Source of the DNA: Trichocoleus sp.
GTDB lineage: Bacteria; Cyanobacteriota; Cyanobacteriia; Elainellales; Elainellaceae
Reading direction: 5' to 3'
Length of the DNA stretch: 64,000 nt
Assembly (NCBI GenBank): GCA_036702865.1
Contig: DATNQD010000071.1
Coordinates: 186,001-250,000, forward strand
Position numbers and translations under genes: made by a program. The notes below the pieces were generated by a model that saw only the letters and a program-made list of their open reading frames with translations, did not search any database and was not told the origin of the DNA. This document shows, in pieces, positions 1-64,000 of the stretch (position 1 is its first letter; each line of letters begins with the position of its first letter).

Positions 1-1106
1 ATCGCTGACGCATTTTGACCATTGCGACCAAAGAAATCGGTATAGCGACGAAAATAAGTGACTCCTTCAGCAAATTCCGTCACCGGAAAATCCCAGGCGA
101 GCACAAAAGGAATTTGGCGCGTTTCCCCTGGCGCTAAAGTAAACCGCAGCGCTACGGCAGTCCCAATTCTTTCTGATTCCCCTGCAGGCATTTCATCTGC
201 AACATTCGCCAGCGAGCCATCTTGAGCAAACGTTTCCCAAATCTCTGCTCCATCCCCGATCGGATTCCAGCGCGTCTGATAAAACAGTTCTGCATTAGCT
301 GGATCAGTCAAAATCGCCCACTGTCCATCTCCCTCCTCAGGGCTGCCTGCGTCTTCTCTCCTGCCCATTAAACAACCAGAACCCAGCCACCGATTCCAGT
401 TTCCCTGGCTTTCTCCTAAACGCGGCTGATATTCATAGACCGGGCTACCATCATCGCGCACCTTCACTTCCGGCAACTTTGAGGCATTGGTAAACCAACC
501 CACCATATTTTCCCAGGTGAGCATAATGCTGAGCGTTAATGGACGATCGCTCGGATTCTTTGCCGTCCATAAAAACACTGCCACCGGGTAGCTCGTCTCC
601 TGATAGTTCTCTGCCCAAATTGGCGAAAACTGATCACAGGTTAATTCCGCCTGAAACACATTTCGGTAAACAAACCAGCTTCGCGGATACAGCGCGTAAT
701 AATCTCCCCGGTTCCCGTCGCCAGACTGACCTGCCGCGTCTTCACTGCTTGCGTCTTTACTGCTTGGATACCACTGCCAACTCGCCAACGTTCCATCTGC
801 CGGAGCTTCCGTACAGAGTGCATAAGCCTGAGCCGGACGATCGCCCCCCTGCTCAAAGATGCTGAATTGACAGGCAGGCATGGTTTGAAATAAATGCTCC
901 CCGCCGTCAAGGTGCCAAAGATTAAAGTCGCCCCGCGAAGACCGCCCAAAGCAACCTGCCCCAAACCCACCCAGCGGCATCCCATGCCAGGGACCATCAT
1001 CTATATTGCTGGCATATCGAACGGTGTAGGGCTGCTGCCACCCCAAGCCGATCGCTCGACTCCAGGCACAGGTGGGGATTTGGGAGAGAAGATTGAGATT
1101 TTTCAT
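1..1106 (-). CDS. GH116 non-lysosomal glucosylceramidase-like glycoside hydrolase (3' end outside window)
   Basis: About 368 N-terminal codons are present and the frame runs off the left edge. The translation carries the N-terminal GBA2/DUF608-type beta-sandwich signature: an early WSRAIGLGWQQPYTVRYAS segment, then DGPWHGMPLGGFGAGCFGR and RGDFNLWHLDGGEH. Family members are beta-glucosidases acting on glucosylceramide or other beta-glucosides; the catalytic Glu and Asp lie in the C-terminal barrel, outside this window. The ATG at 1106 is the first possible start, because an in-frame stop lies five codons upstream; a GGAG sits unusually close to it. No signal peptide is seen, so it is probably cytoplasmic. 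The bacterial substrate cannot be read from the sequence. Confidence 0.8.
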   Translation of the reverse strand, partial: MKNLNLLSQIPTCAWSRAIGLGWQQPYTVRYASNIDDGPWHGMPLGGFGAGCFGRSSRGDFNLWHLDGGEHLFQTMPACQFSIFEQGGDRPAQAYALCTEAPADGTLASWQWYPSSKDASSEDAAGQSGDGNRGDYYALYPRSWFVYRNVFQAELTCDQFSPIWAENYQETSYPVAVFLWTAKNPSDRPLTLSIMLTWENMVGWFTNASKLPEVKVRDDGSPVYEYQPRLGESQGNWNRWLGSGCLMGRREDAGSPEEGDGQWAILTDPANAELFYQTRWNPIGDGAEIWETFAQDGSLANVADEMPAGESERIGTAVALRFTLAPGETRQIPFVLAWDFPVTEFAEGVTYFRRYTDFFGRNGQNASA

Positions 1107-1366
1107 CTCCTGATTTTACCAAGGTGGGTGAACCCAATCGAGCAATTGGGAACTCTGAGTTTCTAATGCTGAATCTGGACTATCAGCCTGGGGGTATGTA
1201 TCTAACGAATGGAAAGCACAACAGATCTAACAGCAAGAATTAATCCCCGATTACCCTACCGGGATATGTGACTTTCGAAGATAGATCTGATACAATTCTT
1301 AGCCAACAGAAGCAATACGATTAGCAGAAAAAGTTTGTCCCTCTTGCAGACCTACGCCGATCGACT

Positions 1367-1915
1367 ATGAAACCGTTAAAGCCGCAGCGAATTAATCTGT
1401 TCTCCTCAGACCTTGCAGCCGAACCAGCCTTTTATTACTTTGCTTATGGTTCCTGTATGTGTCCGGTTGATTTGAAGCGTTCTTTAGGCGAAAAAACTCA
1501 TGCCTATGTGGTTGGTCATGCCACCTTAAAAGGTTACCGTTTGGGCTTTTTTCGGCGATCGCGGCTGCGAAACTGTGGGGTGCTGGATATTGTCAAAGAT
1601 TCCGGCTCAGAAGTGGAAGGCGTTCTCTATCGGTTGCCTTGGCGATTAAGCGATCGACTGGATGAGCGAGAAGATGGCTATCAGCATGAAACAATTGAAG
1701 TGAACTGTGAGGGGCATCGCTATACCAACGTCCGCACCTACACGGTGATTGAAAAGCTAACCGAGGAACACGCGCCCAACGACTGGTATTTCAACGTCGT
1801 TCTGAGAGGGGCTGTGACCTGCGGCTTGCCCGAACAATATTGCTGGCAACTCTTCAGCCACATGCACCAACTCCAAGAGCGCGATCGCTCGTTTTTAGAT
1901 TTGCGATCGGCTTAG
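1367..1915 (+). CDS. Gamma-glutamylcyclotransferase-like (GGCT/AIG2 fold) protein
   Basis: 182 aa. The family hallmark YFAYGS lies at residues 24-29 and binds the gamma-glutamyl moiety in known members. A GVLYRLPW strand and then the acidic DEREDGY stretch follow near residues 85-105, where Glu100 or Glu102 would be the catalytic base. Characterised relatives release 5-oxoproline from gamma-glutamyl peptides or amines. The fold call is secure but the substrate is not, and the first 20 residues look like an unstructured extension. It stands alone between the GH116 gene and thioredoxin, with no operon partner. Confidence 0.8.
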   Translation: MKPLKPQRINLFSSDLAAEPAFYYFAYGSCMCPVDLKRSLGEKTHAYVVGHATLKGYRLGFFRRSRLRNCGVLDIVKDSGSEVEGVLYRLPWRLSDRLDEREDGYQHETIEVNCEGHRYTNVRTYTVIEKLTEEHAPNDWYFNVVLRGAVTCGLPEQYCWQLFSHMHQLQERDRSFLDLRSA

Positions 1916-2092
1916 GAGCCGATTTAACAGGCAGTTGCAGGTTCCTGAAGCAGGCAGATAGAACGTCTGCTACATCTTAAACAGGAATCTTCAAATTACC
2001 GATCCGACAATTCACCTGATTGATTGAAGCAGTAGGGGTTAAGCGACAGGTTAATCTAGAGATTGAATGTTTTGAATGTCTCCAGGATTCTA

Positions 2093-2419
2093 ATGAGTAG
2101 TGTAGTCACTATTTCTGACGCAGAGTTTTCTAGTGAGGTTTTAAGCGCACCTCAACCCGTTCTCGTCTACTTCTGGGCTTCCTGGTGCGGTCCTTGTCGG
2201 CTGATGTCCCCTGTGATGGATTGGGCAGCAAACCAATATGGCGATCGGCTCAAGGTAGTCAAAATGGAAGTAGACCCGAACCCAGAATCAGTGGCTCAAT
2301 ATAAAGTCGAGGGTGTCCCTGCTCTCCGGCTGTTTAAATCGGGTGAGATGGTCGAAGCAATCGAAGGGGCAATGACAAAGCAAAAAGTGGAACAGATGCT
2401 GTCAGTCAGTCTGAATTAA
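2093..2419 (+). CDS. Thioredoxin
   Basis: 108 aa, the normal thioredoxin size. The redox motif WCGPC is at residues 31-35, after the conserved YFWAS strand, and the cis-proline is in GVPAL near residue 76. It should reduce protein disulphides in the cytoplasm. I prefer the ATG at 2093 over the in-frame ATG at 2063 because MSSVV is the usual N-terminus and an AGGA lies 6 nt upstream. Several thioredoxin types exist in cyanobacteria; the active site is classical, but I cannot assign m, x or y type with certainty. Confidence 0.9.
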   Translation: MSSVVTISDAEFSSEVLSAPQPVLVYFWASWCGPCRLMSPVMDWAANQYGDRLKVVKMEVDPNPESVAQYKVEGVPALRLFKSGEMVEAIEGAMTKQKVEQMLSVSLN

Positions 2420-2496
2420 TCGATCGTCTTTGTGAGTTCGTCGAAAAATTGAATCTCAAGAATTGTGGGGTGGGCATTGCTCACCTTATTTTTTAC

Positions 2497-2539
2497 AAAG
2501 TTATTTTTGCGAAAGTATTTTTGCGAAAGTATTTCTGCG
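2497..2539. repeat. Three short tandem repeats (14-15 bp)
   Basis: Three consecutive near-identical units of the form AAAGTATTTTTGCG occur between the thioredoxin gene and the aminotransferase gene; the first has one extra T and the third has one T-to-C change. No coding function is apparent. It looks like slippage-type repeat growth. Confidence 0.6.
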
Positions 2540-2739
2540 AGAAGCGGGATCGCTGCAGCCCAACGCGCTTCAACCGTAGAAGTATCAAAATGTAGAGAAT
2601 CATCCCATCCAGCCCTGCTTTCTGATCGATCGCAGTACACTTTGAGAATCTGCTGATCCCCTTCATTGTGCCAGAACTGACAGATGCAACCGACTGGCAG
2701 ACAAAGAACAGCTATTTCCCAATCAATTTTCTAACGGTT

Positions 2740-3921
2740 ATGCAACTTGCTCATCGTTTAGCTCCCATCCGCTCGAATGTCTTTGCCGATATGAACCGGG
2801 CAAAAGCACAAGTGAGAGCCACGGGACGAGAGGTTATTGATTTATCGTTGGGATCGTCCGATCTGCCAACTCCGGCTCCGGTACTGGAAACAATCGCCCG
2901 ATCGCTTCAAGATCCCTCAACCCACGGCTATTTATTGTTTGATGGAACGCAAGATTTTCGACAGGCAGCCGCTCGCTGGTATGAGCGCAAATTTGGCATT
3001 CCGGTCGATCCTGAAACCGAAGTTTTGCAGTTGATTGGCTCGCAGGAAGGCACAGGACATTTACCTCTCGCAGTCCTCAATCCAGGCGACTTTGCGCTAC
3101 TGCTCGATCCGGGCTATCCCTCACATGCAGGCGGAGTTTATCTGGCAGGCGGGCAGATCTACCCAATGCCTTTACTACCAGAGAACAATTTTCTGCCGAT
3201 ACTGTCAGACATCCCAATGCCAGTGCTGGCGCAGTCAAGAATGATGATTCTTAGCTATCCGCACAATCCGACTGCCGCAACAGCGCCGCTGTCCTTTTTT
3301 CAGGAAGCAGTTGCCTTCTGTCAGCAGCACAATCTGGTTTTGGTGCATGACTTTCCTTACGCCGACCTTATTTTTGCAGGTGATGCGCCGCCTTCGGTAC
3401 TACAAGCAGACCCCAATAAGGAAGTCTCGATCGAGCTTTTCACCCTGTCCAAGTCCTACAACATGGGTGGCTTTCGGGTCGGCTATGCGATCGGCAACGC
3501 AGATCTGATCCTGGCACTCCGGCAGATTAAAGCAGTTGTGGATTTTAATCAATATCGGGGGATCTTGAATGGGGCAGTTGAGGCTTTGTCCGGCTCACAA
3601 ACAGCAGTCCAGCTTGGAGTAGAGCAGTTTCGGCGGCGGCGCGATGCTTTTGTAGCTGCGCTTCAGCGAATTGGGTGGGAAGTGCCGATACCCACAGCAA
3701 CCATGTACATTTGGGCAAAATTGCCAGAACGTTGGGCAACTTGCTCCAGTCAGTTCTGCGTCGATTTAGTTCAGGAAACTGGCGTTGCTCTGTCGCCGGG
3801 ATCTGGATTTGGCAAGTCGGGTGAGGGATATGTCCGGTTTGCCTTAGTTCATGAGCCACCCGTTCTTGAAGTAGCGGTTGAACGGATCGCGCAGTTTTTG
3901 GCAGGACGATCGGCGACATGA
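2740..3921 (+). CDS. PLP-dependent class I/II aminotransferase (LL-diaminopimelate aminotransferase-like)
   Basis: 393 aa from the preferred start. Fold-type I aminotransferase features are clear: a DLSLGSSDLPTP N-terminal motif, a YPHNPTA motif around the substrate-binding loop, a conserved Asp in VLVHDFPYADL, and the Schiff-base Lys in TLSKSYNMGGFRVG. It resembles cyanobacterial DapL-like or MalY/AspC-like enzymes, but the amino donor and acceptor are not decidable from sequence alone. A GTG at 2668 would add 24 residues that do not look like family sequence; MQLAHRL at 2740 is the usual beginning. Its stop overlaps the next start by 4 bp (ATGA), implying translational coupling to the carboxypeptidase. 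Confidence 0.85.
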   Translation: MQLAHRLAPIRSNVFADMNRAKAQVRATGREVIDLSLGSSDLPTPAPVLETIARSLQDPSTHGYLLFDGTQDFRQAAARWYERKFGIPVDPETEVLQLIGSQEGTGHLPLAVLNPGDFALLLDPGYPSHAGGVYLAGGQIYPMPLLPENNFLPILSDIPMPVLAQSRMMILSYPHNPTAATAPLSFFQEAVAFCQQHNLVLVHDFPYADLIFAGDAPPSVLQADPNKEVSIELFTLSKSYNMGGFRVGYAIGNADLILALRQIKAVVDFNQYRGILNGAVEALSGSQTAVQLGVEQFRRRRDAFVAALQRIGWEVPIPTATMYIWAKLPERWATCSSQFCVDLVQETGVALSPGSGFGKSGEGYVRFALVHEPPVLEVAVERIAQFLAGRSAT

Positions 3922-5432
3922 AAGGTTTGCCTGGATGTTTCATGGGGCTGCTCGGATTAACTTTTTTGCTTTCCCTGGCTCCGGCTCAAGCCCAGACTGC
4001 CGACTGTACAACTCCACTCAACCAGCAGATCGATCGCATTATCAATCGTCCAGAGTTCCGTCGATCGCGCTGGGGAATTTTGATTCAGACTTTGAGTGCA
4101 GAGCCACAAACACTCTACGCCCACGACGCAGATTATTACTTTACACCTGCCTCCAATGCCAAACTGTTAACGACTGCCGCAGCCCTGATGCAGCTTGGCG
4201 CTCAGTTTCGGTTTCGCACCTCGGTTTATCAAACAAGCACAGCCGCTAATCAAGTTGTGCTACAGGTGGTGGGACATGGTGATCCCAGCCTGACGGATGA
4301 GCAGCTTCAAGTCTTGGCAAAACAGATCCGCGATCGAGGCATTACCCGAATCAGCCAGCTTATCGGGAATGATCAGTTCTTTCGAGGCGATGCCGTAAAT
4401 CCGGCATGGGAATGGGAAGATGTGCAGTCTGGCTATGGAGCACCTGTTAATAGCCTCATCCTCAACGAGAACCTGATTGGACTAACGCTCGTTCCGCAGA
4501 GCCAGGATGAACCTTTGCAGGTGAAATGGGATGATTCAACTGAAGGAGAGCGCTGGCAAATTGTGAATCGATCGCGCACCGTTGCTCCAGATGCACCGGA
4601 GTTTTTGTCGGTTGGGCGAGATTTGAGTCAGCCAATCCTCTATGTCGATGGGCAATTGCGTGTTGGTTCTGCTCCAGAGCCAGTTGCCGTCTCGATCCCG
4701 CAACCCGGACAGAACTTTCTAGACCATTTTCGTCGGGCACTCGCTGCCCAGCAAATCAGGGTCGATCGAACAACACTGCTAACCGATCGCGATCCCGTGC
4801 CGCCACCAGGAACCCAAATTGCTGCGGTTGAATCTTTGCCCCTGAGCCAATTAGTTGTTGAGACAAATCAGCAAAGCAACAATCTCTATGCAGAAGCGCT
4901 TTTGCGGACGCTAGGCATCAACCAAGCTGCTCCAAATCCACCTGTAGAATCAACCCTAGAATCAGGGATTCAAGCATTAGAAGCTGCCTTAAGCCAACTA
5001 GGGGTTGATCCCCAAAGCTATCTGCTCGCAGACGGTTCTGGGCTATCGCGACAGAACTTGGTGAGCCCTCAGGCGATCGTGCAAACGCTGCAAGGCATAG
5101 CGCAGACTACCCAGAGAGACGTTTATCGTGCCTCACTTTCTGTTGCCGGGATCAGCGGTACACTTCGCAATCGCTTTCGCGATACTCCAATTCAGGGTCA
5201 ATTGCAGGGAAAAACCGGATCTTTGAACGGTGTCATCGGATTATCTGGCTATCTCACAGCAACAGATGTCCCGACCGTCTTCAGTATTCTCGGCAATCAA
5301 TTAGAGCAATCCTCTGGACAGGCTCAGCAGGCGATCGATGACATCGTGCTGCTGCTCAATAACCAACAAACCTGTCAGAGCAAAACACCCTTAATGAGAA
5401 CAGTAGACGCTCAATCAAATGAGAGCAATTGA
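3918..5432 (+). CDS. dacB: D-alanyl-D-alanine carboxypeptidase/endopeptidase, PBP4 (class C) type
   Basis: 504 aa with a hydrophobic signal peptide ending near AQAQ (about residue 26), so it is exported. The penicillin-binding triad is intact: SNAK (Ser79, Lys82), an SNN motif in QQSNNLYAE, and KTG in QGKTGSLNG near the C-terminus. The long insertion between the first and second motifs is typical of PBP4/DacB. It trims or cleaves peptidoglycan cross-links in the periplasm. The 4-bp overlap with the aminotransferase suggests one transcript, although no pathway link is obvious. Confidence 0.9.
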   Translation: MKGLPGCFMGLLGLTFLLSLAPAQAQTADCTTPLNQQIDRIINRPEFRRSRWGILIQTLSAEPQTLYAHDADYYFTPASNAKLLTTAAALMQLGAQFRFRTSVYQTSTAANQVVLQVVGHGDPSLTDEQLQVLAKQIRDRGITRISQLIGNDQFFRGDAVNPAWEWEDVQSGYGAPVNSLILNENLIGLTLVPQSQDEPLQVKWDDSTEGERWQIVNRSRTVAPDAPEFLSVGRDLSQPILYVDGQLRVGSAPEPVAVSIPQPGQNFLDHFRRALAAQQIRVDRTTLLTDRDPVPPPGTQIAAVESLPLSQLVVETNQQSNNLYAEALLRTLGINQAAPNPPVESTLESGIQALEAALSQLGVDPQSYLLADGSGLSRQNLVSPQAIVQTLQGIAQTTQRDVYRASLSVAGISGTLRNRFRDTPIQGQLQGKTGSLNGVIGLSGYLTATDVPTVFSILGNQLEQSSGQAQQAIDDIVLLLNNQQTCQSKTPLMRTVDAQSNESN

Positions 5433-5452
5433 GCAAATTGAGGGTTGAGCAG

Positions 5453-5797
5453 CTAAGAAGACTGAGCAGCCGCCAGCTTATAGTCGGAGGGCTTAATCTG
5501 ATATTTCACTAAATTAGCAAGCTCTTGGAGTTGGCTAATTGCTTCTGCACCCTCTAGTTTCATCAGTTCGCGATCGTCCCGCATTTCTGTCCATGTGATG
5601 CCATAGTCAGACACGAGAAAGCGAATCAGATGGTTTTCGCCCAGGCTTACCATAAAGGAAGCACTGCTCATTTGCCCTCCACAGGTATAGCAAGATGCCA
5701 GATATCCTCGTTGCTCTAGCACGATGGCGAGAGCTTGAAGATTCGTGACCAGATCCTGCACAAATTGGCGATGTTGTTCTGCAAGTCTAAGAAACAT
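5453..5797 (-). CDS. DUF1815 family protein
   Basis: 114 aa cyanobacteria-specific protein of unknown function. The body matches the conserved DUF1815 pattern as I know it (FVQDLVTNLQALA, HLIRFLVSDYGITWTEMRDD). A CYTC pair (Cys36, Cys39) could bind metal or be redox active, which is inference. The start at 5797 is fixed by an AGGAGG about 7 nt upstream; an in-frame codon at 5827 is less likely. It converges on dacB with only 20 bp between the stops. Confidence 0.8.
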   Translation of the reverse strand: MFLRLAEQHRQFVQDLVTNLQALAIVLEQRGYLASCYTCGGQMSSASFMVSLGENHLIRFLVSDYGITWTEMRDDRELMKLEGAEAISQLQELANLVKYQIKPSDYKLAAAQSS

Positions 5798-6201
5798 AGC
5801 TTGACCTCCTATCACCACACTTATCACAAAATTCTAATCTTTTAGAATTTCTTAAGATTTGGAACTGGACGGTCAGGTCTTGTCCTAAGAAATACGATCG
5901 GGCTAGCCAAGCGCAAGCTGAAAGCGATCTGGAAAATAGTGAGGGTTCAACCTTGCAACACGTCTAGCATAGGGTAGTCGAAGAACTCTCTCTAAAGAGG
6001 TATCGCGAACAACAGTTCTGCACTCTGTTTAATTATTTTGGTGACAACTGTGGTTTCTTATGTTTATAAAAGTCTCTACAATTCTAGACCAGGCTTTTCC
6101 GATTAGTAGTGCTAGAAGTACAAAATTTTGAGTCTTTACTATAACAGAGCAATACGATTAACTGCATTGCTCTGAACGTAAAAAATTACTTGTTTGTTGG
6201 A
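5798..6201. other. Intergenic region without a supported gene
   Basis: About 400 bp between DUF1815 and DUF2839, both on the minus strand. It is AT-rich and holds one clear hairpin (6145-6174, listed separately). I see no open frame with a plausible ribosome-binding site and no tRNA-like fold. It presumably contains the DUF1815 promoter. Confidence 0.6.
6145..6174 (-). terminator. Hairpin downstream of DUF2839, possible terminator
   Basis: A perfect 9-bp inverted repeat (CAGAGCAAT / ATTGCTCTG) with a 12-nt loop lies just past the stop of the DUF2839 gene. The flanks are AU-rich but there is no long U-run, so it could stabilise the 3' end rather than terminate. Confidence 0.5.
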
Positions 6202-6414
6202 TCAGTTTACCTGCCACCAGCCAAGAGCGGGACCAATGAAGCGAATAACAACCCAATAGGCAATCAATCCGCCAATTCCAATCCAGGCTCCGCGAGTGCT
6301 CCAATTCACAAATTGTGTTGCTTGGCTCTTTTTAATTGGTAGCCAGGGAAAGATGTTTTGCTCCTGCCCGTATTTCTCACCTAAGATATCTTTGCGCCGT
6401 TTTGAATCACCCAT
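6202..6414 (-). CDS. DUF2839 family small membrane protein
   Basis: 70 aa. It starts MGDSKRRKDILGEKYGQE and ends with one transmembrane helix (GAWIGIGGLIAYWVVIRFIG), the layout of the cyanobacterial DUF2839 family. The frame is open further upstream but those residues overlap the helicase gene antiparallel-free and look non-native; the ATG at 6414 gives the family-typical N-terminus and has a GAGGA 12 nt upstream. It follows the helicase-like gene by 70 bp on the same strand and may share its transcript. Function unknown; a thylakoid or plasma-membrane location is inferred. Confidence 0.8.
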   Translation of the reverse strand: MGDSKRRKDILGEKYGQEQNIFPWLPIKKSQATQFVNWSTRGAWIGIGGLIAYWVVIRFIGPALGWWQVN

Positions 6415-6484
6415 CGCAAACTCGTCCTCAGTACAAGCTTCTCTTTTCGATGATACCTTGGCAGATGGACAAGCTGAGCAATCC

Positions 6485-8056
6485 CTATTCTCCGATCCCC
6501 AGTCCTTCAAACGTCGTAAAAAGACTTGCATCCACATAATTAATGCGGGCAAGGGGGCTGAGCGCTGCAAGAACTTGCTGTCCGTAGCTGCGATGATTGA
6601 CGCGATTATCCAGCAAGGCAACGACTCCCTGGGCTTCACGGACGGGTGCAGTTGCCCGCTGTAGCTCGCTTAAAGCTGACGGCAGTAAATAGAGGCGGAA
6701 CCAATCCTGACGCGATCGTTTATATTGCATCACCCGACCTGCCACCAGGGGGTCTTCAAGAGAAGGAAACGGTAAGGTGGCAATGACTAACAAATGAGGG
6801 GCAGGCAAAACTGCCTGATGCTCTCGCCAGAATTCCCAGCCAGTAATTAAAATCCCATGTTCATCCAAACAGGTTTTTTCGACCTGCACTCGCGAACCAA
6901 ACTCACCTGCCAGAATTGAGCCAACCTGTGCCTTCAGGGGCGTGTCTCCAATCAAAACAACGGTTAATCCCTGATTTGCTGTACGGGTTGCACTCAGCAG
7001 GGCGTGGAGTTCTTGCATCAGCACTGGCTGAAACTTCGGCGTATTGGGCATCGGCAGCCCATCAGGAAGATAGAGTTGAATGAGTTCATGCTGGCGATCG
7101 AGCGAGAACTTGAGACAAGTCATCTCAGGCAAGCCTAGCCGCTGTCGATAGTGTGTTGCTTCCGCTTCCAGATCAAACGCTCCGCCAATCAAGACGACAG
7201 GCTGCTGCAACCAAATGGACTGAAGCATTGCTGATATATCAACCGGAGCCGCATTGAGGGAGAACTGCCCTTGCCTTCTGGCAACCTCTGCCCAGAGAAG
7301 CTGTCCTTCTTGCTGGAGGGCTTGCCCAAACCGATGCCAGGCTGCCGGAATTGGAGGGGCATTCGGACGGGTTGCGTCACCCGGGACTTGAGCAAGCGTG
7401 GATAGTCTTTGATAAAGTGCTGTCAAGACTGCTTGTTCGCTTGATTCAATCAGGTAGCGATCGTATGGGTTTTGCGGGTGTTGAAAGATTGAGCGCGTCA
7501 GTTGAACCCTGGTATCTCGAATCGTTTCTGTCTGTTCCGGGCATGCCTGCATCAGGTCATCCCAATCTTGCGGCTGGATACGAGCAGTAAGCTGGCTAAT
7601 TGTCCAGGTTTCGAGATCATCTGCACCGTCGATTACGGTTACAACATTGGGCGGAAATCGCCCTTCGTTCTGGAGTCGATCGGCAAGCCAAGACTGCGGT
7701 GTTGTGAGCAGCAATCCTTCAAAGCCGTCGTTTAGCCATCGATCGCCTGTCCGAATTTCTCGCTGGTTTGGAATCCACTGCTGTAATCGCGGAATCTCGA
7801 CCATTAGCAGGCGTTGCTGGACTGCCTCCGTTGCCACCAAAATTGCCGGACCCTGCCAGAGCAAAAGGGGCATGAGATAGCTCAGTCGATAGCGTCCATG
7901 GTAGCCAGAGGGGGCGCCGGCTTGAAGGAGCGCACTTCGCCCTAACCGCAACGCGCGAGCGACTAACCGCGCCATTGTCAGGTGGTGCTGCCAGTAAGGT
8001 TCGCCCTGCTCTCGCAGAAACGCCCGCAGTTGTTGGTGGACTTCTACTTCAATCAC
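6485..8056 (-). CDS. DinG/XPD-like helicase-related protein with degenerate ATPase motifs
   Basis: 523 aa with an apparent GTG start. The C-terminal third matches the DinG pattern (LPFPSLEDPLVAGRV, then YLLPSALSEL, then GVVALLDNRV). The catalytic motifs are eroded: the Walker A position reads APSGYHGRYRLS with no GK[ST], motif II reads VIDGADDLE instead of DEAH, and the motif VI arginine cluster reads ATAPVREAQ. No Fe-S cysteine set is visible. It is therefore probably not an ATP-driven helicase but a DNA- or protein-binding relative. Related genes are, to my recollection, annotated as helicase-like in other cyanobacteria. Its true start is uncertain because the ribosome-binding site is weak. 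Confidence 0.65.
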   Translation of the reverse strand: MIEVEVHQQLRAFLREQGEPYWQHHLTMARLVARALRLGRSALLQAGAPSGYHGRYRLSYLMPLLLWQGPAILVATEAVQQRLLMVEIPRLQQWIPNQREIRTGDRWLNDGFEGLLLTTPQSWLADRLQNEGRFPPNVVTVIDGADDLETWTISQLTARIQPQDWDDLMQACPEQTETIRDTRVQLTRSIFQHPQNPYDRYLIESSEQAVLTALYQRLSTLAQVPGDATRPNAPPIPAAWHRFGQALQQEGQLLWAEVARRQGQFSLNAAPVDISAMLQSIWLQQPVVLIGGAFDLEAEATHYRQRLGLPEMTCLKFSLDRQHELIQLYLPDGLPMPNTPKFQPVLMQELHALLSATRTANQGLTVVLIGDTPLKAQVGSILAGEFGSRVQVEKTCLDEHGILITGWEFWREHQAVLPAPHLLVIATLPFPSLEDPLVAGRVMQYKRSRQDWFRLYLLPSALSELQRATAPVREAQGVVALLDNRVNHRSYGQQVLAALSPLARINYVDASLFTTFEGLGIGE

Positions 8057-8211
8057 AAGGCTCGAACTTCTTCCTCAATGAACTTCACTCGATGAACTTC
8101 AATTGTGGCACAAACGATCGGCGAGGAAAGGCAGATAAACCGAAGCAGGATTGCAGGGATTGAGTGCTACAGTTTGAAGTCTAAAGTTTAGCAAACGGAC
8201 ATCGATCACGC

Positions 8212-9051
8212 ATGAGGATTGGAATTGTGGGTCTGGGGTTGATTGGGGGGTCGATGGCGATCGATTTGAAGCGGTACTCAGACCATACGATTTTAGGCGC
8301 GAGTCGGCGGGTGGAAACTTGTCGGCAGGCAGTGACGCGGGGAATTGTCGATGATGCCAGCCCAGATTTGCAGCTAATGGCAACGGCAGATATTGTATTT
8401 CTCTGCACGCCGTTAGGGGCGATCGAGACGACCGTTGAACAGCTCATTCCACAGCTTCAGCCTGCCACAATTTTGACAGATGTAGGTTCGGTAAAAGCTT
8501 CAGTGGTCAAAACGATCGCGCCTCGCTGGAAAAACTTTGTGGGGGGGCATCCGATGGCAGGAACAGCAGATAGCGGACTCGATGCAGCCCAGGCAGATTT
8601 GTTTGTCGATCGTCCTTATGTACTGACGCCAATCGACTCAACGCCACCTGACGCGCTCGAAACCGTCGCCCAAATTGCTCGATCGCTGCGAAGCCGAATC
8701 TACCAGTGTCGTCCTGAAGACCACGATCGCGCCGTTGCCTGGATTTCTCATTTGCCCGTCATGGTGAGTGCCAGCCTCATTGCTGCCTGTCTTACTGAAG
8801 CTAATCCAGAAGTCCTGACATTAGCAAAGCATCTCGCCAGTTCCGGCTTTCAGGATACAAGCCGCGTTGGAGGCGGCAATCCAGAGTTGGGGGTGATGAT
8901 GGCGCACTACAATCAAACTGCACTGCTGCACTCGCTGCGAGGCTACCGCGATCGGCTCGATCAAATCATTGAACAAATCGAGACAGGCAATTGGGACAGC
9001 TTGGAGCAGCAGCTAAAAGAAACGCAGCAAGCGCGATCGGCATTTCTATAG
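8212..9051 (+). CDS. tyrA: Prephenate/arogenate dehydrogenase
   Basis: 279 aa, the size of cyanobacterial TyrA. The dinucleotide-binding motif GIVGLGLIGGS is at residues 3-13. The DVGSVK motif, GGHPMAGT and the helical domain with HLPVMVSASL are all present. The enzyme oxidatively decarboxylates arogenate (cyanobacterial enzymes generally prefer arogenate and NADP) to tyrosine in the cytoplasm. It is monofunctional, with no chorismate mutase or ACT domain. It diverges from the helicase-like gene by about 155 bp. Confidence 0.93.
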   Translation: MRIGIVGLGLIGGSMAIDLKRYSDHTILGASRRVETCRQAVTRGIVDDASPDLQLMATADIVFLCTPLGAIETTVEQLIPQLQPATILTDVGSVKASVVKTIAPRWKNFVGGHPMAGTADSGLDAAQADLFVDRPYVLTPIDSTPPDALETVAQIARSLRSRIYQCRPEDHDRAVAWISHLPVMVSASLIAACLTEANPEVLTLAKHLASSGFQDTSRVGGGNPELGVMMAHYNQTALLHSLRGYRDRLDQIIEQIETGNWDSLEQQLKETQQARSAFL

Positions 9052-9057
9052 CAGCAA

Positions 9058-9594
9058 TTATTCTTCGAGCGGTCTTAGCCCTAACGATCGCTTCAGTGCG
9101 GCGAGTTCATCACGGTGAGCTGTGACAATTAGCAAACTTTGAGGGGCGCGGTCGGTTGGGGAGTTTGTTTCAACTTTGAGGGAAACTTGTTCGGGGCGTC
9201 CTGCTTTTTGCCAGTAGAAAATTCCAGCAATTGGGGCAAGCAAAACGAAACCCAGCAAAAAATTAGTAGCACCAGGAAAGAGAAATGTCAGGACTAAAAC
9301 AAGGCAAAAAATTCCGATCGCCGCCAGCAGCGTTAGAAATATTGCCAGGAATAAGCTGGGACGCACAAATCCTTCAAAAGTCACTTGATTTTGTGCCGCG
9401 TCAAGAGCAACGACTCGATAGGCGCGATCGCTAAAGTATTGCTTCAACGCATCTAATACAGATTCTTCAGATTGGTCTGAAACCAGTTTGGCGACTTCTG
9501 TTCTATCTTTCGTTGAAGCTCGAATAAAAAAGAACAGCCCAACCGACATTAACATTGTCAGGAGGGCAGTTGAGGAAAGAATAGAAGTTTGCAT
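9058..9594 (-). CDS. CCB1-type cofactor assembly of complex C (cytochrome b6f) protein
   Basis: 178 aa with an N-terminal membrane anchor (residues about 5-25) and two further transmembrane helices in the middle (about 80-135). The N-terminus, with LFFFIRASTKDRTE, agrees with the CCB1 (formerly DUF3529) family as I remember it. In algae and plants CCB proteins attach haem c(n) to cytochrome b6 on the thylakoid membrane. It converges with tyrA, with stops 6 bp apart. A PadR-type regulator lies 84 bp upstream on the same strand. The family match is from memory and needs a profile search. Confidence 0.7.
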   Translation of the reverse strand: MQTSILSSTALLTMLMSVGLFFFIRASTKDRTEVAKLVSDQSEESVLDALKQYFSDRAYRVVALDAAQNQVTFEGFVRPSLFLAIFLTLLAAIGIFCLVLVLTFLFPGATNFLLGFVLLAPIAGIFYWQKAGRPEQVSLKVETNSPTDRAPQSLLIVTAHRDELAALKRSLGLRPLEE

Positions 9595-9678
9595 ATTGGG
9601 CGATATTAATCAGGACGCAGCAAAACGACTTGCTGAAAATGCATTCGCATCACTGCTTCTGAGTATCACCCAATTTGC

Positions 9679-10041
9679 CTACTGATGGGAAGCTTGTGCT
9701 GGTCGTCCGGCATAGCCATACCAGAGACGAGACAGCTCTTGAGCTTGTTGATTCCAGTCTGGACAGATTTGATACATCCGTCTTGGGCGACCCCGACCTT
9801 CAACTTTTTTCCAATATCCTGTTATTGCGTTTGCGTCTTCTAAAAACTTCAAAGCACTATAAAGAACAGTGTCAGAAAGTCGATAGTTAGGGTATTCTTG
9901 CTCTAAAAGACTGATCAATTCAGTTCCATAGGAATCCCTACGTAGCAAAACTGCTAGTACGTAACAAACCGCCAGTTCTTTATTTAGATAGAACGGTGGG
10001 GGATTGCGAAAAAATTGATAAATGTCCTCAAATGTAGTCAT
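9679..10041 (-). CDS. PadR-family transcriptional regulator
   Basis: 120 aa. The winged-helix core is recognisable: YVLAVLLRRDSYGTELISLLE, then YRLSDTVLYSALKFLEDANAI (recognition helix), then GRGRPRRMYQI (wing). The short C-terminal part indicates the small PadR-s2 form without a long dimerisation domain. The ATG at 10041 gives MTTFEDIYQFF; upstream codons in frame extend to 10143 but look non-native. Its position 84 bp ahead of the CCB1 gene suggests co-transcription or local control. Its ligand is unknown. Confidence 0.8.
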   Translation of the reverse strand: MTTFEDIYQFFRNPPPFYLNKELAVCYVLAVLLRRDSYGTELISLLEQEYPNYRLSDTVLYSALKFLEDANAITGYWKKVEGRGRPRRMYQICPDWNQQAQELSRLWYGYAGRPAQASHQ

Positions 10042-10749
10042 ATTACTCACATCACTCAGCGAACTAATCAACGCTGGCAGTTGTTTCAGTGCCGATACCG
10101 AACAACGCCTTATCACTAAGACGGGTTCCTCGTTCCTTGGCAATTCTACGCAGTTGAGTGGTAACTTTAATCACCGCCTTGGTTTAGATGAGTGGGGGGT
10201 TTGGAATGTTCCCAATCGATCGCCATACCATTTCTACACCATCATTTTTTGGATACACGAAATGGGTTTCAAGCGAACCTCAAGGGGAGGTGACTTTTAA
10301 CTAAGCCAAAATTCTTGATGAAAGCCCCCAGAATACGTGCTCCTTAAAGAAAAACCAGAATACGGCAAGAAATTTTGCAGACAGGTGACCAAAGTCAGCA
10401 CTTTTGTAATAGCCAGTTCAACGAATCTACTCTCACCCAGGAGGGATTTGCGGGACGGAGCCAGAGTGCTGCGTGACCGAAGGAGTAGGAAATCCTTGAA
10501 CAACAGCGAAGTTGGAAGAGGATTCTTGCTGCCAGATAATAAAAGATTGTAGACATTTAATGCTAAGTTGTCTTTCTCCTTTAGAAGGATCTCGGCAACA
10601 CTATCCCTTCAACGAGGGTTAAAGCACCGCTCACTCATATAGATATTAACCAATCTAAGAGTACGCTACCCATAGCGTATAGCCCCCTGTTTGATCGCCA
10701 ACGATTTCGATATCAAACGTAAAATTTTTAACAAAACTTAACAACAGTT
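10042..10749. other. Long intergenic region, possible dispersed-repeat remnant
   Basis: About 700 bp without a convincing gene. At about 10430-10500 there is a GC-richer block (GGGATTTGCGGGACGGAGCC, followed by a GACCGAAGGAGTAGGAAATC stretch) unlike its AT-rich surroundings. Short frames cross it on both strands but none has a good start signal or recognisable domain. A perfect 7-bp inverted repeat lies at 10662-10679. The segment could be a decayed mobile or dispersed repeat. Confidence 0.4.
10662..10679. repeat. Perfect 7-bp inverted repeat with 4-nt loop
   Basis: TACGCTA / TAGCGTA separated by CCCA, about 70 bp beyond the stop of the response-regulator gene. There is no adjacent U-run, so it may be an operator or a weak 3'-end hairpin. 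Confidence 0.45.
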
Positions 10750-11406
10750 CTAGACTAACCCTGCCCGTAGTGCAACAACAGCTGCCTGAACCCGATCGTC
10801 CACTGCCAGTTTGTTCATGATGCCGCGCACATGCGTTTTAACTGTATTAGGGCTGAGGTAAAGCACGGCTGCAATTTCTGGATTGCTTCGTCCTTCCACC
10901 ATCAACTTCAGCACTTCTAATTCGCGCTGGGAGAGCTGTCCGACAATATTTGGTTCAGCTGATGCAATTGGTTTAAGGTGCTCCATCACCTGACGCGCAA
11001 CCTGAGGATCGAGGTAGCTTGCTCCTTCCTGAGCAGCCTGAATTGCGGTGAGGAGGCGATCGACGCTCGTTCCCTTCACACAATAGGCATCTGCTCCGCT
11101 TGAGAGCGCCCCAATAACTTCTGTCTCAGTCGTATGAGAAGTCAGCATTACAACATGCACGTTAGGCAGAGATGCCTTGATTTGTTGCGTGGCAGCAATC
11201 CCATCCTGACGAGGTAGCCCAATATCCATCACAATCACATCTGGCTTGAGCTTGAGGGCTTCTTCAACTGCCGTATAGCCGTCTTCTGCTTGTCCAATCA
11301 CAATAATTCCGGGAGCACTACTCAACGATTGCTCCAAGCCAAGCTGCATCATTGGGTCATCTTCAACAATTAAGACCCGGATTGGCGTTTCGGGTGAGGT
11401 CGTCAT
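10750..11406 (-). CDS. NarL/FixJ-family response regulator
   Basis: 218 aa. The receiver domain (about 8-125) has the acidic pocket EDD at 15-17, phospho-acceptor Asp61 in VMDIGLP, and the conserved Lys in CVKG. The LuxR-type helix-turn-helix (about 155-215) contains LSQRELEVLKLMVEGRSN and SPNTVKTHV. It is a phosphorylation-dependent DNA-binding protein. No histidine kinase is adjacent; the nearest kinase is 40 kb away at 50822. The promoter should lie in 11407-11587. Confidence 0.9.
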   Translation of the reverse strand: MTTSPETPIRVLIVEDDPMMQLGLEQSLSSAPGIIVIGQAEDGYTAVEEALKLKPDVIVMDIGLPRQDGIAATQQIKASLPNVHVVMLTSHTTETEVIGALSSGADAYCVKGTSVDRLLTAIQAAQEGASYLDPQVARQVMEHLKPIASAEPNIVGQLSQRELEVLKLMVEGRSNPEIAAVLYLSPNTVKTHVRGIMNKLAVDDRVQAAVVALRAGLV

Positions 11407-11587
11407 GCAGGAGACTCCTTTGCATTAGAGCGATCGATTCAATGGCATTGTACCGCTATCACTAGAGGGGAAGGAGGAGATGATACAGACAGAAGCAACA
11501 GAGAACGCAGAGAACTCAAAGACGACAGCAATTATTATTAAGGCGATCGGGCAAAACCCTGAGCAGGATTACCATCACACCAACGCT

Positions 11588-12337
11588 TTAACGACCTGAA
11601 ATGTGAGCAGCAATCCAATAGAGAATCGGGGCGAGGGGGAGGGCAGGGAGAAAAGCAGCAACTTTGACTTTGGCAACTTCTAATAGATTGAGACCTAAAC
11701 CAAGAATCATTAAACCGCCGACTCCGGTTGCCAAAAGGACAGGAGGGGAAGTTGCGGGGTCTGGAATGGCTTGGGCAAGAATGCCTGCTGCGAGGGAGAG
11801 GCTACCCTGATAGAGCAGAACACTGAGGGCAGAAAAACCAACTCCAATACCATAGCTACTGGTAAAGGCAAGCGCAGCAAGTCCGTCCATTGTGGCTTTG
11901 ATGACGACGATCGTGTTATCGCCTGTCAATCCGTTGTTGAGGCTACCAATCAGTGCCATTGGACCGACACAAAACAGAAGACTGGCAGCAACGAATCCTT
12001 CTGTAAAACTGCCCTGCCCTTTGAAGCGATGTTTTAGCCAGTTGCCAACTCCTTCCAAGCCTGTTTCAAGCCGCAACCATTCTCCCAGTAGCCCGCCCAG
12101 CACGATCGCCAGCAGCCCCAAAATCACTCCATCAACATGACCTGCTGCAGCTTTGCTCAAAGTGGTTGCCATTGAAGAGCCGACAAACAGCGTAATGAGT
12201 CCAAGCCCTTGTGTGATGACTCGCTGCATTTCGAGCGGTAATTTTCCCTTCAGCAGCAGTCCCAACGCTGTACCTAGAAGAATTGTGGCGACGTTTATCC
12301 AGGTTCCGCTTGTTTTCAACCAAAGATCAAAAGCCAT
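11588..12337 (-). CDS. DUF554 family membrane protein
   Basis: 249 aa, almost entirely hydrophobic with about seven predicted membrane helices. The conserved family motifs TWINVATILLGTALGLLL, FVGSSM, FCVGPMALIGS and the glycine-rich C-terminus are present. DUF554 proteins are inner-membrane proteins of unknown role, possibly transporters. The start at ATG 12337 (MAFDLWL) is preferred to a TTG at 12364. It lies directly behind the psaC terminator, so it is transcribed separately. Confidence 0.82.
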   Translation of the reverse strand: MAFDLWLKTSGTWINVATILLGTALGLLLKGKLPLEMQRVITQGLGLITLFVGSSMATTLSKAAAGHVDGVILGLLAIVLGGLLGEWLRLETGLEGVGNWLKHRFKGQGSFTEGFVAASLLFCVGPMALIGSLNNGLTGDNTIVVIKATMDGLAALAFTSSYGIGVGFSALSVLLYQGSLSLAAGILAQAIPDPATSPPVLLATGVGGLMILGLGLNLLEVAKVKVAAFLPALPLAPILYWIAAHISGR

Positions 12338-12383
12338 GAAGCAGCGGCAATGAAATGTAGGCAATAAAAAACGTAATTACACA

Positions 12384-12412
12384 AAAAATAGGGGGCAAAA
12401 CCCCCTGAAAAA
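12384..12412 (-). terminator. Rho-independent terminator of psaC
   Basis: On the minus strand AGGGGG-TTTTG-CCCCCT forms a perfect 6-bp stem, followed at once by ATTTTTTG. It lies about 60 nt past the psaC stop and is a textbook intrinsic terminator. Confidence 0.85.
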
Positions 12413-12465
12413 ATAGACCCAGATGTATCCAAAAACGCAACAGAATAGCAGGTGTATGTAGGAAT

Positions 12466-12729
<264 letters not shown>

Positions 12730-12734
12730 CTATT

Positions 12735-12765
12735 AAGGTTTGCAATCACCCTTCAAGGTTTGCAA
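12735..12765. promoter_or_regulatory. Phased direct repeat upstream of psaC
   Basis: Two perfect copies of AAGGTTTGCAA (12735-12745 and 12755-12765) have a start-to-start spacing of exactly 20 bp. They lie 24-54 nt upstream of the psaC start codon. The spacing places both on one helix face, as expected for a dimeric DNA-binding protein, or in the 5' leader if transcription starts further up. They do not match the HLR1 consensus closely. Confidence 0.5.
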
Positions 12766-13036
12766 ATGAGCTTAACCCTGTTAAGTGACCGTATTCATGA
12801 CGTTCTCTAATCGAAATCCAGTTTACAGCAGTGCTTTTGTCCAGGCTGTACAAAGCTTGAAAAACTTCAAAGAACGTAATACTGCAGGAAGATGAGAGCC
12901 CCTGAAAGAGAGGGTTCTAGAGAGGAGATAGATCATTCTTTAGGTGGAATTCTGAGAAGATTGTCAAAATCTTTGCGTACACCGTTTAAACTCCGAAACA
13001 AAAGCTATCTTCAGCCAATTGGGAGTAATAGAACGT
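12766..13036. other. psaC / DUF937 divergent intergenic region
   Basis: Rest of the 325-bp divergent region. It should hold promoters for psaC (leftward) and the DUF937 gene (rightward). No ORF or stable RNA is apparent. Confidence 0.5.
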
Positions 13037-13573
13037 ATGGGACTTTTTGACCTCATCCAGGGTGCAATTCAAAATCCGAATCAGCAAGCCAGCGTTGATC
13101 AAGTTGGCTCGATTCTAAATACAGTGCAGCAGATGAGTGGAAATCGCGGCATTGATCCGGCAACGACGCAGACGGTGCTATCGACGGTGGGTGGCTATGT
13201 GCGATCGGCATTACAGCAGCAGCGCGAAACGAACGGAGCAGGGCAGGCTGAAGCGATCGTGAATCAGTATGGTGGAACCCAGCCGAGTAATGCAGCAGTT
13301 CAAGCAGTTTTTGGTCAGAATCAGCTACAGCAAGTCGTTCAAGCGGTTGCTCAGCAAACAAACATCAACCCTCAACTCGTTCAGGCAATTTTGCCGATGG
13401 TTGTCCCGGTTGTGCTGAATCTTCTCAAAACGGGAGCGAGTACACAACAAGGGGCAGGACAGCCAGGCTCTAATTCCGTTCTTAGTGCATTTCTGGATGC
13501 CGATCGGGACGGGGATGTAGATGTCAGTGATGCAATGAGGGTTGCAGGACAGTTTTTAAACCAACCCCGTTAA
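13037..13573 (+). CDS. DUF937-like protein with a C-terminal dockerin-type calcium loop
   Basis: 178 aa from the preferred ATG (MGLFDLIQGAIQNP). Helical glutamine-rich repeats make up most of it, with hydrophobic MVVPVVLNLL near residues 121-130, as in DUF937 proteins. After a Gly/Ser/Gln-rich linker, residues 154-165 read DADRDGDVDVSD, matching the dockerin/EF-hand calcium-loop pattern with acidic residues at positions 1, 3, 5, 9 and 12. Family members have no settled function. The combination suggests calcium-dependent folding or docking, which is inference. An upstream in-frame ATG at 13019 is less likely. Confidence 0.72.
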   Translation: MGLFDLIQGAIQNPNQQASVDQVGSILNTVQQMSGNRGIDPATTQTVLSTVGGYVRSALQQQRETNGAGQAEAIVNQYGGTQPSNAAVQAVFGQNQLQQVVQAVAQQTNINPQLVQAILPMVVPVVLNLLKTGASTQQGAGQPGSNSVLSAFLDADRDGDVDVSDAMRVAGQFLNQPR

Positions 13574-13921
13574 GTGATTCTTTGAGAGATTGTTTGAGCG
13601 GTCACAACCAACAATTTTCAACCATTACTAACGCCGAATTTTTTGCAGACTTGCCCCGGCAGGTTGCCTCAGTTCCACTTTAATCAGTTCCCTTTAAACA
13701 GAAGAAACCCGGCTCATCGCCGGGCAAAAAGACTGTTGAAAAGTATTTACCAGTGTAAACCTAGAGTTAGGAGCGCGCAGTAGTAAGTATTCGTAGGCTT
13801 TGATGTCTTTGGGACTGACCCTTAACGAACTACCGAACCTGTAAAGTTCTATCGTTTAGTTATTATCTGAAACTTGTTAATTGACGATCGAAGCGTGTTT
13901 TGCTGTCGATCGCTTTGTTGT
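13574..13921. other. Intergenic region with hairpin, no gene seen
   Basis: About 350 bp between two convergent genes. It contains the hairpin at 13702-13728 and otherwise no open frame with a start signal. Confidence 0.5.
13702..13728 (-). terminator. GC-rich hairpin, likely terminator
   Basis: CCCGGC-TCATC-GCCGGG stem. Read on the minus strand it is preceded by TTTTTG and followed by TTTCTTCTG, so it may end the transcript of the Psb35-like gene about 200 nt upstream; on the plus strand it has no U-run. Confidence 0.55.
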
Positions 13922-14152
13922 TTATGATTCTGGAAGCTGGTAGCTGGAGTAGGCATCGCCCCGATAAGCCGGAACTCGGTTACTGTAGTCGGTTTCGGTA
14001 CCTGTCACGGTAATTGCGATTTGCTCAAACGAGTGAGAGCGCCAGTTGCGTTCATGAATCGGCTTAGACTGCTCTCCTCGAAAATAAGCTTGGGTGCCGA
14101 TCACAGCAACAGCAACCCAACCTAGAACCATTAAAGCAATTAGAATCGCCAT
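13922..14152 (-). CDS. Small single-helix membrane protein, possibly PSII-associated Psb35-like
   Basis: 76 aa. An N-terminal transmembrane helix (ILIALMVLGWVAVAVIGTQAYF) is followed by a conserved soluble tail with GEQSKPIHERNWRS and ETDYSNRVPAY. The HERNW/ETDY pattern is shared among cyanobacteria. I associate it with the protein described as Psb35 (Ssl2148 in Synechocystis), which stabilises the CP47 module, but this is from memory. It stands alone, upstream of and divergent from rsmE. Confidence 0.65.
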   Translation of the reverse strand: MAILIALMVLGWVAVAVIGTQAYFRGEQSKPIHERNWRSHSFEQIAITVTGTETDYSNRVPAYRGDAYSSYQLPES

Positions 14153-14293
14153 TGTTATAAACCTCTTAATTTCTGGGATGCTTGGTGTTTGCTCAGGACT
14201 GCAACAACCTTTGTAAACAAATATTAACTTGATTGTTACAAATTTGCAACATTAATTGCAAAAAATATAACTTAATGTTAGAAAGACTGCTTT

Positions 14294-15052
14294 ATGAGCC
14301 AGCTACAGCGAGTTACGGTTACTGCTCACCAAATCACCGATCGCCAAATTTCTCTGACGCCGGAGCAGCAACACTATCTCAGTCGGGTATTGCGGCTTCG
14401 AGCAGGCGATCGATTCATCGCAATTGACGGGCAGGGGCAATGGTGGCTGTCTGAGTTAAGCGGAGCAGCAGCGGCACAAATTTTAGAGCCAATTGCCATT
14501 CAAACCGAACTCCCGATCGCCATTACTCTGCTGATTGCCCTGCCTAAAAACGGCATGGACGAAGTTGTAAGACAGGCGACCGAGCTAGGAATTAGCCGGA
14601 TTGTGCCTGTTTTGAGTACCCGCAGCTTGCTAAAGCCCAGCCCCCAAAAGCTCGATCGCTGGCAGCGCATTGCTCAAGAAGCCACTGAACAGTCCGAACG
14701 GCAAATTGTCCCTAAAATTCTGACTCCTCAAGCCTGGACAGAAGCACTTCAAACCTGGAATGCCAGTAACTCAGTTTGTTTTGTTTGTGTTGCCAGAGGC
14801 GATCGTCCGCATTTGTGGAACCAGTTGAGCCAGAACTTAGCAGCCGAGAGGAAAACAGTGACTTCGCTAGTCTTGGCAATTGGGTCAGAGGGAGGCTGGA
14901 CAGAGGCAGAGGTAAAAGAGGCGATCGAGCGAGGCTATCAATCGGTGTCATTGGGCGCTCGGGTTCTGAGAGCGGTGACTGCGCCTTTAGTTGCCTTATC
15001 GCTAATTGGAGCCTGGTTTGAGGCAAATCAAGAGCAGGTTGGTTCTGAGTAG
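14294..15052 (+). CDS. rsmE: 16S rRNA (uracil-1498-N3)-methyltransferase
   Basis: 252 aa. The N-terminal PUA-like domain (HYLSRVLRLRAGD) is followed by the SPOUT/trefoil-knot domain with KNGMDEVVRQATELGI, AIGSEGGW and the knot segment LGARVLRAVTAPL. It methylates U1498 of 16S rRNA using S-adenosylmethionine. Length and motif order are normal for the family. It may share a transcript with the TPR protein about 160 bp downstream. Confidence 0.92.
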   Translation: MSQLQRVTVTAHQITDRQISLTPEQQHYLSRVLRLRAGDRFIAIDGQGQWWLSELSGAAAAQILEPIAIQTELPIAITLLIALPKNGMDEVVRQATELGISRIVPVLSTRSLLKPSPQKLDRWQRIAQEATEQSERQIVPKILTPQAWTEALQTWNASNSVCFVCVARGDRPHLWNQLSQNLAAERKTVTSLVLAIGSEGGWTEAEVKEAIERGYQSVSLGARVLRAVTAPLVALSLIGAWFEANQEQVGSE

Positions 15053-15216
15053 CGCGATCGGTTTTGCCTTAATTTTGTGAATACTGGCTTCTGAATATCA
15101 AAACGAGCGGATTGCCACGCTCAACGATCGCTAAACTGAAAACAACTCAGTTCAATCGTCTATGTCCGTCACCCTTTCTCCTGCTCCCACGTCCTTCTTT
15201 CCCCCTCCCTCAAACG

Positions 15217-16302
15217 ATGCTGGATCAAATTACTGCTGCCTTCGATCGTCGAGATTATAAAACCGTTGCCCAACTCTTAAAGGAATTCCGACGGCAGTCC
15301 CCGGATAGCCCTTGGGTCAAGCTTTATGCAGGACGATTGCAGGAAGTGGCTGGAAACATGGCGACAGCAGAAGCGGCTTATCGAGAGCTGTTGCGGGAGA
15401 CGGTCATTCCTAAAGTGGCACTACAAGCGCGTCAGGGGCTACAGCGATTAGAGGAAATCGAGCAAGCAAAGCGGCAGCAGGCAGTTTTGGAGGCGAATCA
15501 TGATCCACTGAATAGCGTGATGGGCTTTCTGGTTCTGGAGGCGGTGAGCAGTGAGAAAAAGCAGCAAGTTGCCCAAAAGTTTGCTCAGGTCATGAAGCTG
15601 GATGCTTACACCGCAAGATTGCTGCTGCCGAGTCGAGGCTGGCGGCTCTATCGGGTTGGGGCGATCGGGGAATTGCAGATGTATGGGCAGGCACTGCGAG
15701 CGGCTGAGATTCCAGTATTTTGGGTTTCTCTCCCTGCGGTGCAAAGGATTCGTTTGTTTCGAGTGCAGTACTTTCAGTCTGCTTCGCCACAGCCGTCCGT
15801 GGTCTGTCTCAATGAGTCGGATCAGATGGGCGCGATCGGCTTTGATTGGTCTGAGGTGACGAATCGGGTCGAAGGCAGATTACCGATTTTTGAAGATGTG
15901 GTCGATATTGATGTCCGAAATCGGCTGATCCGCAAAGAGCAGACCCAGGACTACGCCCAAGTTTACGATTTGCACCTGCCACAGCGGAACTGTATTCTCC
16001 GGTTTGGAGATTGGAGCTATCAATTTCAGCAAGGCATTGTGTTTGATGCCAGTCAGGATGGCGAATCAATTGCCCAAACGACCAATCGCCTCAACTGGAA
16101 TCGTTTAATTGGCTTTCTCGACGATCGCCTGGCGCAGGTCCCAGTTTGGTCAGATTTCATGCCCTTTGCCGAGAGTGCGCTTGATCCACTCGCTTTAACG
16201 GGAGATTTTCAGTCTCATATTGACCTGTTTCGCAAAGCTCCGAGTCGATGGGATGTGGCGTTCCAGCTTTATAGCAGTTTAGTGTTTGAGCAGGGGCGCT
16301 AG
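15217..16302 (+). CDS. Conserved cyanobacterial TPR-containing protein
   Basis: 361 aa from ATG 15217 (MLDQITAAFDRRDYKTVAQLL); an in-frame extension to 15112 is Pro/Leu-rich and unlikely. Residues 1-90 form a TPR-like helical hairpin (DSPWVKLYAGRLQEVAGNMATAEAAYREL). The remaining 270 residues are a mixed alpha/beta region ending in a strongly conserved-looking segment with NRLIGFLDDRLAQVP. I recognise this layout from cyanobacterial genomes but know no function. The protein is probably cytoplasmic. Confidence 0.7.
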   Translation: MLDQITAAFDRRDYKTVAQLLKEFRRQSPDSPWVKLYAGRLQEVAGNMATAEAAYRELLRETVIPKVALQARQGLQRLEEIEQAKRQQAVLEANHDPLNSVMGFLVLEAVSSEKKQQVAQKFAQVMKLDAYTARLLLPSRGWRLYRVGAIGELQMYGQALRAAEIPVFWVSLPAVQRIRLFRVQYFQSASPQPSVVCLNESDQMGAIGFDWSEVTNRVEGRLPIFEDVVDIDVRNRLIRKEQTQDYAQVYDLHLPQRNCILRFGDWSYQFQQGIVFDASQDGESIAQTTNRLNWNRLIGFLDDRLAQVPVWSDFMPFAESALDPLALTGDFQSHIDLFRKAPSRWDVAFQLYSSLVFEQGR

Positions 16303-16490
16303 GGTCGAGAGAAAAGAGAGAGAGAGAGGGAGAGGGAATCGTTGCTTCAGGGTGGCAGTGTGGTTGAATGGATTTTGTTCTGATTCTGTCGAGCTGGCTT
16401 TCTGCGATCGGTAGAATCACGGCTGGGCATAAACCCGATCGTTTGCAGATTGTGAGCCAGGCGATCGGGAAGCAGGATTAGGAGAGCCGG

Positions 16491-18179
16491 GTGATCACAA
16501 GACTTTCAGGCAATCAAAATATGAAGACCTGGTTGCACAAGCATCCGCAGTTGAGTTGGGTAGTGGGAATTGCGGTTCTGTTCTGGCTGGTCTGCTGTGG
16601 GTTGGCATTACAGCGATATTTCAACTTCTACCCAACCTATGTTTCGTTTGACCAGGGCATCTTTAATCAGGTGTTCTGGAATAACCTGCATGGGCAATGG
16701 TTTGAGAGTTCTCTGTCTTCCACAGAATCGATCGCGGTGATGCAGGGAGATGTGCCTGATGTCAGCTATAGGCGGTTGGGGCAGCATTTTACTCCGGCGC
16801 TGCTGCTGTGGTTGCCCTTTTATGCGCTGTTTCCTTCTCCAGCAGGGCTGGCTGTCCTTCAGGTAACGCTGGTCACACTGGCAGGGTTCGTCTTATATGC
16901 CCTGGCAAGACACTATCACCCGCCTCAATTGTCTGCCTGGATTGCGATTAGCTATTATGCAGCAATCGCTGTTCTGAGTCCCACAGTGGCGAACTTTCAT
17001 GATATTTGCCAGATTCCGCTCTATACCTTTGGGCTGTTCTGGGCATTTGAAAAGCGTCGCTGGTGGCTGCTCGTGGTCCTGGCTGTACTGATTCTCCTGG
17101 TGCGGGAGGACAGCGGCATTTTGCTGTTTGGGATTGGGGTTTACCTGCTGGCAAGCCGTCGATCGCTGCCAATTGGACTCATGCTCTGCCTGCTCAGCGT
17201 AGGGTATGTGGTTGCTGTCACAAACTGGGTGATGCCGCTATTCTCGCAAGACATCTCACAGCGGTTCATGATCGAGCAGTTTGGGCAATTTGTGGACAAT
17301 CAGGAAGCCTCTACACTAGATGTGCTCTGGGCGATCGTGCGTAATCCGGGTCGGCTGTTTGTTGAACTCGTCACGCCTTTTAGCGAAACGATTCGCTACC
17401 TCCTGGGGCAGTGGGTGCCATTGGCGTTTATTCCAGTGATCTCGCCAAGTGCCTGGATTTTGGCAGGTTTTCCGATGGCGAAAACTTTGCTTCAGCAGGA
17501 ACATATCACTGCCCTGTCGCTACATTTGCGCTACGCCATGAATCTGGTTCCAGGGTTGTTCTACGGCACGATTCTCTGGTGGGCAGACCATCCAAGCTGG
17601 TTTCAGCGCGATCGATTTCGGCAGTTTTGGGCAATTTGTATCGGCTTATCGCTGTTTTTTACGGTCACGGCAAACCCGAATCGTGTTCTATCCTTCGTCA
17701 TTCCCGACTCTTTTCAACCCTGGGTCTATGTCTCACCGCAGCGTCAACAGGAACATAGCCAAGCCATTCGATCGCTCCTGGCACAAATCCCGCCGGACGC
17801 CAGCGTCACCGCAACAGATCACATTGTGGCGCACCTTTCTAGCCGTCGAGAAGTGCAGCGATTTCCTGGTATTCGGCTACGCAACGACGATCGAAAAGCG
17901 ATTCGTGTCGATTATGCCATTGCCGATCTCTGGTATCTCCAACAGTATGAACCTGCCTTTGCGGACTACCGTGACAGTCTTAAAATCACCGCTGCTGCTG
18001 TTACAAGCTTGCTCGATCGCCGTTACGGCATGATTGACTTTCGGGATGGTGTTGCCCTCCTACAATCCAGAACACCTTCCAATCCCCAGGCGCTCTCTGC
18101 CTGGAAAGCTTATCAGCAGGAGATAGGCGATCGGGAATCGGAAGAACAGGGACAAGAGTCTGTACCGATAGGGAACTAA
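16491..18179 (+). CDS. DUF2079 polytopic membrane protein
   Basis: 562 aa. A GTG at 16491 has AGGAG 6 nt upstream; an ATG at 16521 (MKTWLHKHPQ) is the alternative. The N-terminal region has FYPTYVSFDQGIFNQVFWNN and GQHFTPALLLWLPFYALFPSP, the DUF2079 signature, followed by eight or more transmembrane helices and a soluble C-terminal domain of about 150 residues. The layout resembles GT-C-type glycosyltransferases (dolichyl-phosphate-mannose transferase-like), so a membrane glycosyltransferase role is plausible but inferred. No substrate clues are nearby. Confidence 0.8.
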   Translation: MITRLSGNQNMKTWLHKHPQLSWVVGIAVLFWLVCCGLALQRYFNFYPTYVSFDQGIFNQVFWNNLHGQWFESSLSSTESIAVMQGDVPDVSYRRLGQHFTPALLLWLPFYALFPSPAGLAVLQVTLVTLAGFVLYALARHYHPPQLSAWIAISYYAAIAVLSPTVANFHDICQIPLYTFGLFWAFEKRRWWLLVVLAVLILLVREDSGILLFGIGVYLLASRRSLPIGLMLCLLSVGYVVAVTNWVMPLFSQDISQRFMIEQFGQFVDNQEASTLDVLWAIVRNPGRLFVELVTPFSETIRYLLGQWVPLAFIPVISPSAWILAGFPMAKTLLQQEHITALSLHLRYAMNLVPGLFYGTILWWADHPSWFQRDRFRQFWAICIGLSLFFTVTANPNRVLSFVIPDSFQPWVYVSPQRQQEHSQAIRSLLAQIPPDASVTATDHIVAHLSSRREVQRFPGIRLRNDDRKAIRVDYAIADLWYLQQYEPAFADYRDSLKITAAAVTSLLDRRYGMIDFRDGVALLQSRTPSNPQALSAWKAYQQEIGDRESEEQGQESVPIGN

Positions 18180-18230
18180 GGAGAAGATAGGGAATTGGTT
18201 GCATCAGAAGCAATGCTCAATTCCTACCAT

Positions 18231-19175
18231 CTACCCCCTCATGCCCATGAATGCAACCTCCCAAACCAGCCTCGGCTGCACATACTTCAAAAGCTGATCG
18301 CGGGCATGCTCCAGGCGTTGCAGAATTTGAGTCTGATGGTATTGCCAGTAGTGTTGCTGGAGGTAGTCTACGAGCCAGAGTTGGGCTTCGGTGTCGAGCG
18401 TTTGGCTAACTTGGCGAGCGAGTTCCAAGGCATGGCGGAGGGAGGTGGGCGGGTAAGTCACAGCGTTGAGCAGTTCAGCGGGAATGGACTGAAGCTGTTG
18501 CCAGTGAACGATCGCCTCACCGGGACTGCCTTGAGCAAGTGTCAGAATTTGGGGGTGCTGGAGGATTTCACTCTGTCCGGCTTGCTGTAAAACTTGCGTA
18601 ATTTCTGCTGATGTGAGCCGCTGAAAGGGAATGCGTTGACAGCGAGAGACGAGGGTTGGGAGGAGGGCGTCTGGGCTGGGCGCAATCAGAATCAAGGTTG
18701 CTTTTCCGGGTTCTTCCAGCGTTTTCAACAAGCCGTTGGCAGCCGCTTCTGCCATACTATCTGCCTGCTCCAGCACAATCACTGCTCGCGGAGCTTCTAG
18801 AGGCGGACGACTGAGGAATCGGGCAATTTCTCTAATTTGCTCCAGTCGAATTTCAGGGGGCGATCGACGCTTGACTCCGAGTTCGGCAGCTTCGGCAGCC
18901 GAGATGCGCTTGCCCTGATGCAAATAGGTTGGCTCTACCCACAGCAAGTCTGGATGGTTTCGCTGCTGAATCCGCTGTCTCAAATTAGCCGAGATTGGCG
19001 CAAGCGGACTTTGGCTCAACAACAGTTCAGCAAAACAGCAAGCCGTTAAACTTCGCCCAACTCCCGACGCACCCGCAAACAAATAAGCTGGGGCAATCCG
19101 GTCTTGCTGTACTGCCCGGCTGAGTAATTCGATCGCTTGAGTTTGTCCGATGAGCGGCAAGAAAGAGGAGAGCAT
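18231..19175 (-). CDS. holB: DNA polymerase III delta' subunit
   Basis: 314 aa. An AAA+ clamp-loader fold is evident: the P-loop equivalent GASGVGRS (35-42) has Arg instead of Lys, as expected for a non-hydrolysing delta' subunit. The conserved VIVLEQADSMAEAAANGLLKTLEEP and SRCQRIPF segments follow. It is part of the clamp loader that opens the sliding clamp at replication. It lies 84 bp downstream of tmk on the same strand, the classic tmk-holB arrangement. ATG 19175 (MLSSFLPLIGQ) is preferred over 19211. Confidence 0.9.
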   Translation of the reverse strand: MLSSFLPLIGQTQAIELLSRAVQQDRIAPAYLFAGASGVGRSLTACCFAELLLSQSPLAPISANLRQRIQQRNHPDLLWVEPTYLHQGKRISAAEAAELGVKRRSPPEIRLEQIREIARFLSRPPLEAPRAVIVLEQADSMAEAAANGLLKTLEEPGKATLILIAPSPDALLPTLVSRCQRIPFQRLTSAEITQVLQQAGQSEILQHPQILTLAQGSPGEAIVHWQQLQSIPAELLNAVTYPPTSLRHALELARQVSQTLDTEAQLWLVDYLQQHYWQYHQTQILQRLEHARDQLLKYVQPRLVWEVAFMGMRG

Positions 19176-19259
19176 GGGGAGGGATAGGAGATAAGACGCA
19201 GATGAGGGCAAACGGAGAGAGCAAGACAGGGAGAAGACCCAGCAACCTGACCCTACCTT

Positions 19260-19934
19260 CTAATCTTCTGCCCCATACCATTCTCTCAATCTTGCTTCTA
19301 CCACTGCTTGAATTTGGTTGGCGACTTTTGGGGGAGAGAGGCTGGCATCAATCCGGACAATGCGATCGGGAAAGGCTTTTGCGAGTTCGATGAAGCCTTG
19401 CTGTACCCGATGGTGGAAGGTGAGGGTAGCCTGCTCAATTCGATCGATTGCGCCTCGGCGCTGGGCGCGGCTAAGCCCAATTTCGACATCAACATCGAGC
19501 CAGAGTGTCAGGTCGCTTTGCAGCCCGTTTGTGGCAATTTGATTGAGCTGATCGATTAAAGCGCGATCGAGGTTTCGTCCGTAGCCCTGGTAGGCAATGG
19601 TGGAATCGGTGAACCGATCGCAGAGGATGACTGCACCTTGAGCAAGCTGGGGTTTGAGGAATCCGGCAACATGTTGGGCTCGATCGGCAGCATAAAGCAG
19701 TAGCTCTGTTCGGTCTTGCATCATCTCTTCATCTGGGTGGAGCAGGAGATGACGGAGTTTCTGCCCCAAGGCAGTGCCACCGGGTTCGCGAGTTGCAATA
19801 ACTTGTGAAACAGTTCCTTGCTGATGAAGCCGCTGAAGCGTTTTGCTCTCACAAAGCCAGGTTTCTAGCTGTCTAATTTGGCTTGTCTTCCCTGAGCCTT
19901 CGACTCCTTCGAACACAATTAATCGACCTGGCAT
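19260..19934 (-). CDS. tmk: Thymidylate kinase
   Basis: 224 aa. The P-loop GVEGSGKTS is at residues 10-18, the DRF motif occurs in CDRFTDSTIAYQGYGR, and the TREPGGT substrate loop and LID-region RRGAIDRIE are present. It phosphorylates dTMP to dTDP with ATP. It is the first gene of the tmk-holB pair; the promoter should lie in the AT-rich region 19935-20205, which separates it from the divergent small gene. Confidence 0.95.
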   Translation of the reverse strand: MPGRLIVFEGVEGSGKTSQIRQLETWLCESKTLQRLHQQGTVSQVIATREPGGTALGQKLRHLLLHPDEEMMQDRTELLLYAADRAQHVAGFLKPQLAQGAVILCDRFTDSTIAYQGYGRNLDRALIDQLNQIATNGLQSDLTLWLDVDVEIGLSRAQRRGAIDRIEQATLTFHHRVQQGFIELAKAFPDRIVRIDASLSPPKVANQIQAVVEARLREWYGAED

Positions 19935-20205
19935 AGGTTCTTCACGGAATACTTCACGGAATAAAGTTGCAATAGTCTTGATTCAATCCTTTACAATTGA
20001 AAACATCCTACTAAATGCTAAATAAAGGATAGTAGGGGTAGACAGACTACCTTTGCAGATTATCTAGCAATTGAGGGTCAAGCCTGCCAACTCAAAAAAT
20101 ATTCCTTTTTGTAAGCATTGGTGTTGTTGATATTTTGATTAGGGTGTAGAGTTCGGGTTGGAATTGAGTAAACGGTTTGCAGAATCTAAATGCCCGGGGT
20201 GGCCT

Positions 20206-20550
20206 ATGGCTCGCTACACAAGTTTATTTACCGTTGCAGTGTCGTTCGATCGCCTGAAGCAACTGCTAACTGATATTCTGCGCTCGTGCAGCATGGATAT
20301 CATCTATTCTTCTGAAGATTACTTGGTGGCGCGTGAAGTCCCAGGTCATGTATCTTTTTCCAGGCTTGTCACTGTGGAAGTCTTGATTGAGCGTCCAGTA
20401 CAAGATCCTGCTGTACGGATGAATTTTGTTGTCAAAAATGAAGAACTGCCGCTAAAAAGCGAGAACCATTGCCGTGAGATGTTCAATTTGGTGAATCGGG
20501 CAGTGGCTGAAAACCGACACTGGCAATTGATTGCCAGTGCTGCAAGCTAG
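20206..20550 (+). CDS. Conserved cyanobacterial protein of unknown function
   Basis: 114 aa from ATG 20206 (MARYTSLFTVAVSFDRL). It is soluble, compact and mixed alpha/beta, with two cysteines but no recognisable catalytic motif. It keeps the base composition of its neighbours. A TTG start at 20158 would add 16 residues that look unconserved. I do not recognise a named family. Confidence 0.65.
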   Translation: MARYTSLFTVAVSFDRLKQLLTDILRSCSMDIIYSSEDYLVAREVPGHVSFSRLVTVEVLIERPVQDPAVRMNFVVKNEELPLKSENHCREMFNLVNRAVAENRHWQLIASAAS

Positions 20551-20643
20551 TCAAATTAATCGAGCCGTGGGCAGATCGGCAGATTCAGTGATAAATTTTG
20601 GGCAGTTTTCCTTCCGATCGCTCATTCATTCTTTCCTGGCTCC

Positions 20644-21552
20644 ATGCTGTCAGCGCGCTTTTTTCGTTTTTTTCGATATCTCTCTTTGAGGACTATCAAG
20701 CAAACCATCCAGGCGACTGCTGTACAACGTTTGCCAGGTTTAGCCTCAGAGATGGCATACAACGCGATGCTAGCCCTGTTTCCGGCAATTTTGGCGGTGC
20801 TAACGGCGATCGGGCTGTTTCTGCCGTTGAAGCTCACCTTTCAGACGCTTGCCAGCCAGGTGAGTGAAGTTGTCCCTGAAGAAGCTCTTGGTTTAGTTGA
20901 AGGCTTTGCCAGTGCGATTAGCGGCACGCGCAACCCTGGGCTATTTTCCTTCAGCTTTATCTTTGCCATCTGGGCATCCTCTGGTGCATTGACTGCCGCC
21001 ATGAATGCCCTGGATCAAATTCATCAAATTCCGCGAGAACAGGCACGCCCCTTCTGGAGAGCCAGATTAGTTGCCTTATGGCTGACGATCGGCTCGCTGC
21101 TGCTCCTACTTTTGGCAGTGGCTCTCTTTTTTCTAAGCGATGTCGTAGTGCGAAACATCGCCGACAAGAGTGGCATTTTTGAGACAAACCTGCTGCACCT
21201 GTGGCAGTGGCTCACTCTGCCGCTGGTTTTAGTCATTATGTCAACGCTGTTTGCCTTCATCTATCGCTTTGGTCCGAGTCGCTGGACAAGAGGACAGCCA
21301 ATTATGCCAGGTGCAGTGCTCGCTGCTGTTTTCTGGGCAGTTCTCTCAGGTGGGTTTCGGATCTATCTTCGGCATTTTGGCTCCTACAACCAAATCTATG
21401 GAGTCGTGGGTGGCGTCATCATTCTGCTGCTGTGGCTCTATATGAGTTCACTGGTGCTGCTGATTGGGGAACAACTCAACGTTTCAGTTGGAAAATCAAT
21501 GAAGCAATCGGCTGCCAAAAAGCAATCTCGCTCAAATGACCCCAAATTTTAG
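20644..21552 (+). CDS. YihY/BrkB-family inner-membrane protein
   Basis: 302 aa with about six transmembrane helices. The family motifs are present: LASEMAYNAMLALFPAILAVLTAIG near the N-terminus, FAIWASSGALTAAMNALDQIH, FAFIYRFGP, and YNQIYGVVGGVIILLLWLYMSS near the C-terminus. The tail is short, basic and hydrophilic. YihY (formerly misnamed RNase BN) proteins are of unknown function, possibly transport or envelope proteins. It lies 94 bp behind the small gene at 20206 and may be co-transcribed with it. Confidence 0.85.
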   Translation: MLSARFFRFFRYLSLRTIKQTIQATAVQRLPGLASEMAYNAMLALFPAILAVLTAIGLFLPLKLTFQTLASQVSEVVPEEALGLVEGFASAISGTRNPGLFSFSFIFAIWASSGALTAAMNALDQIHQIPREQARPFWRARLVALWLTIGSLLLLLLAVALFFLSDVVVRNIADKSGIFETNLLHLWQWLTLPLVLVIMSTLFAFIYRFGPSRWTRGQPIMPGAVLAAVFWAVLSGGFRIYLRHFGSYNQIYGVVGGVIILLLWLYMSSLVLLIGEQLNVSVGKSMKQSAAKKQSRSNDPKF

Positions 21553-21683
21553 CCCTTCTCTGCATATTCCTGATCCCTATTCCCTTATCCCGGCTCTATG
21601 AAGTAGTCTTTCTTTTACGCTATTTTTGCCGAGAATCATTAAACTTAACCCTTGTCGTCACTCAATGCGGTTGTGAGGAAGTT

Positions 21684-23618
21684 ATGCAGAAAGCCCTCTT
21701 CATGCGGCAGATTCGTTTTGCTGTCGCGTTAGCAGCCTCTCCGATCGGGCTAATTGGCTCAAGCATACTCCTTGCCACAACGCCGATCGCCCCCCTTGCT
21801 GCCCAGTCTGCTAGCCTTTCACGCTGGCAATATGATCCTACAACTCAACAGCTAGAGGTCATTGTGCCTGCCGGGACAACACCCCGCTATTTTCTGGCAG
21901 CAGAACCCGCCCGGATCGTCTTAGATCTGCCAGGAACTGAAGTCGGAGCGGTGCAGCAGGAGCAGGCTTATTCTGGTGCAGTCCAGCAAATTCGCGTGGC
22001 TCAGTTTCAACCAGGATTAGCCCGAATTGTGATGCAGCTTGCGCCCGAAACCGAACTGGCTCCGCAGCAGGCAGAACTGAAACGAGTTGGCACTGCCACA
22101 GTGAATGGACAAACGGGCGATCGGTGGGTGCTGCGTCCACTTATGGCAACTGCCACGCCCACTGCTTCAACTGCTCCAACCCCTGATCCAACTCCGTTAG
22201 TCTCTACGGCTAATTCGGCTGATACTGCGAATTCTGACGATCCCGCTGCCGCTGGCTTACCCCCTCTGGAACCTGGAGCAACAGCAATTCCGGTTGAAAT
22301 GCCTCCTGCTGACCCTGTTGCTAACCCTGTTGCTGAAACTGCTGCCAGCCCTGACGCAACATCAGCCCCGCTGCCCCAAGCCACTGCTTCAGTCCCAGAT
22401 ATGCCTGCTGCTCCTGCGGCAACACCACCCACACCCAGCCCTGAGCCAGCAACAAACTCGGCAACAAACTCAGCAACAAATCAAGAAAATCCGGCGATCG
22501 ATCCTCCTGTTGCTGAAGCCACACCCGCCGCACCAACTGCCCAGCCCTCTCCGTCGCCCCAAGACCCAACACCCGCCCCGCTGCCCCAAGCCACTGCTTC
22601 AGTTCCAGACATGCCTGCTCCTGCGGCAACATCACCCAGACCCAACCCTGAGCCAGCAACAAACTCGGCAACAAACCAAGAAAATCTGGCGATCGATCCT
22701 CCTGTTGCTGAAGCCACACCCACCGCACCGATTGCCCAGCCTTCTCCGTCGTCCCAAGACTTGAGACAAGACCTGGCAATGGTCTTACCACCTGCTGAGG
22801 ATCAACCTGATGCCGCTGCTACAGTCACTGTGCCAGAGTTGCCCGATGCGGCTGCGCCAATAGCGGCTCCCTCCACCGCTGCTCCAAATCCAGCACCTGC
22901 CTTACCGCCTGCGACCGCAACTGCTGCACCTTCAACCGAGCGGGTAACGGTACCAGACTTGTCAACTTCGACTGCGGCAACCCCATCTGGCACCACTTCG
23001 ATCGCCCCGATTCCCAGTCAAGCAGCTGCCGTCCAATCGATTGAGTTTGGGCAACCCTTACCTACGACCCCTGATGCAACCGTAGCAGTTCGTCCGACTT
23101 CACCAGGAGTACTGCTGCCTTTAGGAACGGTGCTCAGCCTTCGTTATCCAGGCAGCACAGAACTGAAGCTGTCCAGCAATTACCCCTATCAGGATGTACT
23201 TGTTGTTGATCAAGCAGTGCGAGATCAAGCGGGGCAAGTGGTCATCCCGGCAGGCAGTTCTGTGATTGGGCGCTTTGAAACGGGCAGCCAAGGCAGCGAA
23301 TTTATCGCTCAGGCGATCGAAATTCAGGGTCAAACTGTTCTGCTGAATGCAAAATCTGATCGACTATCTGGCGATCGGCAAGTTTCCCGCAACCATCTGC
23401 TGCAAAATTCAGCTTTGGGTGCCATTGCTGGAACGCTCCTAGGAGCCTTTACTGGCGTAGGGTTGATTGCCGGAATCGCTGCCGGAGCCGCTACCAGTGC
23501 TGCAACCACCTACATCACTTCTCCCCAGCCTGCTGTCATCCAGCCTGACCAGATTGTAGAAGTGCGGCTATTGGAAGACCTACATCAACCCAATTTGAGG
23601 ACTGGAATCGGCGGATAA
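21684..23618 (+). CDS. Exported AMIN-domain protein with long Pro/Ala/Thr linker
   Basis: 644 aa. GAGGAAG sits just before the ATG. A signal peptide (about 1-40) precedes an AMIN domain (about 46-155: WQYDPTTQQLEVIVPAG, ARIVLDLPGTEVG, ARIVMQLAPETEL), a peptidoglycan-binding module. Residues about 155-450 are a low-complexity Pro/Ala/Thr/Ser linker containing an in-frame duplication. The C-terminal part (about 460-644) has VLLPLGTVLSLRYPG, a Gly/Ala-rich membrane-like stretch (GAIAGTLLGAFTGVGLIAGIAAGAA) and EVRLLEDL, resembling TrbI/VirB10-like beta folds. It is likely a periplasm-spanning envelope protein. Confidence 0.75.
   Translation: MQKALFMRQIRFAVALAASPIGLIGSSILLATTPIAPLAAQSASLSRWQYDPTTQQLEVIVPAGTTPRYFLAAEPARIVLDLPGTEVGAVQQEQAYSGAVQQIRVAQFQPGLARIVMQLAPETELAPQQAELKRVGTATVNGQTGDRWVLRPLMATATPTASTAPTPDPTPLVSTANSADTANSDDPAAAGLPPLEPGATAIPVEMPPADPVANPVAETAASPDATSAPLPQATASVPDMPAAPAATPPTPSPEPATNSATNSATNQENPAIDPPVAEATPAAPTAQPSPSPQDPTPAPLPQATASVPDMPAPAATSPRPNPEPATNSATNQENLAIDPPVAEATPTAPIAQPSPSSQDLRQDLAMVLPPAEDQPDAAATVTVPELPDAAAPIAAPSTAAPNPAPALPPATATAAPSTERVTVPDLSTSTAATPSGTTSIAPIPSQAAAVQSIEFGQPLPTTPDATVAVRPTSPGVLLPLGTVLSLRYPGSTELKLSSNYPYQDVLVVDQAVRDQAGQVVIPAGSSVIGRFETGSQGSEFIAQAIEIQGQTVLLNAKSDRLSGDRQVSRNHLLQNSALGAIAGTLLGAFTGVGLIAGIAAGAATSAATTYITSPQPAVIQPDQIVEVRLLEDLHQPNLRTGIGG
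22366..22760 (+). repeat. In-frame tandem duplication of about 200 bp within the AMIN-protein linker
   Basis: Both copies start CCCCGCTGCCCCAAGCCACT (22366 and 22576, period 210 bp) and end near a CCAAGAC (about 22566 and 22760). The second is about 15 bp shorter because of in-frame losses, including one ACTCGGCAACAA-type unit. The copies are nearly identical, so the duplication is recent. Confidence 0.8.
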
Positions 23619-23639
23619 AGGGGAAGCAGGCGGCAGTGC

Positions 23640-24299
23640 CTAACCCCCAAACAGCAATGTTTCTGACAATGTTTCTGGCTCGATCGCGGCTGCACTGACC
23701 CATTCCTGCATTGTTGGAAGTCGCCAGATGGTGTCGGCATAGGCTTGAGCCATCGGTTCTAGTGCCACACCATAAGTGACAAAGCGAGAGACAACCGGGG
23801 CATACATGGCATCAGCAAGGGTAAAGTGCCCAAACAGAAAATCACCACTGCTGCCATACTGCTGCCGACAGCCGCGCCAAAGGGTGGTGATCCGGTCAAT
23901 ATCTCGTTGGACTGCCAAGGTCATTCCTCGTCCCGGATAGCGAGAGCGACAGTCCATTGGCATCTTTTGCCGCAGTGCTGCAAATCCAGCGTGCATTTCT
24001 GCACTGACCGATCGCACAATGGCTCGAACTGCCGCATCTTGAGGGAGAAGCTGCGCTTCGGGAACTTGTTCAGCAATATATTCACCAATGGCGATCGATT
24101 CCCAAATCGTTAAGGTTCCTGCTTTTAGTACGGGCACTTTAGCAGAAGGAGAATAGGAGCGGAGGCGATCGGCAGTTTCGGGAGTGTCGAGCGGAACTCG
24201 GATTTCCTCAAACGCGACTCTTGCCTGTTTCAGCATTAACCAAGCCCGCAGCGACCAGGATGAATAGTTTTTGTTGCCAATAATGAGTGTTAGTGACAT
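23640..24299 (-). CDS. Glutathione S-transferase family protein
   Basis: 219 aa. An N-terminal thioredoxin-like domain carries NKNYSSWSLRAWLML, where Ser13 or Ser14 would be the catalytic serine, plus the glutathione-binding motifs KVPVL and ESIAIGEYIAE. The C-terminal helical domain has FTLADAMYAPVVSRF. The SS..SLR motif resembles zeta/theta-like bacterial GSTs. It probably conjugates or isomerises small electrophiles with glutathione in the cytoplasm. It converges with the AMIN gene, 21 bp apart. Confidence 0.85.
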   Translation of the reverse strand: MSLTLIIGNKNYSSWSLRAWLMLKQARVAFEEIRVPLDTPETADRLRSYSPSAKVPVLKAGTLTIWESIAIGEYIAEQVPEAQLLPQDAAVRAIVRSVSAEMHAGFAALRQKMPMDCRSRYPGRGMTLAVQRDIDRITTLWRGCRQQYGSSGDFLFGHFTLADAMYAPVVSRFVTYGVALEPMAQAYADTIWRLPTMQEWVSAAAIEPETLSETLLFGG

Positions 24300-24510
24300 T
24301 TAAGTTGGGCTAAACCTTGCTTTTGAACCTACTAAAAATGTAATAGGTGAAATTAGAATTCTTTATTCTTAATTCTGCTTAATGATCAGGTTTTCTATCA
24401 TCACAAATCTCAAGTTTAAAATCATCTTTAAGCAATAGTCTTTGATAAAAAACGGGGTATGCTGATGCTCAGCATCACAATTTCTGTCAGTTTATTGCAT
24501 CAACTTTGAT

Positions 24511-25575
24511 ATGACTCCTTTGCATCATCTCGGCCCTTTCCTTAGCCTGGTGCTTGGGGGAACTCTGTTATCTGGTTGGTATGGTTTATTGCCGCTCCAG
24601 CTTCACGCAGTGCAATCTGAGCCAATTTCGTTTCAATCCCTCCAGCCGCGCGTCTTCGATCTGGCACAGGCACAGCAACCTTCACAGAGTGGCACAACGC
24701 TTGCCCAAGACCTAAGAGTTTCTGCCCTCCAGCCAGACTATACGGGGAGCCTGTGGGTTGGTTCCTGGCAGGGTTTAGCTCGGATTGATCCCAATACGGG
24801 ACGAGTGCAGGCGAGAGTCAATTTACCCAACGTTGCAATTGGGGCATTGGCGAGCGATCGAGTTGGGCGGATTTGGGTCGGCACCTATAGCGGGCTGCAA
24901 CGGGTAGACCCTCGAACCAATGAAATTACCGCTCAGAATTTCATGTTGCCCTCCAATCGTGTTTTGTCTTTACTGGTCGATCAGCGTGGCTATCTGTGGG
25001 TTGGAACGGACAAAGGCATTGCGCTGATCAGCCCAGATGAAGGGTTGCTGATGACCACTTATCGAGATTTGCCCGGAGGCAGTGCCAATGCGCTCACGCT
25101 CGATCAATCGGGTCAAGTTTGGGTTGGGACACCGCAAGGACTCGTCCAGATCAATAGTGCGAGTGCAGAACTGATCGCTCAAATGACCGAATTGCCAGGT
25201 CGGGCAGTTCAAGATCTGGCTCTGGGGACAGACAATCGCCTGTGGGCTGGCACACCAAGCGGCTTACTCGTCATCGATCCGCAAACCAGGGCAGTGCTGC
25301 GATCGGTTACCCCTTTTCGGGGACGAGATGTTACGGCAGTTCGCTTCGATCGACTGGGTCGTTTATGGGTGGGGACAAGCAATGGGCTGTTTCAGGTCAA
25401 CCCTTTCACTGGAGCCGTGATTACTGAAGTATCAGGCTTACCGTCAAGCCGCATTCTTGATCTGTCTCCTGATGCTGGAAATAAGGTCTGGGTGGGAACG
25501 ACTGAAGGGCTGGGTTGGGTGAGCCTGACAACAGGACAAGCAAGACGTCATCCCGTTTTTAGCCGAGGCGAATAG
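24511..25575 (+). CDS. Exported seven-bladed beta-propeller (Reg_prop/two-component-regulator propeller) protein
   Basis: 354 aa. A hydrophobic N-terminus (LGPFLSLVLGGTLLSGWYGLL) suggests a signal peptide or anchor. Seven repeats of about 42 residues each contain LWVGTxxGL-type blades: SLWVGSWQGL, RIWVGTYSGL, YLWVGTDKGI, QVWVGTPQGL, RLWAGTPSGL, RLWVGTSNGL and KVWVGTTEGL. The same propeller normally forms the sensor half of hybrid histidine kinases, but here there is no kinase or GGDEF domain. It probably senses or binds something in the periplasm. The pentapeptide-repeat gene begins 52 bp downstream. Confidence 0.8.
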   Translation: MTPLHHLGPFLSLVLGGTLLSGWYGLLPLQLHAVQSEPISFQSLQPRVFDLAQAQQPSQSGTTLAQDLRVSALQPDYTGSLWVGSWQGLARIDPNTGRVQARVNLPNVAIGALASDRVGRIWVGTYSGLQRVDPRTNEITAQNFMLPSNRVLSLLVDQRGYLWVGTDKGIALISPDEGLLMTTYRDLPGGSANALTLDQSGQVWVGTPQGLVQINSASAELIAQMTELPGRAVQDLALGTDNRLWAGTPSGLLVIDPQTRAVLRSVTPFRGRDVTAVRFDRLGRLWVGTSNGLFQVNPFTGAVITEVSGLPSSRILDLSPDAGNKVWVGTTEGLGWVSLTTGQARRHPVFSRGE

Positions 25576-25627
25576 CCTTCGCCCGAATCGGACTTTGAGG
25601 TTTGTTGCGGTTGCAATTACTTTAACT

Positions 25628-26236
25628 ATGCAGAAGATCAGCGTGAAAGAACTCCTCGCCCAATATGCTCAGGGGAGACGCGACTTTCGAGAAGTAGATT
25701 TGAGCGGAGCCGATCTGTTTGAGTGTGATTTGCAGGGCATCAACTTAGCAGGCAGTAATCTCAGTCATGCTTATCTGCCCTACGCCAATCTGAGCCGCGC
25801 CAACCTGCAAGAGGCACAGCTAGAGCAAACAGAACTCAGCCATACTCGCCTGCAAATGGCAAATTTGATCGACGCGAATCTGCACCAAGCCTTCTTATTT
25901 CGGGCGGATTTATGCTATTGCCAGCTCCAGCGATCGAACCTCACAAAAGCCAAACTACAGGCAGCCGATCTGCGTTTTGCCAATCTGGCTCAAGCCAACT
26001 TAACCGCTGCCAACCTCACCAACGCCAATCTGGAGCAAGCCCAGCTCAAACAAGCTATTTTGCAGCACTGCATTCTCTTTCGTGCCCAATCCGTCAATTT
26101 AGGCGAAGCACTGGTGGATACAACCACGACTCTACCAGATGGACATCGGGGCAGGGGAGAAGATTTGGAGCAGGGAATGGAGAGGCAAATGCAGGAAAGA
26201 AGAGATCCGGGGACAGGGAGAAAAGGTTTGTTGTGA
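25628..26236 (+). CDS. Pentapeptide-repeat protein
   Basis: 202 aa from ATG 25628 (MQKISVKELLAQYAQGRRDF). From residue about 20 to 160 there are continuous A(D/N)LXX repeats (for example ANLSRANLQEAQLEQ and ANLAQANLTAANLTNANL), forming a right-handed quadrilateral helix. The C-terminal tail is hydrophilic and Arg/Glu/Gly-rich. Pentapeptide proteins act as protein-binding scaffolds or gyrase mimics; cyanobacteria have dozens and their roles are largely unknown. A TTG at 25595 is a less likely start. Confidence 0.85.
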   Translation: MQKISVKELLAQYAQGRRDFREVDLSGADLFECDLQGINLAGSNLSHAYLPYANLSRANLQEAQLEQTELSHTRLQMANLIDANLHQAFLFRADLCYCQLQRSNLTKAKLQAADLRFANLAQANLTAANLTNANLEQAQLKQAILQHCILFRAQSVNLGEALVDTTTTLPDGHRGRGEDLEQGMERQMQERRDPGTGRKGLL

Positions 26237-26358
26237 GTGAGGTTCGAGCAAGCTTAGTGAACCTGGGTTAAACAGCTTGTGGAATCAAGCTCAGCTCATC
26301 ATTCCACCCATTCCAAATTCTACCCATTCCAAATCACCCATTCCGATTTCCATCATCT

Positions 26359-26913
26359 CTAACGCTTTAGATCGAGCAGTCCTGGCGGAGGCGTGATCTC
26401 AATACGGCGCTGCTGGAGATCAACAACGGGAACGATCGCTTCCACAAAAGGAATGAGAACGGTCTCAGGCTGGTCAGGGTCGGCTGCTTGAAGTTTGACT
26501 TGCAGGAGGTCATTGCCTGCGCTGAGTACATCGACCACAACCCCGATCGTTTCTTGGCTTGCTTGGTCAACCACAATCAGATCGAGCAAATCCCGAACGT
26601 GAAATTCGCCTTCTTCAAGCTGGGGACGATCGCTCTCTGGGATGAGCATTAGCGCATTGCGGAGCTGTTCTGCTTGATCACAGTTGGTAATGCCAGCAAA
26701 TTTGACCACATATAACCCTTTACCGTTGAGATAGCGTCCGCTGACCAGTTCGAGCACTTCAGGCTCTTTTGCGCCAGAACGCAGCAGCCACCGTTTTCCA
26801 GGTTCCTCAAACCGCTGCGGAAAATCGGAGTTTGGGTATACTCGCACTTCACCCTTCAACCCCTGTGGCGACACAATTTTGCCAATTTCTAACCAAGCTT
26901 CCGATTCAGCCAT
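26359..26913 (-). CDS. rimM: Ribosome maturation factor RimM
   Basis: 184 aa from ATG 26913 ([25 protein letters not shown]). The N-terminal RimM beta-barrel ([20 protein letters not shown]) and the C-terminal PRC-barrel ([24 protein letters not shown]) are both intact. It binds ribosomal protein S19 during maturation of the 30S head. In many bacteria it sits with trmD and rpsP, but here no such neighbour is present, consistent with dispersed cyanobacterial gene order. Confidence 0.92.
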
Positions 26914-27231
26914 AACAGATAGCCACAACAAATACAGAGAACATAAACATTTTCACAATCGCCAAGCTGTACACCCTCAAGATACTAGTCAATCCACAAC
27001 GGGTAAGGGCAGGTTTGGCAATGGCGCGATCGATTTAGAGCATCCAAATCATCCCATTTCGGCTGAACCCACCCCAACCTTCAAGTAATCTTCTCTTCTA
27101 GAAATCTCGTCTCGCACCCAACTTTCTCTAGGCTAAGGCAAAGTATTTGTCATCAATGCTTCAGCGTCAGAGGCTACGGGGTCAAAACAGGGACTAACCC
27201 AAAGTCTAGCGTTGATTGTCCTGGCTCGGCT
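26914..27231. other. Intergenic region, nothing recognised
   Basis: About 318 bp between rimM and pgi, both minus-strand. It should hold the rimM promoter and the 3' end of the pgi transcript. I see no open frame with a start signal and no strong terminator. Confidence 0.4.
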
Positions 27232-28818
27232 TTAGGTCAGGGCGATCGATAGGCTTGTCGGTTTTCCAGGATCACCTATGAGCTGAACCCCTCGATCGTT
27301 GGCTGCTAAATGACGCACAATTTTATAAATTTCCTCAATGCGATCGGGTGCGCCAATCTTATCGGCAAGATCTGACAGCGATAGTGGCTGACCTGCTTCC
27401 TGGAGCGCCTGAACAATCTGTTTTTGCAAATCTAAAATTGCCGCTGCTGCTTTCTTACCTGCCTCAACCCCAGGCTGATGATAGGCATTCACGTTGACCA
27501 GAGAGCCATAAAGACTGACTGTCCGCTCATACAGAGCAATGAGAGCGCCGACAATGCGGGGATTAACCTGGGGAATGGTAATTGTGATTGAGTCTCGCTG
27601 GTTTTCATAGAGGGCTTGCCGGGTTCCCTGAAGCAGCCCAGAAAGAAAATCACCAGAGGTGACACCCGGTTCGATTTCGATCGATTTCCCCGATCGATCT
27701 TTCAAGACCTCGATAAAGGTGACAAAGAAGTTAGCAACGCCTTCTCGAAGCTGTTGCACGTAGGCATGTTGGTCAGTGGAGCCTTTGTTCCCATAAACGG
27801 CGATGCCCTGATGAACCGTGTTGCCGTTCAGATCTTTCTCCTTGCCCAATGACTCCATAATGAGCTGCTGCAAATAGCGCGAGAACAGCAGCAAGCTGTC
27901 TTTGTAAGGCAACACCACCATATCTTTCTCGCCCTTACCGTTCCCGGCGTAGTACCAGGAGAGCGCCATCAGCGCCGAAGGATTATTTTTTAGGTTAGGG
28001 ACGCGAGTTGCAGCATCCATTTCTTTTGCGCCAGCCAACATCAGGTCTATCTCAATGCCTTGCAGCGCAGCAGGCAGTAACCCAACCGCAGACAGTTCTG
28101 AAGTCCGACCACCAACCCAATCATCCATGGGAAATACATCAAGCCAGCCATCCGATCGCGCTAACTTATCGAAGCTGCTGCCAAGCCCGGTTACAGCAAC
28201 CGCATGAGGCGCAAAACTCAGCCCGAGCTGCTCATAGGCATGTTTCACCTCCAGCATGCCATTTCGGGTTTCGGGGGTGCCGCCCGATTTAGAAGTGACA
28301 ATGACTAGCGTTGAGGCAAGCCGGTCTTTGAGTTTGGTCAGGGTGCGATCGATCCCGGCAGGATCAGTATTATCAATAAAATGAACCTGAAGCGGCGGGA
28401 CATCCGGAGACAGAGCTTCTGCCACAAACTGAGGACCAAGGGCAGAGCCACCAATGCCGATCGAAAGCACATCAGTAAACTTGGCAGCATCAGGCGGATG
28501 AATTTCGCCGCTGTGAACCCTGGCAGCAAACGTGCGAATTTGCTGGAGGGTGTTGAGAATATCTTGCTTGAGTTCAAGAGTTGGAGCGAGATCGGCATCG
28601 CGCAGCCAATAGTGCCCCACCATCCGGTTTTCATCCGGGTTTGCAATTGCTCCTGCTTCCAACGCCGCTACGTCTTTAAATGCTTGATCAAACTTCGGTG
28701 TCATTGCCGAGACAAAGCCCTCATCAAACCGAATTCGGCTGACATCTACGTAAATTTCTAGTCCTGGGTGGTAATAGAGCCAGTCCTGGTATCGTTGCCA
28801 AAGTGCAGCGGCATTCAT
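27232..28818 (-). CDS. pgi: Glucose-6-phosphate isomerase
   Basis: 528 aa, the length of cyanobacterial PGI. Sugar-isomerase motifs are clear: [28 protein letters not shown] (phosphate-binding), the catalytic-region [14 protein letters not shown], and [10 protein letters not shown] with the catalytic His. The C-terminal lysine region ([13 protein letters not shown]) is present. It interconverts glucose-6-phosphate and fructose-6-phosphate in glycolysis, gluconeogenesis and glycogen metabolism. It is monocistronic, with a 660-bp region upstream. Confidence 0.95.
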
Positions 28819-29480
28819 ACGTTTAACCTATTATCTTTCACTCAATAGTTTACCGATCGTCCTCTACTCAAAAATCGCAATTTTGTTAGATCTGAGATTC
28901 AGACAACTATCTACCTAGCCAGCTTAAACGATACATTTTGCTGTGATCTGTTTTCTAAACTGCCTTGGAAGATGTTTCAAAAGTTCTGATTGCGCCAGGC
29001 TGAGGTTACAGCCCTTCCTAAATCTTCCTTAGAAAAAGGGACTTTGAGCTGCGTCGTTCTTCTCTTTCTCAAAGCGGTTAGGGGATCTCTCACTGTTCCA
29101 ACTTCTCAAACAATCCCTTTATATTTTTCTTAGATTCGACTTACGGTTGGTCACAGTTTTCAGACTTTCGACATTTTGATCGACTTTCCTATCCCAGGAG
29201 GGAGAACAGAAAGAGGGGTAATATGACAGGCTGGAACAATAAGAACAAACGGCATGAGTGTCGATCGAAAAGAATAACACTTTGAGAGAGTAAATTCTGT
29301 TGAGCTGTCCGTCGCTGTGACTAAGCCATCCTGATCAATCCAGTGAACTGAGGCAAGCTTGCGGTAACAGCGAGTTATTTCTAGCGAGGCTCATGACGCT
29401 CGTCCTCTGACCTGAAAGCAGGTGTCTGAGTTCAATACCAAAACTCAGTTATTGCCCAATTGCCCTACTTTTAATTAATT
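28819..29480. other. Long divergent intergenic region, possible structured leader
   Basis: About 660 bp between pgi (leftward) and the gene at 29481 (rightward). No substantial protein is encoded. A 20-codon frame at about 29223-29285 starts ATG with a purine-rich GAGGGG just upstream. Nearer 29481 there are several complementary arms, for example CCTGAAAGCAGG with flanking CTC/GAG and GAGTT..AACTC. This could be a structured 5' leader or a small RNA. Confidence 0.4.
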
Positions 29481-30104
29481 ATGAGTACGCAAATCTCATT
29501 CCAAGCGAATAAACTTTGGCAAATTGTCTCTGCCCCCAGCACTGCTGAAAGCTATAAGCAGGCACTCGCCATTACAGGGACAATTCTTCGAGAAACAGCA
29601 ACCCTGCTTTGGTTGGTCGTCTGTCTGTTTCTGGTGGTTTTCGACTGGTTCTGGAACAGTTCGATCGCCCTGGGGCAAAAAACTCGTGCCTGGGTTAACC
29701 GCTTTGATAGCGAAGACAGCAGCCAAAAAGCCTCGCGGATGGGGCAAGAAATTATGGTTGCCAGCCAGTCCAGCCTGAATTATCTAATTACTCAAGCAAG
29801 AGAACAACTCGGTATGACAACAAATCCTGAAACCAACGGTTCATCTGCTGACAGCATCCCTAGTGGTGCAGTCCAAACGACCGAAGTACCTGTTACTGCA
29901 GTTTCTCCTCAAGAGAAGCAGAAAGTCGGGGAAGACGAAGAAGTAGAGTCAGATGGCAACTTTATTGGCATGATGGGAACTGAGACTACTTCACCACCCC
30001 CAACCGAGATGCAAGCAGTTGTCGTGAAAGAAGTTTCTCCGGCACAAAAAAACCGTCCTGGCGAAGATGAAGAAGTACCCATGGCACCTACAAAAGAATC
30101 TTAA
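29481..30104 (+). CDS. Membrane-anchored protein of unknown function with duplicated acidic motif
   Basis: 207 aa. One transmembrane helix (about residues 40-60, LLWLVVCLFLVVFDWFW) precedes a hydrophilic C-terminal half. That half contains two copies of a motif: VSPQEKQKVGEDEEV and VSPAQKNRPGEDEEV. The tail is Pro/Thr/Glu-rich and probably disordered. No family is recognised. It is followed by its own terminator, so it is likely monocistronic. Confidence 0.65.
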   Translation: MSTQISFQANKLWQIVSAPSTAESYKQALAITGTILRETATLLWLVVCLFLVVFDWFWNSSIALGQKTRAWVNRFDSEDSSQKASRMGQEIMVASQSSLNYLITQAREQLGMTTNPETNGSSADSIPSGAVQTTEVPVTAVSPQEKQKVGEDEEVESDGNFIGMMGTETTSPPPTEMQAVVVKEVSPAQKNRPGEDEEVPMAPTKES

Positions 30105-30137
30105 TTCGGTTGACAGCACAACACCAATATTGAACAG

Positions 30138-30167
30138 AGGATGGGGAAAACTCATCCTTTTGTTTTT
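30138..30167 (+). terminator. Rho-independent terminator after the 29481 gene
   Basis: AGGATG / CATCCT stem (30138-30143 and 30153-30158) followed by TTTGTTTTTG, about 35 nt after the stop codon. Confidence 0.75.
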
Positions 30168-30316
30168 GGTTGGGCTATAAAATCTAGCGAAACCTCTCCT
30201 TTGATAGAGTCACAACTCCTCTCGACTGACAGAGTTAGCTACACCTGCAAAAAGATTAACCTTACTAATAATTAGTTGAATTTGAAGTTAAAAAAACAAC
30301 GATTGCAGGAGCTTAT

Positions 30317-30637
30317 ATGGCAGACCTTAACTCTGTTTCTCGACAAGATGTAGACAGCGATCGGTATAGCAACGTCATTACGGCAAGACGGGCAACTCCA
30401 GATGAAATTGCTTATAGAAATGGGTATGTTGCGGGTCGTAGACAAGAACAGCGAGTTCAGCAACGAGTTCAGCAACAAATGCGTTTTACTTATGCTCATC
30501 GTGGCATGACAGGTGGCATCTTATTTGGCATTCTACTAACGCTGGTTGTAGGTTCTATCGCAACCCTGTTGGCGATCGTTAGCCCACATGAGCAACCTGC
30601 TGCAAATCAGGTAACAACTTCCAAAACGATTCAATAA
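30317..30637 (+). CDS. Small single-helix membrane protein, unknown function
   Basis: 106 aa. A charged N-terminal half contains a Gln/Arg repeat (QQRVQQRVQQQ, encoded by two 12-bp tandem units near 30449-30475). One transmembrane helix follows (about 67-90, [23 protein letters not shown]). GCAGGAG lies about 9 nt before the ATG. No domain is recognised. Confidence 0.6.
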   Translation: MADLNSVSRQDVDSDRYSNVITARRATPDEIAYRNGYVAGRRQEQRVQQRVQQQMRFTYAHRGMTGGILFGILLTLVVGSIATLLAIVSPHEQPAANQVTTSKTIQ

Positions 30638-30730
30638 CAAGATAGCTTTGCTTAACTTGCTGAGCCGAATTGTTCTAGCGATCGAGCCAAATTATCAAAT
30701 CGTTTGGACGAAATCGACTGGTCGAAATAT

Positions 30731-30762
30731 TGCTAAAACAAAGTCCCCCATCGTTGGGGGAT
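30731..30762 (-). terminator. Rho-independent terminator of the 30793 gene
   Basis: Minus strand: TCCCCCA-ACGA-TGGGGGA stem, then CTTTGTTTTAGC, about 30 nt past the stop codon. Confidence 0.78.
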
Positions 30763-30792
30763 TTAAGGAAATCAAACGCTAAATCAGCGAGG

Positions 30793-31680
30793 TTAGATTT
30801 CTGCTACAGCTCGCTCAACCAGACGACGAGTCAGGGTTTGTACGCCTGTATGCTCGTAGTATTTAACGGATATATCTAGAAATGCGCCCAGATAGTTCAA
30901 CTTGTCCTTAGAGATTTCAACAAAGTTGGACAAATTGTTCACTACTTTGTCAGGCGTTAAGTCGTGAGAAGCGACAAAGTTATCCATCCAGCCTTTCGTA
31001 GATTCAAAGCTCTGGGTAATGAAGCCTAGTTTTCCAGCCGAATTACCGCCCGGAATGAGTGATTCTACTCCCTTAAAGGTTTGATTGCTTTCGATGTCAG
31101 AAGGGCTCATTTGCTTCAGGGTATTCAAGCCTTTCAGCGCAAAATCAGAACCTAAAGGAATCAGTCCATCAAAACAGACAAGGGCTGCCATTCGCATCAA
31201 TGACTCCCCACCGTAGTCCTTCAAAGCAGAGAGAAAATCACCAATACTATCGCCTGGAATGCCGTTAATTTGGCAGAAGGCAACGAGTTCCACAACCAGC
31301 TTGACGCAGAGATCGATCGACTGCGCTTTTTCAGGTTTGGGGGTGAGATGTTTCAACATGCCGAGAAACCCAACATCCTGCCCAATCTGGTTTGCCAGTG
31401 CTGCTGTGCCCAATGCTCCTGAAGCTGAATCAACTGTTTGATAGAGCCACAAGGCACGTTGATAGCCTTGAGACTTGTCGTTGAACAACGTCACAGCTCG
31501 ATCGCCAATTTGTTGAATCAAGCCTTCATCCGTTTCACCTGTCACAGTGCGGATGGTGTTTTCAAAGCCAATGAGGTTCTGCCATTGCCCTGGAATAATA
31601 AAGTCCAGAGATTTTAATGCATTGACCGTAATGCCGCCCTTGGGCAAATGATCAACCAATTCATAAACTGGTTTACTCAC
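30793..31680 (-). CDS. Conserved cyanobacterial hypothetical protein
   Basis: 295 aa from a GTG at 31680 that follows AGGAGGAGG by about 4 nt, a strong start signal; a start at 31722 would place the ribosome-binding site inside the gene. The protein is helical and soluble, with an N-terminal YELVDHLPKGGITV segment. It has no signal peptide, metal-binding motif or known catalytic motif. It resembles proteins I have seen only as hypothetical in cyanobacteria. It has its own terminator. Confidence 0.7.
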   Translation of the reverse strand: MSKPVYELVDHLPKGGITVNALKSLDFIIPGQWQNLIGFENTIRTVTGETDEGLIQQIGDRAVTLFNDKSQGYQRALWLYQTVDSASGALGTAALANQIGQDVGFLGMLKHLTPKPEKAQSIDLCVKLVVELVAFCQINGIPGDSIGDFLSALKDYGGESLMRMAALVCFDGLIPLGSDFALKGLNTLKQMSPSDIESNQTFKGVESLIPGGNSAGKLGFITQSFESTKGWMDNFVASHDLTPDKVVNNLSNFVEISKDKLNYLGAFLDISVKYYEHTGVQTLTRRLVERAVAEI

Positions 31681-31887
31681 AGATTCCTCCTCCTGTTGAG
31701 GTAATCGTCTACCAATTAGCAAAAAGTGAATTACTGTCCATTTTGGAACAGTTCAATAAACCTGGAACGACTCAACATCGGAATCAAGAAATGCCAACGA
31801 ATGACACCCTTTAAAACGACATAACCTCAGGAATGCTTTATCCGATCGTGATTAACCAAGCTGTTAGAGAGCAGAGCCAGAATGCTG

Positions 31888-32397
31888 CTATTTCACGTTT
31901 GATAATCCTCTCAAATCAAACTTATTAATCCAGGTTGCTCGATTTTCCTTTGTAAAAGAAGGGTCGCGCGAAAGGACTTTTACCTGATACCGATTGCCAA
32001 CAAGAATAGCAGTTGCATTCTGCCCTTGTTCTACAGCAGGATAGCCTGCAATTTTAGCCGCACTGTCCTGAAACTTAGCAGCGGCTCCTGTGCCAGTTGT
32101 ATCGCTGATCGCCAGCATTGCCACATTTTTGCCGCCCTGATTGACTTTATATTCAGCAAAGCCCTTCTTCTCTTGAGACGGTACAATCTCGTATCCTGAG
32201 ACCGATCGCGGGAAGAACTTGTTGAAGCTGCCGCCCTGAGTTGCATCCCTAGCAACAGCTCCCGGAGCACCCTTCTGAGTGGTTTCAGCTTGGGTTTGCT
32301 CAAATCGGGAGGGAGGAGCCTGGGTACAGGCAGTCACCAATAGCAACAGGCTGAGACAAAGTGGAGCAAGCACTCGTCGCCAACGAGCAAAAGTCAT
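31888..32397 (-). CDS. Lipoprotein of unknown function
   Basis: 169 aa. A signal peptide ends in the lipobox LVTAC with Cys24 as the lipidated residue, so it should be anchored in the plasma or outer membrane. The mature part begins with a Thr/Gln/Ala-rich linker and then a compact domain (FNKFFPRSVSGYEIVPSQEKKGFAEY in two adjoining parts, AMLAISDTTGT, GYPAV). I do not recognise a family. It lies between two other minus-strand genes but about 130-210 bp from each. Confidence 0.7.
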   Translation of the reverse strand: MTFARWRRVLAPLCLSLLLLVTACTQAPPSRFEQTQAETTQKGAPGAVARDATQGGSFNKFFPRSVSGYEIVPSQEKKGFAEYKVNQGGKNVAMLAISDTTGTGAAAKFQDSAAKIAGYPAVEQGQNATAILVGNRYQVKVLSRDPSFTKENRATWINKFDLRGLSNVK

Positions 32398-32525
32398 GAT
32401 TACACTCCTAACGCAAATGGAATGTCTTTATTTTCTCTTGCTCATCCAAAATTGGGGAGAATCGCCTCAAGAAAGTTAATTTCCTTGCTTAATTCTTGAT
32501 CTTTGGCTGTCAAAAATCATCCGAT

Positions 32526-33062
32526 TTAGGGACGATGAGTTCGCCGTAATTCTGTTATCTGATCGGCGATATCAAGAATGGCTTGCGGCATTTCTGGACC
32601 TGTTAGAATCACATCGACCTGACTGGGTCTTATTCTTAAAAACTCTAAAACTTCTGCTTCAGAAATTAAGCCAAAACTAACTGCCAAGCTCAATTCGTCC
32701 AGCACAACAAGCGAATATTTCCCTTCGGTAACCACCGCCTGTGTCCAGTCCCACAAATCGCGCAGTGCCGTCGTTTCAGCAGGTTCCAGGTTAGGCATAT
32801 CAATACATCGGGGCAAATCACACCGCACCCAGTCCAAGTTTTGACCCAGTTGAACAGGACGATCGTATCCTTGCCCAATGCCCCCTTTCAGGAATTGCAC
32901 AATTAGAACAGAGGTGCCATGCCCAGCAATGCGAAGGGCTTGTGCCATAACGCTTGTAAAGAAGCTGCGATGAGGGCAGGTAAAAACCTGAACTAAGCCT
33001 TCCACAGCATGAGGCAGGGAATGATCACTGTCGCGAGCAGGAACTTCAAGTTGGGAAACCAT
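32526..33062 (-). CDS. CobA/BtuR-like (corrinoid adenosyltransferase fold) protein lacking a P-loop
   Basis: 178 aa. The fold is clear from IAGHGTSVLIVQFLKGG, LVVLDELSLAVSFGLI, DVILTGPEMPQAILDIADQITEL, which are the CobO/BtuR core motifs. But the nucleotide-binding loop that normally reads GxGKGKTT is replaced by VFTCPHRSFFTSVMAQAL (about 27-44), with no Lys-Thr. Similar cyanobacterial proteins are annotated as P-loop NTPase family, to my recollection. Adenosyltransferase activity is therefore doubtful. No cobalamin riboswitch or cob genes are nearby. It diverges from rph. Confidence 0.75.
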   Translation of the reverse strand: MVSQLEVPARDSDHSLPHAVEGLVQVFTCPHRSFFTSVMAQALRIAGHGTSVLIVQFLKGGIGQGYDRPVQLGQNLDWVRCDLPRCIDMPNLEPAETTALRDLWDWTQAVVTEGKYSLVVLDELSLAVSFGLISEAEVLEFLRIRPSQVDVILTGPEMPQAILDIADQITELRRTHRP

Positions 33063-33381
33063 CGGGCAACCGTAGAATAAACGCTAAGTTGAAACGGCTT
33101 TCAGATGTAGATGCAGCTTGATCAATTACGCTTTTCAGACCGTGCCTTACAAAAGGGCAACTACAAGTAATTTAGTACAAAAGTACAAAAATCGCCAGTC
33201 CAACTTGCGGAGGTCACAATAAATATAGCGTATATCTAGTGGCTGTTCTTCTACATAACGCTAGATGTAACCTGACCCTGCTCTATCCCAGGCTCTTTCC
33301 CTATCGTCTGATCCTGCTCCGCCCTCTAGCCCCCAACCCCCAACCCCTAGTATCCTGAGTGAGGATTTTGAGGCATTCACC
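33063..33381. other. Divergent intergenic region, nothing specific
   Basis: About 319 bp between the CobA-like gene and rph. No open frame, riboswitch-like element or tRNA is recognised; both promoters should be here. Confidence 0.45.
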
Positions 33382-34107
33382 ATGGTTTGGCAGCGTCCTG
33401 ATGGTCGGCAAGCGGATCAACTGCGTCCTGTGCGGTTCGATCGCAACTTTACTCGCTATGCAGCAGGATCAGTTTTAGCACACTGCGGCAATACTCAAGT
33501 GCTTTGTACCGTGAGCGTTCAACGGGGTGTTCCAAGGTTTCTAGAAGGATCAGGGCAGGGTTGGCTGACCGCAGAATATCGGATGCTGCCCACTGCTACA
33601 CAGCAGCGACAAACGCGGGAGTTTATGAAGCTGTCTGGTCGGACTCAGGAAATTCAACGGCTGATTGGTCGAAGCCTGCGCGCTGCGCTTGACATGGAGG
33701 CACTCGGGGAAAGAACCCTGACGATCGATGCGGATGTCCTTCAAGCAGATGCCGGAACTCGCACCACTTCTATTACTGGCGGCTATGTTGCTCTCTGCGA
33801 TGCCATCAGTTCCTTGCTAGAACGAGGCGAATTAGATCGATCGCCAATTCGTCACCAGATTGCTGCGATCTCAGTTGGCTTGCTCGAGGATGAGCCTTTT
33901 CTGGATTTAGACTATCCCGAAGACGTGGCAGCAATGACCGATTTTAATGTGGTGATGAACGACGAATTGAAGTTTATTGAGATTCAAGGAACGGCTGAAG
34001 AACAGAGTTTCAGTCGATCGCAGCTCAACCAGATGTTGGATCTGGCAGAACGGGGCATTCAGGAGTTGATGGAGCTTCAGCGGCAGGTGTTGGGAACTCA
34101 TGCTTAA
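33382..34107 (+). CDS. rph: Ribonuclease PH
   Basis: 241 aa. The RNase PH core is intact: [76 protein letters not shown] and [18 protein letters not shown]. It trims tRNA 3' ends phosphorolytically. The length is standard, and the C-terminal truncation known in some E. coli strains is absent. It is divergent from the CobA-like gene; the intergenic region 34108-34506 separates it from chlB. Confidence 0.95.
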
Positions 34108-34506
34108 AAAAGCTTGACTGTTTTTTGGCATTGCTCCAGATCAGATGAAATAATTGCCAACCTTGTTTTGCAACACATCACGGTTTATCAAGAATTATGG
34201 CGATCGTATCAGGGGATATCACTTCATCTGAACCGCCAAAACCAAAGGCTGCCAGGGTTTCTGTCAATCTAAATGCCTCCTCTGCCTACGTTACATTTCA
34301 ATTCGCTCCCACTCAATCAATCTCCTATCTTTGAGACAATCAATAGCATCCTCAAGCTCAACACTTTAGCCTCATTCGGTTTTATCCCAGATCGAGCACT
34401 CAGAAGCCAGAGCAGAGGCTGTTGCCGCCTGACTCAACGAGCCGCTGATCCCTAAAACCCTCAAACCTTGCCTAGCAAGAACACTGCTCAACGGAGATTT
34501 GGATTT
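34108..34506. other. Intergenic region upstream of chlB, no gene
   Basis: About 400 bp, including the chlB promoter or leader. A short in-frame extension of chlB to 34468 is possible but looks non-native. No tRNA or strong terminator is seen after rph. Confidence 0.45.
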
Positions 34507-36033
34507 ATGAAATTGGCTTACTGGATGTATGCCGGACCTGCACACATCGGCACTCTACGCATCGCCAGTTCCTTTAAGAACGTTCATGCCATCATGCACG
34601 CACCCATTGGGGACGACTACTTTAATGTGATGCGTTCGATGCTAGAGCGAGAGCGAAACTTTACGCCAGTGACCACCAGTGTGGTCGATCGCAATGTCTT
34701 ATCACGTGGCTCTCAAGAAAAAGTTGTTGATAACATCACCCGTAAGGACGCTGAAGAACATCCCGATCTGATTGTGCTGACGCCAACCTGCACCTCCAGT
34801 ATCTTGCAGGAAGATTTGCAGAATTTTGTCGACCGCGCTCAGCTTGAGGCAAAAGGCGATGTGCTGCTGGCAGACGTGAACCACTATCGTGTCAACGAAA
34901 TCCAGGCAGCCGATCGGACACTTCAGCAGATTGTTCAGTTCTACATTGCCAAAGCTCGCAAGAAAGGCGATCTGCCGGAAGGCAAGACCGAAAAGCCTTC
35001 TGTCAACATTATTGGGATCTCAACCCTCGGCTTTCATAATCAGCACGACTGCCGCGAGTTGAAAAAGCTGATGAGTGATCTGGGAATTGAAGTGAATGCT
35101 GTGATCCCAGATGGCGCTTCAGTGCATGAACTGAAAAACCTACCGCGTGCCTGGTTTAATCTCGTCCCCTATCGTGAGCTAGGTCGGATGACGGCTGACT
35201 TTTTGAACGAAGAGTTCGGTATGCCGTCTGTTGATATTTCACCGATCGGCATCGTCGAGACGGCTCGCTGTATCCGCGCCATTCAGAAGGTGCTGAATCA
35301 GCAGGGGCATGACGTCAACTATGAGCCATTTATTGATGAGCAAACCCGCTTTGTTTCTCAGGCTGCCTGGTTCTCTCGATCGATCGACTGCCAAAATCTT
35401 ACAGGCAAGAAAGCAGTTGTGTTTGGCGACAATACTCACGCAGCGGCGCTAACCAAGATCCTGTCGCGGGAAATGGGAATTCATGTCGTTCTGGCTGGAA
35501 CTTACTGTAAATACGATGCAGACTGGTTCCGGGATCAGGTGAGCGAATACTGTGATGAAGTGCTGATCAGCGATGACAATGGCGCAATTGGGGATGCGAT
35601 CGCCCGTTTAGAACCATCTGCCATCTTCGGTACTCAAATGGAACGGCACGTTGGCAAACGACTCGATATTCCCTGCGGTGTGATTGCGGCTCCGATCCAC
35701 ATCCAAAATTTCCCAGTAGGATACCGTCCTTTTGTCGGCTACGAAGGGGCAAACCAAATGGTTGATCTAATCTACAATTCCTTCACCTTAGGGATGGAAG
35801 ATCACCTGCTGGAAATCTTCGGCGGTCATGATACGAAGGAAGGAATTACTAAAGGCATTTCTGCTGACTCTGACCTCGGCTGGAGCAAAGATGGACTGGC
35901 AGAACTGAACAAGATTCCTGGTTTTGTGCGCGGTAAGGTGAAACGCAATACTGAGAAATTTGCCCGCGATCGGGGCATTGAAAGTATTACGGCTGAGGTG
36001 CTGTATGCTGCGAAGGAGGCAGTTGGCGCATAA
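34507..36033 (+). CDS. chlB: Light-independent protochlorophyllide reductase subunit B
   Basis: 508 aa, the usual ChlB length, from ATG 34507 ([21 protein letters not shown], the canonical N-terminus). Asp36 in PIGDDYF corresponds to the aspartate that coordinates the 4Fe-4S cluster in the NB protein. [26 protein letters not shown] and [20 protein letters not shown] are typical. With ChlN and ChlL it reduces protochlorophyllide in the dark using ATP and ferredoxin, and the complex is oxygen-sensitive. ChlL and ChlN are not in this window. A strong terminator follows. Confidence 0.99.
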
Positions 36034-36076
36034 AGGAATTGGTCAACAGTCTATAAGTTCAACAATCCATCAATTT

Positions 36077-36109
36077 AAGGGGCATCTGTTACAGGATACC
36101 CCTTTTTTT
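36077..36109 (+). terminator. Rho-independent terminator of chlB
   Basis: AAGGGGCATC / GATACCCCTT stem with one mismatch and a 7-nt loop, followed by TTTTTTT, about 44 nt past the chlB stop. Confidence 0.85.
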
Positions 36110-36130
36110 AGCTTGCTTTTCTAACTCGAC

Positions 36131-36757
36131 TCAAGCCGAAGTCCGAACAGCCGATCGACTTCTGGTTGGCATCAGATTGGCAATAATGCGGATGGCGAAT
36201 GCCAGAAAAGCGGAAGAGGCTAAGGGCATATAGTACCAGGCGGCATAGCTGGCTACTTCTGTTTTGTGGATGAACTCAGCCAGGAAGAAATACCAGCAAA
36301 GATACATTCCCAATGTGTGAATGATCCGCCAAGCAGCTACAGGCATTCGATCGTAAACTGCCTTAAACGAAGTAACGGTCATGACAATTACAAAGATGTA
36401 GGCAAGGACTGAGAGAAAAAGCATAATTCCTTCAATCCCAGGAGTTTTAGTTATCAGCATAAAGCCAAACATTCCAATTGAATGATAGGCATAAACAACA
36501 GCAAAAGAAATTCCTAAATACTTGCGATTCCCAGCAAGCCATTTTGAAAAGCTATTGCGCCATATCTTCTGCAAGGAACTGGCAAGAAAACACATGAGAA
36601 ATAAGGGGTAGGAAAGGCGTCCCGTTTCCTTCAAAATAGATGTCATTCCTGCTTCAGTAAAGCCGTAAACATAGAGAATATTGGCAACTAAAATTCCTGT
36701 GAGAACGGCAGTAATGACCACAACGTTCCATTTGCCGAAGTCTTTGATCAGGTTCAT
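36131..36757 (-). CDS. Ferric-reductase-like transmembrane (haem) protein
   Basis: 208 aa with about six membrane helices. Candidate haem-ligand histidines are in VVYAYHSIGMFGF and WRIIHTLGMYLCWYF, plus a His in FIHKTE. The pattern is that of ferric-reductase-like/MsrQ-type cytochromes b without flavin or NAD domains. It likely passes electrons within the membrane. It converges on chlB, whose terminator separates them. The partner is not identified and no MsrP-like gene is adjacent. Confidence 0.75.
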   Translation of the reverse strand: MNLIKDFGKWNVVVITAVLTGILVANILYVYGFTEAGMTSILKETGRLSYPLFLMCFLASSLQKIWRNSFSKWLAGNRKYLGISFAVVYAYHSIGMFGFMLITKTPGIEGIMLFLSVLAYIFVIVMTVTSFKAVYDRMPVAAWRIIHTLGMYLCWYFFLAEFIHKTEVASYAAWYYMPLASSAFLAFAIRIIANLMPTRSRSAVRTSA

Positions 36758-36840
36758 GATTCTATTGGGAAAGATGAGTGCAAGTGAGATAAGAATTAAA
36801 TTAAGGACGAAAGGGGGCTGTCTGCGTTTTTGGTGAAGCC

Positions 36841-37251
36841 TTATTGCTTAGACCAGTAGGCTGCTAATTCCTTTGAGGGTTGAGCAGCATAAGTACCTTC
36901 TGGAATTGATTTGAGAATTGCGATCGCCTGACTAACCTCACCCTGCTCATATTTGTGAATTGCTCTTGTTAAAATTTCGTTTGCCCACTCGTTTTGTAGC
37001 TGGTGTGCCTGCGTATAAAGCGGATCATTATTTGCAACACCAGTGATCGCTAAAATTGCATCTTTATATCGCGACTGTTGAGCCAGGTTGCTTGCCAAAT
37101 TTATCAGTTGTGCTGTATCGGAAGAGGTGGGTTGAGCTGCTTCAACAGCAGATGGCTCAGAATGAGGCTGAGACGGACGATTGAAATCAGCAAACATTCC
37201 GAACGCGGTAGGTACACTCAAGAGAGCCAAATAGGCGGCAAGCATCTTCAT
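36841..37251 (-). CDS. Exported TPR-like protein of unknown function
   Basis: 136 aa. The N-terminus MKMLAAYLALLSVPTAFGMF is a signal peptide or anchor. A Ser/Pro/Glu linker leads to helical repeats (ANLAQQSRYKDAILAITGV and ANEILTRAIHKYEQGEVSQA) consistent with two TPR-type hairpins. It lies 83 bp upstream of the haem protein on the same strand and might be co-transcribed. Confidence 0.6.
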   Translation of the reverse strand: MKMLAAYLALLSVPTAFGMFADFNRPSQPHSEPSAVEAAQPTSSDTAQLINLASNLAQQSRYKDAILAITGVANNDPLYTQAHQLQNEWANEILTRAIHKYEQGEVSQAIAILKSIPEGTYAAQPSKELAAYWSKQ

Positions 37252-37661
37252 TCGAGAAAACCCTTTCGTCTTTTATTGGATTAACTCAATGTGTTTTGAG
37301 GAGAGCTTTTGAAAGTTTCTCGCCAAGAGGACGGTAAGCTGTTCAACACTTTCCCTCTACACATCCGTTAATCTATAGGCTTAACTGGGAAATAACAGGG
37401 TGCTTGAGAGACTGGCGTCAAGAGCACTCGGCTTTCAGTAATTACACTAATAAAATAAAACAGGTTGTGTAAAAAATCAGTGAACGGGCACTGCGTTCCG
37501 ATGAATTCTTGAGGAGAAACAGGAACATTTCATTTCGAATGAATTGCGCTAGACAGAGCGATCGCCCCTCCAGTAACCAGTTCGGCTGCCAAAACCCAGC
37601 TACGGCTTACCTTATACCCTATCCCCCCAAGCATGTCTCGATCGCCTTCGTCAGAGCAATT
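37252..37661. other. Intergenic region, no gene recognised
   Basis: About 410 bp. No frame with a good start and no tRNA- or terminator-like structure of note; it should carry the promoter of the gene at 36841-37251. Confidence 0.4.
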
Positions 37662-38525
37662 TCATGCTCGCTGTGTACTATTTAAAAAAGAAATAACCGT
37701 CTGATTGAACGCCTCAGGCTCTACCAGAAAGCACCAGTGATTCCCAGGCACAGAGACGATTTGCAGATTTTTGAGAAACCTTTTGTAAGGATTGATTTGG
37801 ATAGTTGTGCGGTTCAGTCCTTTGGTGGGGAGAACCAGCAGCGTTGGTCGATCGATCGCTTCTGTCAGTCCAGAAACGCGCAGGATGTCCTCAAAGACTT
37901 CGTTGCGGGCTTGCACCACAAATTTGCTGCTCCAGGTTCCATCGGCTTGCTGTGCCATTGATGAGCGAAAGACGGCTTGCTGAAACGGGCTCCAACCGCG
38001 ATACTGCTTCAACTGCTGCGCTAACTGCTCGGCAGCTTCATAGGTTTCAAAAGAGCGCATCACTTGCAAAAAAGGTAAAAATTGATACAGTAATGGAAAA
38101 GTCAACCGCATCCAACCTGGCAGTTGATTGACAAAAAATGGATCAACCAGAACAAGGCTGCGAAAGCGATCGGGCTGCTGCGTTGCCCAGGCAAGTGCCA
38201 GCTTACTTGACCAGGAATGCGACACTACATGCGCCGATGACCAGCCCAAATGCTGCATCAAAGCTTCTAAATCAGCAATGATATCTTGACAAGAATAGCC
38301 GCTCTGAGGTTTGCTGCTGTCGCCATGTCCGCGCAGATCTGGAGCAATGCAGTGAAATCGATCGCTACTTGCTTCGGCAAATTTACTCCACACCATCCCC
38401 TGATCTGCTAATCCATGCAGTAGCAAAAGCGGTTCGCCACCCGAATGCCATTCCAGATAGGATAATTGAACGGTTGGCAGATCAATTTGGTGACGAGTTG
38501 CGCCAGCAGGTAGAAGCGATGACAT
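37662..38525 (-). CDS. Alpha/beta hydrolase
   Basis: 287 aa. The fold is evident: LLLLHGLADQGMVWSKF (oxyanion-region motif), APDLRGHGDSSKP, a nucleophile elbow SHSWSS with Ser as nucleophile, and a C-terminal GNHWCF catalytic His. The elbow is an unusual SxSxS instead of the common GxSxG. Substrate unknown. It diverges from mug by about 90 bp. Confidence 0.85.
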   Translation of the reverse strand: MSSLLPAGATRHQIDLPTVQLSYLEWHSGGEPLLLLHGLADQGMVWSKFAEASSDRFHCIAPDLRGHGDSSKPQSGYSCQDIIADLEALMQHLGWSSAHVVSHSWSSKLALAWATQQPDRFRSLVLVDPFFVNQLPGWMRLTFPLLYQFLPFLQVMRSFETYEAAEQLAQQLKQYRGWSPFQQAVFRSSMAQQADGTWSSKFVVQARNEVFEDILRVSGLTEAIDRPTLLVLPTKGLNRTTIQINPYKRFLKNLQIVSVPGNHWCFLVEPEAFNQTVISFLNSTQRA

Positions 38526-38614
38526 AACAAGAATAAACGTTAAAAATCACTCAGAGGATGAAACCTTCAGCATCCTATCACTGAGATGGTCAAGATTAAG
38601 GATGTCTCGAATCA

Positions 38615-39184
38615 ATGAATTTTGCAGTGAACAGCCCATACAAACCAACGAAAGCAGAAATTCAAGCTTGCGTTAACAAAACGGTTGATGATATCATCGC
38701 TGCCCATCTCAAGATCTTGTTTTGCGGCATTAACCCCAGTTTGTACAGTGCTGCGGTAGGACATCATTTTGCTCGTCCAGGTAATCGATTCTGGAAAACG
38801 CTTCATGGTGCAGGGTTTACCGATCGCCTCTTTGCTCCATCCGAAGATCAAACCTTGACCCAACTGGGGTATGGCATCACCAATATTGTCGATCGGGCAA
38901 CGGCAACTGCTGATCAACTAGCACCAGAAGAACTGGTTTTAGGCCAGCAAGCATTAGCCGCCAAAGTGCAGCAATACCGACCCCAAGTGTTAGCCATTTT
39001 AGGCGTGAGCGCCTACCGCACTGCGTTTAAACAACCAAAAGCGATCGTCGGACAACAGCCAAATTCTTTTCACGGCGCGATGCTCTGGGTGTTGCCTAAT
39101 CCGAGCGGATTAAATGCTCATTATCAGCTTGCCGATTTGCAGCGCGTTTATGGGGAACTGCGATCGTTTGTTTTGTCTGAGTGA
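38615..39184 (+). CDS. mug: G/U mismatch-specific DNA glycosylase (Mug/TDG family)
   Basis: 189 aa. The catalytic-loop motif GINPSLYSA (Asn40) corresponds to the GINPGL motif of Mug, and NPSGLNAHY matches the intercalating NPSGL loop. HHFARPGNRFWKTLHGAGF is also typical. It excises uracil or thymine mispaired with guanine in base-excision repair. It lies 9 bp upstream of the next gene, so the two are probably co-transcribed. Confidence 0.88.
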   Translation: MNFAVNSPYKPTKAEIQACVNKTVDDIIAAHLKILFCGINPSLYSAAVGHHFARPGNRFWKTLHGAGFTDRLFAPSEDQTLTQLGYGITNIVDRATATADQLAPEELVLGQQALAAKVQQYRPQVLAILGVSAYRTAFKQPKAIVGQQPNSFHGAMLWVLPNPSGLNAHYQLADLQRVYGELRSFVLSE

Positions 39185-39192
39185 GGCACTGA

Positions 39193-39669
39193 ATGTCTTG
39201 GGAGAGAAGCGATCGGCTTATGATAAAGAGTGATTTTCGATCGCAGGCTGTTATGCAATTTGGACCTGGTTTGCTGCCCACCTTTCTCTACTATTTCACT
39301 GGAACGGCTGTCATTCTGTCATTTGTAACGCTGAAGGCACTGCATATCGGCATAGATACAGGCATCCCTCAAGAGGTTGGGGCGATCGGCGGGTTACTGG
39401 CTGGTGTCCTCGGTTCCTATTTCAACCGTACCCTGTCTTTTTCAGTACCAATTCAGGGCAAGAAGAAATTTCGCAACCAGCTAGAAACGATCTTGAGCCA
39501 AATGGGTTATCAGCAAACAGGAGAGGAAGAAGGCGTTTTGATCTTTGAGCGATCGGCTTCCAGCGGCTTCTTCTCTGGGAGAGTGTTTGTGCAAATTGAA
39601 GGCGACATGATGACAATCGCCAGTCGCGCCAGCACCGTCCGCCGGATCAAAAAGGCGATCGAAGCATAG
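39193..39669 (+). CDS. Conserved cyanobacterial membrane-anchored protein
   Basis: 158 aa. GAGG lies 6 nt before the ATG at 39193; homologues as I recall begin near MQFGPGLLPTFLYYF (ATG 39253). One or two membrane helices (FLYYFTGTAVILSFVTLKAL and VGAIGGLLAGVLGSYF) precede a cytoplasmic alpha/beta domain (LETILSQMGYQQTGEEEG, FVQIEGDMMTIASRA). The function is unknown. It follows mug by 8 bp. Confidence 0.7.
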   Translation: MSWERSDRLMIKSDFRSQAVMQFGPGLLPTFLYYFTGTAVILSFVTLKALHIGIDTGIPQEVGAIGGLLAGVLGSYFNRTLSFSVPIQGKKKFRNQLETILSQMGYQQTGEEEGVLIFERSASSGFFSGRVFVQIEGDMMTIASRASTVRRIKKAIEA

Positions 39670-40293
39670 CTAAAAAACTTGGCTGGTAACGGGTGTTCTC
39701 AAAGGTTCTGCCAGCGTTGCGGCAACGGCTTTGATCGCTCTAGGATCTGTTACCATCCAAGCGTGAGCCGGAACCCAGACCTGGAGATCTTTTCCGACCG
39801 GAATTTGAGAACTTTTAGCAGGCAGAATCATGGCATCCCAGGGCGTCCAGATTGAGGTGAAGTTGATCTGCTCAAGCATCTGCATATCCTGGTTGAGGTC
39901 GTTCAAAAACAGGCTTTTGGGGCACATCTGATTACCGCCCTTGTTGCTACGAATATAGGCAGTCAATGTACCGCAATGAGGCGAAGCAATGGTGATGAAT
40001 CGCTGCACTCGCTTGATTCCACCCAACCGCTGCACATAATAGCGACTAACAATGCCCCCCATACTAAACCCAACCAGATCGATCGGCCGATCGGGTGCAA
40101 AGGTCGCCTCCACATAGTCCGCCACCTGTTTTGCCAGAACATCTAGCCCTGAACTTCCATTATTTGGGTATAAATCGAGTCCATGGGTTTCCCAGCCTCG
40201 CTGCTCTAGATAAGGCATCATCCGCCAAAAAATGGCATGGGTATCGTCAATTCCATGAATCAAGACAACGGGATTCCGGGAGTGTGGTTGCAT
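39670..40293 (-). CDS. Lipase-like alpha/beta hydrolase
   Basis: 207 aa from ATG 40293 (MQPHSRNPVVLIHGIDD). The oxyanion motif VVLIHGIDDTHAIFW and nucleophile elbow GFSMGG (Ser77) are those of class 2 (triacylglycerol) lipases, with a conserved ASPHCGT. The catalytic His would be in PAHAWMVTD. No signal peptide is seen, so it is probably cytoplasmic. It converges with the preceding gene so that the stops abut. Confidence 0.82.
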   Translation of the reverse strand: MQPHSRNPVVLIHGIDDTHAIFWRMMPYLEQRGWETHGLDLYPNNGSSGLDVLAKQVADYVEATFAPDRPIDLVGFSMGGIVSRYYVQRLGGIKRVQRFITIASPHCGTLTAYIRSNKGGNQMCPKSLFLNDLNQDMQMLEQINFTSIWTPWDAMILPAKSSQIPVGKDLQVWVPAHAWMVTDPRAIKAVAATLAEPLRTPVTSQVF

Positions 40294-40497
40294 GGTGAGG
40301 AGAGGAGTCAAAAGTCAGGGGTGAGCGAGTCGGTGAGATAAATGATGAGTGAAGGGGATGGCTCGTTTGAGCTGTGAATATCGCCGTAATTCCAGAATAA
40401 AATCGATCGCTGCTTTTGATATCCAGAACTGGACAGTATTGAACGCTGGCTTAAGGTAGGGCAATTTCTCAGCTTGCACAAACCTGTCCTCTATCTC

Positions 40498-41967
40498 TTA
40501 ATCCCTCTTAGTTCCCAGTTCTTGCACGACCATCTTCTCTAAGGCCTGCTGCAAGTCTTGCGTTAACGTTGCCACTGCCTGACGACGATTTGTTTGATAA
40601 TCTGCCCATCGATCGCTGACAGACATGGGTTGCCCGATCGTCATTTGGACTTTTTGTGTCCCCAGGTGAGGGCGTGGGAAGGGTACTTTTCCTTTGAGGC
40701 GGGTGACAGTATCCCAGAGGAGGAGCAGGGTTTCTGCAAAGCGATCGGCAGTCGGTTTTTCAATCACATAGCGTCCGGTGACGCTGACGAAGCTCTCGAC
40801 TAAACGCATGTGCCACAGTCGCAAATCCGATTCTTCAGCGATGCGATCGGCTAGACCACGTTCGACAGGCGGCAGGGCTTCAATCTGTTTGATATCTTCG
40901 CGATAAATCCAGTCCCATCCAGCTTGCTCCAGGCGGCGACAGCGATCGGTCAAGGTGCCTTTGGGGGCAATTTTGAAAAACTCTTCTGCAACAGCTAGGG
41001 CAGTGTTGAGCAAGGTTTGCAAGCGGATGGCTAAGCGGGTATTGGCAGCAAGGGAAGGCTGACTGACGTCAGGCATCGGAATCGTTGCTTCTGCCATTTC
41101 CAGAGTGGGTGGAGCTGTTAAACTGCGGTGATAGAACTTGATGTAGAACTGCTCCATTTGGGTTAGCAGATGCGCTCCTAAACGAAATAGCCGCTTGTAG
41201 AGCCGGGTTTGGGCGGGTGTTAGTTCAGCATCTTCAGGCAGCGTGATTTCTGCTAATCCGGATTCACCGGAGATGCCACTATCGGCTTCAAGTTCACTCA
41301 ACAACTGTTCGATCGCTTCCCAGGGTTCAGACACATAGTAATACTGAATGCCGATCGGCAAAAGCATCACCTGCTCCGATCGTCCGGCTTTCTGCAAATC
41401 CTCTATGCACCAAAAGCCAAACTGCGCGATCCCCGGTTCGATCGGGCTAACAATCTCGCTATGTCCGTTGGTTGCGCCTTCTGGAGCCGCAGTCATGGGG
41501 AACCGACCAGAGGCAAACAGTTCGCGGATCGATCGCAGTGCCATCAAATCCACTTTGCCGCGCCGAATCGGAATACCCCCTAAACGCGGATAAAGCCAGG
41601 TGACAATTTCGCCTGCCCAGATGGGAATGCCCCGATCGTAAATGAAGTGCGAGTGGACAGGAAGCTGTAGCCTGGTACCGAGATGCTTTGCTGCTTCAGG
41701 CACATTGCGCGACAGCAGATGAAACATACAGAGTGGATCATTGGCGGAGGGATGCCGAAATGCCATCATCAAGCGGATTTTGCCTGTCTGAAACTGCTGG
41801 AATAAATCCACTAAAACTTCAGGGTTACTGACCTGAAGATCGACAATTTTCTCGCGCCAGCGCATCCATTGAGGGATAAACAAACGAGTTGTTTGATAAA
41901 CCAGCGGATCAAACTTGGGTGGCAGAAACTCCAGTGGCGGTTGAGCCTGAATTGTTGGACTTGCCAA
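40498..41967 (-). CDS. PlsC-domain acyltransferase
   Basis: 489 aa. The acyltransferase motif HPSAND (residues 72-77) is the HxxxxD box, followed by GGIPIRRGKVD and APEGATNGHSE, the acyl-acceptor-binding motifs. The C-terminal half is helical without a named domain. It probably acylates lysophosphatidate or a related lipid on the plasma or thylakoid membrane. It is longer than standard PlsC, so the extra domain may confer specificity. Confidence 0.75.
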   Translation of the reverse strand: MASPTIQAQPPLEFLPPKFDPLVYQTTRLFIPQWMRWREKIVDLQVSNPEVLVDLFQQFQTGKIRLMMAFRHPSANDPLCMFHLLSRNVPEAAKHLGTRLQLPVHSHFIYDRGIPIWAGEIVTWLYPRLGGIPIRRGKVDLMALRSIRELFASGRFPMTAAPEGATNGHSEIVSPIEPGIAQFGFWCIEDLQKAGRSEQVMLLPIGIQYYYVSEPWEAIEQLLSELEADSGISGESGLAEITLPEDAELTPAQTRLYKRLFRLGAHLLTQMEQFYIKFYHRSLTAPPTLEMAEATIPMPDVSQPSLAANTRLAIRLQTLLNTALAVAEEFFKIAPKGTLTDRCRRLEQAGWDWIYREDIKQIEALPPVERGLADRIAEESDLRLWHMRLVESFVSVTGRYVIEKPTADRFAETLLLLWDTVTRLKGKVPFPRPHLGTQKVQMTIGQPMSVSDRWADYQTNRRQAVATLTQDLQQALEKMVVQELGTKRD

Positions 41968-42179
41968 GGTTAGGTTCTCCTGATCGGGCAGCAGTCAGCA
42001 TTCCCAAACCGACGATCGCTCAGGTTCAAGATGCTGAAATCAGGGTAGCGCATTGGCATTGGCTCCGACCGATTATCTTTCTGTGCCTTGTCTGCACACC
42101 GGCTGTAGACCGACCGTCTGAATATCTAAACTCTCTGAATACTTAACAAGAACGCCTGATGCTTCTGGTGATTTATCTT

Positions 42180-43889
42180 CTAGTGATTAATAGACAAAGA
42201 TGGCAGATTGCCGCGCCAGAGTTGCGCTAGATTCTTCGCAGGCATGGTGAGATATAAAACGTCGCCTGATTGCAGCGTCACATCCAATAAGTTCCAACCG
42301 TGCATTTTGCAGGTTCCGGTTTCCAGATAGAGAGGGACACAATCTGAGTCGATCGCAATATCCTTAACGCGCTTGTTGCAGAAAGCATGCGCTGGTGTAA
42401 TCATCGTTGCCACTGCCACCCACAAAATATCTGCCGTCATGCCATTGCCGAGAATCCTGCCCCCCAACGCTGCTGCAGCAAATGAGGGAGCCGCCAGATC
42501 TGCTGGACTCAGGACTGCCTCAAACTCAAAGACCTGCTGCGCTAATGGGGCAAACTGTGGATTTTCGCTTCGCACAATGACTGGTAGCTTCGGAGCTATC
42601 CCCTTTGCAGTCAGGGCAATTTCTAAATTCACTGCATCATCACTGGTGACTGCAATCAGAGCCGCCGCTCTAGAAATATGCGCTGCTTGCAGGGTTGCCG
42701 CCAGGTTAGCATCACCTTGAATTACTGGAACCTTCATCGATCGCGCCAGATTCAGAAAGCGATTATTGGGGTCACGTTCCACCACCACCGTTTCACAACC
42801 GTTCGATCGCAGTTGGTTCAGTGTCTGAATGCCAATTCCGCCCAGCCCACAAATAATATAGTGATTGCGGTGCGGAATCCGGGCGCTATTCCAAAGCTGC
42901 TGTAATCGCGTTCCTAAAATCAAATCATTCAACAGCGCATAAAAGATGCCAATTACGGCTGCCCCAACCAGCATCATGATGACTGTGAACAGTTTGATAT
43001 CGGCTGGCGCTTGCTCAACAACGCCTTCATTGCCGCCTGCCCCGGTCACTAGCCCCACTGAGAAATAGAGGGCATCAATGATCGAGGTATGAAAATTGGC
43101 AGCCGTGTAGATCAGCGTTGGAACTAGAATTGTGGCTAACAGCGCGATCGTCACTATCAGCGTCGGACCGATATGCTGCTGGAAATAGCGCAATCCCGTT
43201 AAAACTTCCAGAAATCGCTGTCTCACGGTGCGTCGCACTTTCTGCTTTTGGGGCTGTGCCGCAATAATCAGCCGATCGCCAACCTGTAAATGTTTGCCGC
43301 AAACCACTGCCGACACCAGGTTCATCTGGCTCTGACCCGGCAAATAGTAAATCATCATCCTTGCCCGCTCATCCCATAATTCGCTCAGCCGCCTACCGCG
43401 CCAGGGATGATCTTCGTGGATATATTCTTCTCGAATAGGCCAAGTCTGATCAAACAATTGCAGTTGCCCGATCGCCCGACTGCCCAACGCCGCAAAAGCA
43501 AACACCGGAGCCGTTAGAGCTGCCACACTCATTGACACATGATCTGGCAAAGTTTGATCAAGCCGATCGCCCAGGCTGTTGTTGAATAAGCGATTGATGA
43601 TCCGGATATGCGGATTGAGAACTCGCGCCTGCATCAGAATTGAGAGATTTTGAGCGTCATCGCTAATTGCCAAAACCAGCGTTTCTGCCTCTCGAATGCC
43701 TGCGGCTAATAGGGTTGAAGCTGCCCAGGGTTCACCAATAATGAATTCATCCGATCGTTCAATTTCATTTTTCAAAGGCTGATGATGAATCCCAGTTACC
43801 TTTGCTCCCTGTCGCTGCAGCAGCCGAAACACCTGATATCCGGTGCCGCTTAACCCACAGACAATAATTCGTGGCATCGTTTGAGACAT
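42180..43889 (-). CDS. Two-RCK (TrkA-N) potassium-channel-like protein with atypical filter
   Basis: 569 aa. An N-terminal RCK domain (Rossmann motif VCGLSGTGYQVF, about 10-140) is followed by a RCK-C-like part, a membrane pore (about 240-325) and a second RCK domain (ICGLGGIGIQTL, about 346-480) with C-terminal subdomain. The pore helix reads DALYFSVGLVTGAGGNE; the TxGYG filter is replaced by TGAGG (282-286). The RCK-pore-RCK order resembles GsuK-type channels. It may gate K+ or another ion, and the ion specificity is uncertain. Confidence 0.75.
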   Translation of the reverse strand: MSQTMPRIIVCGLSGTGYQVFRLLQRQGAKVTGIHHQPLKNEIERSDEFIIGEPWAASTLLAAGIREAETLVLAISDDAQNLSILMQARVLNPHIRIINRLFNNSLGDRLDQTLPDHVSMSVAALTAPVFAFAALGSRAIGQLQLFDQTWPIREEYIHEDHPWRGRRLSELWDERARMMIYYLPGQSQMNLVSAVVCGKHLQVGDRLIIAAQPQKQKVRRTVRQRFLEVLTGLRYFQQHIGPTLIVTIALLATILVPTLIYTAANFHTSIIDALYFSVGLVTGAGGNEGVVEQAPADIKLFTVIMMLVGAAVIGIFYALLNDLILGTRLQQLWNSARIPHRNHYIICGLGGIGIQTLNQLRSNGCETVVVERDPNNRFLNLARSMKVPVIQGDANLAATLQAAHISRAAALIAVTSDDAVNLEIALTAKGIAPKLPVIVRSENPQFAPLAQQVFEFEAVLSPADLAAPSFAAAALGGRILGNGMTADILWVAVATMITPAHAFCNKRVKDIAIDSDCVPLYLETGTCKMHGWNLLDVTLQSGDVLYLTMPAKNLAQLWRGNLPSLSINH

Positions 43890-43922
43890 AGCTTAAGGCA
43901 TCGCTGAGGCAGGGTTAACAGA

Positions 43923-43946
43923 ATCGAACCAATCATCGAACCAATC
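43923..43946. repeat. Perfect 12-bp tandem repeat
   Basis: ATCGAACCAATC occurs twice without spacing just upstream of the channel gene start (43889, minus strand). It could be slippage or a paired operator. Confidence 0.5.
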
Positions 43947-44134
43947 AGGCTTGCGGCTTCATCTCCGTTGATCAAGCTGGTCATAAAGCTGAGAGTAAAG
44001 CCGATATTCCCCATTCTCAAGATTGCTTGGCTTCAGGACTGTAGCCGATCGTACAGGTAACAAAAGTTTGGGGAGAGCGAGTTAGGGCGATCGAGTCTGG
44101 GGAACACTAGGAAAAACCTCGTCCTTATATCCCT

Positions 44135-44488
44135 ATGCGCCGAAATCTTGCCAAAGGTCGGATTCAGCCAAAAGTCAGTACAATGCCCCGCCAACAGTCT
44201 GAAGCGGCTGCATTTTTGGATATTTATAAGCTGGTCATTGAAAAGAAACGGCTCCAGCAAGAACTAGACAGTATGGAGCAGCGGCGTCAGCAAATTCTCA
44301 CCCGTCTGGAAGTCCTGAATCGCCAAGTTGCGACTTTAGAAGACTCTGCCCATCAAATGCGCGATCAAACCGATACCCCAACGGCTCTAACTGCTCCTAC
44401 CATTGCACCACGCCGCACCAGACCCGCCGCAAAACCACGCTCAACGCCAGAAGGCGAAACCTTCGAGACATTTTTCTTAGACTACTAA
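44135..44488 (+). CDS. Small coiled-coil protein of unknown function
   Basis: 117 aa. A basic N-terminus, then a coiled-coil helix (about 30-85: IYKLVIEKKRLQQELDSMEQ), then a Thr/Ala/Pro/Arg-rich tail ending FETFFLDY. The composition and size recall gas-vesicle-associated GvpV-like or other small coiled-coil proteins, but no gvp gene is in the window, so no function is given. An internal ATG at 44183 is an alternative start. It precedes the HD gene by 83 bp on the same strand. Confidence 0.55.
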   Translation: MRRNLAKGRIQPKVSTMPRQQSEAAAFLDIYKLVIEKKRLQQELDSMEQRRQQILTRLEVLNRQVATLEDSAHQMRDQTDTPTALTAPTIAPRRTRPAAKPRSTPEGETFETFFLDY

Positions 44489-44571
44489 ATGACAACCAGA
44501 CGACAATGCTTTCCTGGTGAGTGAGTCAGGCTGCTAAACTTTGAACGTCTCACACCAGTTGCCTGTTCGAT

Positions 44572-45174
44572 ATGCACTTTGCCCAACCTCGGCTCGCCCA
44601 ACAGATCCAATTCATCCTCGAAATCGATCGCCTCAAACATATCCTGCGCCAAACTCTGTTGCTTGATGCATCACGTCAGGAAAACAGCGCCGAACATTCC
44701 TGGCATCTGGCAATCATGGCGATCGTGTTATCCGAATATGCGCCAGCAGGGGTTGATTTATGTCGGGCAATCAAAATGCTGCTGCTGCACGATCTGGTGG
44801 AAATCGACGCAGGTGATACTTTTTGCTATGACGTTCAGGGCAACCAAAATAAAGCCGAACGAGAACAGCTTGCTGCCGATCGCATTTTTGGACTGTTGCC
44901 CCCTGATCTAACCCACGAATTACGCGACCTCTGGGAAGAATTTGAGGCAGGCGAAACCGTCACTGCCCAATTTGCCATTGCGCTCGATCGCATCCAGCCT
45001 CTTCTCCACAACTGGCAAACCCAGGGCGGAACCTGGAAAAAGCACAATATTTCAGTCGATCTCGTTTATCAGCGAATGCAGCCAGTTGAAATTGGCGCGC
45101 CAGAACTTTGGGCAGCAGTGCAGCAAATCATGACTGAAAGTGTTGCCGCAGGCTATTTGAGCGATCGATCCTAG
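44572..45174 (+). CDS. HD-domain phosphohydrolase (HDDC2/YfbR-like)
   Basis: 200 aa. The HD metal site is intact: His42 in EHSWH, the H73-D74 pair in LLLHDLVEIDAGD, and a later Asp in ALDRIQPLL. Relatives dephosphorylate deoxynucleoside 5'-monophosphates with a divalent metal. The final 4 bp overlap antiparallel with the methyltransferase stop at 45171. Substrate is inferred only from the family. Confidence 0.82.
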   Translation: MHFAQPRLAQQIQFILEIDRLKHILRQTLLLDASRQENSAEHSWHLAIMAIVLSEYAPAGVDLCRAIKMLLLHDLVEIDAGDTFCYDVQGNQNKAEREQLAADRIFGLLPPDLTHELRDLWEEFEAGETVTAQFAIALDRIQPLLHNWQTQGGTWKKHNISVDLVYQRMQPVEIGAPELWAAVQQIMTESVAAGYLSDRS

Positions 45175-45851
45175 CGAAACAAGCGCATCATCTGATTTCC
45201 ACCTTTTTGTAGTTCATAACTCGTTGTCGTAATCTCGCTCTGAATTCCGTGAACTGCCAGCATTTCTCGCACCGGCTCCAGATGCGGTGACATCTGCAAA
45301 CTCAAGGTGAGCAAGGGGAAAATTCGGACTTCAGTGGTAACGCGACAGAGTTCCAAAATCGATTGCTGATGAAATTCGGCTGACAGCAAATCCGAGTAGA
45401 GAAACAGCAGATGCGAACAAAGCGCCAGATCAAATTCTCGATCGGCAAACGGTAATTCGGGGAGTGCCGCGAGGCGATAGCGTCCTGCTGTCAATCCTGG
45501 CTCATAGTCTGCCAAAAATTTGGTGAGCGCCTCTGTACGGTTTCGCCGCAAATCTTCCGGATCACGATGATAGCTCCAGACCCAATTTTGAGGCGTTGCC
45601 TCGACCTGAGCAATGATGTTATCGACCGTTTCCAAAAATCGTTGCTTGATTTCTGCCCCCGAAAACTGATAGATCGGGTCGATCGAAATCACCGAATATC
45701 CAGCCTGCGTCATCTCCGCATTAAAGCTTGCTGGACCATCGCCACAGCCCAAAATTCGCCCCTGACAATCTGCCTCTGTCAGGTCAAACATCAATTCATA
45801 TTCCTGCCGCGATCGACCGAACGGTACAATTTGGCCCAAATGCATACTCAT
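45171..45851 (-). CDS. SAM-dependent methyltransferase
   Basis: 226 aa. The Rossmann-type motif I ILGCGDGPASFNAEM lies at about 33-47 and motif II is SIDPIYQF; the later LPFADREFDLALCSH is the post-I acidic motif. The substrate is unknown. It lies only 16 bp downstream of the propeller-transglutaminase on the same strand, so it is very likely co-transcribed with it. A second in-frame ATG (MHL) at 45845 is an alternative start. Confidence 0.8.
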   Translation of the reverse strand: MSMHLGQIVPFGRSRQEYELMFDLTEADCQGRILGCGDGPASFNAEMTQAGYSVISIDPIYQFSGAEIKQRFLETVDNIIAQVEATPQNWVWSYHRDPEDLRRNRTEALTKFLADYEPGLTAGRYRLAALPELPFADREFDLALCSHLLFLYSDLLSAEFHQQSILELCRVTTEVRIFPLLTLSLQMSPHLEPVREMLAVHGIQSEITTTSYELQKGGNQMMRLFR

Positions 45852-45867
45852 TTGTCACCCCTGCTCC

Positions 45868-47628
45868 CTACTCATTCTTCCCCGGCGGTGGTAGCTCCTC
45901 CAGAATGGTAAACCGGACGTGATTGAGTGATAAATCTCCGATCGTCACGTCTTCTGGTAAGTCAGGCGCAGTAATCTTCTCAAAAGAGATGCCCTTCGCA
46001 ATTTCGGCATGATACCAGGGTAAGCCCATGAAAAATCTTGTGGGGTAAGGTCCGCCTTCAATCACATCATCCACGTTCGACTCCATTGGGAACCAGCCAA
46101 ACCCCGGCACATAAAACTCAACCCAAACATGGTTGAAATCTGGTTCAAGGGAGACTTGCCGCTTATCTGGGTCAGGTGGGCATTTGTAGCGACCGACCGT
46201 CCGGCAGGCAATGCCATTCAACCGAGCCAGCGCCAGCAGAATCCCAACATATTCACCGCAGGAGCCAATTCCACGATTCAAAGCCACATCTGGTGTATCG
46301 ATATAGGGCTTGATGCCATAGGACATCCGATCGTACACATAATTCCGAATCCGCAGAATTTTTCGCAGAAGATTCGTTTCTGTGCCGATCGCTTCTTTGG
46401 CAGCCTCCCGAATCATCGGCGTATCCATTGCCAATTCGTCATCATCCACCAGATAGCGCTGCTGAAACTCTAGCGAGAGCGCCGAAGGTTTCTCCACTTC
46501 ACGCGGAGTCAGACGATATTTAATGCCACGCACTTCCAGCAAAGCCTTCCAGCCAAAAATACCGCCCTCATTTGGCTCCAGCCGATCGAACCGAAAGACA
46601 GCAACCCGCTGACCATCCTGAACTTCCTCGGTGTAGGGTTGTCCAACAGGCTCCACATGTAAAACCTTCTGGCGATCGGTGTTGGCAGGCATCGCAATCC
46701 GCCATTCCAGATTTGTCAGCGGGACTTCCTCCAGCGGCGAAAGTTCTTCCACATAAGACATCTCGATCAGATAGCCATTGGACAAGGCATAGTGGCGATC
46801 GGGGTAATAGCAGAAATGAAGCGGATGAATGAAAGTCCGTTCTCGAATCGCGAGTTCTTGGGGATTTTCAGCATCATTAGGATTGTCGCGGATGTAAAGC
46901 TCGTCTCCGGAATAGGCAACGTAAAGCATCTCCTCACCGCTGACTGGATGCGGATAGAACGTCAGCCCCGAAGGTTGATCGTAGGGAGTCAGCACACTAA
47001 ACCGGACTTCACCCGTTGCCCGATCCATACAGTAGACCGATCGCTCCTGATCGTCACAGATCCACAGTTCTTCGTCTCGAATCGTCAGATTTTCTACCCC
47101 AACGCCCGGTAGCGGAAACTTAGTGATCTGGCGTGCCGTATCGCGATCAAAGATCAGAATATATCCCGCCTTCTGACAGCTCACATAAACCGTAGATTTC
47201 CAGACAGCAACCCCATTTGCGTCATAGGGTAAGGTCGTAAAGTGCTGCGGCTCAAAGTCCTGTAAATTGCACCAAAATACATCGTTTTCTTTGGCAAACC
47301 AGAGGCGATCATCAGCAATTGCTAAACCTGTCGCATCTCGAAATGCTTCAACCTGGCGAGTATTGAGCAACGCCGTGTTGTTGTTTGTGCAGTCTACCTC
47401 AACCACATATCCCTGCCGCGAATCCAGTGCCAGCAACCGCTGACCATCCGATGCCAACCCATGCAGCGCATAGACCCCGATCGGACGGACGGTGTGCCGT
47501 TGATAGTCGATCGGACGAGTGAAATCAGAGATTTGTTTTGTAGAAAAACCAGAGTCAAGCAACATACTTGCACCACGATCGGGAGTCCCCATCATGATAA
47601 TCAAATCTTCGGCAGCAAACAGGCTCAA
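45868..47628 (-). CDS. Beta-propeller/transglutaminase-like domain protein
   Basis: 586 aa. The N-terminal half (about 1-300) is propeller-like, with repeated RLWFAKENDVFW, VYVSCQKAG, ELWICDDQERSVY-type blades. The C-terminal part (about 370-560) has the transglutaminase-like core: the Cys of GSCGEYVGILLALARLNGI, the His of FNHVWVEFYVPGFG and the acid in ESNVDD. The triad is complete, so it may act as an isopeptidase, protease or cross-linker. No signal peptide is apparent. The TTG at 47628 is the likely start, with ATGs at 47595 and 47592 as alternatives. Confidence 0.75.
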   Translation of the reverse strand: MSLFAAEDLIIMMGTPDRGASMLLDSGFSTKQISDFTRPIDYQRHTVRPIGVYALHGLASDGQRLLALDSRQGYVVEVDCTNNNTALLNTRQVEAFRDATGLAIADDRLWFAKENDVFWCNLQDFEPQHFTTLPYDANGVAVWKSTVYVSCQKAGYILIFDRDTARQITKFPLPGVGVENLTIRDEELWICDDQERSVYCMDRATGEVRFSVLTPYDQPSGLTFYPHPVSGEEMLYVAYSGDELYIRDNPNDAENPQELAIRERTFIHPLHFCYYPDRHYALSNGYLIEMSYVEELSPLEEVPLTNLEWRIAMPANTDRQKVLHVEPVGQPYTEEVQDGQRVAVFRFDRLEPNEGGIFGWKALLEVRGIKYRLTPREVEKPSALSLEFQQRYLVDDDELAMDTPMIREAAKEAIGTETNLLRKILRIRNYVYDRMSYGIKPYIDTPDVALNRGIGSCGEYVGILLALARLNGIACRTVGRYKCPPDPDKRQVSLEPDFNHVWVEFYVPGFGWFPMESNVDDVIEGGPYPTRFFMGLPWYHAEIAKGISFEKITAPDLPEDVTIGDLSLNHVRFTILEELPPPGKNE

Positions 47629-47751
47629 GGGGATACAGTCTTAGATCTATCAAGAGGAAGAGACTAGGGATGGGCGTAGTTGTGGCAGAGAGCCAGCGCA
47701 TCACCCAGAGAATTGCAGCACAGATGCTTCGCTCATACTTTTAGGATCGGC

Positions 47752-49086
47752 TTAGTATCGATCGAGCAAAATTTGGGTTTCTTCCTCCAGGGTCAGGTCT
47801 TTGAGGGCATTCCATTCAGCTTGGCGAACGGCAAGGAAAGCTTGGGCGAGGTCGTTACCCAGGGCTGACAGCAGCAAATCATTTTGTCGCAGATGGTCGA
47901 TTGCCGCTCCGAGCGTTTGGGGTAAGCGATCGATCTGGCGCTCCTGACGTTCTGCATTAGAGAAGTTGCCGGGGTCGATCGTTACAGGATCGTTGGGCTG
48001 AAGTCCGAGGCGAATGCCGTCTAGCCCGGCTGCAATGACTGCACCGAGTGCGAGATAAGGATTAGCAGCAGCATCAACAGTTTTGAGTTCGATGTGGGTT
48101 GGGCTGGGCAACCGGGGGTTACTGGGAATTCGCACAGCAGCTTCTCGGTTGTCATAGCCCCAGCAGCGAAACGCACCGCTCCAGAAGTGCGGCTGAAGAC
48201 GACGGTAGGAATTGACGCTCGGTGTGGTCAGTGCCATCAGTGCAGGCAAATGATGCAAGATTCCAGCAACAAAGGACTGGGCGATCGGCGCGAGTTTTCC
48301 GGGGTTCTCTGGATCAGAGATCAGGTTTTTTCCCTGTTGCCACAAGCTGAGATGCAAATGACAGCCGCTGCCAGCCTGATCCGCAAAGATCTTTGGCAGA
48401 AAAGAGGCTCGCAGATGATGAGCCAGCGCTACACCGCGCACCGTTTCTCGAAAGGCGATTTGCCAGTCTGCTGCTTGGATTGCCTGCGTATAGCGCGTGG
48501 AGATTTCATGCTGTCCGCCGCCTGCTTCCGGGTAATAGCGTTCTACCGGAATTCCTTGAGCCAGCAAAGCTTCTGCAATATCGTCAATGACGACCCGATT
48601 CAAATCCATGCCCAGCGTCGAGGCAAACAGGGTTTTGTCGGCTGGAACGATCGCTTCAGTATCCCCACGCAGCAAATAAAATTCGTTTTCAAAGGCTGCC
48701 ATCACCTCTAGACCGATCGCCTGTGCCTGCCCCACCATCCGCCTTAAGAAACTCCGAGGACAAAGCGACCAGGGCTTGCCGTCTCGTACCATTTCTCCCA
48801 TGACCCGCGCATGACCTGGCGCATAAGGCAGAGCAGTCACAGTAGACCAATCTGGCACCAACCAGGCTTCACCAACCGGACCCAAACCCGTTTCCGCAAC
48901 TGGGGCATCCATCATGACAGGAACAGCTTGTTGGGCGATCGAAATCCCAATTCCCTGTTCTTGATGCTCTTCCAGAAACGCTGTGTGGAAGGCTTTGCCA
49001 CGAATCACATTCGCATTGTCACACCAGAGAATCCGTACAAAGCGAATATTTTGCGAACTCAGTAATTTCTGTAAGTCTTGCACCAT
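47752..49086 (-). CDS. Glutamine-synthetase-like ligase (gamma-glutamyl amine ligase type)
   Basis: 444 aa. The GS fold is clear: FENEFYLLRG, the EAGGGQHEIS ammonia/glutamate-site region, GSGCHLHLSL, NSYRRLQPHFW and AANPYLALGAVIAAGLDGI. The canonical GS signature NGSGMHxHxSL is altered to AGSGCHLHLSL, and the final catalytic-loop region is IELKTVDAAANPYL. This matches PuuA/GlnA3-like relatives, which join glutamate to amines, rather than the housekeeping GlnA. The transglutaminase gene begins 124 bp downstream on the same strand. Confidence 0.82.
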   Translation of the reverse strand: MVQDLQKLLSSQNIRFVRILWCDNANVIRGKAFHTAFLEEHQEQGIGISIAQQAVPVMMDAPVAETGLGPVGEAWLVPDWSTVTALPYAPGHARVMGEMVRDGKPWSLCPRSFLRRMVGQAQAIGLEVMAAFENEFYLLRGDTEAIVPADKTLFASTLGMDLNRVVIDDIAEALLAQGIPVERYYPEAGGGQHEISTRYTQAIQAADWQIAFRETVRGVALAHHLRASFLPKIFADQAGSGCHLHLSLWQQGKNLISDPENPGKLAPIAQSFVAGILHHLPALMALTTPSVNSYRRLQPHFWSGAFRCWGYDNREAAVRIPSNPRLPSPTHIELKTVDAAANPYLALGAVIAAGLDGIRLGLQPNDPVTIDPGNFSNAERQERQIDRLPQTLGAAIDHLRQNDLLLSALGNDLAQAFLAVRQAEWNALKDLTLEEETQILLDRY

Positions 49087-49194
49087 GACTTTCCCCAGCC
49101 GATCGATCGCAGTCGGGACAGCTTTTCTCTGGCAAATCGACCCGATCGAAAAACGGCTTTATTCTGACTGACAAAAATTACTTTGGCAAGCGAT

Positions 49195-49515
49195 TCAGCG
49201 TTTTTTGGCTTTGCCTCTTTCTTTTCCAGGTGGTTTTTCGTCTGACCGATCGGTCATGCTTTCAACAGACCCGAGGGTTCCTGCCGATTGAACGGTTTGA
49301 GCAGCAGGTGATGGGGTTACGGCAGGAGAAGCAACAGGAGAAGCAACAGGAGTGGATGGAGTAGATGGAGTAGATGGCGGATTAAGCATTTTTTGAATTA
49401 CGAGCGGAATTCCGGCAGTCGCCGCGATCGAGATTGCTCCAACCATCCCTTTAACAGCTATCTGCCCAAACTGCTGGCTCAGCTTCTTCGACTCAGGATT
49501 TGTGTTTTCAGTCAT
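49195..49515 (-). CDS. Short Pro/Ser/Thr-rich protein, possible membrane anchor
   Basis: 106 aa. A weakly hydrophobic segment (about 22-43, VKGMVGAISIAATAGIPLVI) precedes STPSTPSTPVASPVASP-type repeats, mirrored in DNA by tandem units around 49325-49380, and a basic tail. No domain is recognised. It lies about 100 bp upstream of the GS-like gene on the same strand, but its role there is unknown. Confidence 0.5.
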   Translation of the reverse strand: MTENTNPESKKLSQQFGQIAVKGMVGAISIAATAGIPLVIQKMLNPPSTPSTPSTPVASPVASPAVTPSPAAQTVQSAGTLGSVESMTDRSDEKPPGKERGKAKKR

Positions 49516-49684
49516 GCCTCACTTCATCTCCACAAACGATGTATCAAAAGGCAATAGCCCATTGCCAGTATGCCCTACACTTAGCCAACATCTGGCAAAT
49601 TGCTGATCTTCTGGCATTTGACTTTCAGAGTTAATAATTTGTTGCAACAATAAAGATTAGAGATGCGACAAGAAAAGGCACGTC

Positions 49685-50440
49685 ATGTATTTAACCTGGC
49701 TAGACAGTAATTCCTGGCTGATTGAAATGGCAGGTCAACGAGTTTTGCTTGATCCGTGGCTGGTCGGTTCGCTCACCTTTGGCAATTTGCCCTGGCTATT
49801 TGAGGGAGTGCGGCAAATTCCTCGCGAAATTCCGGCAGCGATCGATCTCATCCTGCTATCTCAGGGTTTAGAAGACCATGCCCACCCACCCACATTACGC
49901 CAGCTCGATCGCCAGATCCCGGTGGTCGCTTCCCCCAATGCCGCTAAGATAGTGAAGGCTTTAGACTACCCGCAGGTAACCGCTCTAAACCACGGAGAAA
50001 GTGTAACGATTGCCGATCGTCTCAAAATCCAGGCCCTCCCCGGTTCACCGATTGGACCATTGCTGGTTGAAAATGCCTATTTGCTGATCGATCTCGAACA
50101 AAATACATCGCTTTACTATGAGCCGCACGGTTACCATGCCCCAATTCTTCAAGAACTGGCTCCAGTAGATGTTGTCATCACGCCCATCGTCGATCTTCAA
50201 CTGCCGTTAGCAGGTTCAATTATTCGCGGCAAACAGCAAGCCCTACAAGCGATCGAGTGGCTCAGCCCCAAGGTAATTATTCCAACCGCAGCAGGCGGCG
50301 ATATTGAACTGAAAGGCTGGTTACCCTCGATTTTGAAAACTCAAGGCAGTGCTGCCGAACTTCGGCATGATCTTGCTCGACAGCAGCGACCAACTCAGGT
50401 TATCGAACCGAAACCCGGTGAGCGGATCAGGGTTTTGTAA
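49685..50440 (+). CDS. Metallo-beta-lactamase-fold (UlaG-like) protein with degenerate metal site
   Basis: 251 aa. The MBL fold is suggested by LTWLDSNSWLIEMAGQRVLLDPWLVG at the N-terminus and LLSQGLEDHAHPPT at about 58-70. Aligning with HxHxDH, the first two His are replaced by Gln60 and Leu62, while Asp64 and His65 remain, so one metal site is probably lost. Later HGESVTI, YEPHGYH and IPTAAGGDIELKG are UlaG-like. Activity, if any, is unknown; similar proteins occur in other cyanobacteria. Confidence 0.72.
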   Translation: MYLTWLDSNSWLIEMAGQRVLLDPWLVGSLTFGNLPWLFEGVRQIPREIPAAIDLILLSQGLEDHAHPPTLRQLDRQIPVVASPNAAKIVKALDYPQVTALNHGESVTIADRLKIQALPGSPIGPLLVENAYLLIDLEQNTSLYYEPHGYHAPILQELAPVDVVITPIVDLQLPLAGSIIRGKQQALQAIEWLSPKVIIPTAAGGDIELKGWLPSILKTQGSAAELRHDLARQQRPTQVIEPKPGERIRVL

Positions 50441-50821
50441 CAACGGATAAAGAATTGGTGATATAGGTCATACCATTGCTGGGAAAACTAACAAGCGCAA
50501 CTCTCTGGATCTATCTGAACCTATTTGAGGCTTGAGGTAAGCCGATCGCCAGTCACATTGCTCAATTTTATTGTTGCTTCAACCAGAATTGTTGCTTAAA
50601 TCGAAGGACGAAAAAATTTTACCTTGTACGCCACCCTAAATCGATCGACAATTCAGATTAACTCTTGCTTCAGTTTGAGCAATGGCAAGCGTCAAAATAA
50701 TGATAGGTTGAGCAATCTCTTTGTGAGGCTTCTCGTTCAGCAAGGCTGGCAGGTTGCTGTCGCCCATCCTCAGCGAGTAGTGGCATCTTCTCCGTCTGCA
50801 TGAACACCTCATTCCAGTTGT
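50441..50821. other. Intergenic region, no gene recognised
   Basis: About 381 bp between the MBL protein and the histidine kinase. It should include the kinase promoter. No terminator or RNA gene is recognised. Confidence 0.4.
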
Positions 50822-53527
50822 ATGAACTCTCCCGAGCCAGACTTTCGCAGTCTTGAATCTATCGAAGCTCAAATAACGCCGATCGATCAGGCGCAAAAGT
50901 TGGTGCTAGAGTCTTTTTTTGCCGCAGCATCAGCCGCTTCGATTGGGTTCTGTATCTATGATGCAGAGATGCGGTTTTTGGCAATTAACGAAGCCCTAGC
51001 GGAGCGAAATGGTCTGTCGATCGCGGCTCATTTGGGGCGCTCCATTCGAGAGGTGTTGTCTGTGGGTTTAAGTGAAATGCTCGAACCCCTCTGTCGCCAG
51101 GTTTTGGAGACGGGAGAACCAATCATTAATGTCGAGTTTCAGGGAGAAAGTTTGTCACCATCGGGAAACGAGCACTATGTAGTGGCTTCCTATTTTCCGG
51201 TTTCCCTACCCGACGGAAAGGGCGTTGGGGTCATCTTGGAGCTTACGTCTAATCGACATATTATTACTGTTTTGCGGAACCATGAGGCTCGGTTTCGCTC
51301 TTTGGTGCAAAGCTCTTATGACATCATCACCCTAACCGATGCCCGGTTCAACACCACAACTCAAACTCCAGATGCCCAAACCAGGATTCTCGGCTACCTG
51401 CCGCCCGAACTGCCACCCCTTTTTCCGTTTTTAGGTAGTGAATTGCTCCTGGTTCATCCAGATGATGCTGGCAAAGTTGAAGCTGCTCGTCAAGAACTAT
51501 TGGCAAAACCAGGTCATTTGATTCAGGTGGAGTACCGAATGCAGCGTGCTGATGGCACTTGGGTCTGGTTGGAGAGCATTGGCACAAACTGGTTTCATAA
51601 CCCCCAAATTCGGGCAGTTGTTGGCAACACTAGAGATATCAATCGGCGCAAGCAGGCAGAAACTGCCCTGCAACAACAGATCGAGCGGGAACGACTGCTC
51701 CGGCGCATTGCTCTGCGAATTCGAGGATCGCTCGACTTAAACGATATTTTGAACACTACTGCAACAGAAATTTGTCAGTTTCTCAAAGCCGATCGAGTTT
51801 TGATCAAACGCTATCAATCGACAGAGAATTTCATGCGGAAGGGGAATGGAGAACTCAAGTTTTCTGCTGTCGTGGAAGCGTTGGGGAGTGGTTCAACCTC
51901 TTGTCTGCACCAAACCCAGTTCCATTCCTCGCTAAATCGCTATCTAGACCAGTTTCAAGCCGGAATTAAAGAAGCGATCGATGATCTCAACAGCCCTGCT
52001 CTCCCAAATGACTTCCGAGAATGGGCAGCGCAGCTTCAAATTCGCGCCTGTCTCATCATGCCTATCCTGGTGGGTGATCAGTTTTGGGGCTTGCTGGTTG
52101 CCCATCAATGTCACCACTCTCGCCACTGGGAGGACTCAGAAGTAGAACTGTTAGAACAGCTAGCAACTCAGTTGTCCATTGCCATCCAGCAATCAGAGCT
52201 TTATCAGCGCATTCAAGACTTAAACGACTGTCTTGAAATGGAGGTAGAGGCACGTACTACCCAACTGAAACTGGCGTTCAACTTTGAGGAAACGCTGAAA
52301 CGCATTACCGATCGGGTTCGCGATAGCCTTGATGAAGATCAGATTTTGCAGGCAGTTGTGCGAGAACTGGCACAGGTGATTGGCGTTCACTGCTGCAATG
52401 CCTCGTTGTATGACCTGGAGCAGGGAACTTCCACAACCTGCTATGAATATGCTAATTCCATGTCGCTTTATCAGGGGCGTGTCTCCCAGTTTTCAGCCGT
52501 TCCAGAGATCTATACCCAACTCCTTGAAGGACAGTATTTTCAGTTTTGTTCCCTGGTGCCCAACACAGAGCGGGGTCGCGTCACAATGCTGGCTTGTCCT
52601 ATCCTCGATGATCAGGGCGTGATTGGCGATCTCTGGCTGATTCATCAAGCTGACTATGCCTTTAATGATCAAGATGTGCGGCTCGTCCAGCAGGTTGCGA
52701 ATCAATGCGCGATCGCCATTCGTCAAGCGAGGCTCTATGAAGCATCTCAGGTGCAGATTCAAGAACTGGAGCGGCTCAATCAACTCAAGGATGACTTCCT
52801 CAGCACCGTCTCTCATGAACTGCGAACGCCTCTTGCCAATATGAAGATGGCAATCCACATGCTCCGCAGCGCACCCACGCCCGAAAGACAAGAACGCTAC
52901 ATGCAAATTCTGGAGGCTGAGTGCAACCGCGAAACGGAGCTAATTAATGATCTGCTCGATCTGCAACGCCTGGAAAACGAGTCCTATGGCACAGTTATTG
53001 AGCCGATCGATTTACAAACCTGGATTCCCGAAATTGTGAACCCTTTTCTCTCGCGCATCCGCAGTCGGCAGCAGCAACTTCAGATCAATTTGCCGCCCCA
53101 GATCGAGGCGATTCAGTCCGATCGCCGTTGCCTGGAACGAATTCTCGCTGAACTGTTGAACAATGCCTGCAAATATACTTCTCCCAAGGGGACGATTGCG
53201 CTAGAAGTGAAGTTTCAAAACCCTGCTCTGGCAAATCGTACTTCGACGAATTGGGCGCTCAAGGGGCCAACTCAGAAAAACCAGACTTCTGTGGTCTGCT
53301 TCACGGTCAGCAATCAGGCAGCCGTTTCACAATTTGAGTTGCCTCGCATGTTTGAGAAGTTTTATCGCATCCCCAAAAGCGACCCCTGGCAGCAGGGTGG
53401 GACAGGTTTGGGACTGGCACTGGTTAAAAAGCTCGTTGAAACCCTTCAAGGCACAATTAGCGCCGAAAGCGAAAACGGTTGGACAACCTTCACCGTTCAA
53501 CTGCCAACATTCGCAGAAACAGAATGA
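50822..53527 (+). CDS. PAS/GAF sensor histidine kinase
   Basis: 901 aa with no transmembrane helix. Predicted order: PAS (about 30-140), PAS/PAC (about 155-275, with YRMQRADGTWVWLESIGTN), GAF (about 290-460), GAF (about 485-635), HisKA with phospho-acceptor His665 in DDFLSTVSHELRTPL, and HATPase (about 770-900, N-box ELLNNACKYTSP, G-box GGTGLGLALVKKL). GAF domains may bind bilins or small ligands, but neither shows an obvious chromophore-cysteine motif by eye. There is no receiver domain, so a separate regulator receives the phosphate. The last 31 bp overlap antiparallel with plsC. Confidence 0.9.
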   Translation: MNSPEPDFRSLESIEAQITPIDQAQKLVLESFFAAASAASIGFCIYDAEMRFLAINEALAERNGLSIAAHLGRSIREVLSVGLSEMLEPLCRQVLETGEPIINVEFQGESLSPSGNEHYVVASYFPVSLPDGKGVGVILELTSNRHIITVLRNHEARFRSLVQSSYDIITLTDARFNTTTQTPDAQTRILGYLPPELPPLFPFLGSELLLVHPDDAGKVEAARQELLAKPGHLIQVEYRMQRADGTWVWLESIGTNWFHNPQIRAVVGNTRDINRRKQAETALQQQIERERLLRRIALRIRGSLDLNDILNTTATEICQFLKADRVLIKRYQSTENFMRKGNGELKFSAVVEALGSGSTSCLHQTQFHSSLNRYLDQFQAGIKEAIDDLNSPALPNDFREWAAQLQIRACLIMPILVGDQFWGLLVAHQCHHSRHWEDSEVELLEQLATQLSIAIQQSELYQRIQDLNDCLEMEVEARTTQLKLAFNFEETLKRITDRVRDSLDEDQILQAVVRELAQVIGVHCCNASLYDLEQGTSTTCYEYANSMSLYQGRVSQFSAVPEIYTQLLEGQYFQFCSLVPNTERGRVTMLACPILDDQGVIGDLWLIHQADYAFNDQDVRLVQQVANQCAIAIRQARLYEASQVQIQELERLNQLKDDFLSTVSHELRTPLANMKMAIHMLRSAPTPERQERYMQILEAECNRETELINDLLDLQRLENESYGTVIEPIDLQTWIPEIVNPFLSRIRSRQQQLQINLPPQIEAIQSDRRCLERILAELLNNACKYTSPKGTIALEVKFQNPALANRTSTNWALKGPTQKNQTSVVCFTVSNQAAVSQFELPRMFEKFYRIPKSDPWQQGGTGLGLALVKKLVETLQGTISAESENGWTTFTVQLPTFAETE

Positions 53528-54324
53528 GGATCTGCAGGCGTTTCAGCAGCAGGTAGAATCAGTTGACGCAGCGCCAATTCTAAATCGTCGGTAAGCTGCT
53601 GGGCTCGCTGCTTGACTGACCCTTCGCGATACTGAGCCACTGCCAAAGGCTGACCGATCGCCACCTTAGCTCGACATCTCCACTGCGGAAACGGCTCACT
53701 ATAGCTCAGATCGATCGGTACAATCTTAACGTCCAATCCGGGTTGACTGGCTTCTGCCTGGAGTGCCAGACGAGCAAGCCCTGGTTTAAGGGGATGAACT
53801 TGGCGATCGCGAAAGATGCCGCCTTCTGGAAAGATTACCAGCGTTTCCCGATTCTGTAACACCTCAACGCCATAGCGCAGGCTTGCCACTGCTGGCTGTC
53901 TTGGGTTCACCGGAAACCCACCTAGCTGCTGAATCAACCATCCCTGAATTCCTTTGACTTCGTCTACTGTAACCATGAAGCGAATATCGCGTCCGGTCGC
54001 ACAACGTCCTGCAACATAAGGAATCAACATCGCATCCCAGCGCGATCGATGCGTTGGAGCCAGGATCAAGGGTCCTTCCTGAGGCAGATTGGCGCGACCC
54101 GTTACCTCAATGTGGCGAAAGTAGGACGGCAGCACAAACCAGCAGCCTAATCGATAAGCGATCGGAGTTAACCAGGGAGATAGGCGCGATCGAATTGCTG
54201 TGATGGGAGTTTCACTAGCTGCAGCCTTTGGAGGATTGGGACGAGCCAAATTCGACTCGGCAGAAACAGGTTTGGTGAAGGCATGATGCACAGAGCGATC
54301 ATTCGGGGAATGCAACGAAACCAT
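53497..54324 (-). CDS. plsC: 1-acyl-sn-glycerol-3-phosphate acyltransferase-like (PlsC)
   Basis: 275 aa from ATG 54324. HRSRWD (His92, Asp97) is the catalytic HxxxxD box, followed by GGFPVNPRQP and FPEGGIFRDRQVHPLKPG motifs. It acylates lysophosphatidate in membrane-lipid synthesis. The first 45 residues are a variable linker. Its 3' end overlaps the kinase gene by 31 bp. It ends the same-strand ALDH-grxC-tadA-plsC series; the tadA stop is 119 bp upstream. Confidence 0.85.
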   Translation of the reverse strand: MVSLHSPNDRSVHHAFTKPVSAESNLARPNPPKAAASETPITAIRSRLSPWLTPIAYRLGCWFVLPSYFRHIEVTGRANLPQEGPLILAPTHRSRWDAMLIPYVAGRCATGRDIRFMVTVDEVKGIQGWLIQQLGGFPVNPRQPAVASLRYGVEVLQNRETLVIFPEGGIFRDRQVHPLKPGLARLALQAEASQPGLDVKIVPIDLSYSEPFPQWRCRAKVAIGQPLAVAQYREGSVKQRAQQLTDDLELALRQLILPAAETPADPHSVSANVGS

Positions 54325-54443
54325 AGTGTCTGTAAGCGAAGCCTGGAGATAACTAGATATACCAAAACAATCAAGGCAACTCTTATTCACCTTAATCGTT
54401 ATTCTGCCCGTTTCCCTCCCCCAAGGGACAGTTCGCCCTCCGT

Positions 54444-54941
54444 CTATCGATGAAATCGCCTTGCTGCAAACCATGCTTGTAGCTGCTGCCGACAGGGAGT
54501 TTCGAGGATACCCCCAACAACCCGCAAGCGATGATTGGAGCAGGCACTATCGGGGATATTCGTAACCGTCCGTACTGCACCTGTTTTGGGGTCATCTGCA
54601 CCATAGACCAGCAGACCGAGCCGCGCCTGCACAATTGCGCCAGCACACATCGGGCAGGGTTCTAGCGTCACATAGAGGGTGCAGGTTTCCAAGTGCCAGG
54701 TTTGGAGAATGCGACCCGCTTCTCGGAGCGCCAGCACTTCAGCATGAGCAGTGGGGTCTCGATCGCGCTCCCGGCGGTTTTCTCCTGTCGCAATCAGGGT
54801 TCCCTGCTGATCCACAACCACTGCCCCAACTGGCACTTCCCCGGCGGCTCCAGCAACCTCAGCCAGTTCGATCGCCTGACCCATCCAGCGATAGTGCGTC
54901 AGATATTCAGGATGATCAATGAAAGGGGGAGGAATTTGCAT
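54444..54941 (-). CDS. tadA: tRNA(adenine-34) deaminase
   Basis: 165 aa from ATG 54941 (MQIPPPFIDHPEYL). Zinc-site motif HAE (His66, Glu68) and PCPMC (Cys96, Cys99) are present, as are EVPVGAVVV and the TadA-type VVGGILETPC tail. It converts A34 to inosine in tRNA-Arg. Length is normal; the final residues extend past the usual deaminase core. Confidence 0.93.
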   Translation of the reverse strand: MQIPPPFIDHPEYLTHYRWMGQAIELAEVAGAAGEVPVGAVVVDQQGTLIATGENRRERDRDPTAHAEVLALREAGRILQTWHLETCTLYVTLEPCPMCAGAIVQARLGLLVYGADDPKTGAVRTVTNIPDSACSNHRLRVVGGILETPCRQQLQAWFAARRFHR

Positions 54942-54996
54942 CAATTCGGTCAGTTTGCAGAGCGTTCATCTGCCATTGATTGCTTCTATTGATTGC

Positions 54997-55320
54997 TTAG
55001 CTTTCCATCAGCTGACTTTCCATCAGCAATGGATCGAGCTTGCCCTGACGATCGAGCGCATAGAGATCATCACAGCCGCCAATATGTTGTTGATTGATAA
55101 ATATCTGGGGAACCGATCGTTTACCGTTCGCCCGTTCTGCCATTTTGACTCGCGCGGCTCCGTCTCCATCAATCTTATATTCCATGAACTTGACACCTTT
55201 CCAGTTCAGCAGCATTTTCGCCCGGATACAGAAGGGACAAGTTTGCCAGGTGTAGATCTCGACCTGGGCTTTTACATGTTCAGGATGACGGTTCAGCAGA
55301 GAATTGAGAAAGTTAAACAT
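54997..55320 (-). CDS. grxC: Glutaredoxin 3 (GrxC type)
   Basis: 107 aa. The active site TCPFC (Cys28, Cys31) is a dithiol CPFC form. Glutathione-site TVPQIF equivalent is RSVPQIFINQQHIGGCDDL. It reduces disulphides and glutathionylated proteins. The N-terminal 18 residues are an extension over the shortest glutaredoxins. It starts 14 bp downstream of the aldehyde dehydrogenase, so the two are co-transcribed. Confidence 0.92.
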   Translation of the reverse strand: MFNFLNSLLNRHPEHVKAQVEIYTWQTCPFCIRAKMLLNWKGVKFMEYKIDGDGAARVKMAERANGKRSVPQIFINQQHIGGCDDLYALDRQGKLDPLLMESQLMES

Positions 55321-55334
55321 TGTTTTAGACTCGT

Positions 55335-56735
55335 TTATTTAAACAACCGCTTAATTTGTTCTAGCTTGCCTTTGTAGGGGGCATAGCGCCAATCGAGGTC
55401 GAGCCAGAAGGGTTTGTACAAAATACTCTTGTAGTGCGAGAAAGTATCAAAGCTGGCTTTCCCGTGATAGTTGCCCATCCCGCTCTCACCGACTCCACCA
55501 AACGGCAGTTCACTGACGCCAACCTGCATAATGGTTTCGTTAATGCAAACACCCCCTGAAGACGTCTCTTTGAGAACCCGATCTTGCAGAGCTTTATTGC
55601 GCGAAAAGAGATAGAGGGCGAGTGGTTTGGGTCTAGCGTTGATGAAATCGATCGCTTCCTGCACGCCGTCATATTCCAGTACAGGCAAAATTGGACCAAA
55701 AATTTCTTCCTGCATTACAGGGGCATCGGGCGATACCTGATCCAGAATTGTGGGTGCAATATAGCGATCGTCTGCGTTTGTTTCTCCACCCGCCACAACC
55801 TTGCCATCCTGGAGAAAATTGACCAGACGCGAGAAATGCCTGGGGCTAATAATTCGACCATAATCTGGGCTACTGGATGGGGTGTCTCCATAAAATTCGC
55901 GCAGCGTGGCAGGAATCAGGTCTAGTAAGGCTGGTTTGATACGGCGATCGACCAGCAAATAATCAGGCGCTATGCAAGTCTGTCCGGCGTTGATAAACTT
56001 GCCCCAAATGAGCCGCTTCACCGCTTTCTCTAGCTGGATATCGGCATCGAGAATGCAGGGGCTTTTGCCGCCCAGTTCCAGGGTGACAGGTGTGAGATGC
56101 TGGGCTGCGGCTGCCATCACAATCTTGCCGATCGCCGTACCGCCTGTAAAAAAGATATGGTCAAATCGTTCTGCCAGGACTGCCTGACTGACTTCCACCC
56201 CACCCTCAACCACCGCAATATAAGCCGGATCAAAGGTCTTCTTGATTAGCTCAGCCACAATCCGCGAAGTGTGCGGCGCAATTTCAGAAGGTTTCAGCAA
56301 CGCGCAATTTCCGGCAGCGATCGCCCCAACTAACGGCGAAATCAGCAGTTGAAACGGATAGTTCCAGGGTCCAATAATTAGCACAACCCCCAAGGGTTCA
56401 GGCTGAATCTTCGCTTTCCCAGGAAACTGTTCTAGTGGGGTTGAAACGCGCTTCGGCTTAATCCAGGTGGGCAGATGCTTGATGGCATAGTTGATTTCGC
56501 TAATGACACCCACCTCAGTCGCGAATGCTTCAAAGTCAGGTTTGTGCAGGTCTGCCTGAACTGCTGCCATGATTGCGTTTTGGTGTTCCAGGATGGCTTG
56601 TCGCAGTGCTTGAAGCTGTGCCAACCGGAACTGAAGTTCTTTGGTTTTTCCAGTGCGAAAGAACGATCGCTGCTGCTGCACTAGATCCTGAATTTGAGCT
56701 GTGTATTCCCCTGTATCTGCAATGAGTTGAGTCAT
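55335..56735 (-). CDS. Class 3 aldehyde dehydrogenase
   Basis: 466 aa. Typical motifs: GPWNYPFQL, NAD-site FTGGTAIGK, base Glu220 in LELGGKSP, nucleophile Cys254 in NAGQTCIAPDY, and EEIFGPILP. The short length and C-terminal hydrophobic tail match ALDH3-type enzymes that oxidise fatty aldehydes. In cyanobacteria a fatty-aldehyde role would link it to ado about 6.5 kb away, but this is inference. It heads the operon with grxC. Confidence 0.9.
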   Translation of the reverse strand: MTQLIADTGEYTAQIQDLVQQQRSFFRTGKTKELQFRLAQLQALRQAILEHQNAIMAAVQADLHKPDFEAFATEVGVISEINYAIKHLPTWIKPKRVSTPLEQFPGKAKIQPEPLGVVLIIGPWNYPFQLLISPLVGAIAAGNCALLKPSEIAPHTSRIVAELIKKTFDPAYIAVVEGGVEVSQAVLAERFDHIFFTGGTAIGKIVMAAAAQHLTPVTLELGGKSPCILDADIQLEKAVKRLIWGKFINAGQTCIAPDYLLVDRRIKPALLDLIPATLREFYGDTPSSSPDYGRIISPRHFSRLVNFLQDGKVVAGGETNADDRYIAPTILDQVSPDAPVMQEEIFGPILPVLEYDGVQEAIDFINARPKPLALYLFSRNKALQDRVLKETSSGGVCINETIMQVGVSELPFGGVGESGMGNYHGKASFDTFSHYKSILYKPFWLDLDWRYAPYKGKLEQIKRLFK

Positions 56736-56832
56736 ATCGCCAGTCCTCGCTTCAGCTCTCTTCTTATACCCTATGTTTCTTATACCCTTTTTCTCCCCGC
56801 GTTCGACAAGTCTACAAAGGTAGGGTTAGGGG

Positions 56833-58473
56833 TTATAGACCGGGTAAATGCAACTTAGAAGATCGATCGCCTTCACTCCATAAAGTCACTGTAATTACGC
56901 TTGCATCAATGAGTTGGCTGTTGTCTGGATCTGTGCCTCCACCAGGATTGACCGCATAAGCCGGGAAACAAGCAGCACTGATGCTGAGACGAATGGCGCT
57001 GCCCTGCGGGATTAAAGCACAAATCGGCTGGAGGGCGATCGAGTAAGGCGGTTCTTGAGCAGGAGGAATCCGCAGATAGCCTTGAGTCAGATTGAACGCC
57101 TGACCATTGGGTTTCACTTCTGAGAGAACGGCACAAAGGTCAAAGCTGGGGGCATCGGCAGTGCAATAAAGTTCAACAAAAATTTCGCCCGCCAGATGCA
57201 AATCTGAGTCTAGCCGATCGCTGGTGTAGGTCAAAACGTCAGAGCGGCTGTCGATATGACTCCGATCGAAGGAACCCGCAGGAAAGGTAGCATGACCCCC
57301 CAGTGCCGGGACAGGTCGCCAGGGATCATGAACGAAGGTATCAGGAATAAGATTATCGGGCGGAGAACCGGAAGCAACGAGTTTGCCCTCTTCCCGCATT
57401 GCACTCAGCCCAGTGGTGAGCAGACGATAGGATTGCAGTGGCTGGTTGGGGAAGCGATCGAACTTGCGCCAGTGGTTACTGCCCATCTCAAACAGACAAA
57501 CGGGCGGTTCGTCCAATAATCCTGTGTCAATGCCTTTGAGGAAGTGATCGAACCAGCGAAGCTGCAACCGATCGATCGGGCTGTTAGCGGCTTCTCCGTA
57601 GTCCAGCGATCCGACTTTGCGACTCCAGGGAAGATGTGCCCAGGGTCCAATGATTAGATGCTGCGGTGAATTATTTTTTTCTACCATCGCTTGATAAAGC
57701 TTCACTGTGCCGCGCAGATGGGTATCAAACCAGCCGCCAATATGCAGCATCGGCAAATCAGCATTTGCAAGATAGGTTTTGGGAGAACGCATTGCCCAGT
57801 AAGGAGCATCCGAATTCGCATAAGTGAGCCAATCATGATAGTGCGAGTCTGGCGCTAACTGATGCAAAATGCCCGATCGCGGACAAACCGGATCATAGAA
57901 CGGCGGATTCCGTGAGGCAGCATAAAGCGTCAAGTATTTCTCTTGATCTCCCTGTCGTCGGGTGGTTTCCGCAGCAAGCTGAATTGCCCAACCGAGGTTC
58001 AACTGATAGCAAAATGCTCCCCCTTCGTAAGCCCAGTCTGCATACAGGTCGTAAGCTGCCATGCTAGGGCAAATCGTTTTGAGGGCTGAAGGATGCGCTG
58101 CGGCGGCATAGAGTTGCGTCATTCCCTGATAGGAAAAGCCATACATCCCCACCTGTCCATTGCTTTGGGGCAGAGATGCTGCCCAGTTCACCGTATCCAA
58201 ACCATCTGCAATTTCAGCGGCAAACAGATCAAACTCGCCTTCCGAGCTGCCCCGTCCGCGCACATCTTGAATCACCACGATATAGCCATGCGCTGCATAC
58301 CAGGCAGGATGAGCATAGACCACCGTAGAAGCGATCGAGCGTCCGTAGGGCTGGCGCATCAGCAGCACTGGAAATTCTTCGGCGCTATTGGGATAGTACA
58401 GATCAGCATCCAAACGAATGCCATCCCGCGTTTGCATCGATCGGGTTTCTTTGGCACGAACCGGGTAGAGCAT
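56833..58473 (-). CDS. CocE/NonD-family alpha/beta hydrolase
   Basis: 546 aa from ATG 58473 (MLYPVRAKETRS). The X-Pro dipeptidyl-peptidase/CocE layout is clear: MQTRDGIRLDADLYYP, DVRGRGSSEGEFD, nucleophile elbow GFSYQG (Ser114), and a C-terminal jelly-roll with ATFPAGSFDRSHID. Relatives hydrolyse esters or amides such as cocaine, alpha-amino esters or glutaryl-7-ACA. The start lacks a strong ribosome-binding site. It is the last gene of the minus-strand group with the cupin, cysteine hydrolase and RidA. Confidence 0.85.
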   Translation of the reverse strand: MLYPVRAKETRSMQTRDGIRLDADLYYPNSAEEFPVLLMRQPYGRSIASTVVYAHPAWYAAHGYIVVIQDVRGRGSSEGEFDLFAAEIADGLDTVNWAASLPQSNGQVGMYGFSYQGMTQLYAAAAHPSALKTICPSMAAYDLYADWAYEGGAFCYQLNLGWAIQLAAETTRRQGDQEKYLTLYAASRNPPFYDPVCPRSGILHQLAPDSHYHDWLTYANSDAPYWAMRSPKTYLANADLPMLHIGGWFDTHLRGTVKLYQAMVEKNNSPQHLIIGPWAHLPWSRKVGSLDYGEAANSPIDRLQLRWFDHFLKGIDTGLLDEPPVCLFEMGSNHWRKFDRFPNQPLQSYRLLTTGLSAMREEGKLVASGSPPDNLIPDTFVHDPWRPVPALGGHATFPAGSFDRSHIDSRSDVLTYTSDRLDSDLHLAGEIFVELYCTADAPSFDLCAVLSEVKPNGQAFNLTQGYLRIPPAQEPPYSIALQPICALIPQGSAIRLSISAACFPAYAVNPGGGTDPDNSQLIDASVITVTLWSEGDRSSKLHLPGL

Positions 58474-58566
58474 GGGAGAAGTCAAAGAGGAAGTAAAGAG
58501 ACACAGGGACGCAGGGAAATCAGCGGGTTAAAGCTAGAGGAATTTAGGTTCAGCCCTTATCCACCC

Positions 58567-59022
58567 CTATCCCTTAACGAGCGAATCCGATCGCCGGAGG
58601 ACTGCCATATCTTCTTGATCCAGTTCAACAGGAATGCCGCTGCGGATCAGCTCAGCAAAATCTTCGTTGGGAACCATTATGCAGAGCGCATAGAGCCGCC
58701 CATCCCCTGTGTTTTCGATCACGTGCATTCCAGTAGCGGGAACCAGGATGCTGTCCCCTGCCTGAATTTTGACGGTTTTGCCGTCGCAGGTTGCTGAGCC
58801 TTCGCCTTTGAGCACAAAGAACATTTCAACCGCTAACTGATGCCGATTGGGAGGAGTTTTGCCACCAACATCAAAGATTTCGACACAGTAAGTCAGCGAC
58901 ATATTTGCCGTGGTGGAATCAAAAACGATCGCCAGCCGATTTGTGTCTTGTGGACTAATGCGATATGCCTGGTAATCTTGGGGGGTCTTAATCACCGGAA
59001 TAATGCAGGCAGACGTGTCCAT
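58567..59022 (-). CDS. Cupin-domain protein
   Basis: 151 aa. One beta-barrel cupin with metal-ligand candidates His61 and Glu66 (NRHQLAVEMFFVLKGEG) and His100 (VPATGMHVIENTGDG). GGGAG lies 7 nt before the start. Single-domain cupins act as dioxygenases, isomerases, or as sensor or decarboxylase proteins; specificity is unknown. It sits 93 bp upstream of the CocE gene and 30 bp downstream of the cysteine hydrolase, so it belongs to the same likely transcript. Confidence 0.8.
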   Translation of the reverse strand: MDTSACIIPVIKTPQDYQAYRISPQDTNRLAIVFDSTTANMSLTYCVEIFDVGGKTPPNRHQLAVEMFFVLKGEGSATCDGKTVKIQAGDSILVPATGMHVIENTGDGRLYALCIMVPNEDFAELIRSGIPVELDQEDMAVLRRSDSLVKG

Positions 59023-59052
59023 AGATTTCTCCCAAAGAAGGTTGACAATCAG

Positions 59053-59835
59053 TCAGGAATTGGATGGGCTTGCAAGGGCGGTGAGAAGGGATGCAGAATC
59101 AGCCACAAAGCCGAAGCACTGGTTCACGTTGTAGAAGGTTGCTTGCAGGCAGTAGGCAGGTGACGTGGTAGCGGTGCAATCGCGGAGCAGAATACAGTCA
59201 TAGCCTAAAAAATTGGCATCTTGAAGCGTCGTCAAAACACATTGATCCGCATTCACGCCACTCAACAATAGAGTAGTTTTGCCCAAGTTTTTGAGAATAC
59301 TGTCCAAAGGGGTATCCCAGAAGCCGCTCATGCGATATTTGTCTACTTTGATGTCGCTGGGTTCCTGGATCAGTTCATCGACTACTGCGGCTGCCCAACT
59401 GTCTTTTTGCAGAACGGGTGCGCCATTTTTGGGGAGCGGCTGACTCAGTCCAACTCCGTCTCCGGTCGGGTTGTAGACATGGAGATGAGCAGGGCTAATA
59501 TTCAGCAAATCAGGACGATTGCCCCAGTTCACCCAAATAATCGGCACTTGCGCGGCTCGCAGTTCGGGTAGGAGCGTTTTGAGCGGGGCGATCGGCTCAC
59601 GGGCAGGCGTGACATCTACGCCAATATGCGACAGCCAACCATCCGGATGACAAAAATCATTCTGCATATCCACCACCAACATCGCTGTTTTCGCCAGATC
59701 CAGCCGGACGATTTTGGTTTCAGTGGGCAGAGTAATGGGTCGGGGGGGCAGAGCCGGACGGGTCATATCCGCGATTTCTGCGTCAACCAACCAGACATTC
59801 GGCGGAACACCAAGCGATCGGAGCGATCGATTCAT
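59053..59835 (-). CDS. Isochorismatase-fold cysteine hydrolase (RutB/biuret-hydrolase-like)
   Basis: 260 aa. The catalytic triad of this family is present: Asp56 (VVDMQNDF), Lys166 (VDKYRMSGFWDTPLD) and Cys199 (GVNADQCVLTTLQDANFLGYD). Family members hydrolyse C-N bonds in N-carbamoyl amines, ureidoacrylate or biuret. The SGFWDTPLDSIL segment closely resembles RutB. It is flanked by the cupin (30 bp away) and RidA (180 bp away), and RidA is also the partner type of RutB in the Rut pathway. Confidence 0.87.
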   Translation of the reverse strand: MNRSLRSLGVPPNVWLVDAEIADMTRPALPPRPITLPTETKIVRLDLAKTAMLVVDMQNDFCHPDGWLSHIGVDVTPAREPIAPLKTLLPELRAAQVPIIWVNWGNRPDLLNISPAHLHVYNPTGDGVGLSQPLPKNGAPVLQKDSWAAAVVDELIQEPSDIKVDKYRMSGFWDTPLDSILKNLGKTTLLLSGVNADQCVLTTLQDANFLGYDCILLRDCTATTSPAYCLQATFYNVNQCFGFVADSASLLTALASPSNS

Positions 59836-60015
59836 AGCTGCGAATCCTAGATACCTCGAATCTTATGTTGTCCTAATCTAAAACACGAATTGGCTTCAGT
59901 ATTGAAGAACACGAAAGAACAGGAAATGTCATGAGCGGGAAGGCAAGGAGAGATGCAGAAGCCAGCATGAGAGAGTCAACATTCCCCATTACCCAAACCA
60001 ATTCATTACCTGAGC

Positions 60016-60405
60016 CTATGAACCACAGTAAACAATCAAATCGATTTCTACATCTCCGAAGCCTGCTAAAGCAGTGACACCGATCGCGGTACGCCCAGGA
60101 AATTGTTGGTTGGGGAAGTAGGTGGCGTAGATGTCGTTAACGGTTTGGAGATGGCGAAAGTCGGTGAGAAAGACCCGTGCCATAACAACGCGATCGAACC
60201 CACTGCCTGCATGATCTAGGACAAGCTTCAGGTTTTGCAAAACTTGATGGGTTTGGTCTTCGATCGAGCCACGCACCACTTTGCCTGTTTCTGGATCTTG
60301 GGCGAGTTGTCCGGTGACAAACAGAAAATCGCCAGCACGAACGGCATGGCAATAGGGAGAAACAGCAGGTAGAACACCATCAGGAAGGGTAATTCGCTCA
60401 AACAT
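60016..60405 (-). CDS. RidA/YjgF-family enamine/imine deaminase
   Basis: 129 aa, standard size. The conserved Arg105 (FPGRTAIGV) and Glu120 (GDVEIDLIVYC) of active RidA proteins are present. RidA hydrolyses reactive 2-aminoacrylate-type enamines; RutC, of this family, acts in pyrimidine ring degradation. It is the first gene of the minus-strand group and diverges from the amidohydrolase, with a 385-bp region between. Confidence 0.87.
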   Translation of the reverse strand: MFERITLPDGVLPAVSPYCHAVRAGDFLFVTGQLAQDPETGKVVRGSIEDQTHQVLQNLKLVLDHAGSGFDRVVMARVFLTDFRHLQTVNDIYATYFPNQQFPGRTAIGVTALAGFGDVEIDLIVYCGS

Positions 60406-60790
60406 TATTAAATCTTTGGCAGTAAAAAATAGAACTCTAATTGTAGGTTCAACAGTGCAATTTAAACCAAATCAGTGAATACAAAAATATAAATCCATCA
60501 ATGGTAAATTAATGAGCTGCAAGATAAATCAAGTCAAAACTAAGCAAGATCGAATTTTGTATTCCCTTACTAAAATCCTTTTAGCCTAAGATTAAATCGG
60601 TGTGTTTTCATCCAGATTTCTTGCTGACTTTATCCTGACATTAAGAGGTTATTTGGGAAATTGCAGATCTTTTCAATCCCTTGCCTAAGGCACATCTAGA
60701 GATCTGCAATCTGAGCTTGTTGCGAGGAGAATTTTTCAAATATCTTCTTATCTTGTTTGTTCTATCCCTGCTATTCCTTAAGGTATTGCT
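60406..60790. promoter_or_regulatory. Divergent regulatory region of the metabolic island
   Basis: 385 bp between RidA (leftward) and the amidohydrolase (rightward). AT-rich, with no open frame. As the only divergent gap in the group, it is the natural site for promoters and any operator, but I cannot identify a specific element. Confidence 0.45.
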
Positions 60791-62209
60791 GTGAGTTTCA
60801 CGATTCAAAATGTCCTGGTTCCTGCTGAAGTTGGTTATAAAACCGTTAACGTGCGCGTTGAGAACGATCGCATCAGTGCAGTTTTAGCCGCTCGATCGCC
60901 ACAAAGCACCGTGATTGAGGGCACTGTCATTAACGGAGAAAATAAGCTGCTGTTACCCGGTTTTGTCAATGCTCACACCCATTCTTCGGAGATGTGGCAG
61001 CGAGGCATGATTCCGCCTTATCCGCTGGAGTTGTGGCTGGCAGAACTCTATGATTTTTCGCCGCTTGATCCAGAGCAAATTTATTGGAGTGCGATCGGCA
61101 CCGCCGTTGAAACACTGCTATCAGGTGGAACCTGTGTAGTCGATCATCTGGTCATGATTCCGGGGCAAGAGGAAGCATCGATCGCAGCGGTAGTTCGGGC
61201 TTATCAAGAAGTAGGGATTCGCGCCTTTATTGGTCCATTAATTCAGGATGCCTCGCTCAGTGAAAGCGTTCCTTCGGGCGGCAAAAAACGGGATCACACG
61301 CCTTATGCTCAGACAACTGAAACAACATTGGCAGTGATGGAACGGGCGATCGAGCAATTCCACCGTCCCGAAGCCGGAATTCACATCATGCTTGCCCCCA
61401 CAGGAATACAGCTTTGCTCAGATGCGCTGTTTGAAGGCTGTGTGGCACTGAGCGATCGATACAATCTTTGTTGCCATACCCATTTGCTGGAAACCAGGGC
61501 ACAGCAGCTTCTCGCACAAGAGAAATATGGCCATAGTGCCGTTCAGCATTTGAAACATTTGGGCTTTCTCACGCCTCGCACCTCTTTGGCTCACTGTGTC
61601 TGGCTGGATGATGCCGATATTGACATGCTGGCGCAAACGCGATCGACCGTTGTTCACAACCCTCTCAGTAATTTGCGGCTCGGCAGCGGCATTGCCCCAA
61701 TTCTGAAGTATCGACAGGCAGGTGTGAATGTCACCTTTGGCTGCGATGGTTCTGCCAGCAACGATTCCCAAGACCTGCTGGAGGCAATCAAAATTGGCAC
61801 ACTGCTGCACAATGTCACTGATCTAGACTATCAGCACTGGATTACGCCCCGTCAGGCGATCGAGATGGCTTCGCTGGGTGGCGCAACGGGCTTGAATCTG
61901 GCAGACCAAACCGGATCGATCGAAGTGGGCAAAAAAGCAGATCTGGTGCTTTACGACCTGACCAATCTTTCCCTCTTGCCGCGCACTGACCCAATCGGCT
62001 TACTGATTACGGGGCGACCGACTCAAGTGGTAGATTCTGCCTGGGTCAACGGTCAGCGCGTCATTGCAGATGGCAAAGTCACAACAATTGATGTGAATCA
62101 ACTCCGTCAGGAACTCTTTACCCGCAGCCAGTGGCAAACGAGCCGTCACTCAGAAACAGCACAAGCGATCGAGGCACATTATCGATCGGTAATGGGATTG
62201 GGGGAGTGA
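60791..62209 (+). CDS. Amidohydrolase-superfamily deaminase/chlorohydrolase (AtzA/TrzN/guanine-deaminase-like)
   Basis: 472 aa from GTG 60791, with AAGG 7 nt upstream. The mononuclear-metal site is complete: HTH at 62-64 (NAHTHSSEM), His229 (CCHTHLLET), His268 (LAHCVWLDD) and Asp319 (GCDGSASND). Members hydrolyse C-N or C-Cl bonds in s-triazines, pterins, 8-oxoguanine or S-adenosylhomocysteine. The substrate is unknown, but the nearby RutB-like hydrolase, RidA and cupin suggest a nitrogen-compound catabolic step. It converges with the ABC permease, stops 9 bp apart. Confidence 0.85.
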   Translation: MSFTIQNVLVPAEVGYKTVNVRVENDRISAVLAARSPQSTVIEGTVINGENKLLLPGFVNAHTHSSEMWQRGMIPPYPLELWLAELYDFSPLDPEQIYWSAIGTAVETLLSGGTCVVDHLVMIPGQEEASIAAVVRAYQEVGIRAFIGPLIQDASLSESVPSGGKKRDHTPYAQTTETTLAVMERAIEQFHRPEAGIHIMLAPTGIQLCSDALFEGCVALSDRYNLCCHTHLLETRAQQLLAQEKYGHSAVQHLKHLGFLTPRTSLAHCVWLDDADIDMLAQTRSTVVHNPLSNLRLGSGIAPILKYRQAGVNVTFGCDGSASNDSQDLLEAIKIGTLLHNVTDLDYQHWITPRQAIEMASLGGATGLNLADQTGSIEVGKKADLVLYDLTNLSLLPRTDPIGLLITGRPTQVVDSAWVNGQRVIADGKVTTIDVNQLRQELFTRSQWQTSRHSETAQAIEAHYRSVMGLGE

Positions 62210-62217
62210 AACGAGGC

Positions 62218-63054
62218 TCAATTTTTAATGCCAGTTGCAGCAATGCCCTTAATAAATTGACGTTGACTGACCAGGAAGAGCAGGACGATCGGCACAGTCG
62301 CAATGACAATGGCTGCCATCAGGAGTGACCAGTTGTTGGTGAACTGTTCTTGAAATTCTGCCAGGGCAAGCTGGACGGTTCGCAGTTCGGGGCGGGTGGT
62401 AAAAACGAGGGGCTTAAATAAATCGTTCCATTCGCCAATGAAGGTAAACAAAAACAGCGTGGTCAGGGCAGGACGAGCCAGCGGTAACAGGATGCGCCAG
62501 AGAATTTGCAGACGACTTGCGCCATCTAAGGCAGCAGCTTCTTCAAGTTCGATCGGAATCGTTTCAAAGAACTGTTTCAGTAGAAAAATACCGAATCCGT
62601 TAGCGGCAGTTGGCAAAATCAGTGCGCCATATGTGTTGACTAAGTGCCCCCATTTCAGGATTAAAAAGATGGGAATCACCAGAATTTGAAAGGGAATAAC
62701 GAGCGTTGCCAGGGTGAGCAATAAAATGGCTTGTTTGCCGCGAAAGCGAAACCTTGCCAGAGCATAGCCTGCCAGTGCCGAGGTAATACTCTGGCAAAAA
62801 GTCACGGCAACTGCCACAAAGGCTGAATTGGCAAACGCCAGCAGAAAATGACCTCGGTTCCAGGCATCACGATAGTTCTCCCAGGTGAATCCATCTCCCC
62901 AATGCCAGGTTTGCAGCGTTCCGGGTGGCACAAAGGCAGCCAGTAGAACGATTCCAAGCGGCAGCAAAACCAGTCCGGCGCTTAGACTTAGCAGGAGGAA
63001 ATTGAGGATAGACAGAAGGGATAGGGAGGATTGAAATGGCTGTGTCGATCGCAT
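62218..63054 (-). CDS. Carbohydrate ABC-transporter permease (MalG type), orphan
   Basis: 278 aa with about six membrane helices and the EAAALDGAS ATPase-docking loop. The C-terminal LFLVSQRQFIKGIAATGIKN is the MalG-family ending. It would form half of a sugar or osmolyte import channel, but no ATPase, partner permease or binding protein lies in this window. Its partners are probably elsewhere on the chromosome, which is common in cyanobacteria. Confidence 0.87.
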   Translation of the reverse strand: MRSTQPFQSSLSLLSILNFLLLSLSAGLVLLPLGIVLLAAFVPPGTLQTWHWGDGFTWENYRDAWNRGHFLLAFANSAFVAVAVTFCQSITSALAGYALARFRFRGKQAILLLTLATLVIPFQILVIPIFLILKWGHLVNTYGALILPTAANGFGIFLLKQFFETIPIELEEAAALDGASRLQILWRILLPLARPALTTLFLFTFIGEWNDLFKPLVFTTRPELRTVQLALAEFQEQFTNNWSLLMAAIVIATVPIVLLFLVSQRQFIKGIAATGIKN

Positions 63055-63307
63055 CAGGTTTTGCTCTATCTGGGGGCATAATCAGTGGGGTTATTCATAA
63101 GCTATGCTACAGACTGGATTGTTTTCTAGAGAATCTTTCTATCCCTGCTGCTGTCGGCTTGTAAATTCTTGCTTGCACCCAGTAGGGTGTTAGGTTAAGA
63201 AAACATGGAGACTGTTACCCCTGGTCTGACCGAAAGCTCGATCGCCGAATTTTCTGGTCAATGAATGGGATACCGGCGTATTTTTCACCCAGGAGACGAC
63301 GAAATCT

Positions 63308-64000
63308 ATGCAGCAGCTTGAAAACTGCCCAGAGCTTGATTATCAAAGCGAAACTTATAAAGATGCTTACAGCCGCATCAATGCGATCGTCATTGAAGGT
63401 GAGCAAGAAGCATTTGACAACTACCAGAAGCTTGGTGAGTTGCTGCCTGACGTGAAAGAGCAGCTTTTGGGTCTGGCAAAGATGGAAAGCCGCCACATGA
63501 AAGGGTTCCAGGCTTGCGGACGGAATTTGCAAGTCGCCCCAGATATGGATTTTGCGCGGAACTTCTTTGCTGATCTGCACCGCAACTTTCAGGAAGCTGC
63601 CGCAGCAGGGCGAATTGTTACCTGCCTGCTCATCCAATCCCTGGTGATTGAGTGCTTTGCAATTTCGGCATACAACATCTATATTCCCGTTGCAGACGAT
63701 TTTGCTCGCAAAGTCACTGAAGGTGTGGTGAAAGATGAGTATATGCACCTCAATTTTGGGGAAGAATGGTTGAAGGCAAACTTTGAAGCATCGAAGGCGG
63801 AACTGGAAGAAGCAAATCGCCAAAACCTGCCGATCGTCTGGCGGATGCTCAATGAAGTTGAAAAAGATGCTCGCGTCCTGAGCATGGACAAAGAAGCACT
63901 GGTTGAGGACTTTATGATCAGCTACGGCGAAGCCCTCAGCAATATTGGCTTCACAACCCGCGACATTATGCGGATGTCTGCTTATGGGTTGACGGCTGCT
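63308..64000 (+). CDS. ado: Aldehyde-deformylating oxygenase (stop codon just outside window)
   Basis: All 231 codons of the standard length are present, ending MSAYGLTAA exactly at the window edge; the stop should be the next triplet. The di-iron ligands match the known enzyme: Glu32, Glu60, His63, Glu115, Glu144 and His147. It converts fatty aldehydes to alkanes or alkenes plus formate, the final step of cyanobacterial hydrocarbon synthesis. The usual partner, acyl-ACP reductase (aar), is expected immediately downstream and is out of view. Confidence 0.98.

Follow-up and report, generated by a model that had tools for sequence, protein, structure and literature searches.

The locus considered here raises the question of whether a DinG-like gene of Trichocoleus sp. 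that seems to have lost its helicase motifs is a decaying enzyme or a protein maintained for another role. It lies in a stretch of 64,000 nucleotides, referred to as the window, and is called sDinG below after a published class of cyanobacterial proteins. A sequence-only reading had placed it in the DinG family, had reported the Walker A GK[ST], the DEAH box and the motif VI arginine as lost, and had proposed a selected non-helicase function rather than decay. The gene and its domain match are located as follows.

6485-8056, minus strand: sDinG gene, 523 aa, GTG start, predicted to encode a catalytically dead protein of DinG/XPD fold
6557-6793, minus strand: Helicase_C_2 domain match (Pfam), residues 422-500

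The 523-aa frame, the GTG start and an N-terminus (MIEVEVHQ) kept at the same place in the orthologues indicate that the open reading frame is a real gene. Its product matched Pfam Helicase_C_2 at 27.8 bits (cut-off, 25.3), and no other Pfam domain exceeded its cut-off over the whole protein. NCBIfam YoaA (NF053712) was matched at 97.2 bits, well below the curated cut-off of 680, and DinG models gave weaker NCBIfam matches, while a profile of 20 orthologues searched against PDB sequences yielded one distinct match, E. coli DinG 6fwr (E = 8.6e-12). An AlphaFold2 model built from the window protein and 79 named orthologues reached a mean pLDDT of 89.9 and a pTM of 0.88. The top Foldseek matches of this model were DinG, CasDinG and XPD (E = 3.2e-20 to 6fws), and VIA-align aligned 497 residues with S. 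aureus DinG 8zef at Z 32.5 and gave Z about 30 for the CasDinG structures 8v44, 7xf0 and 8e2w. DinG structures match the model over its full length (residues 1-518), which indicates a protein of two motor domains and an Arch domain only, the Arch domain being read from the structure match of a predicted model. Since Pfam, NCBIfam, the PDB sequence match, the AlphaFold2 model, Foldseek and VIA-align all point to the same family, the assignment to the DinG superfamily by profile and predicted fold is firm, in agreement with the sequence-only reading. The PADLOC typeIV_DinG profile also matched the window protein, at 167.8 bits (E = 9.3e-50), and automatic defence annotation may on this score label cyanobacterial sDinG a type IV CRISPR DinG.

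The motifs were compared in one alignment of 144 distinct orthologues anchored on 17 intact homologues. The orthologues were drawn from 185 loci, some of which are the same gene fetched twice, by requiring an open frame of 350 aa or more, an E value of at most 1e-60 and distinctness over the C-terminal 400 residues, which left out shorter or weaker frames. The equivalents of the helicase motifs in the window protein are the following.

7982-7993, minus strand: residues 22-25, equivalent to the Q motif, with W22 and H25 in place of Arg and Gln
7886-7924, minus strand: Walker A equivalent by alignment, residues 45-57, QAGAPSGYHGRYR, lacking the lysine and four residues longer
7715-7771, minus strand: site of the missing Fe-S insertion, about residues 96-114, where the cysteine columns are gaps
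7619-7630, minus strand: motif II equivalent, residues 143-146, DEAH changed to DGAD
7178-7186, minus strand: motif III equivalent, residues 291-293, SAT changed to GGA
6824-6841, minus strand: motif V equivalent, residues 406-411, GWEFWR; of SFWEG, F and W are kept, E and G lost
6638-6661, minus strand: motif VI equivalent, residues 466-473, QRATAPVR, GR lost and R473 kept

Where the intact homologues read AGTGSGKS, the window protein reads AGAPSGYHGRYR, and the Walker A lysine, present in 17/17 intact homologues, occurs in none of the 144 sDinG sequences, so that the loss first noticed in one copy holds throughout. The loss of DEAH is confirmed with one qualification: at motif II the glutamate and histidine are gone from the window protein (E in 9/144 orthologues and H in 7/144, with G at the Glu position in 121/144), but the aspartate is kept in 128/144. 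The same applies to motif VI, where the intact QGFGRLIR contrasts with QRATAPVR. Its first arginine remains in a single orthologue (P in 133/144) and the full Q..GR.[IVL]R pattern in none of the 144, but R473 is nearly invariant (143/144). Given a one-residue deletion, R473 may correspond to the last arginine of the motif; the GVGRIR sequence of locus L251 favors this alignment, while the alignment used for conservation sets R473 opposite the preceding isoleucine. What is clearly gone from motif VI is thus the GR only. Two losses extend beyond the three originally described, namely the Fe-S insertion, with gaps at its four cysteine columns in 142, 143, 143 and 144 of the 144 sDinG rows, and motif III, where the first residue of SAT is G in 133/144 (S410>G291) and still S in 7/144. 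The Q motif has been replaced consistently as well, with W22 in 143/144 and H25 in 130/144 against R and Q in 17/17 each of the intact homologues.

A few orthologues depart from this pattern. Alone among the 144 rows, L163 (from genome G166) has DEAD at motif II, eight further orthologues have E at the second motif II position in IEEAE or PEA[DE] contexts, and L251 retains GR-IR at motif VI; none of these carries the P-loop lysine. Two pattern matches proved not to be motifs: a Walker A match in L151 falls in the part of the translation that precedes the conserved N-terminus, and in L047 a DE[AM][HDNR] match sits about 100 residues beyond motif II.

Active DinG/XPD helicases are defined by Walker A GK[ST], DEAH and Q..GR..R, and the window protein has none of the three. 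E. coli YoaA and DinG and the DinG proteins of sister classes (L201-L208) share its fold and C-terminal motif region but differ from it in having the P-loop GK[ST], a motif II of DEAH type and GR, and L201-L208 also have the Fe-S insertion. CasDinG of type IV CRISPR systems resembles sDinG in fold and in the PADLOC profile match but retains its ATPase residues according to the available text of PMC11981726, whereas sDinG has lost them. The profile scores to PADLOC typeIV_DinG and NCBIfam YoaA (167.8 and 97.2 bits) could be taken to mean that sDinG is an active helicase of DinG, YoaA or type IV CRISPR type and that its motifs were misread. This is hardly credible, since the YoaA score is far below its cut-off, the motif columns were checked in one alignment anchored on the 17 intact homologues, by which misread motifs are excluded, and the neighbors examined, unlike the setting of CasDinG, are not cas genes: none was found among the Pfam-named neighbors in the window or the identified recurrent neighbor clusters. 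From the loss of catalytic residues, sDinG is predicted to lack ATPase activity, and it would neither hydrolyze ATP nor unwind DNA.

The main features of the window protein are those of a class named sDinG (short-type DinG) in a 2025 review with Nostoc PCC 7120 as the example (PMC11981726). In the available text of that review, sDinG consists of MD1, MD2 and Arch only, has no Fe-S domain and has lost ATP-binding residues, its ATPase activity is doubted, and its function is described as not studied so far. The two descriptions agree in the cyanobacterial host, the MD1/MD2/Arch composition, the missing Fe-S domain and the lost ATP residues. The orthologues of the window protein include Nostoc loci (e.g., L114-L117), the PCC 7120 protein itself being outside our set. 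The review places sDinG in Nostocales, Chroococcidiopsidales and Pleurocapsales only, from representative strains of orders searched with E. coli DinG at 1e-5 (PMC11981726, as far as its available text extends), whereas here the gene is found in nearly all sampled Cyanobacteriia, and a deep clade of intermediate type and a neighbor pattern are described in addition. Relative to the available text of the review, the breadth, age, intermediate clade, selection data, solitary status, neighbor pattern and f24/g44 absence reported here are new. Among the literature matches listed, PMC11981726 alone uses the name sDinG for this protein, searches on inactive, Walker A-deficient cyanobacterial DinG gave no sign of the gene among the matches listed, and nothing on it was found in the available texts of PMC2823733, PMC4365693, PMC9659335 and PMC5464585.

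The gene is retained broadly. It was found in 56 of a first set of 60 relatives, the four without it being G024, G032 and G033 (85, 83 and 91% complete), of which G033 belongs to the same family as the window genome, and G058 (99%). Across the phylum, among genomes at least 90% complete, the sDinG profile matched 195/386. Within Cyanobacteriia, matches were obtained in 186/189 genomes, including one Gloeobacter-like genome and genomes of 1.6-1.8 Mb, a denominator that assumes the 171 other unmatched genomes to belong to other classes, per list order; the class genomes without a match, among those listed, are G058, G324 and G387. The nine matches in other classes are a different matter: eight were fetched (L201-L208; G078 was left out) and carry AGTG[SC]GKS, DEAH and QGFGRLIR, that is, intact motifs. 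In genus f24/g44 the gene is absent from 7/7 genomes at an E value of 10 (G058, G324, G387, G457, G491, G535 and G543), from which it follows that sDinG is not indispensable to all cyanobacteria. Judged by tree position, f24 may be Pseudanabaena-like, and family f2, considered below, may hold picocyanobacteria. An absence limited to Gloeobacter, and hence a link to thylakoids, was ruled out by a 16S tree and by G048: G058 and G387 are not the deepest branches, and the deepest genome, G048 (family f14; presumably Gloeobacter violaceus, from its tree position), carries sDinG, in a tree of 13 genomes for which 11/24 searched genomes had no 16S match.

The gene is usually the sole DinG-like gene of its genome. 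The window genome has no second Helicase_C_2 match, and strong matches (>90 bits), taken as the mark of an intact DinG, occur in 9 of 242 class genomes, six of f14 and one each of f57, f58 and f21. Intact motifs were confirmed in 7/9 of them (L242-L246, L054 and L055; G460 and G478 were left out). L054 (G055, f21) is the sole strong match outside f14, f57 and f58 among the 242 genomes and is an intact DinG with DEMH at motif II. The remaining class genomes have weaker Helicase_C_2 matches, of sDinG type or from other helicases, or none; we attribute the 69/242 without a match at an E value of 0.001 to sDinG having diverged from the Pfam model, as its own profile finds it almost everywhere.

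The selection data bear directly on whether the motifs were lost through decay. Omega was 0.034-0.091 in 11 pairs (Nei-Gojobori), three of which have dS >2 and are near saturation, and sDinG is under strong purifying selection. Of the positions conserved to at least 85% in sDinG as well as in intact DinG, 35 have the same residue in both groups, and at 19 each group is fixed on its own residue. The switched residues include R39>W22 and Q42>H25 in the Q motif, E62>Q45 in motif I, S410>G291 in SAT, and Q593>R467, G594>A468 and R597>P471 in motif VI, together with T88>V74 and H212>P120 in MD1, both placed by alignment. Judged from these substitutions, the pattern at the former ATP site is one of remodelling under constraint, not erosion. 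A slow decay, with a helicase on its way out and retained by chance, might be suspected from the f24/g44 genus lacking sDinG in 7/7 genomes, from G014 (91% complete, 5% contamination), whose copy contains three internal stops, and from the more advanced motif loss outside the deep clade; several other rows show a single stop within the match, and G048 and G053 show open frames of 500 and 561 aa. Such a decay is nevertheless very improbable in view of the omega values, the retention by 186/189 class genomes, including the small ones, and the long open frames at 185 loci, 144 of them distinct. Orthologues with intact motifs were sought and not found (Walker A lysine 0/144; full motif VI 0/144), and the degenerate motifs are conserved across 144 distinct sequences rather than belonging to one damaged copy. 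With no intact orthologues, low omega and former active-site positions fixed to new residues, the proposal of a selected non-helicase function is well supported.

The phylogeny suggests when the losses occurred. In a protein tree of 43 rows, 26 chosen sDinG and 17 intact, rooted on E. coli DinG, the 26 sDinG rows formed one group (100/100), whose stem is long at 2.56 changes per column. The nearest intact relatives were the sister-class DinG proteins L201-L208, with modest support (93/74), and the intact DinG of Gloeobacter-like genomes and G055 were placed apart from sDinG; L053 and E. coli DinG were flagged as long rows, so the exact placement in this tree is unsure. On one side of the first split within sDinG (95/80) stand seven rows, whose genomes belong to f14, f57 and f58. 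The motif II histidine is kept in 7/7 rows of this deep clade and in 0/137 of the others, and GR is kept in one, L251. The simplest scheme compatible with these residues is that the P-loop lysine, the DEAH glutamate and the Fe-S domain were lost before the crown group and the histidine and GR later. This scheme would need repeated losses of GR or its recovery in L251, and a later return of E in the nine rows that have it at motif II.

The fixed residues at the former pocket also bear on whether a nucleotide is still bound. One alternative is that sDinG binds ATP or another nucleotide without a classic P-loop and is a switch under nucleotide control, not a fixed scaffold; the retained D143 of motif II (128/144) and R473 (143/144) and the constraint on the former ATP pocket, with its switched residues fixed, are consistent with it. 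The Walker A lysine is missing from all 144 sequences, the arginine and glutamine of the Q motif are replaced, and in the AlphaFold3 model of sDinG described in the available text of PMC11981726 ATP could not be placed, a helix between beta1 and alpha3 occupying the pocket, all of which make such a switch rather improbable. In our model, DSSP gave one helix (51-66) after a strand (42-45), as secondary structure only.

The gene neighborhood offers a further alternative. The neighbors of the gene in the window are as follows.

6202-6414, minus strand: DUF2839 gene, 70 aa, 70 bases downstream of sDinG, the common neighbor
5453-5827, minus strand: DUF1815 gene (Pfam), further downstream on the same strand as sDinG
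8212-9051, plus strand: prephenate/arogenate dehydrogenase gene (tyrA; Pfam, NCBIfam), the divergent upstream neighbor

The DUF2839 gene lies downstream on the same strand in 67/80 named loci, 65 of the 67 within 300 bases, and two of the 13 named loci without it stop less than 200 bases past sDinG. DUF1815 was present in 48/80 named loci, and tyrA was upstream on the opposite strand in 26/80, within 600 bases in 15 of these. Among a further 34 diverse loci, DUF2839 was downstream on the same strand in 12, with the overlapping L162 left uncounted, and in six f2 loci the two genes are 28-46 bases apart. No such link was found in seven Gloeobacter-like loci (L247-L252 and L254), and in the six Gloeobacter-like genomes examined DUF2839 is located elsewhere. 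The pair became common after the deep split, and sDinG and DUF2839 probably form one transcription unit. Scans around sDinG for promoter and terminator consensus did not find clearly more sites than in shuffled sequence (3 versus a mean of 2.7, sd 1.7, and 2 versus a mean of 3.8, sd 1.9, respectively), and literature searches by name gave no function for DUF2839 or DUF1815 among the matches listed. Elsewhere in the window, positions 34468-36033 encode a nitrogenase-type oxidoreductase with a PCP_red domain, which we take to be probably the light-independent protochlorophyllide reductase ChlB.

It could be supposed from this arrangement that sDinG, for instance together with the DUF2839 protein, is a protein partner in something other than DNA metabolism and plays no part on nucleic acids. 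Besides the frequent and close pairing (67/80 loci, 65 within 300 bases; 28-46 bases in f2), this would fit a protein that is not basic: in the window protein acidic residues outnumber basic ones by 8, with medians of -6 for sDinG and -5 for intact DinG, rough values as many rows are stop-to-stop frames. Overall charge hence gives no support for nucleic-acid binding by sDinG, although its acidity is about equal to that of intact DinG. DUF2839 was present in 21/21 genomes examined, including the 7 f24 genomes without sDinG, which weakens it as an obligate partner; this and its separate location in six Gloeobacter-like genomes show the two genes to be mutually independent, and common transcription need not mean common function. 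A role confined to protein partners is therefore unlikely, if somewhat less so than the nucleotide switch.

We favor, with moderate confidence, the reading that sDinG is a pseudohelicase working as an ATP-independent scaffold on a DinG/XPD frame. For this speak the DinG fold, the lysine missing in all 144 sequences, the single group (100/100), the intermediate clade, the omega values, the 35 alike and 19 switched positions, the retention in 186/189 genomes and the solitary gene. Against it stand the acidity of the protein, the f24/g44 absence, the stops in G014, the lack of a copy in G033 and the DEAD of L163. XPD serves partly as an ATP-independent scaffold in TFIIH. By our proposal, the Fe-S domain and ATPase site of a DinG/XPD-type helicase would have disappeared a single time, ahead of the divergence of the Cyanobacteriia sampled here, while the two RecA-like lobes and the Arch domain would have been retained under strong purifying selection. 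The protein may then act as a rigid ATP-independent scaffold, comparable with XPD in TFIIH and possibly with D. radiodurans PriA at forks, and may hold single-stranded nucleic acid, a partner protein or both, chiefly by way of the second motor domain, which is the better preserved of the two. The scaffold is the default reading of the data, from which we infer both role and ligand. The available text of PMC11981726 weighs on the nucleic-acid part, as it describes the MD1 DNA-binding residues as absent, which counts against the scaffold, and only partial DNA as modelled, on MD2.

Proteins with a helicase fold, lost catalysis or motifs and another role are documented. It is reported that D. radiodurans PriA has lost ATPase activity but still binds DNA and interacts with DnaB (PMC4504706, available text), and that yeast Utp25 is a DEAD-box-like pseudohelicase (PMC9539457, available text). 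They differ from sDinG in belonging to other helicase families (PriA and DEAD-box-like) and, in the same texts, in having known pathways.

More tentatively, and as a possibility rather than an expectation, sDinG could be a core assembly protein, a pre-crown, ATP-free structural subunit of a repair, replication or transcription complex peculiar to cyanobacteria, left as the sole DinG-like protein once nearly every lineage other than the Gloeobacter-like group had given up its active DinG. Almost all cyanobacterial genomes in the sample retain the protein, and its matches in profile libraries are to models of DinG-type helicases or of a type IV CRISPR DinG. Should it be a pseudohelicase, it would have to be left out of any tally of helicase, repair or defence capacity. 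As intermediate steps are kept in the deep clade, the path from enzyme to pseudoenzyme would be readable in this family.
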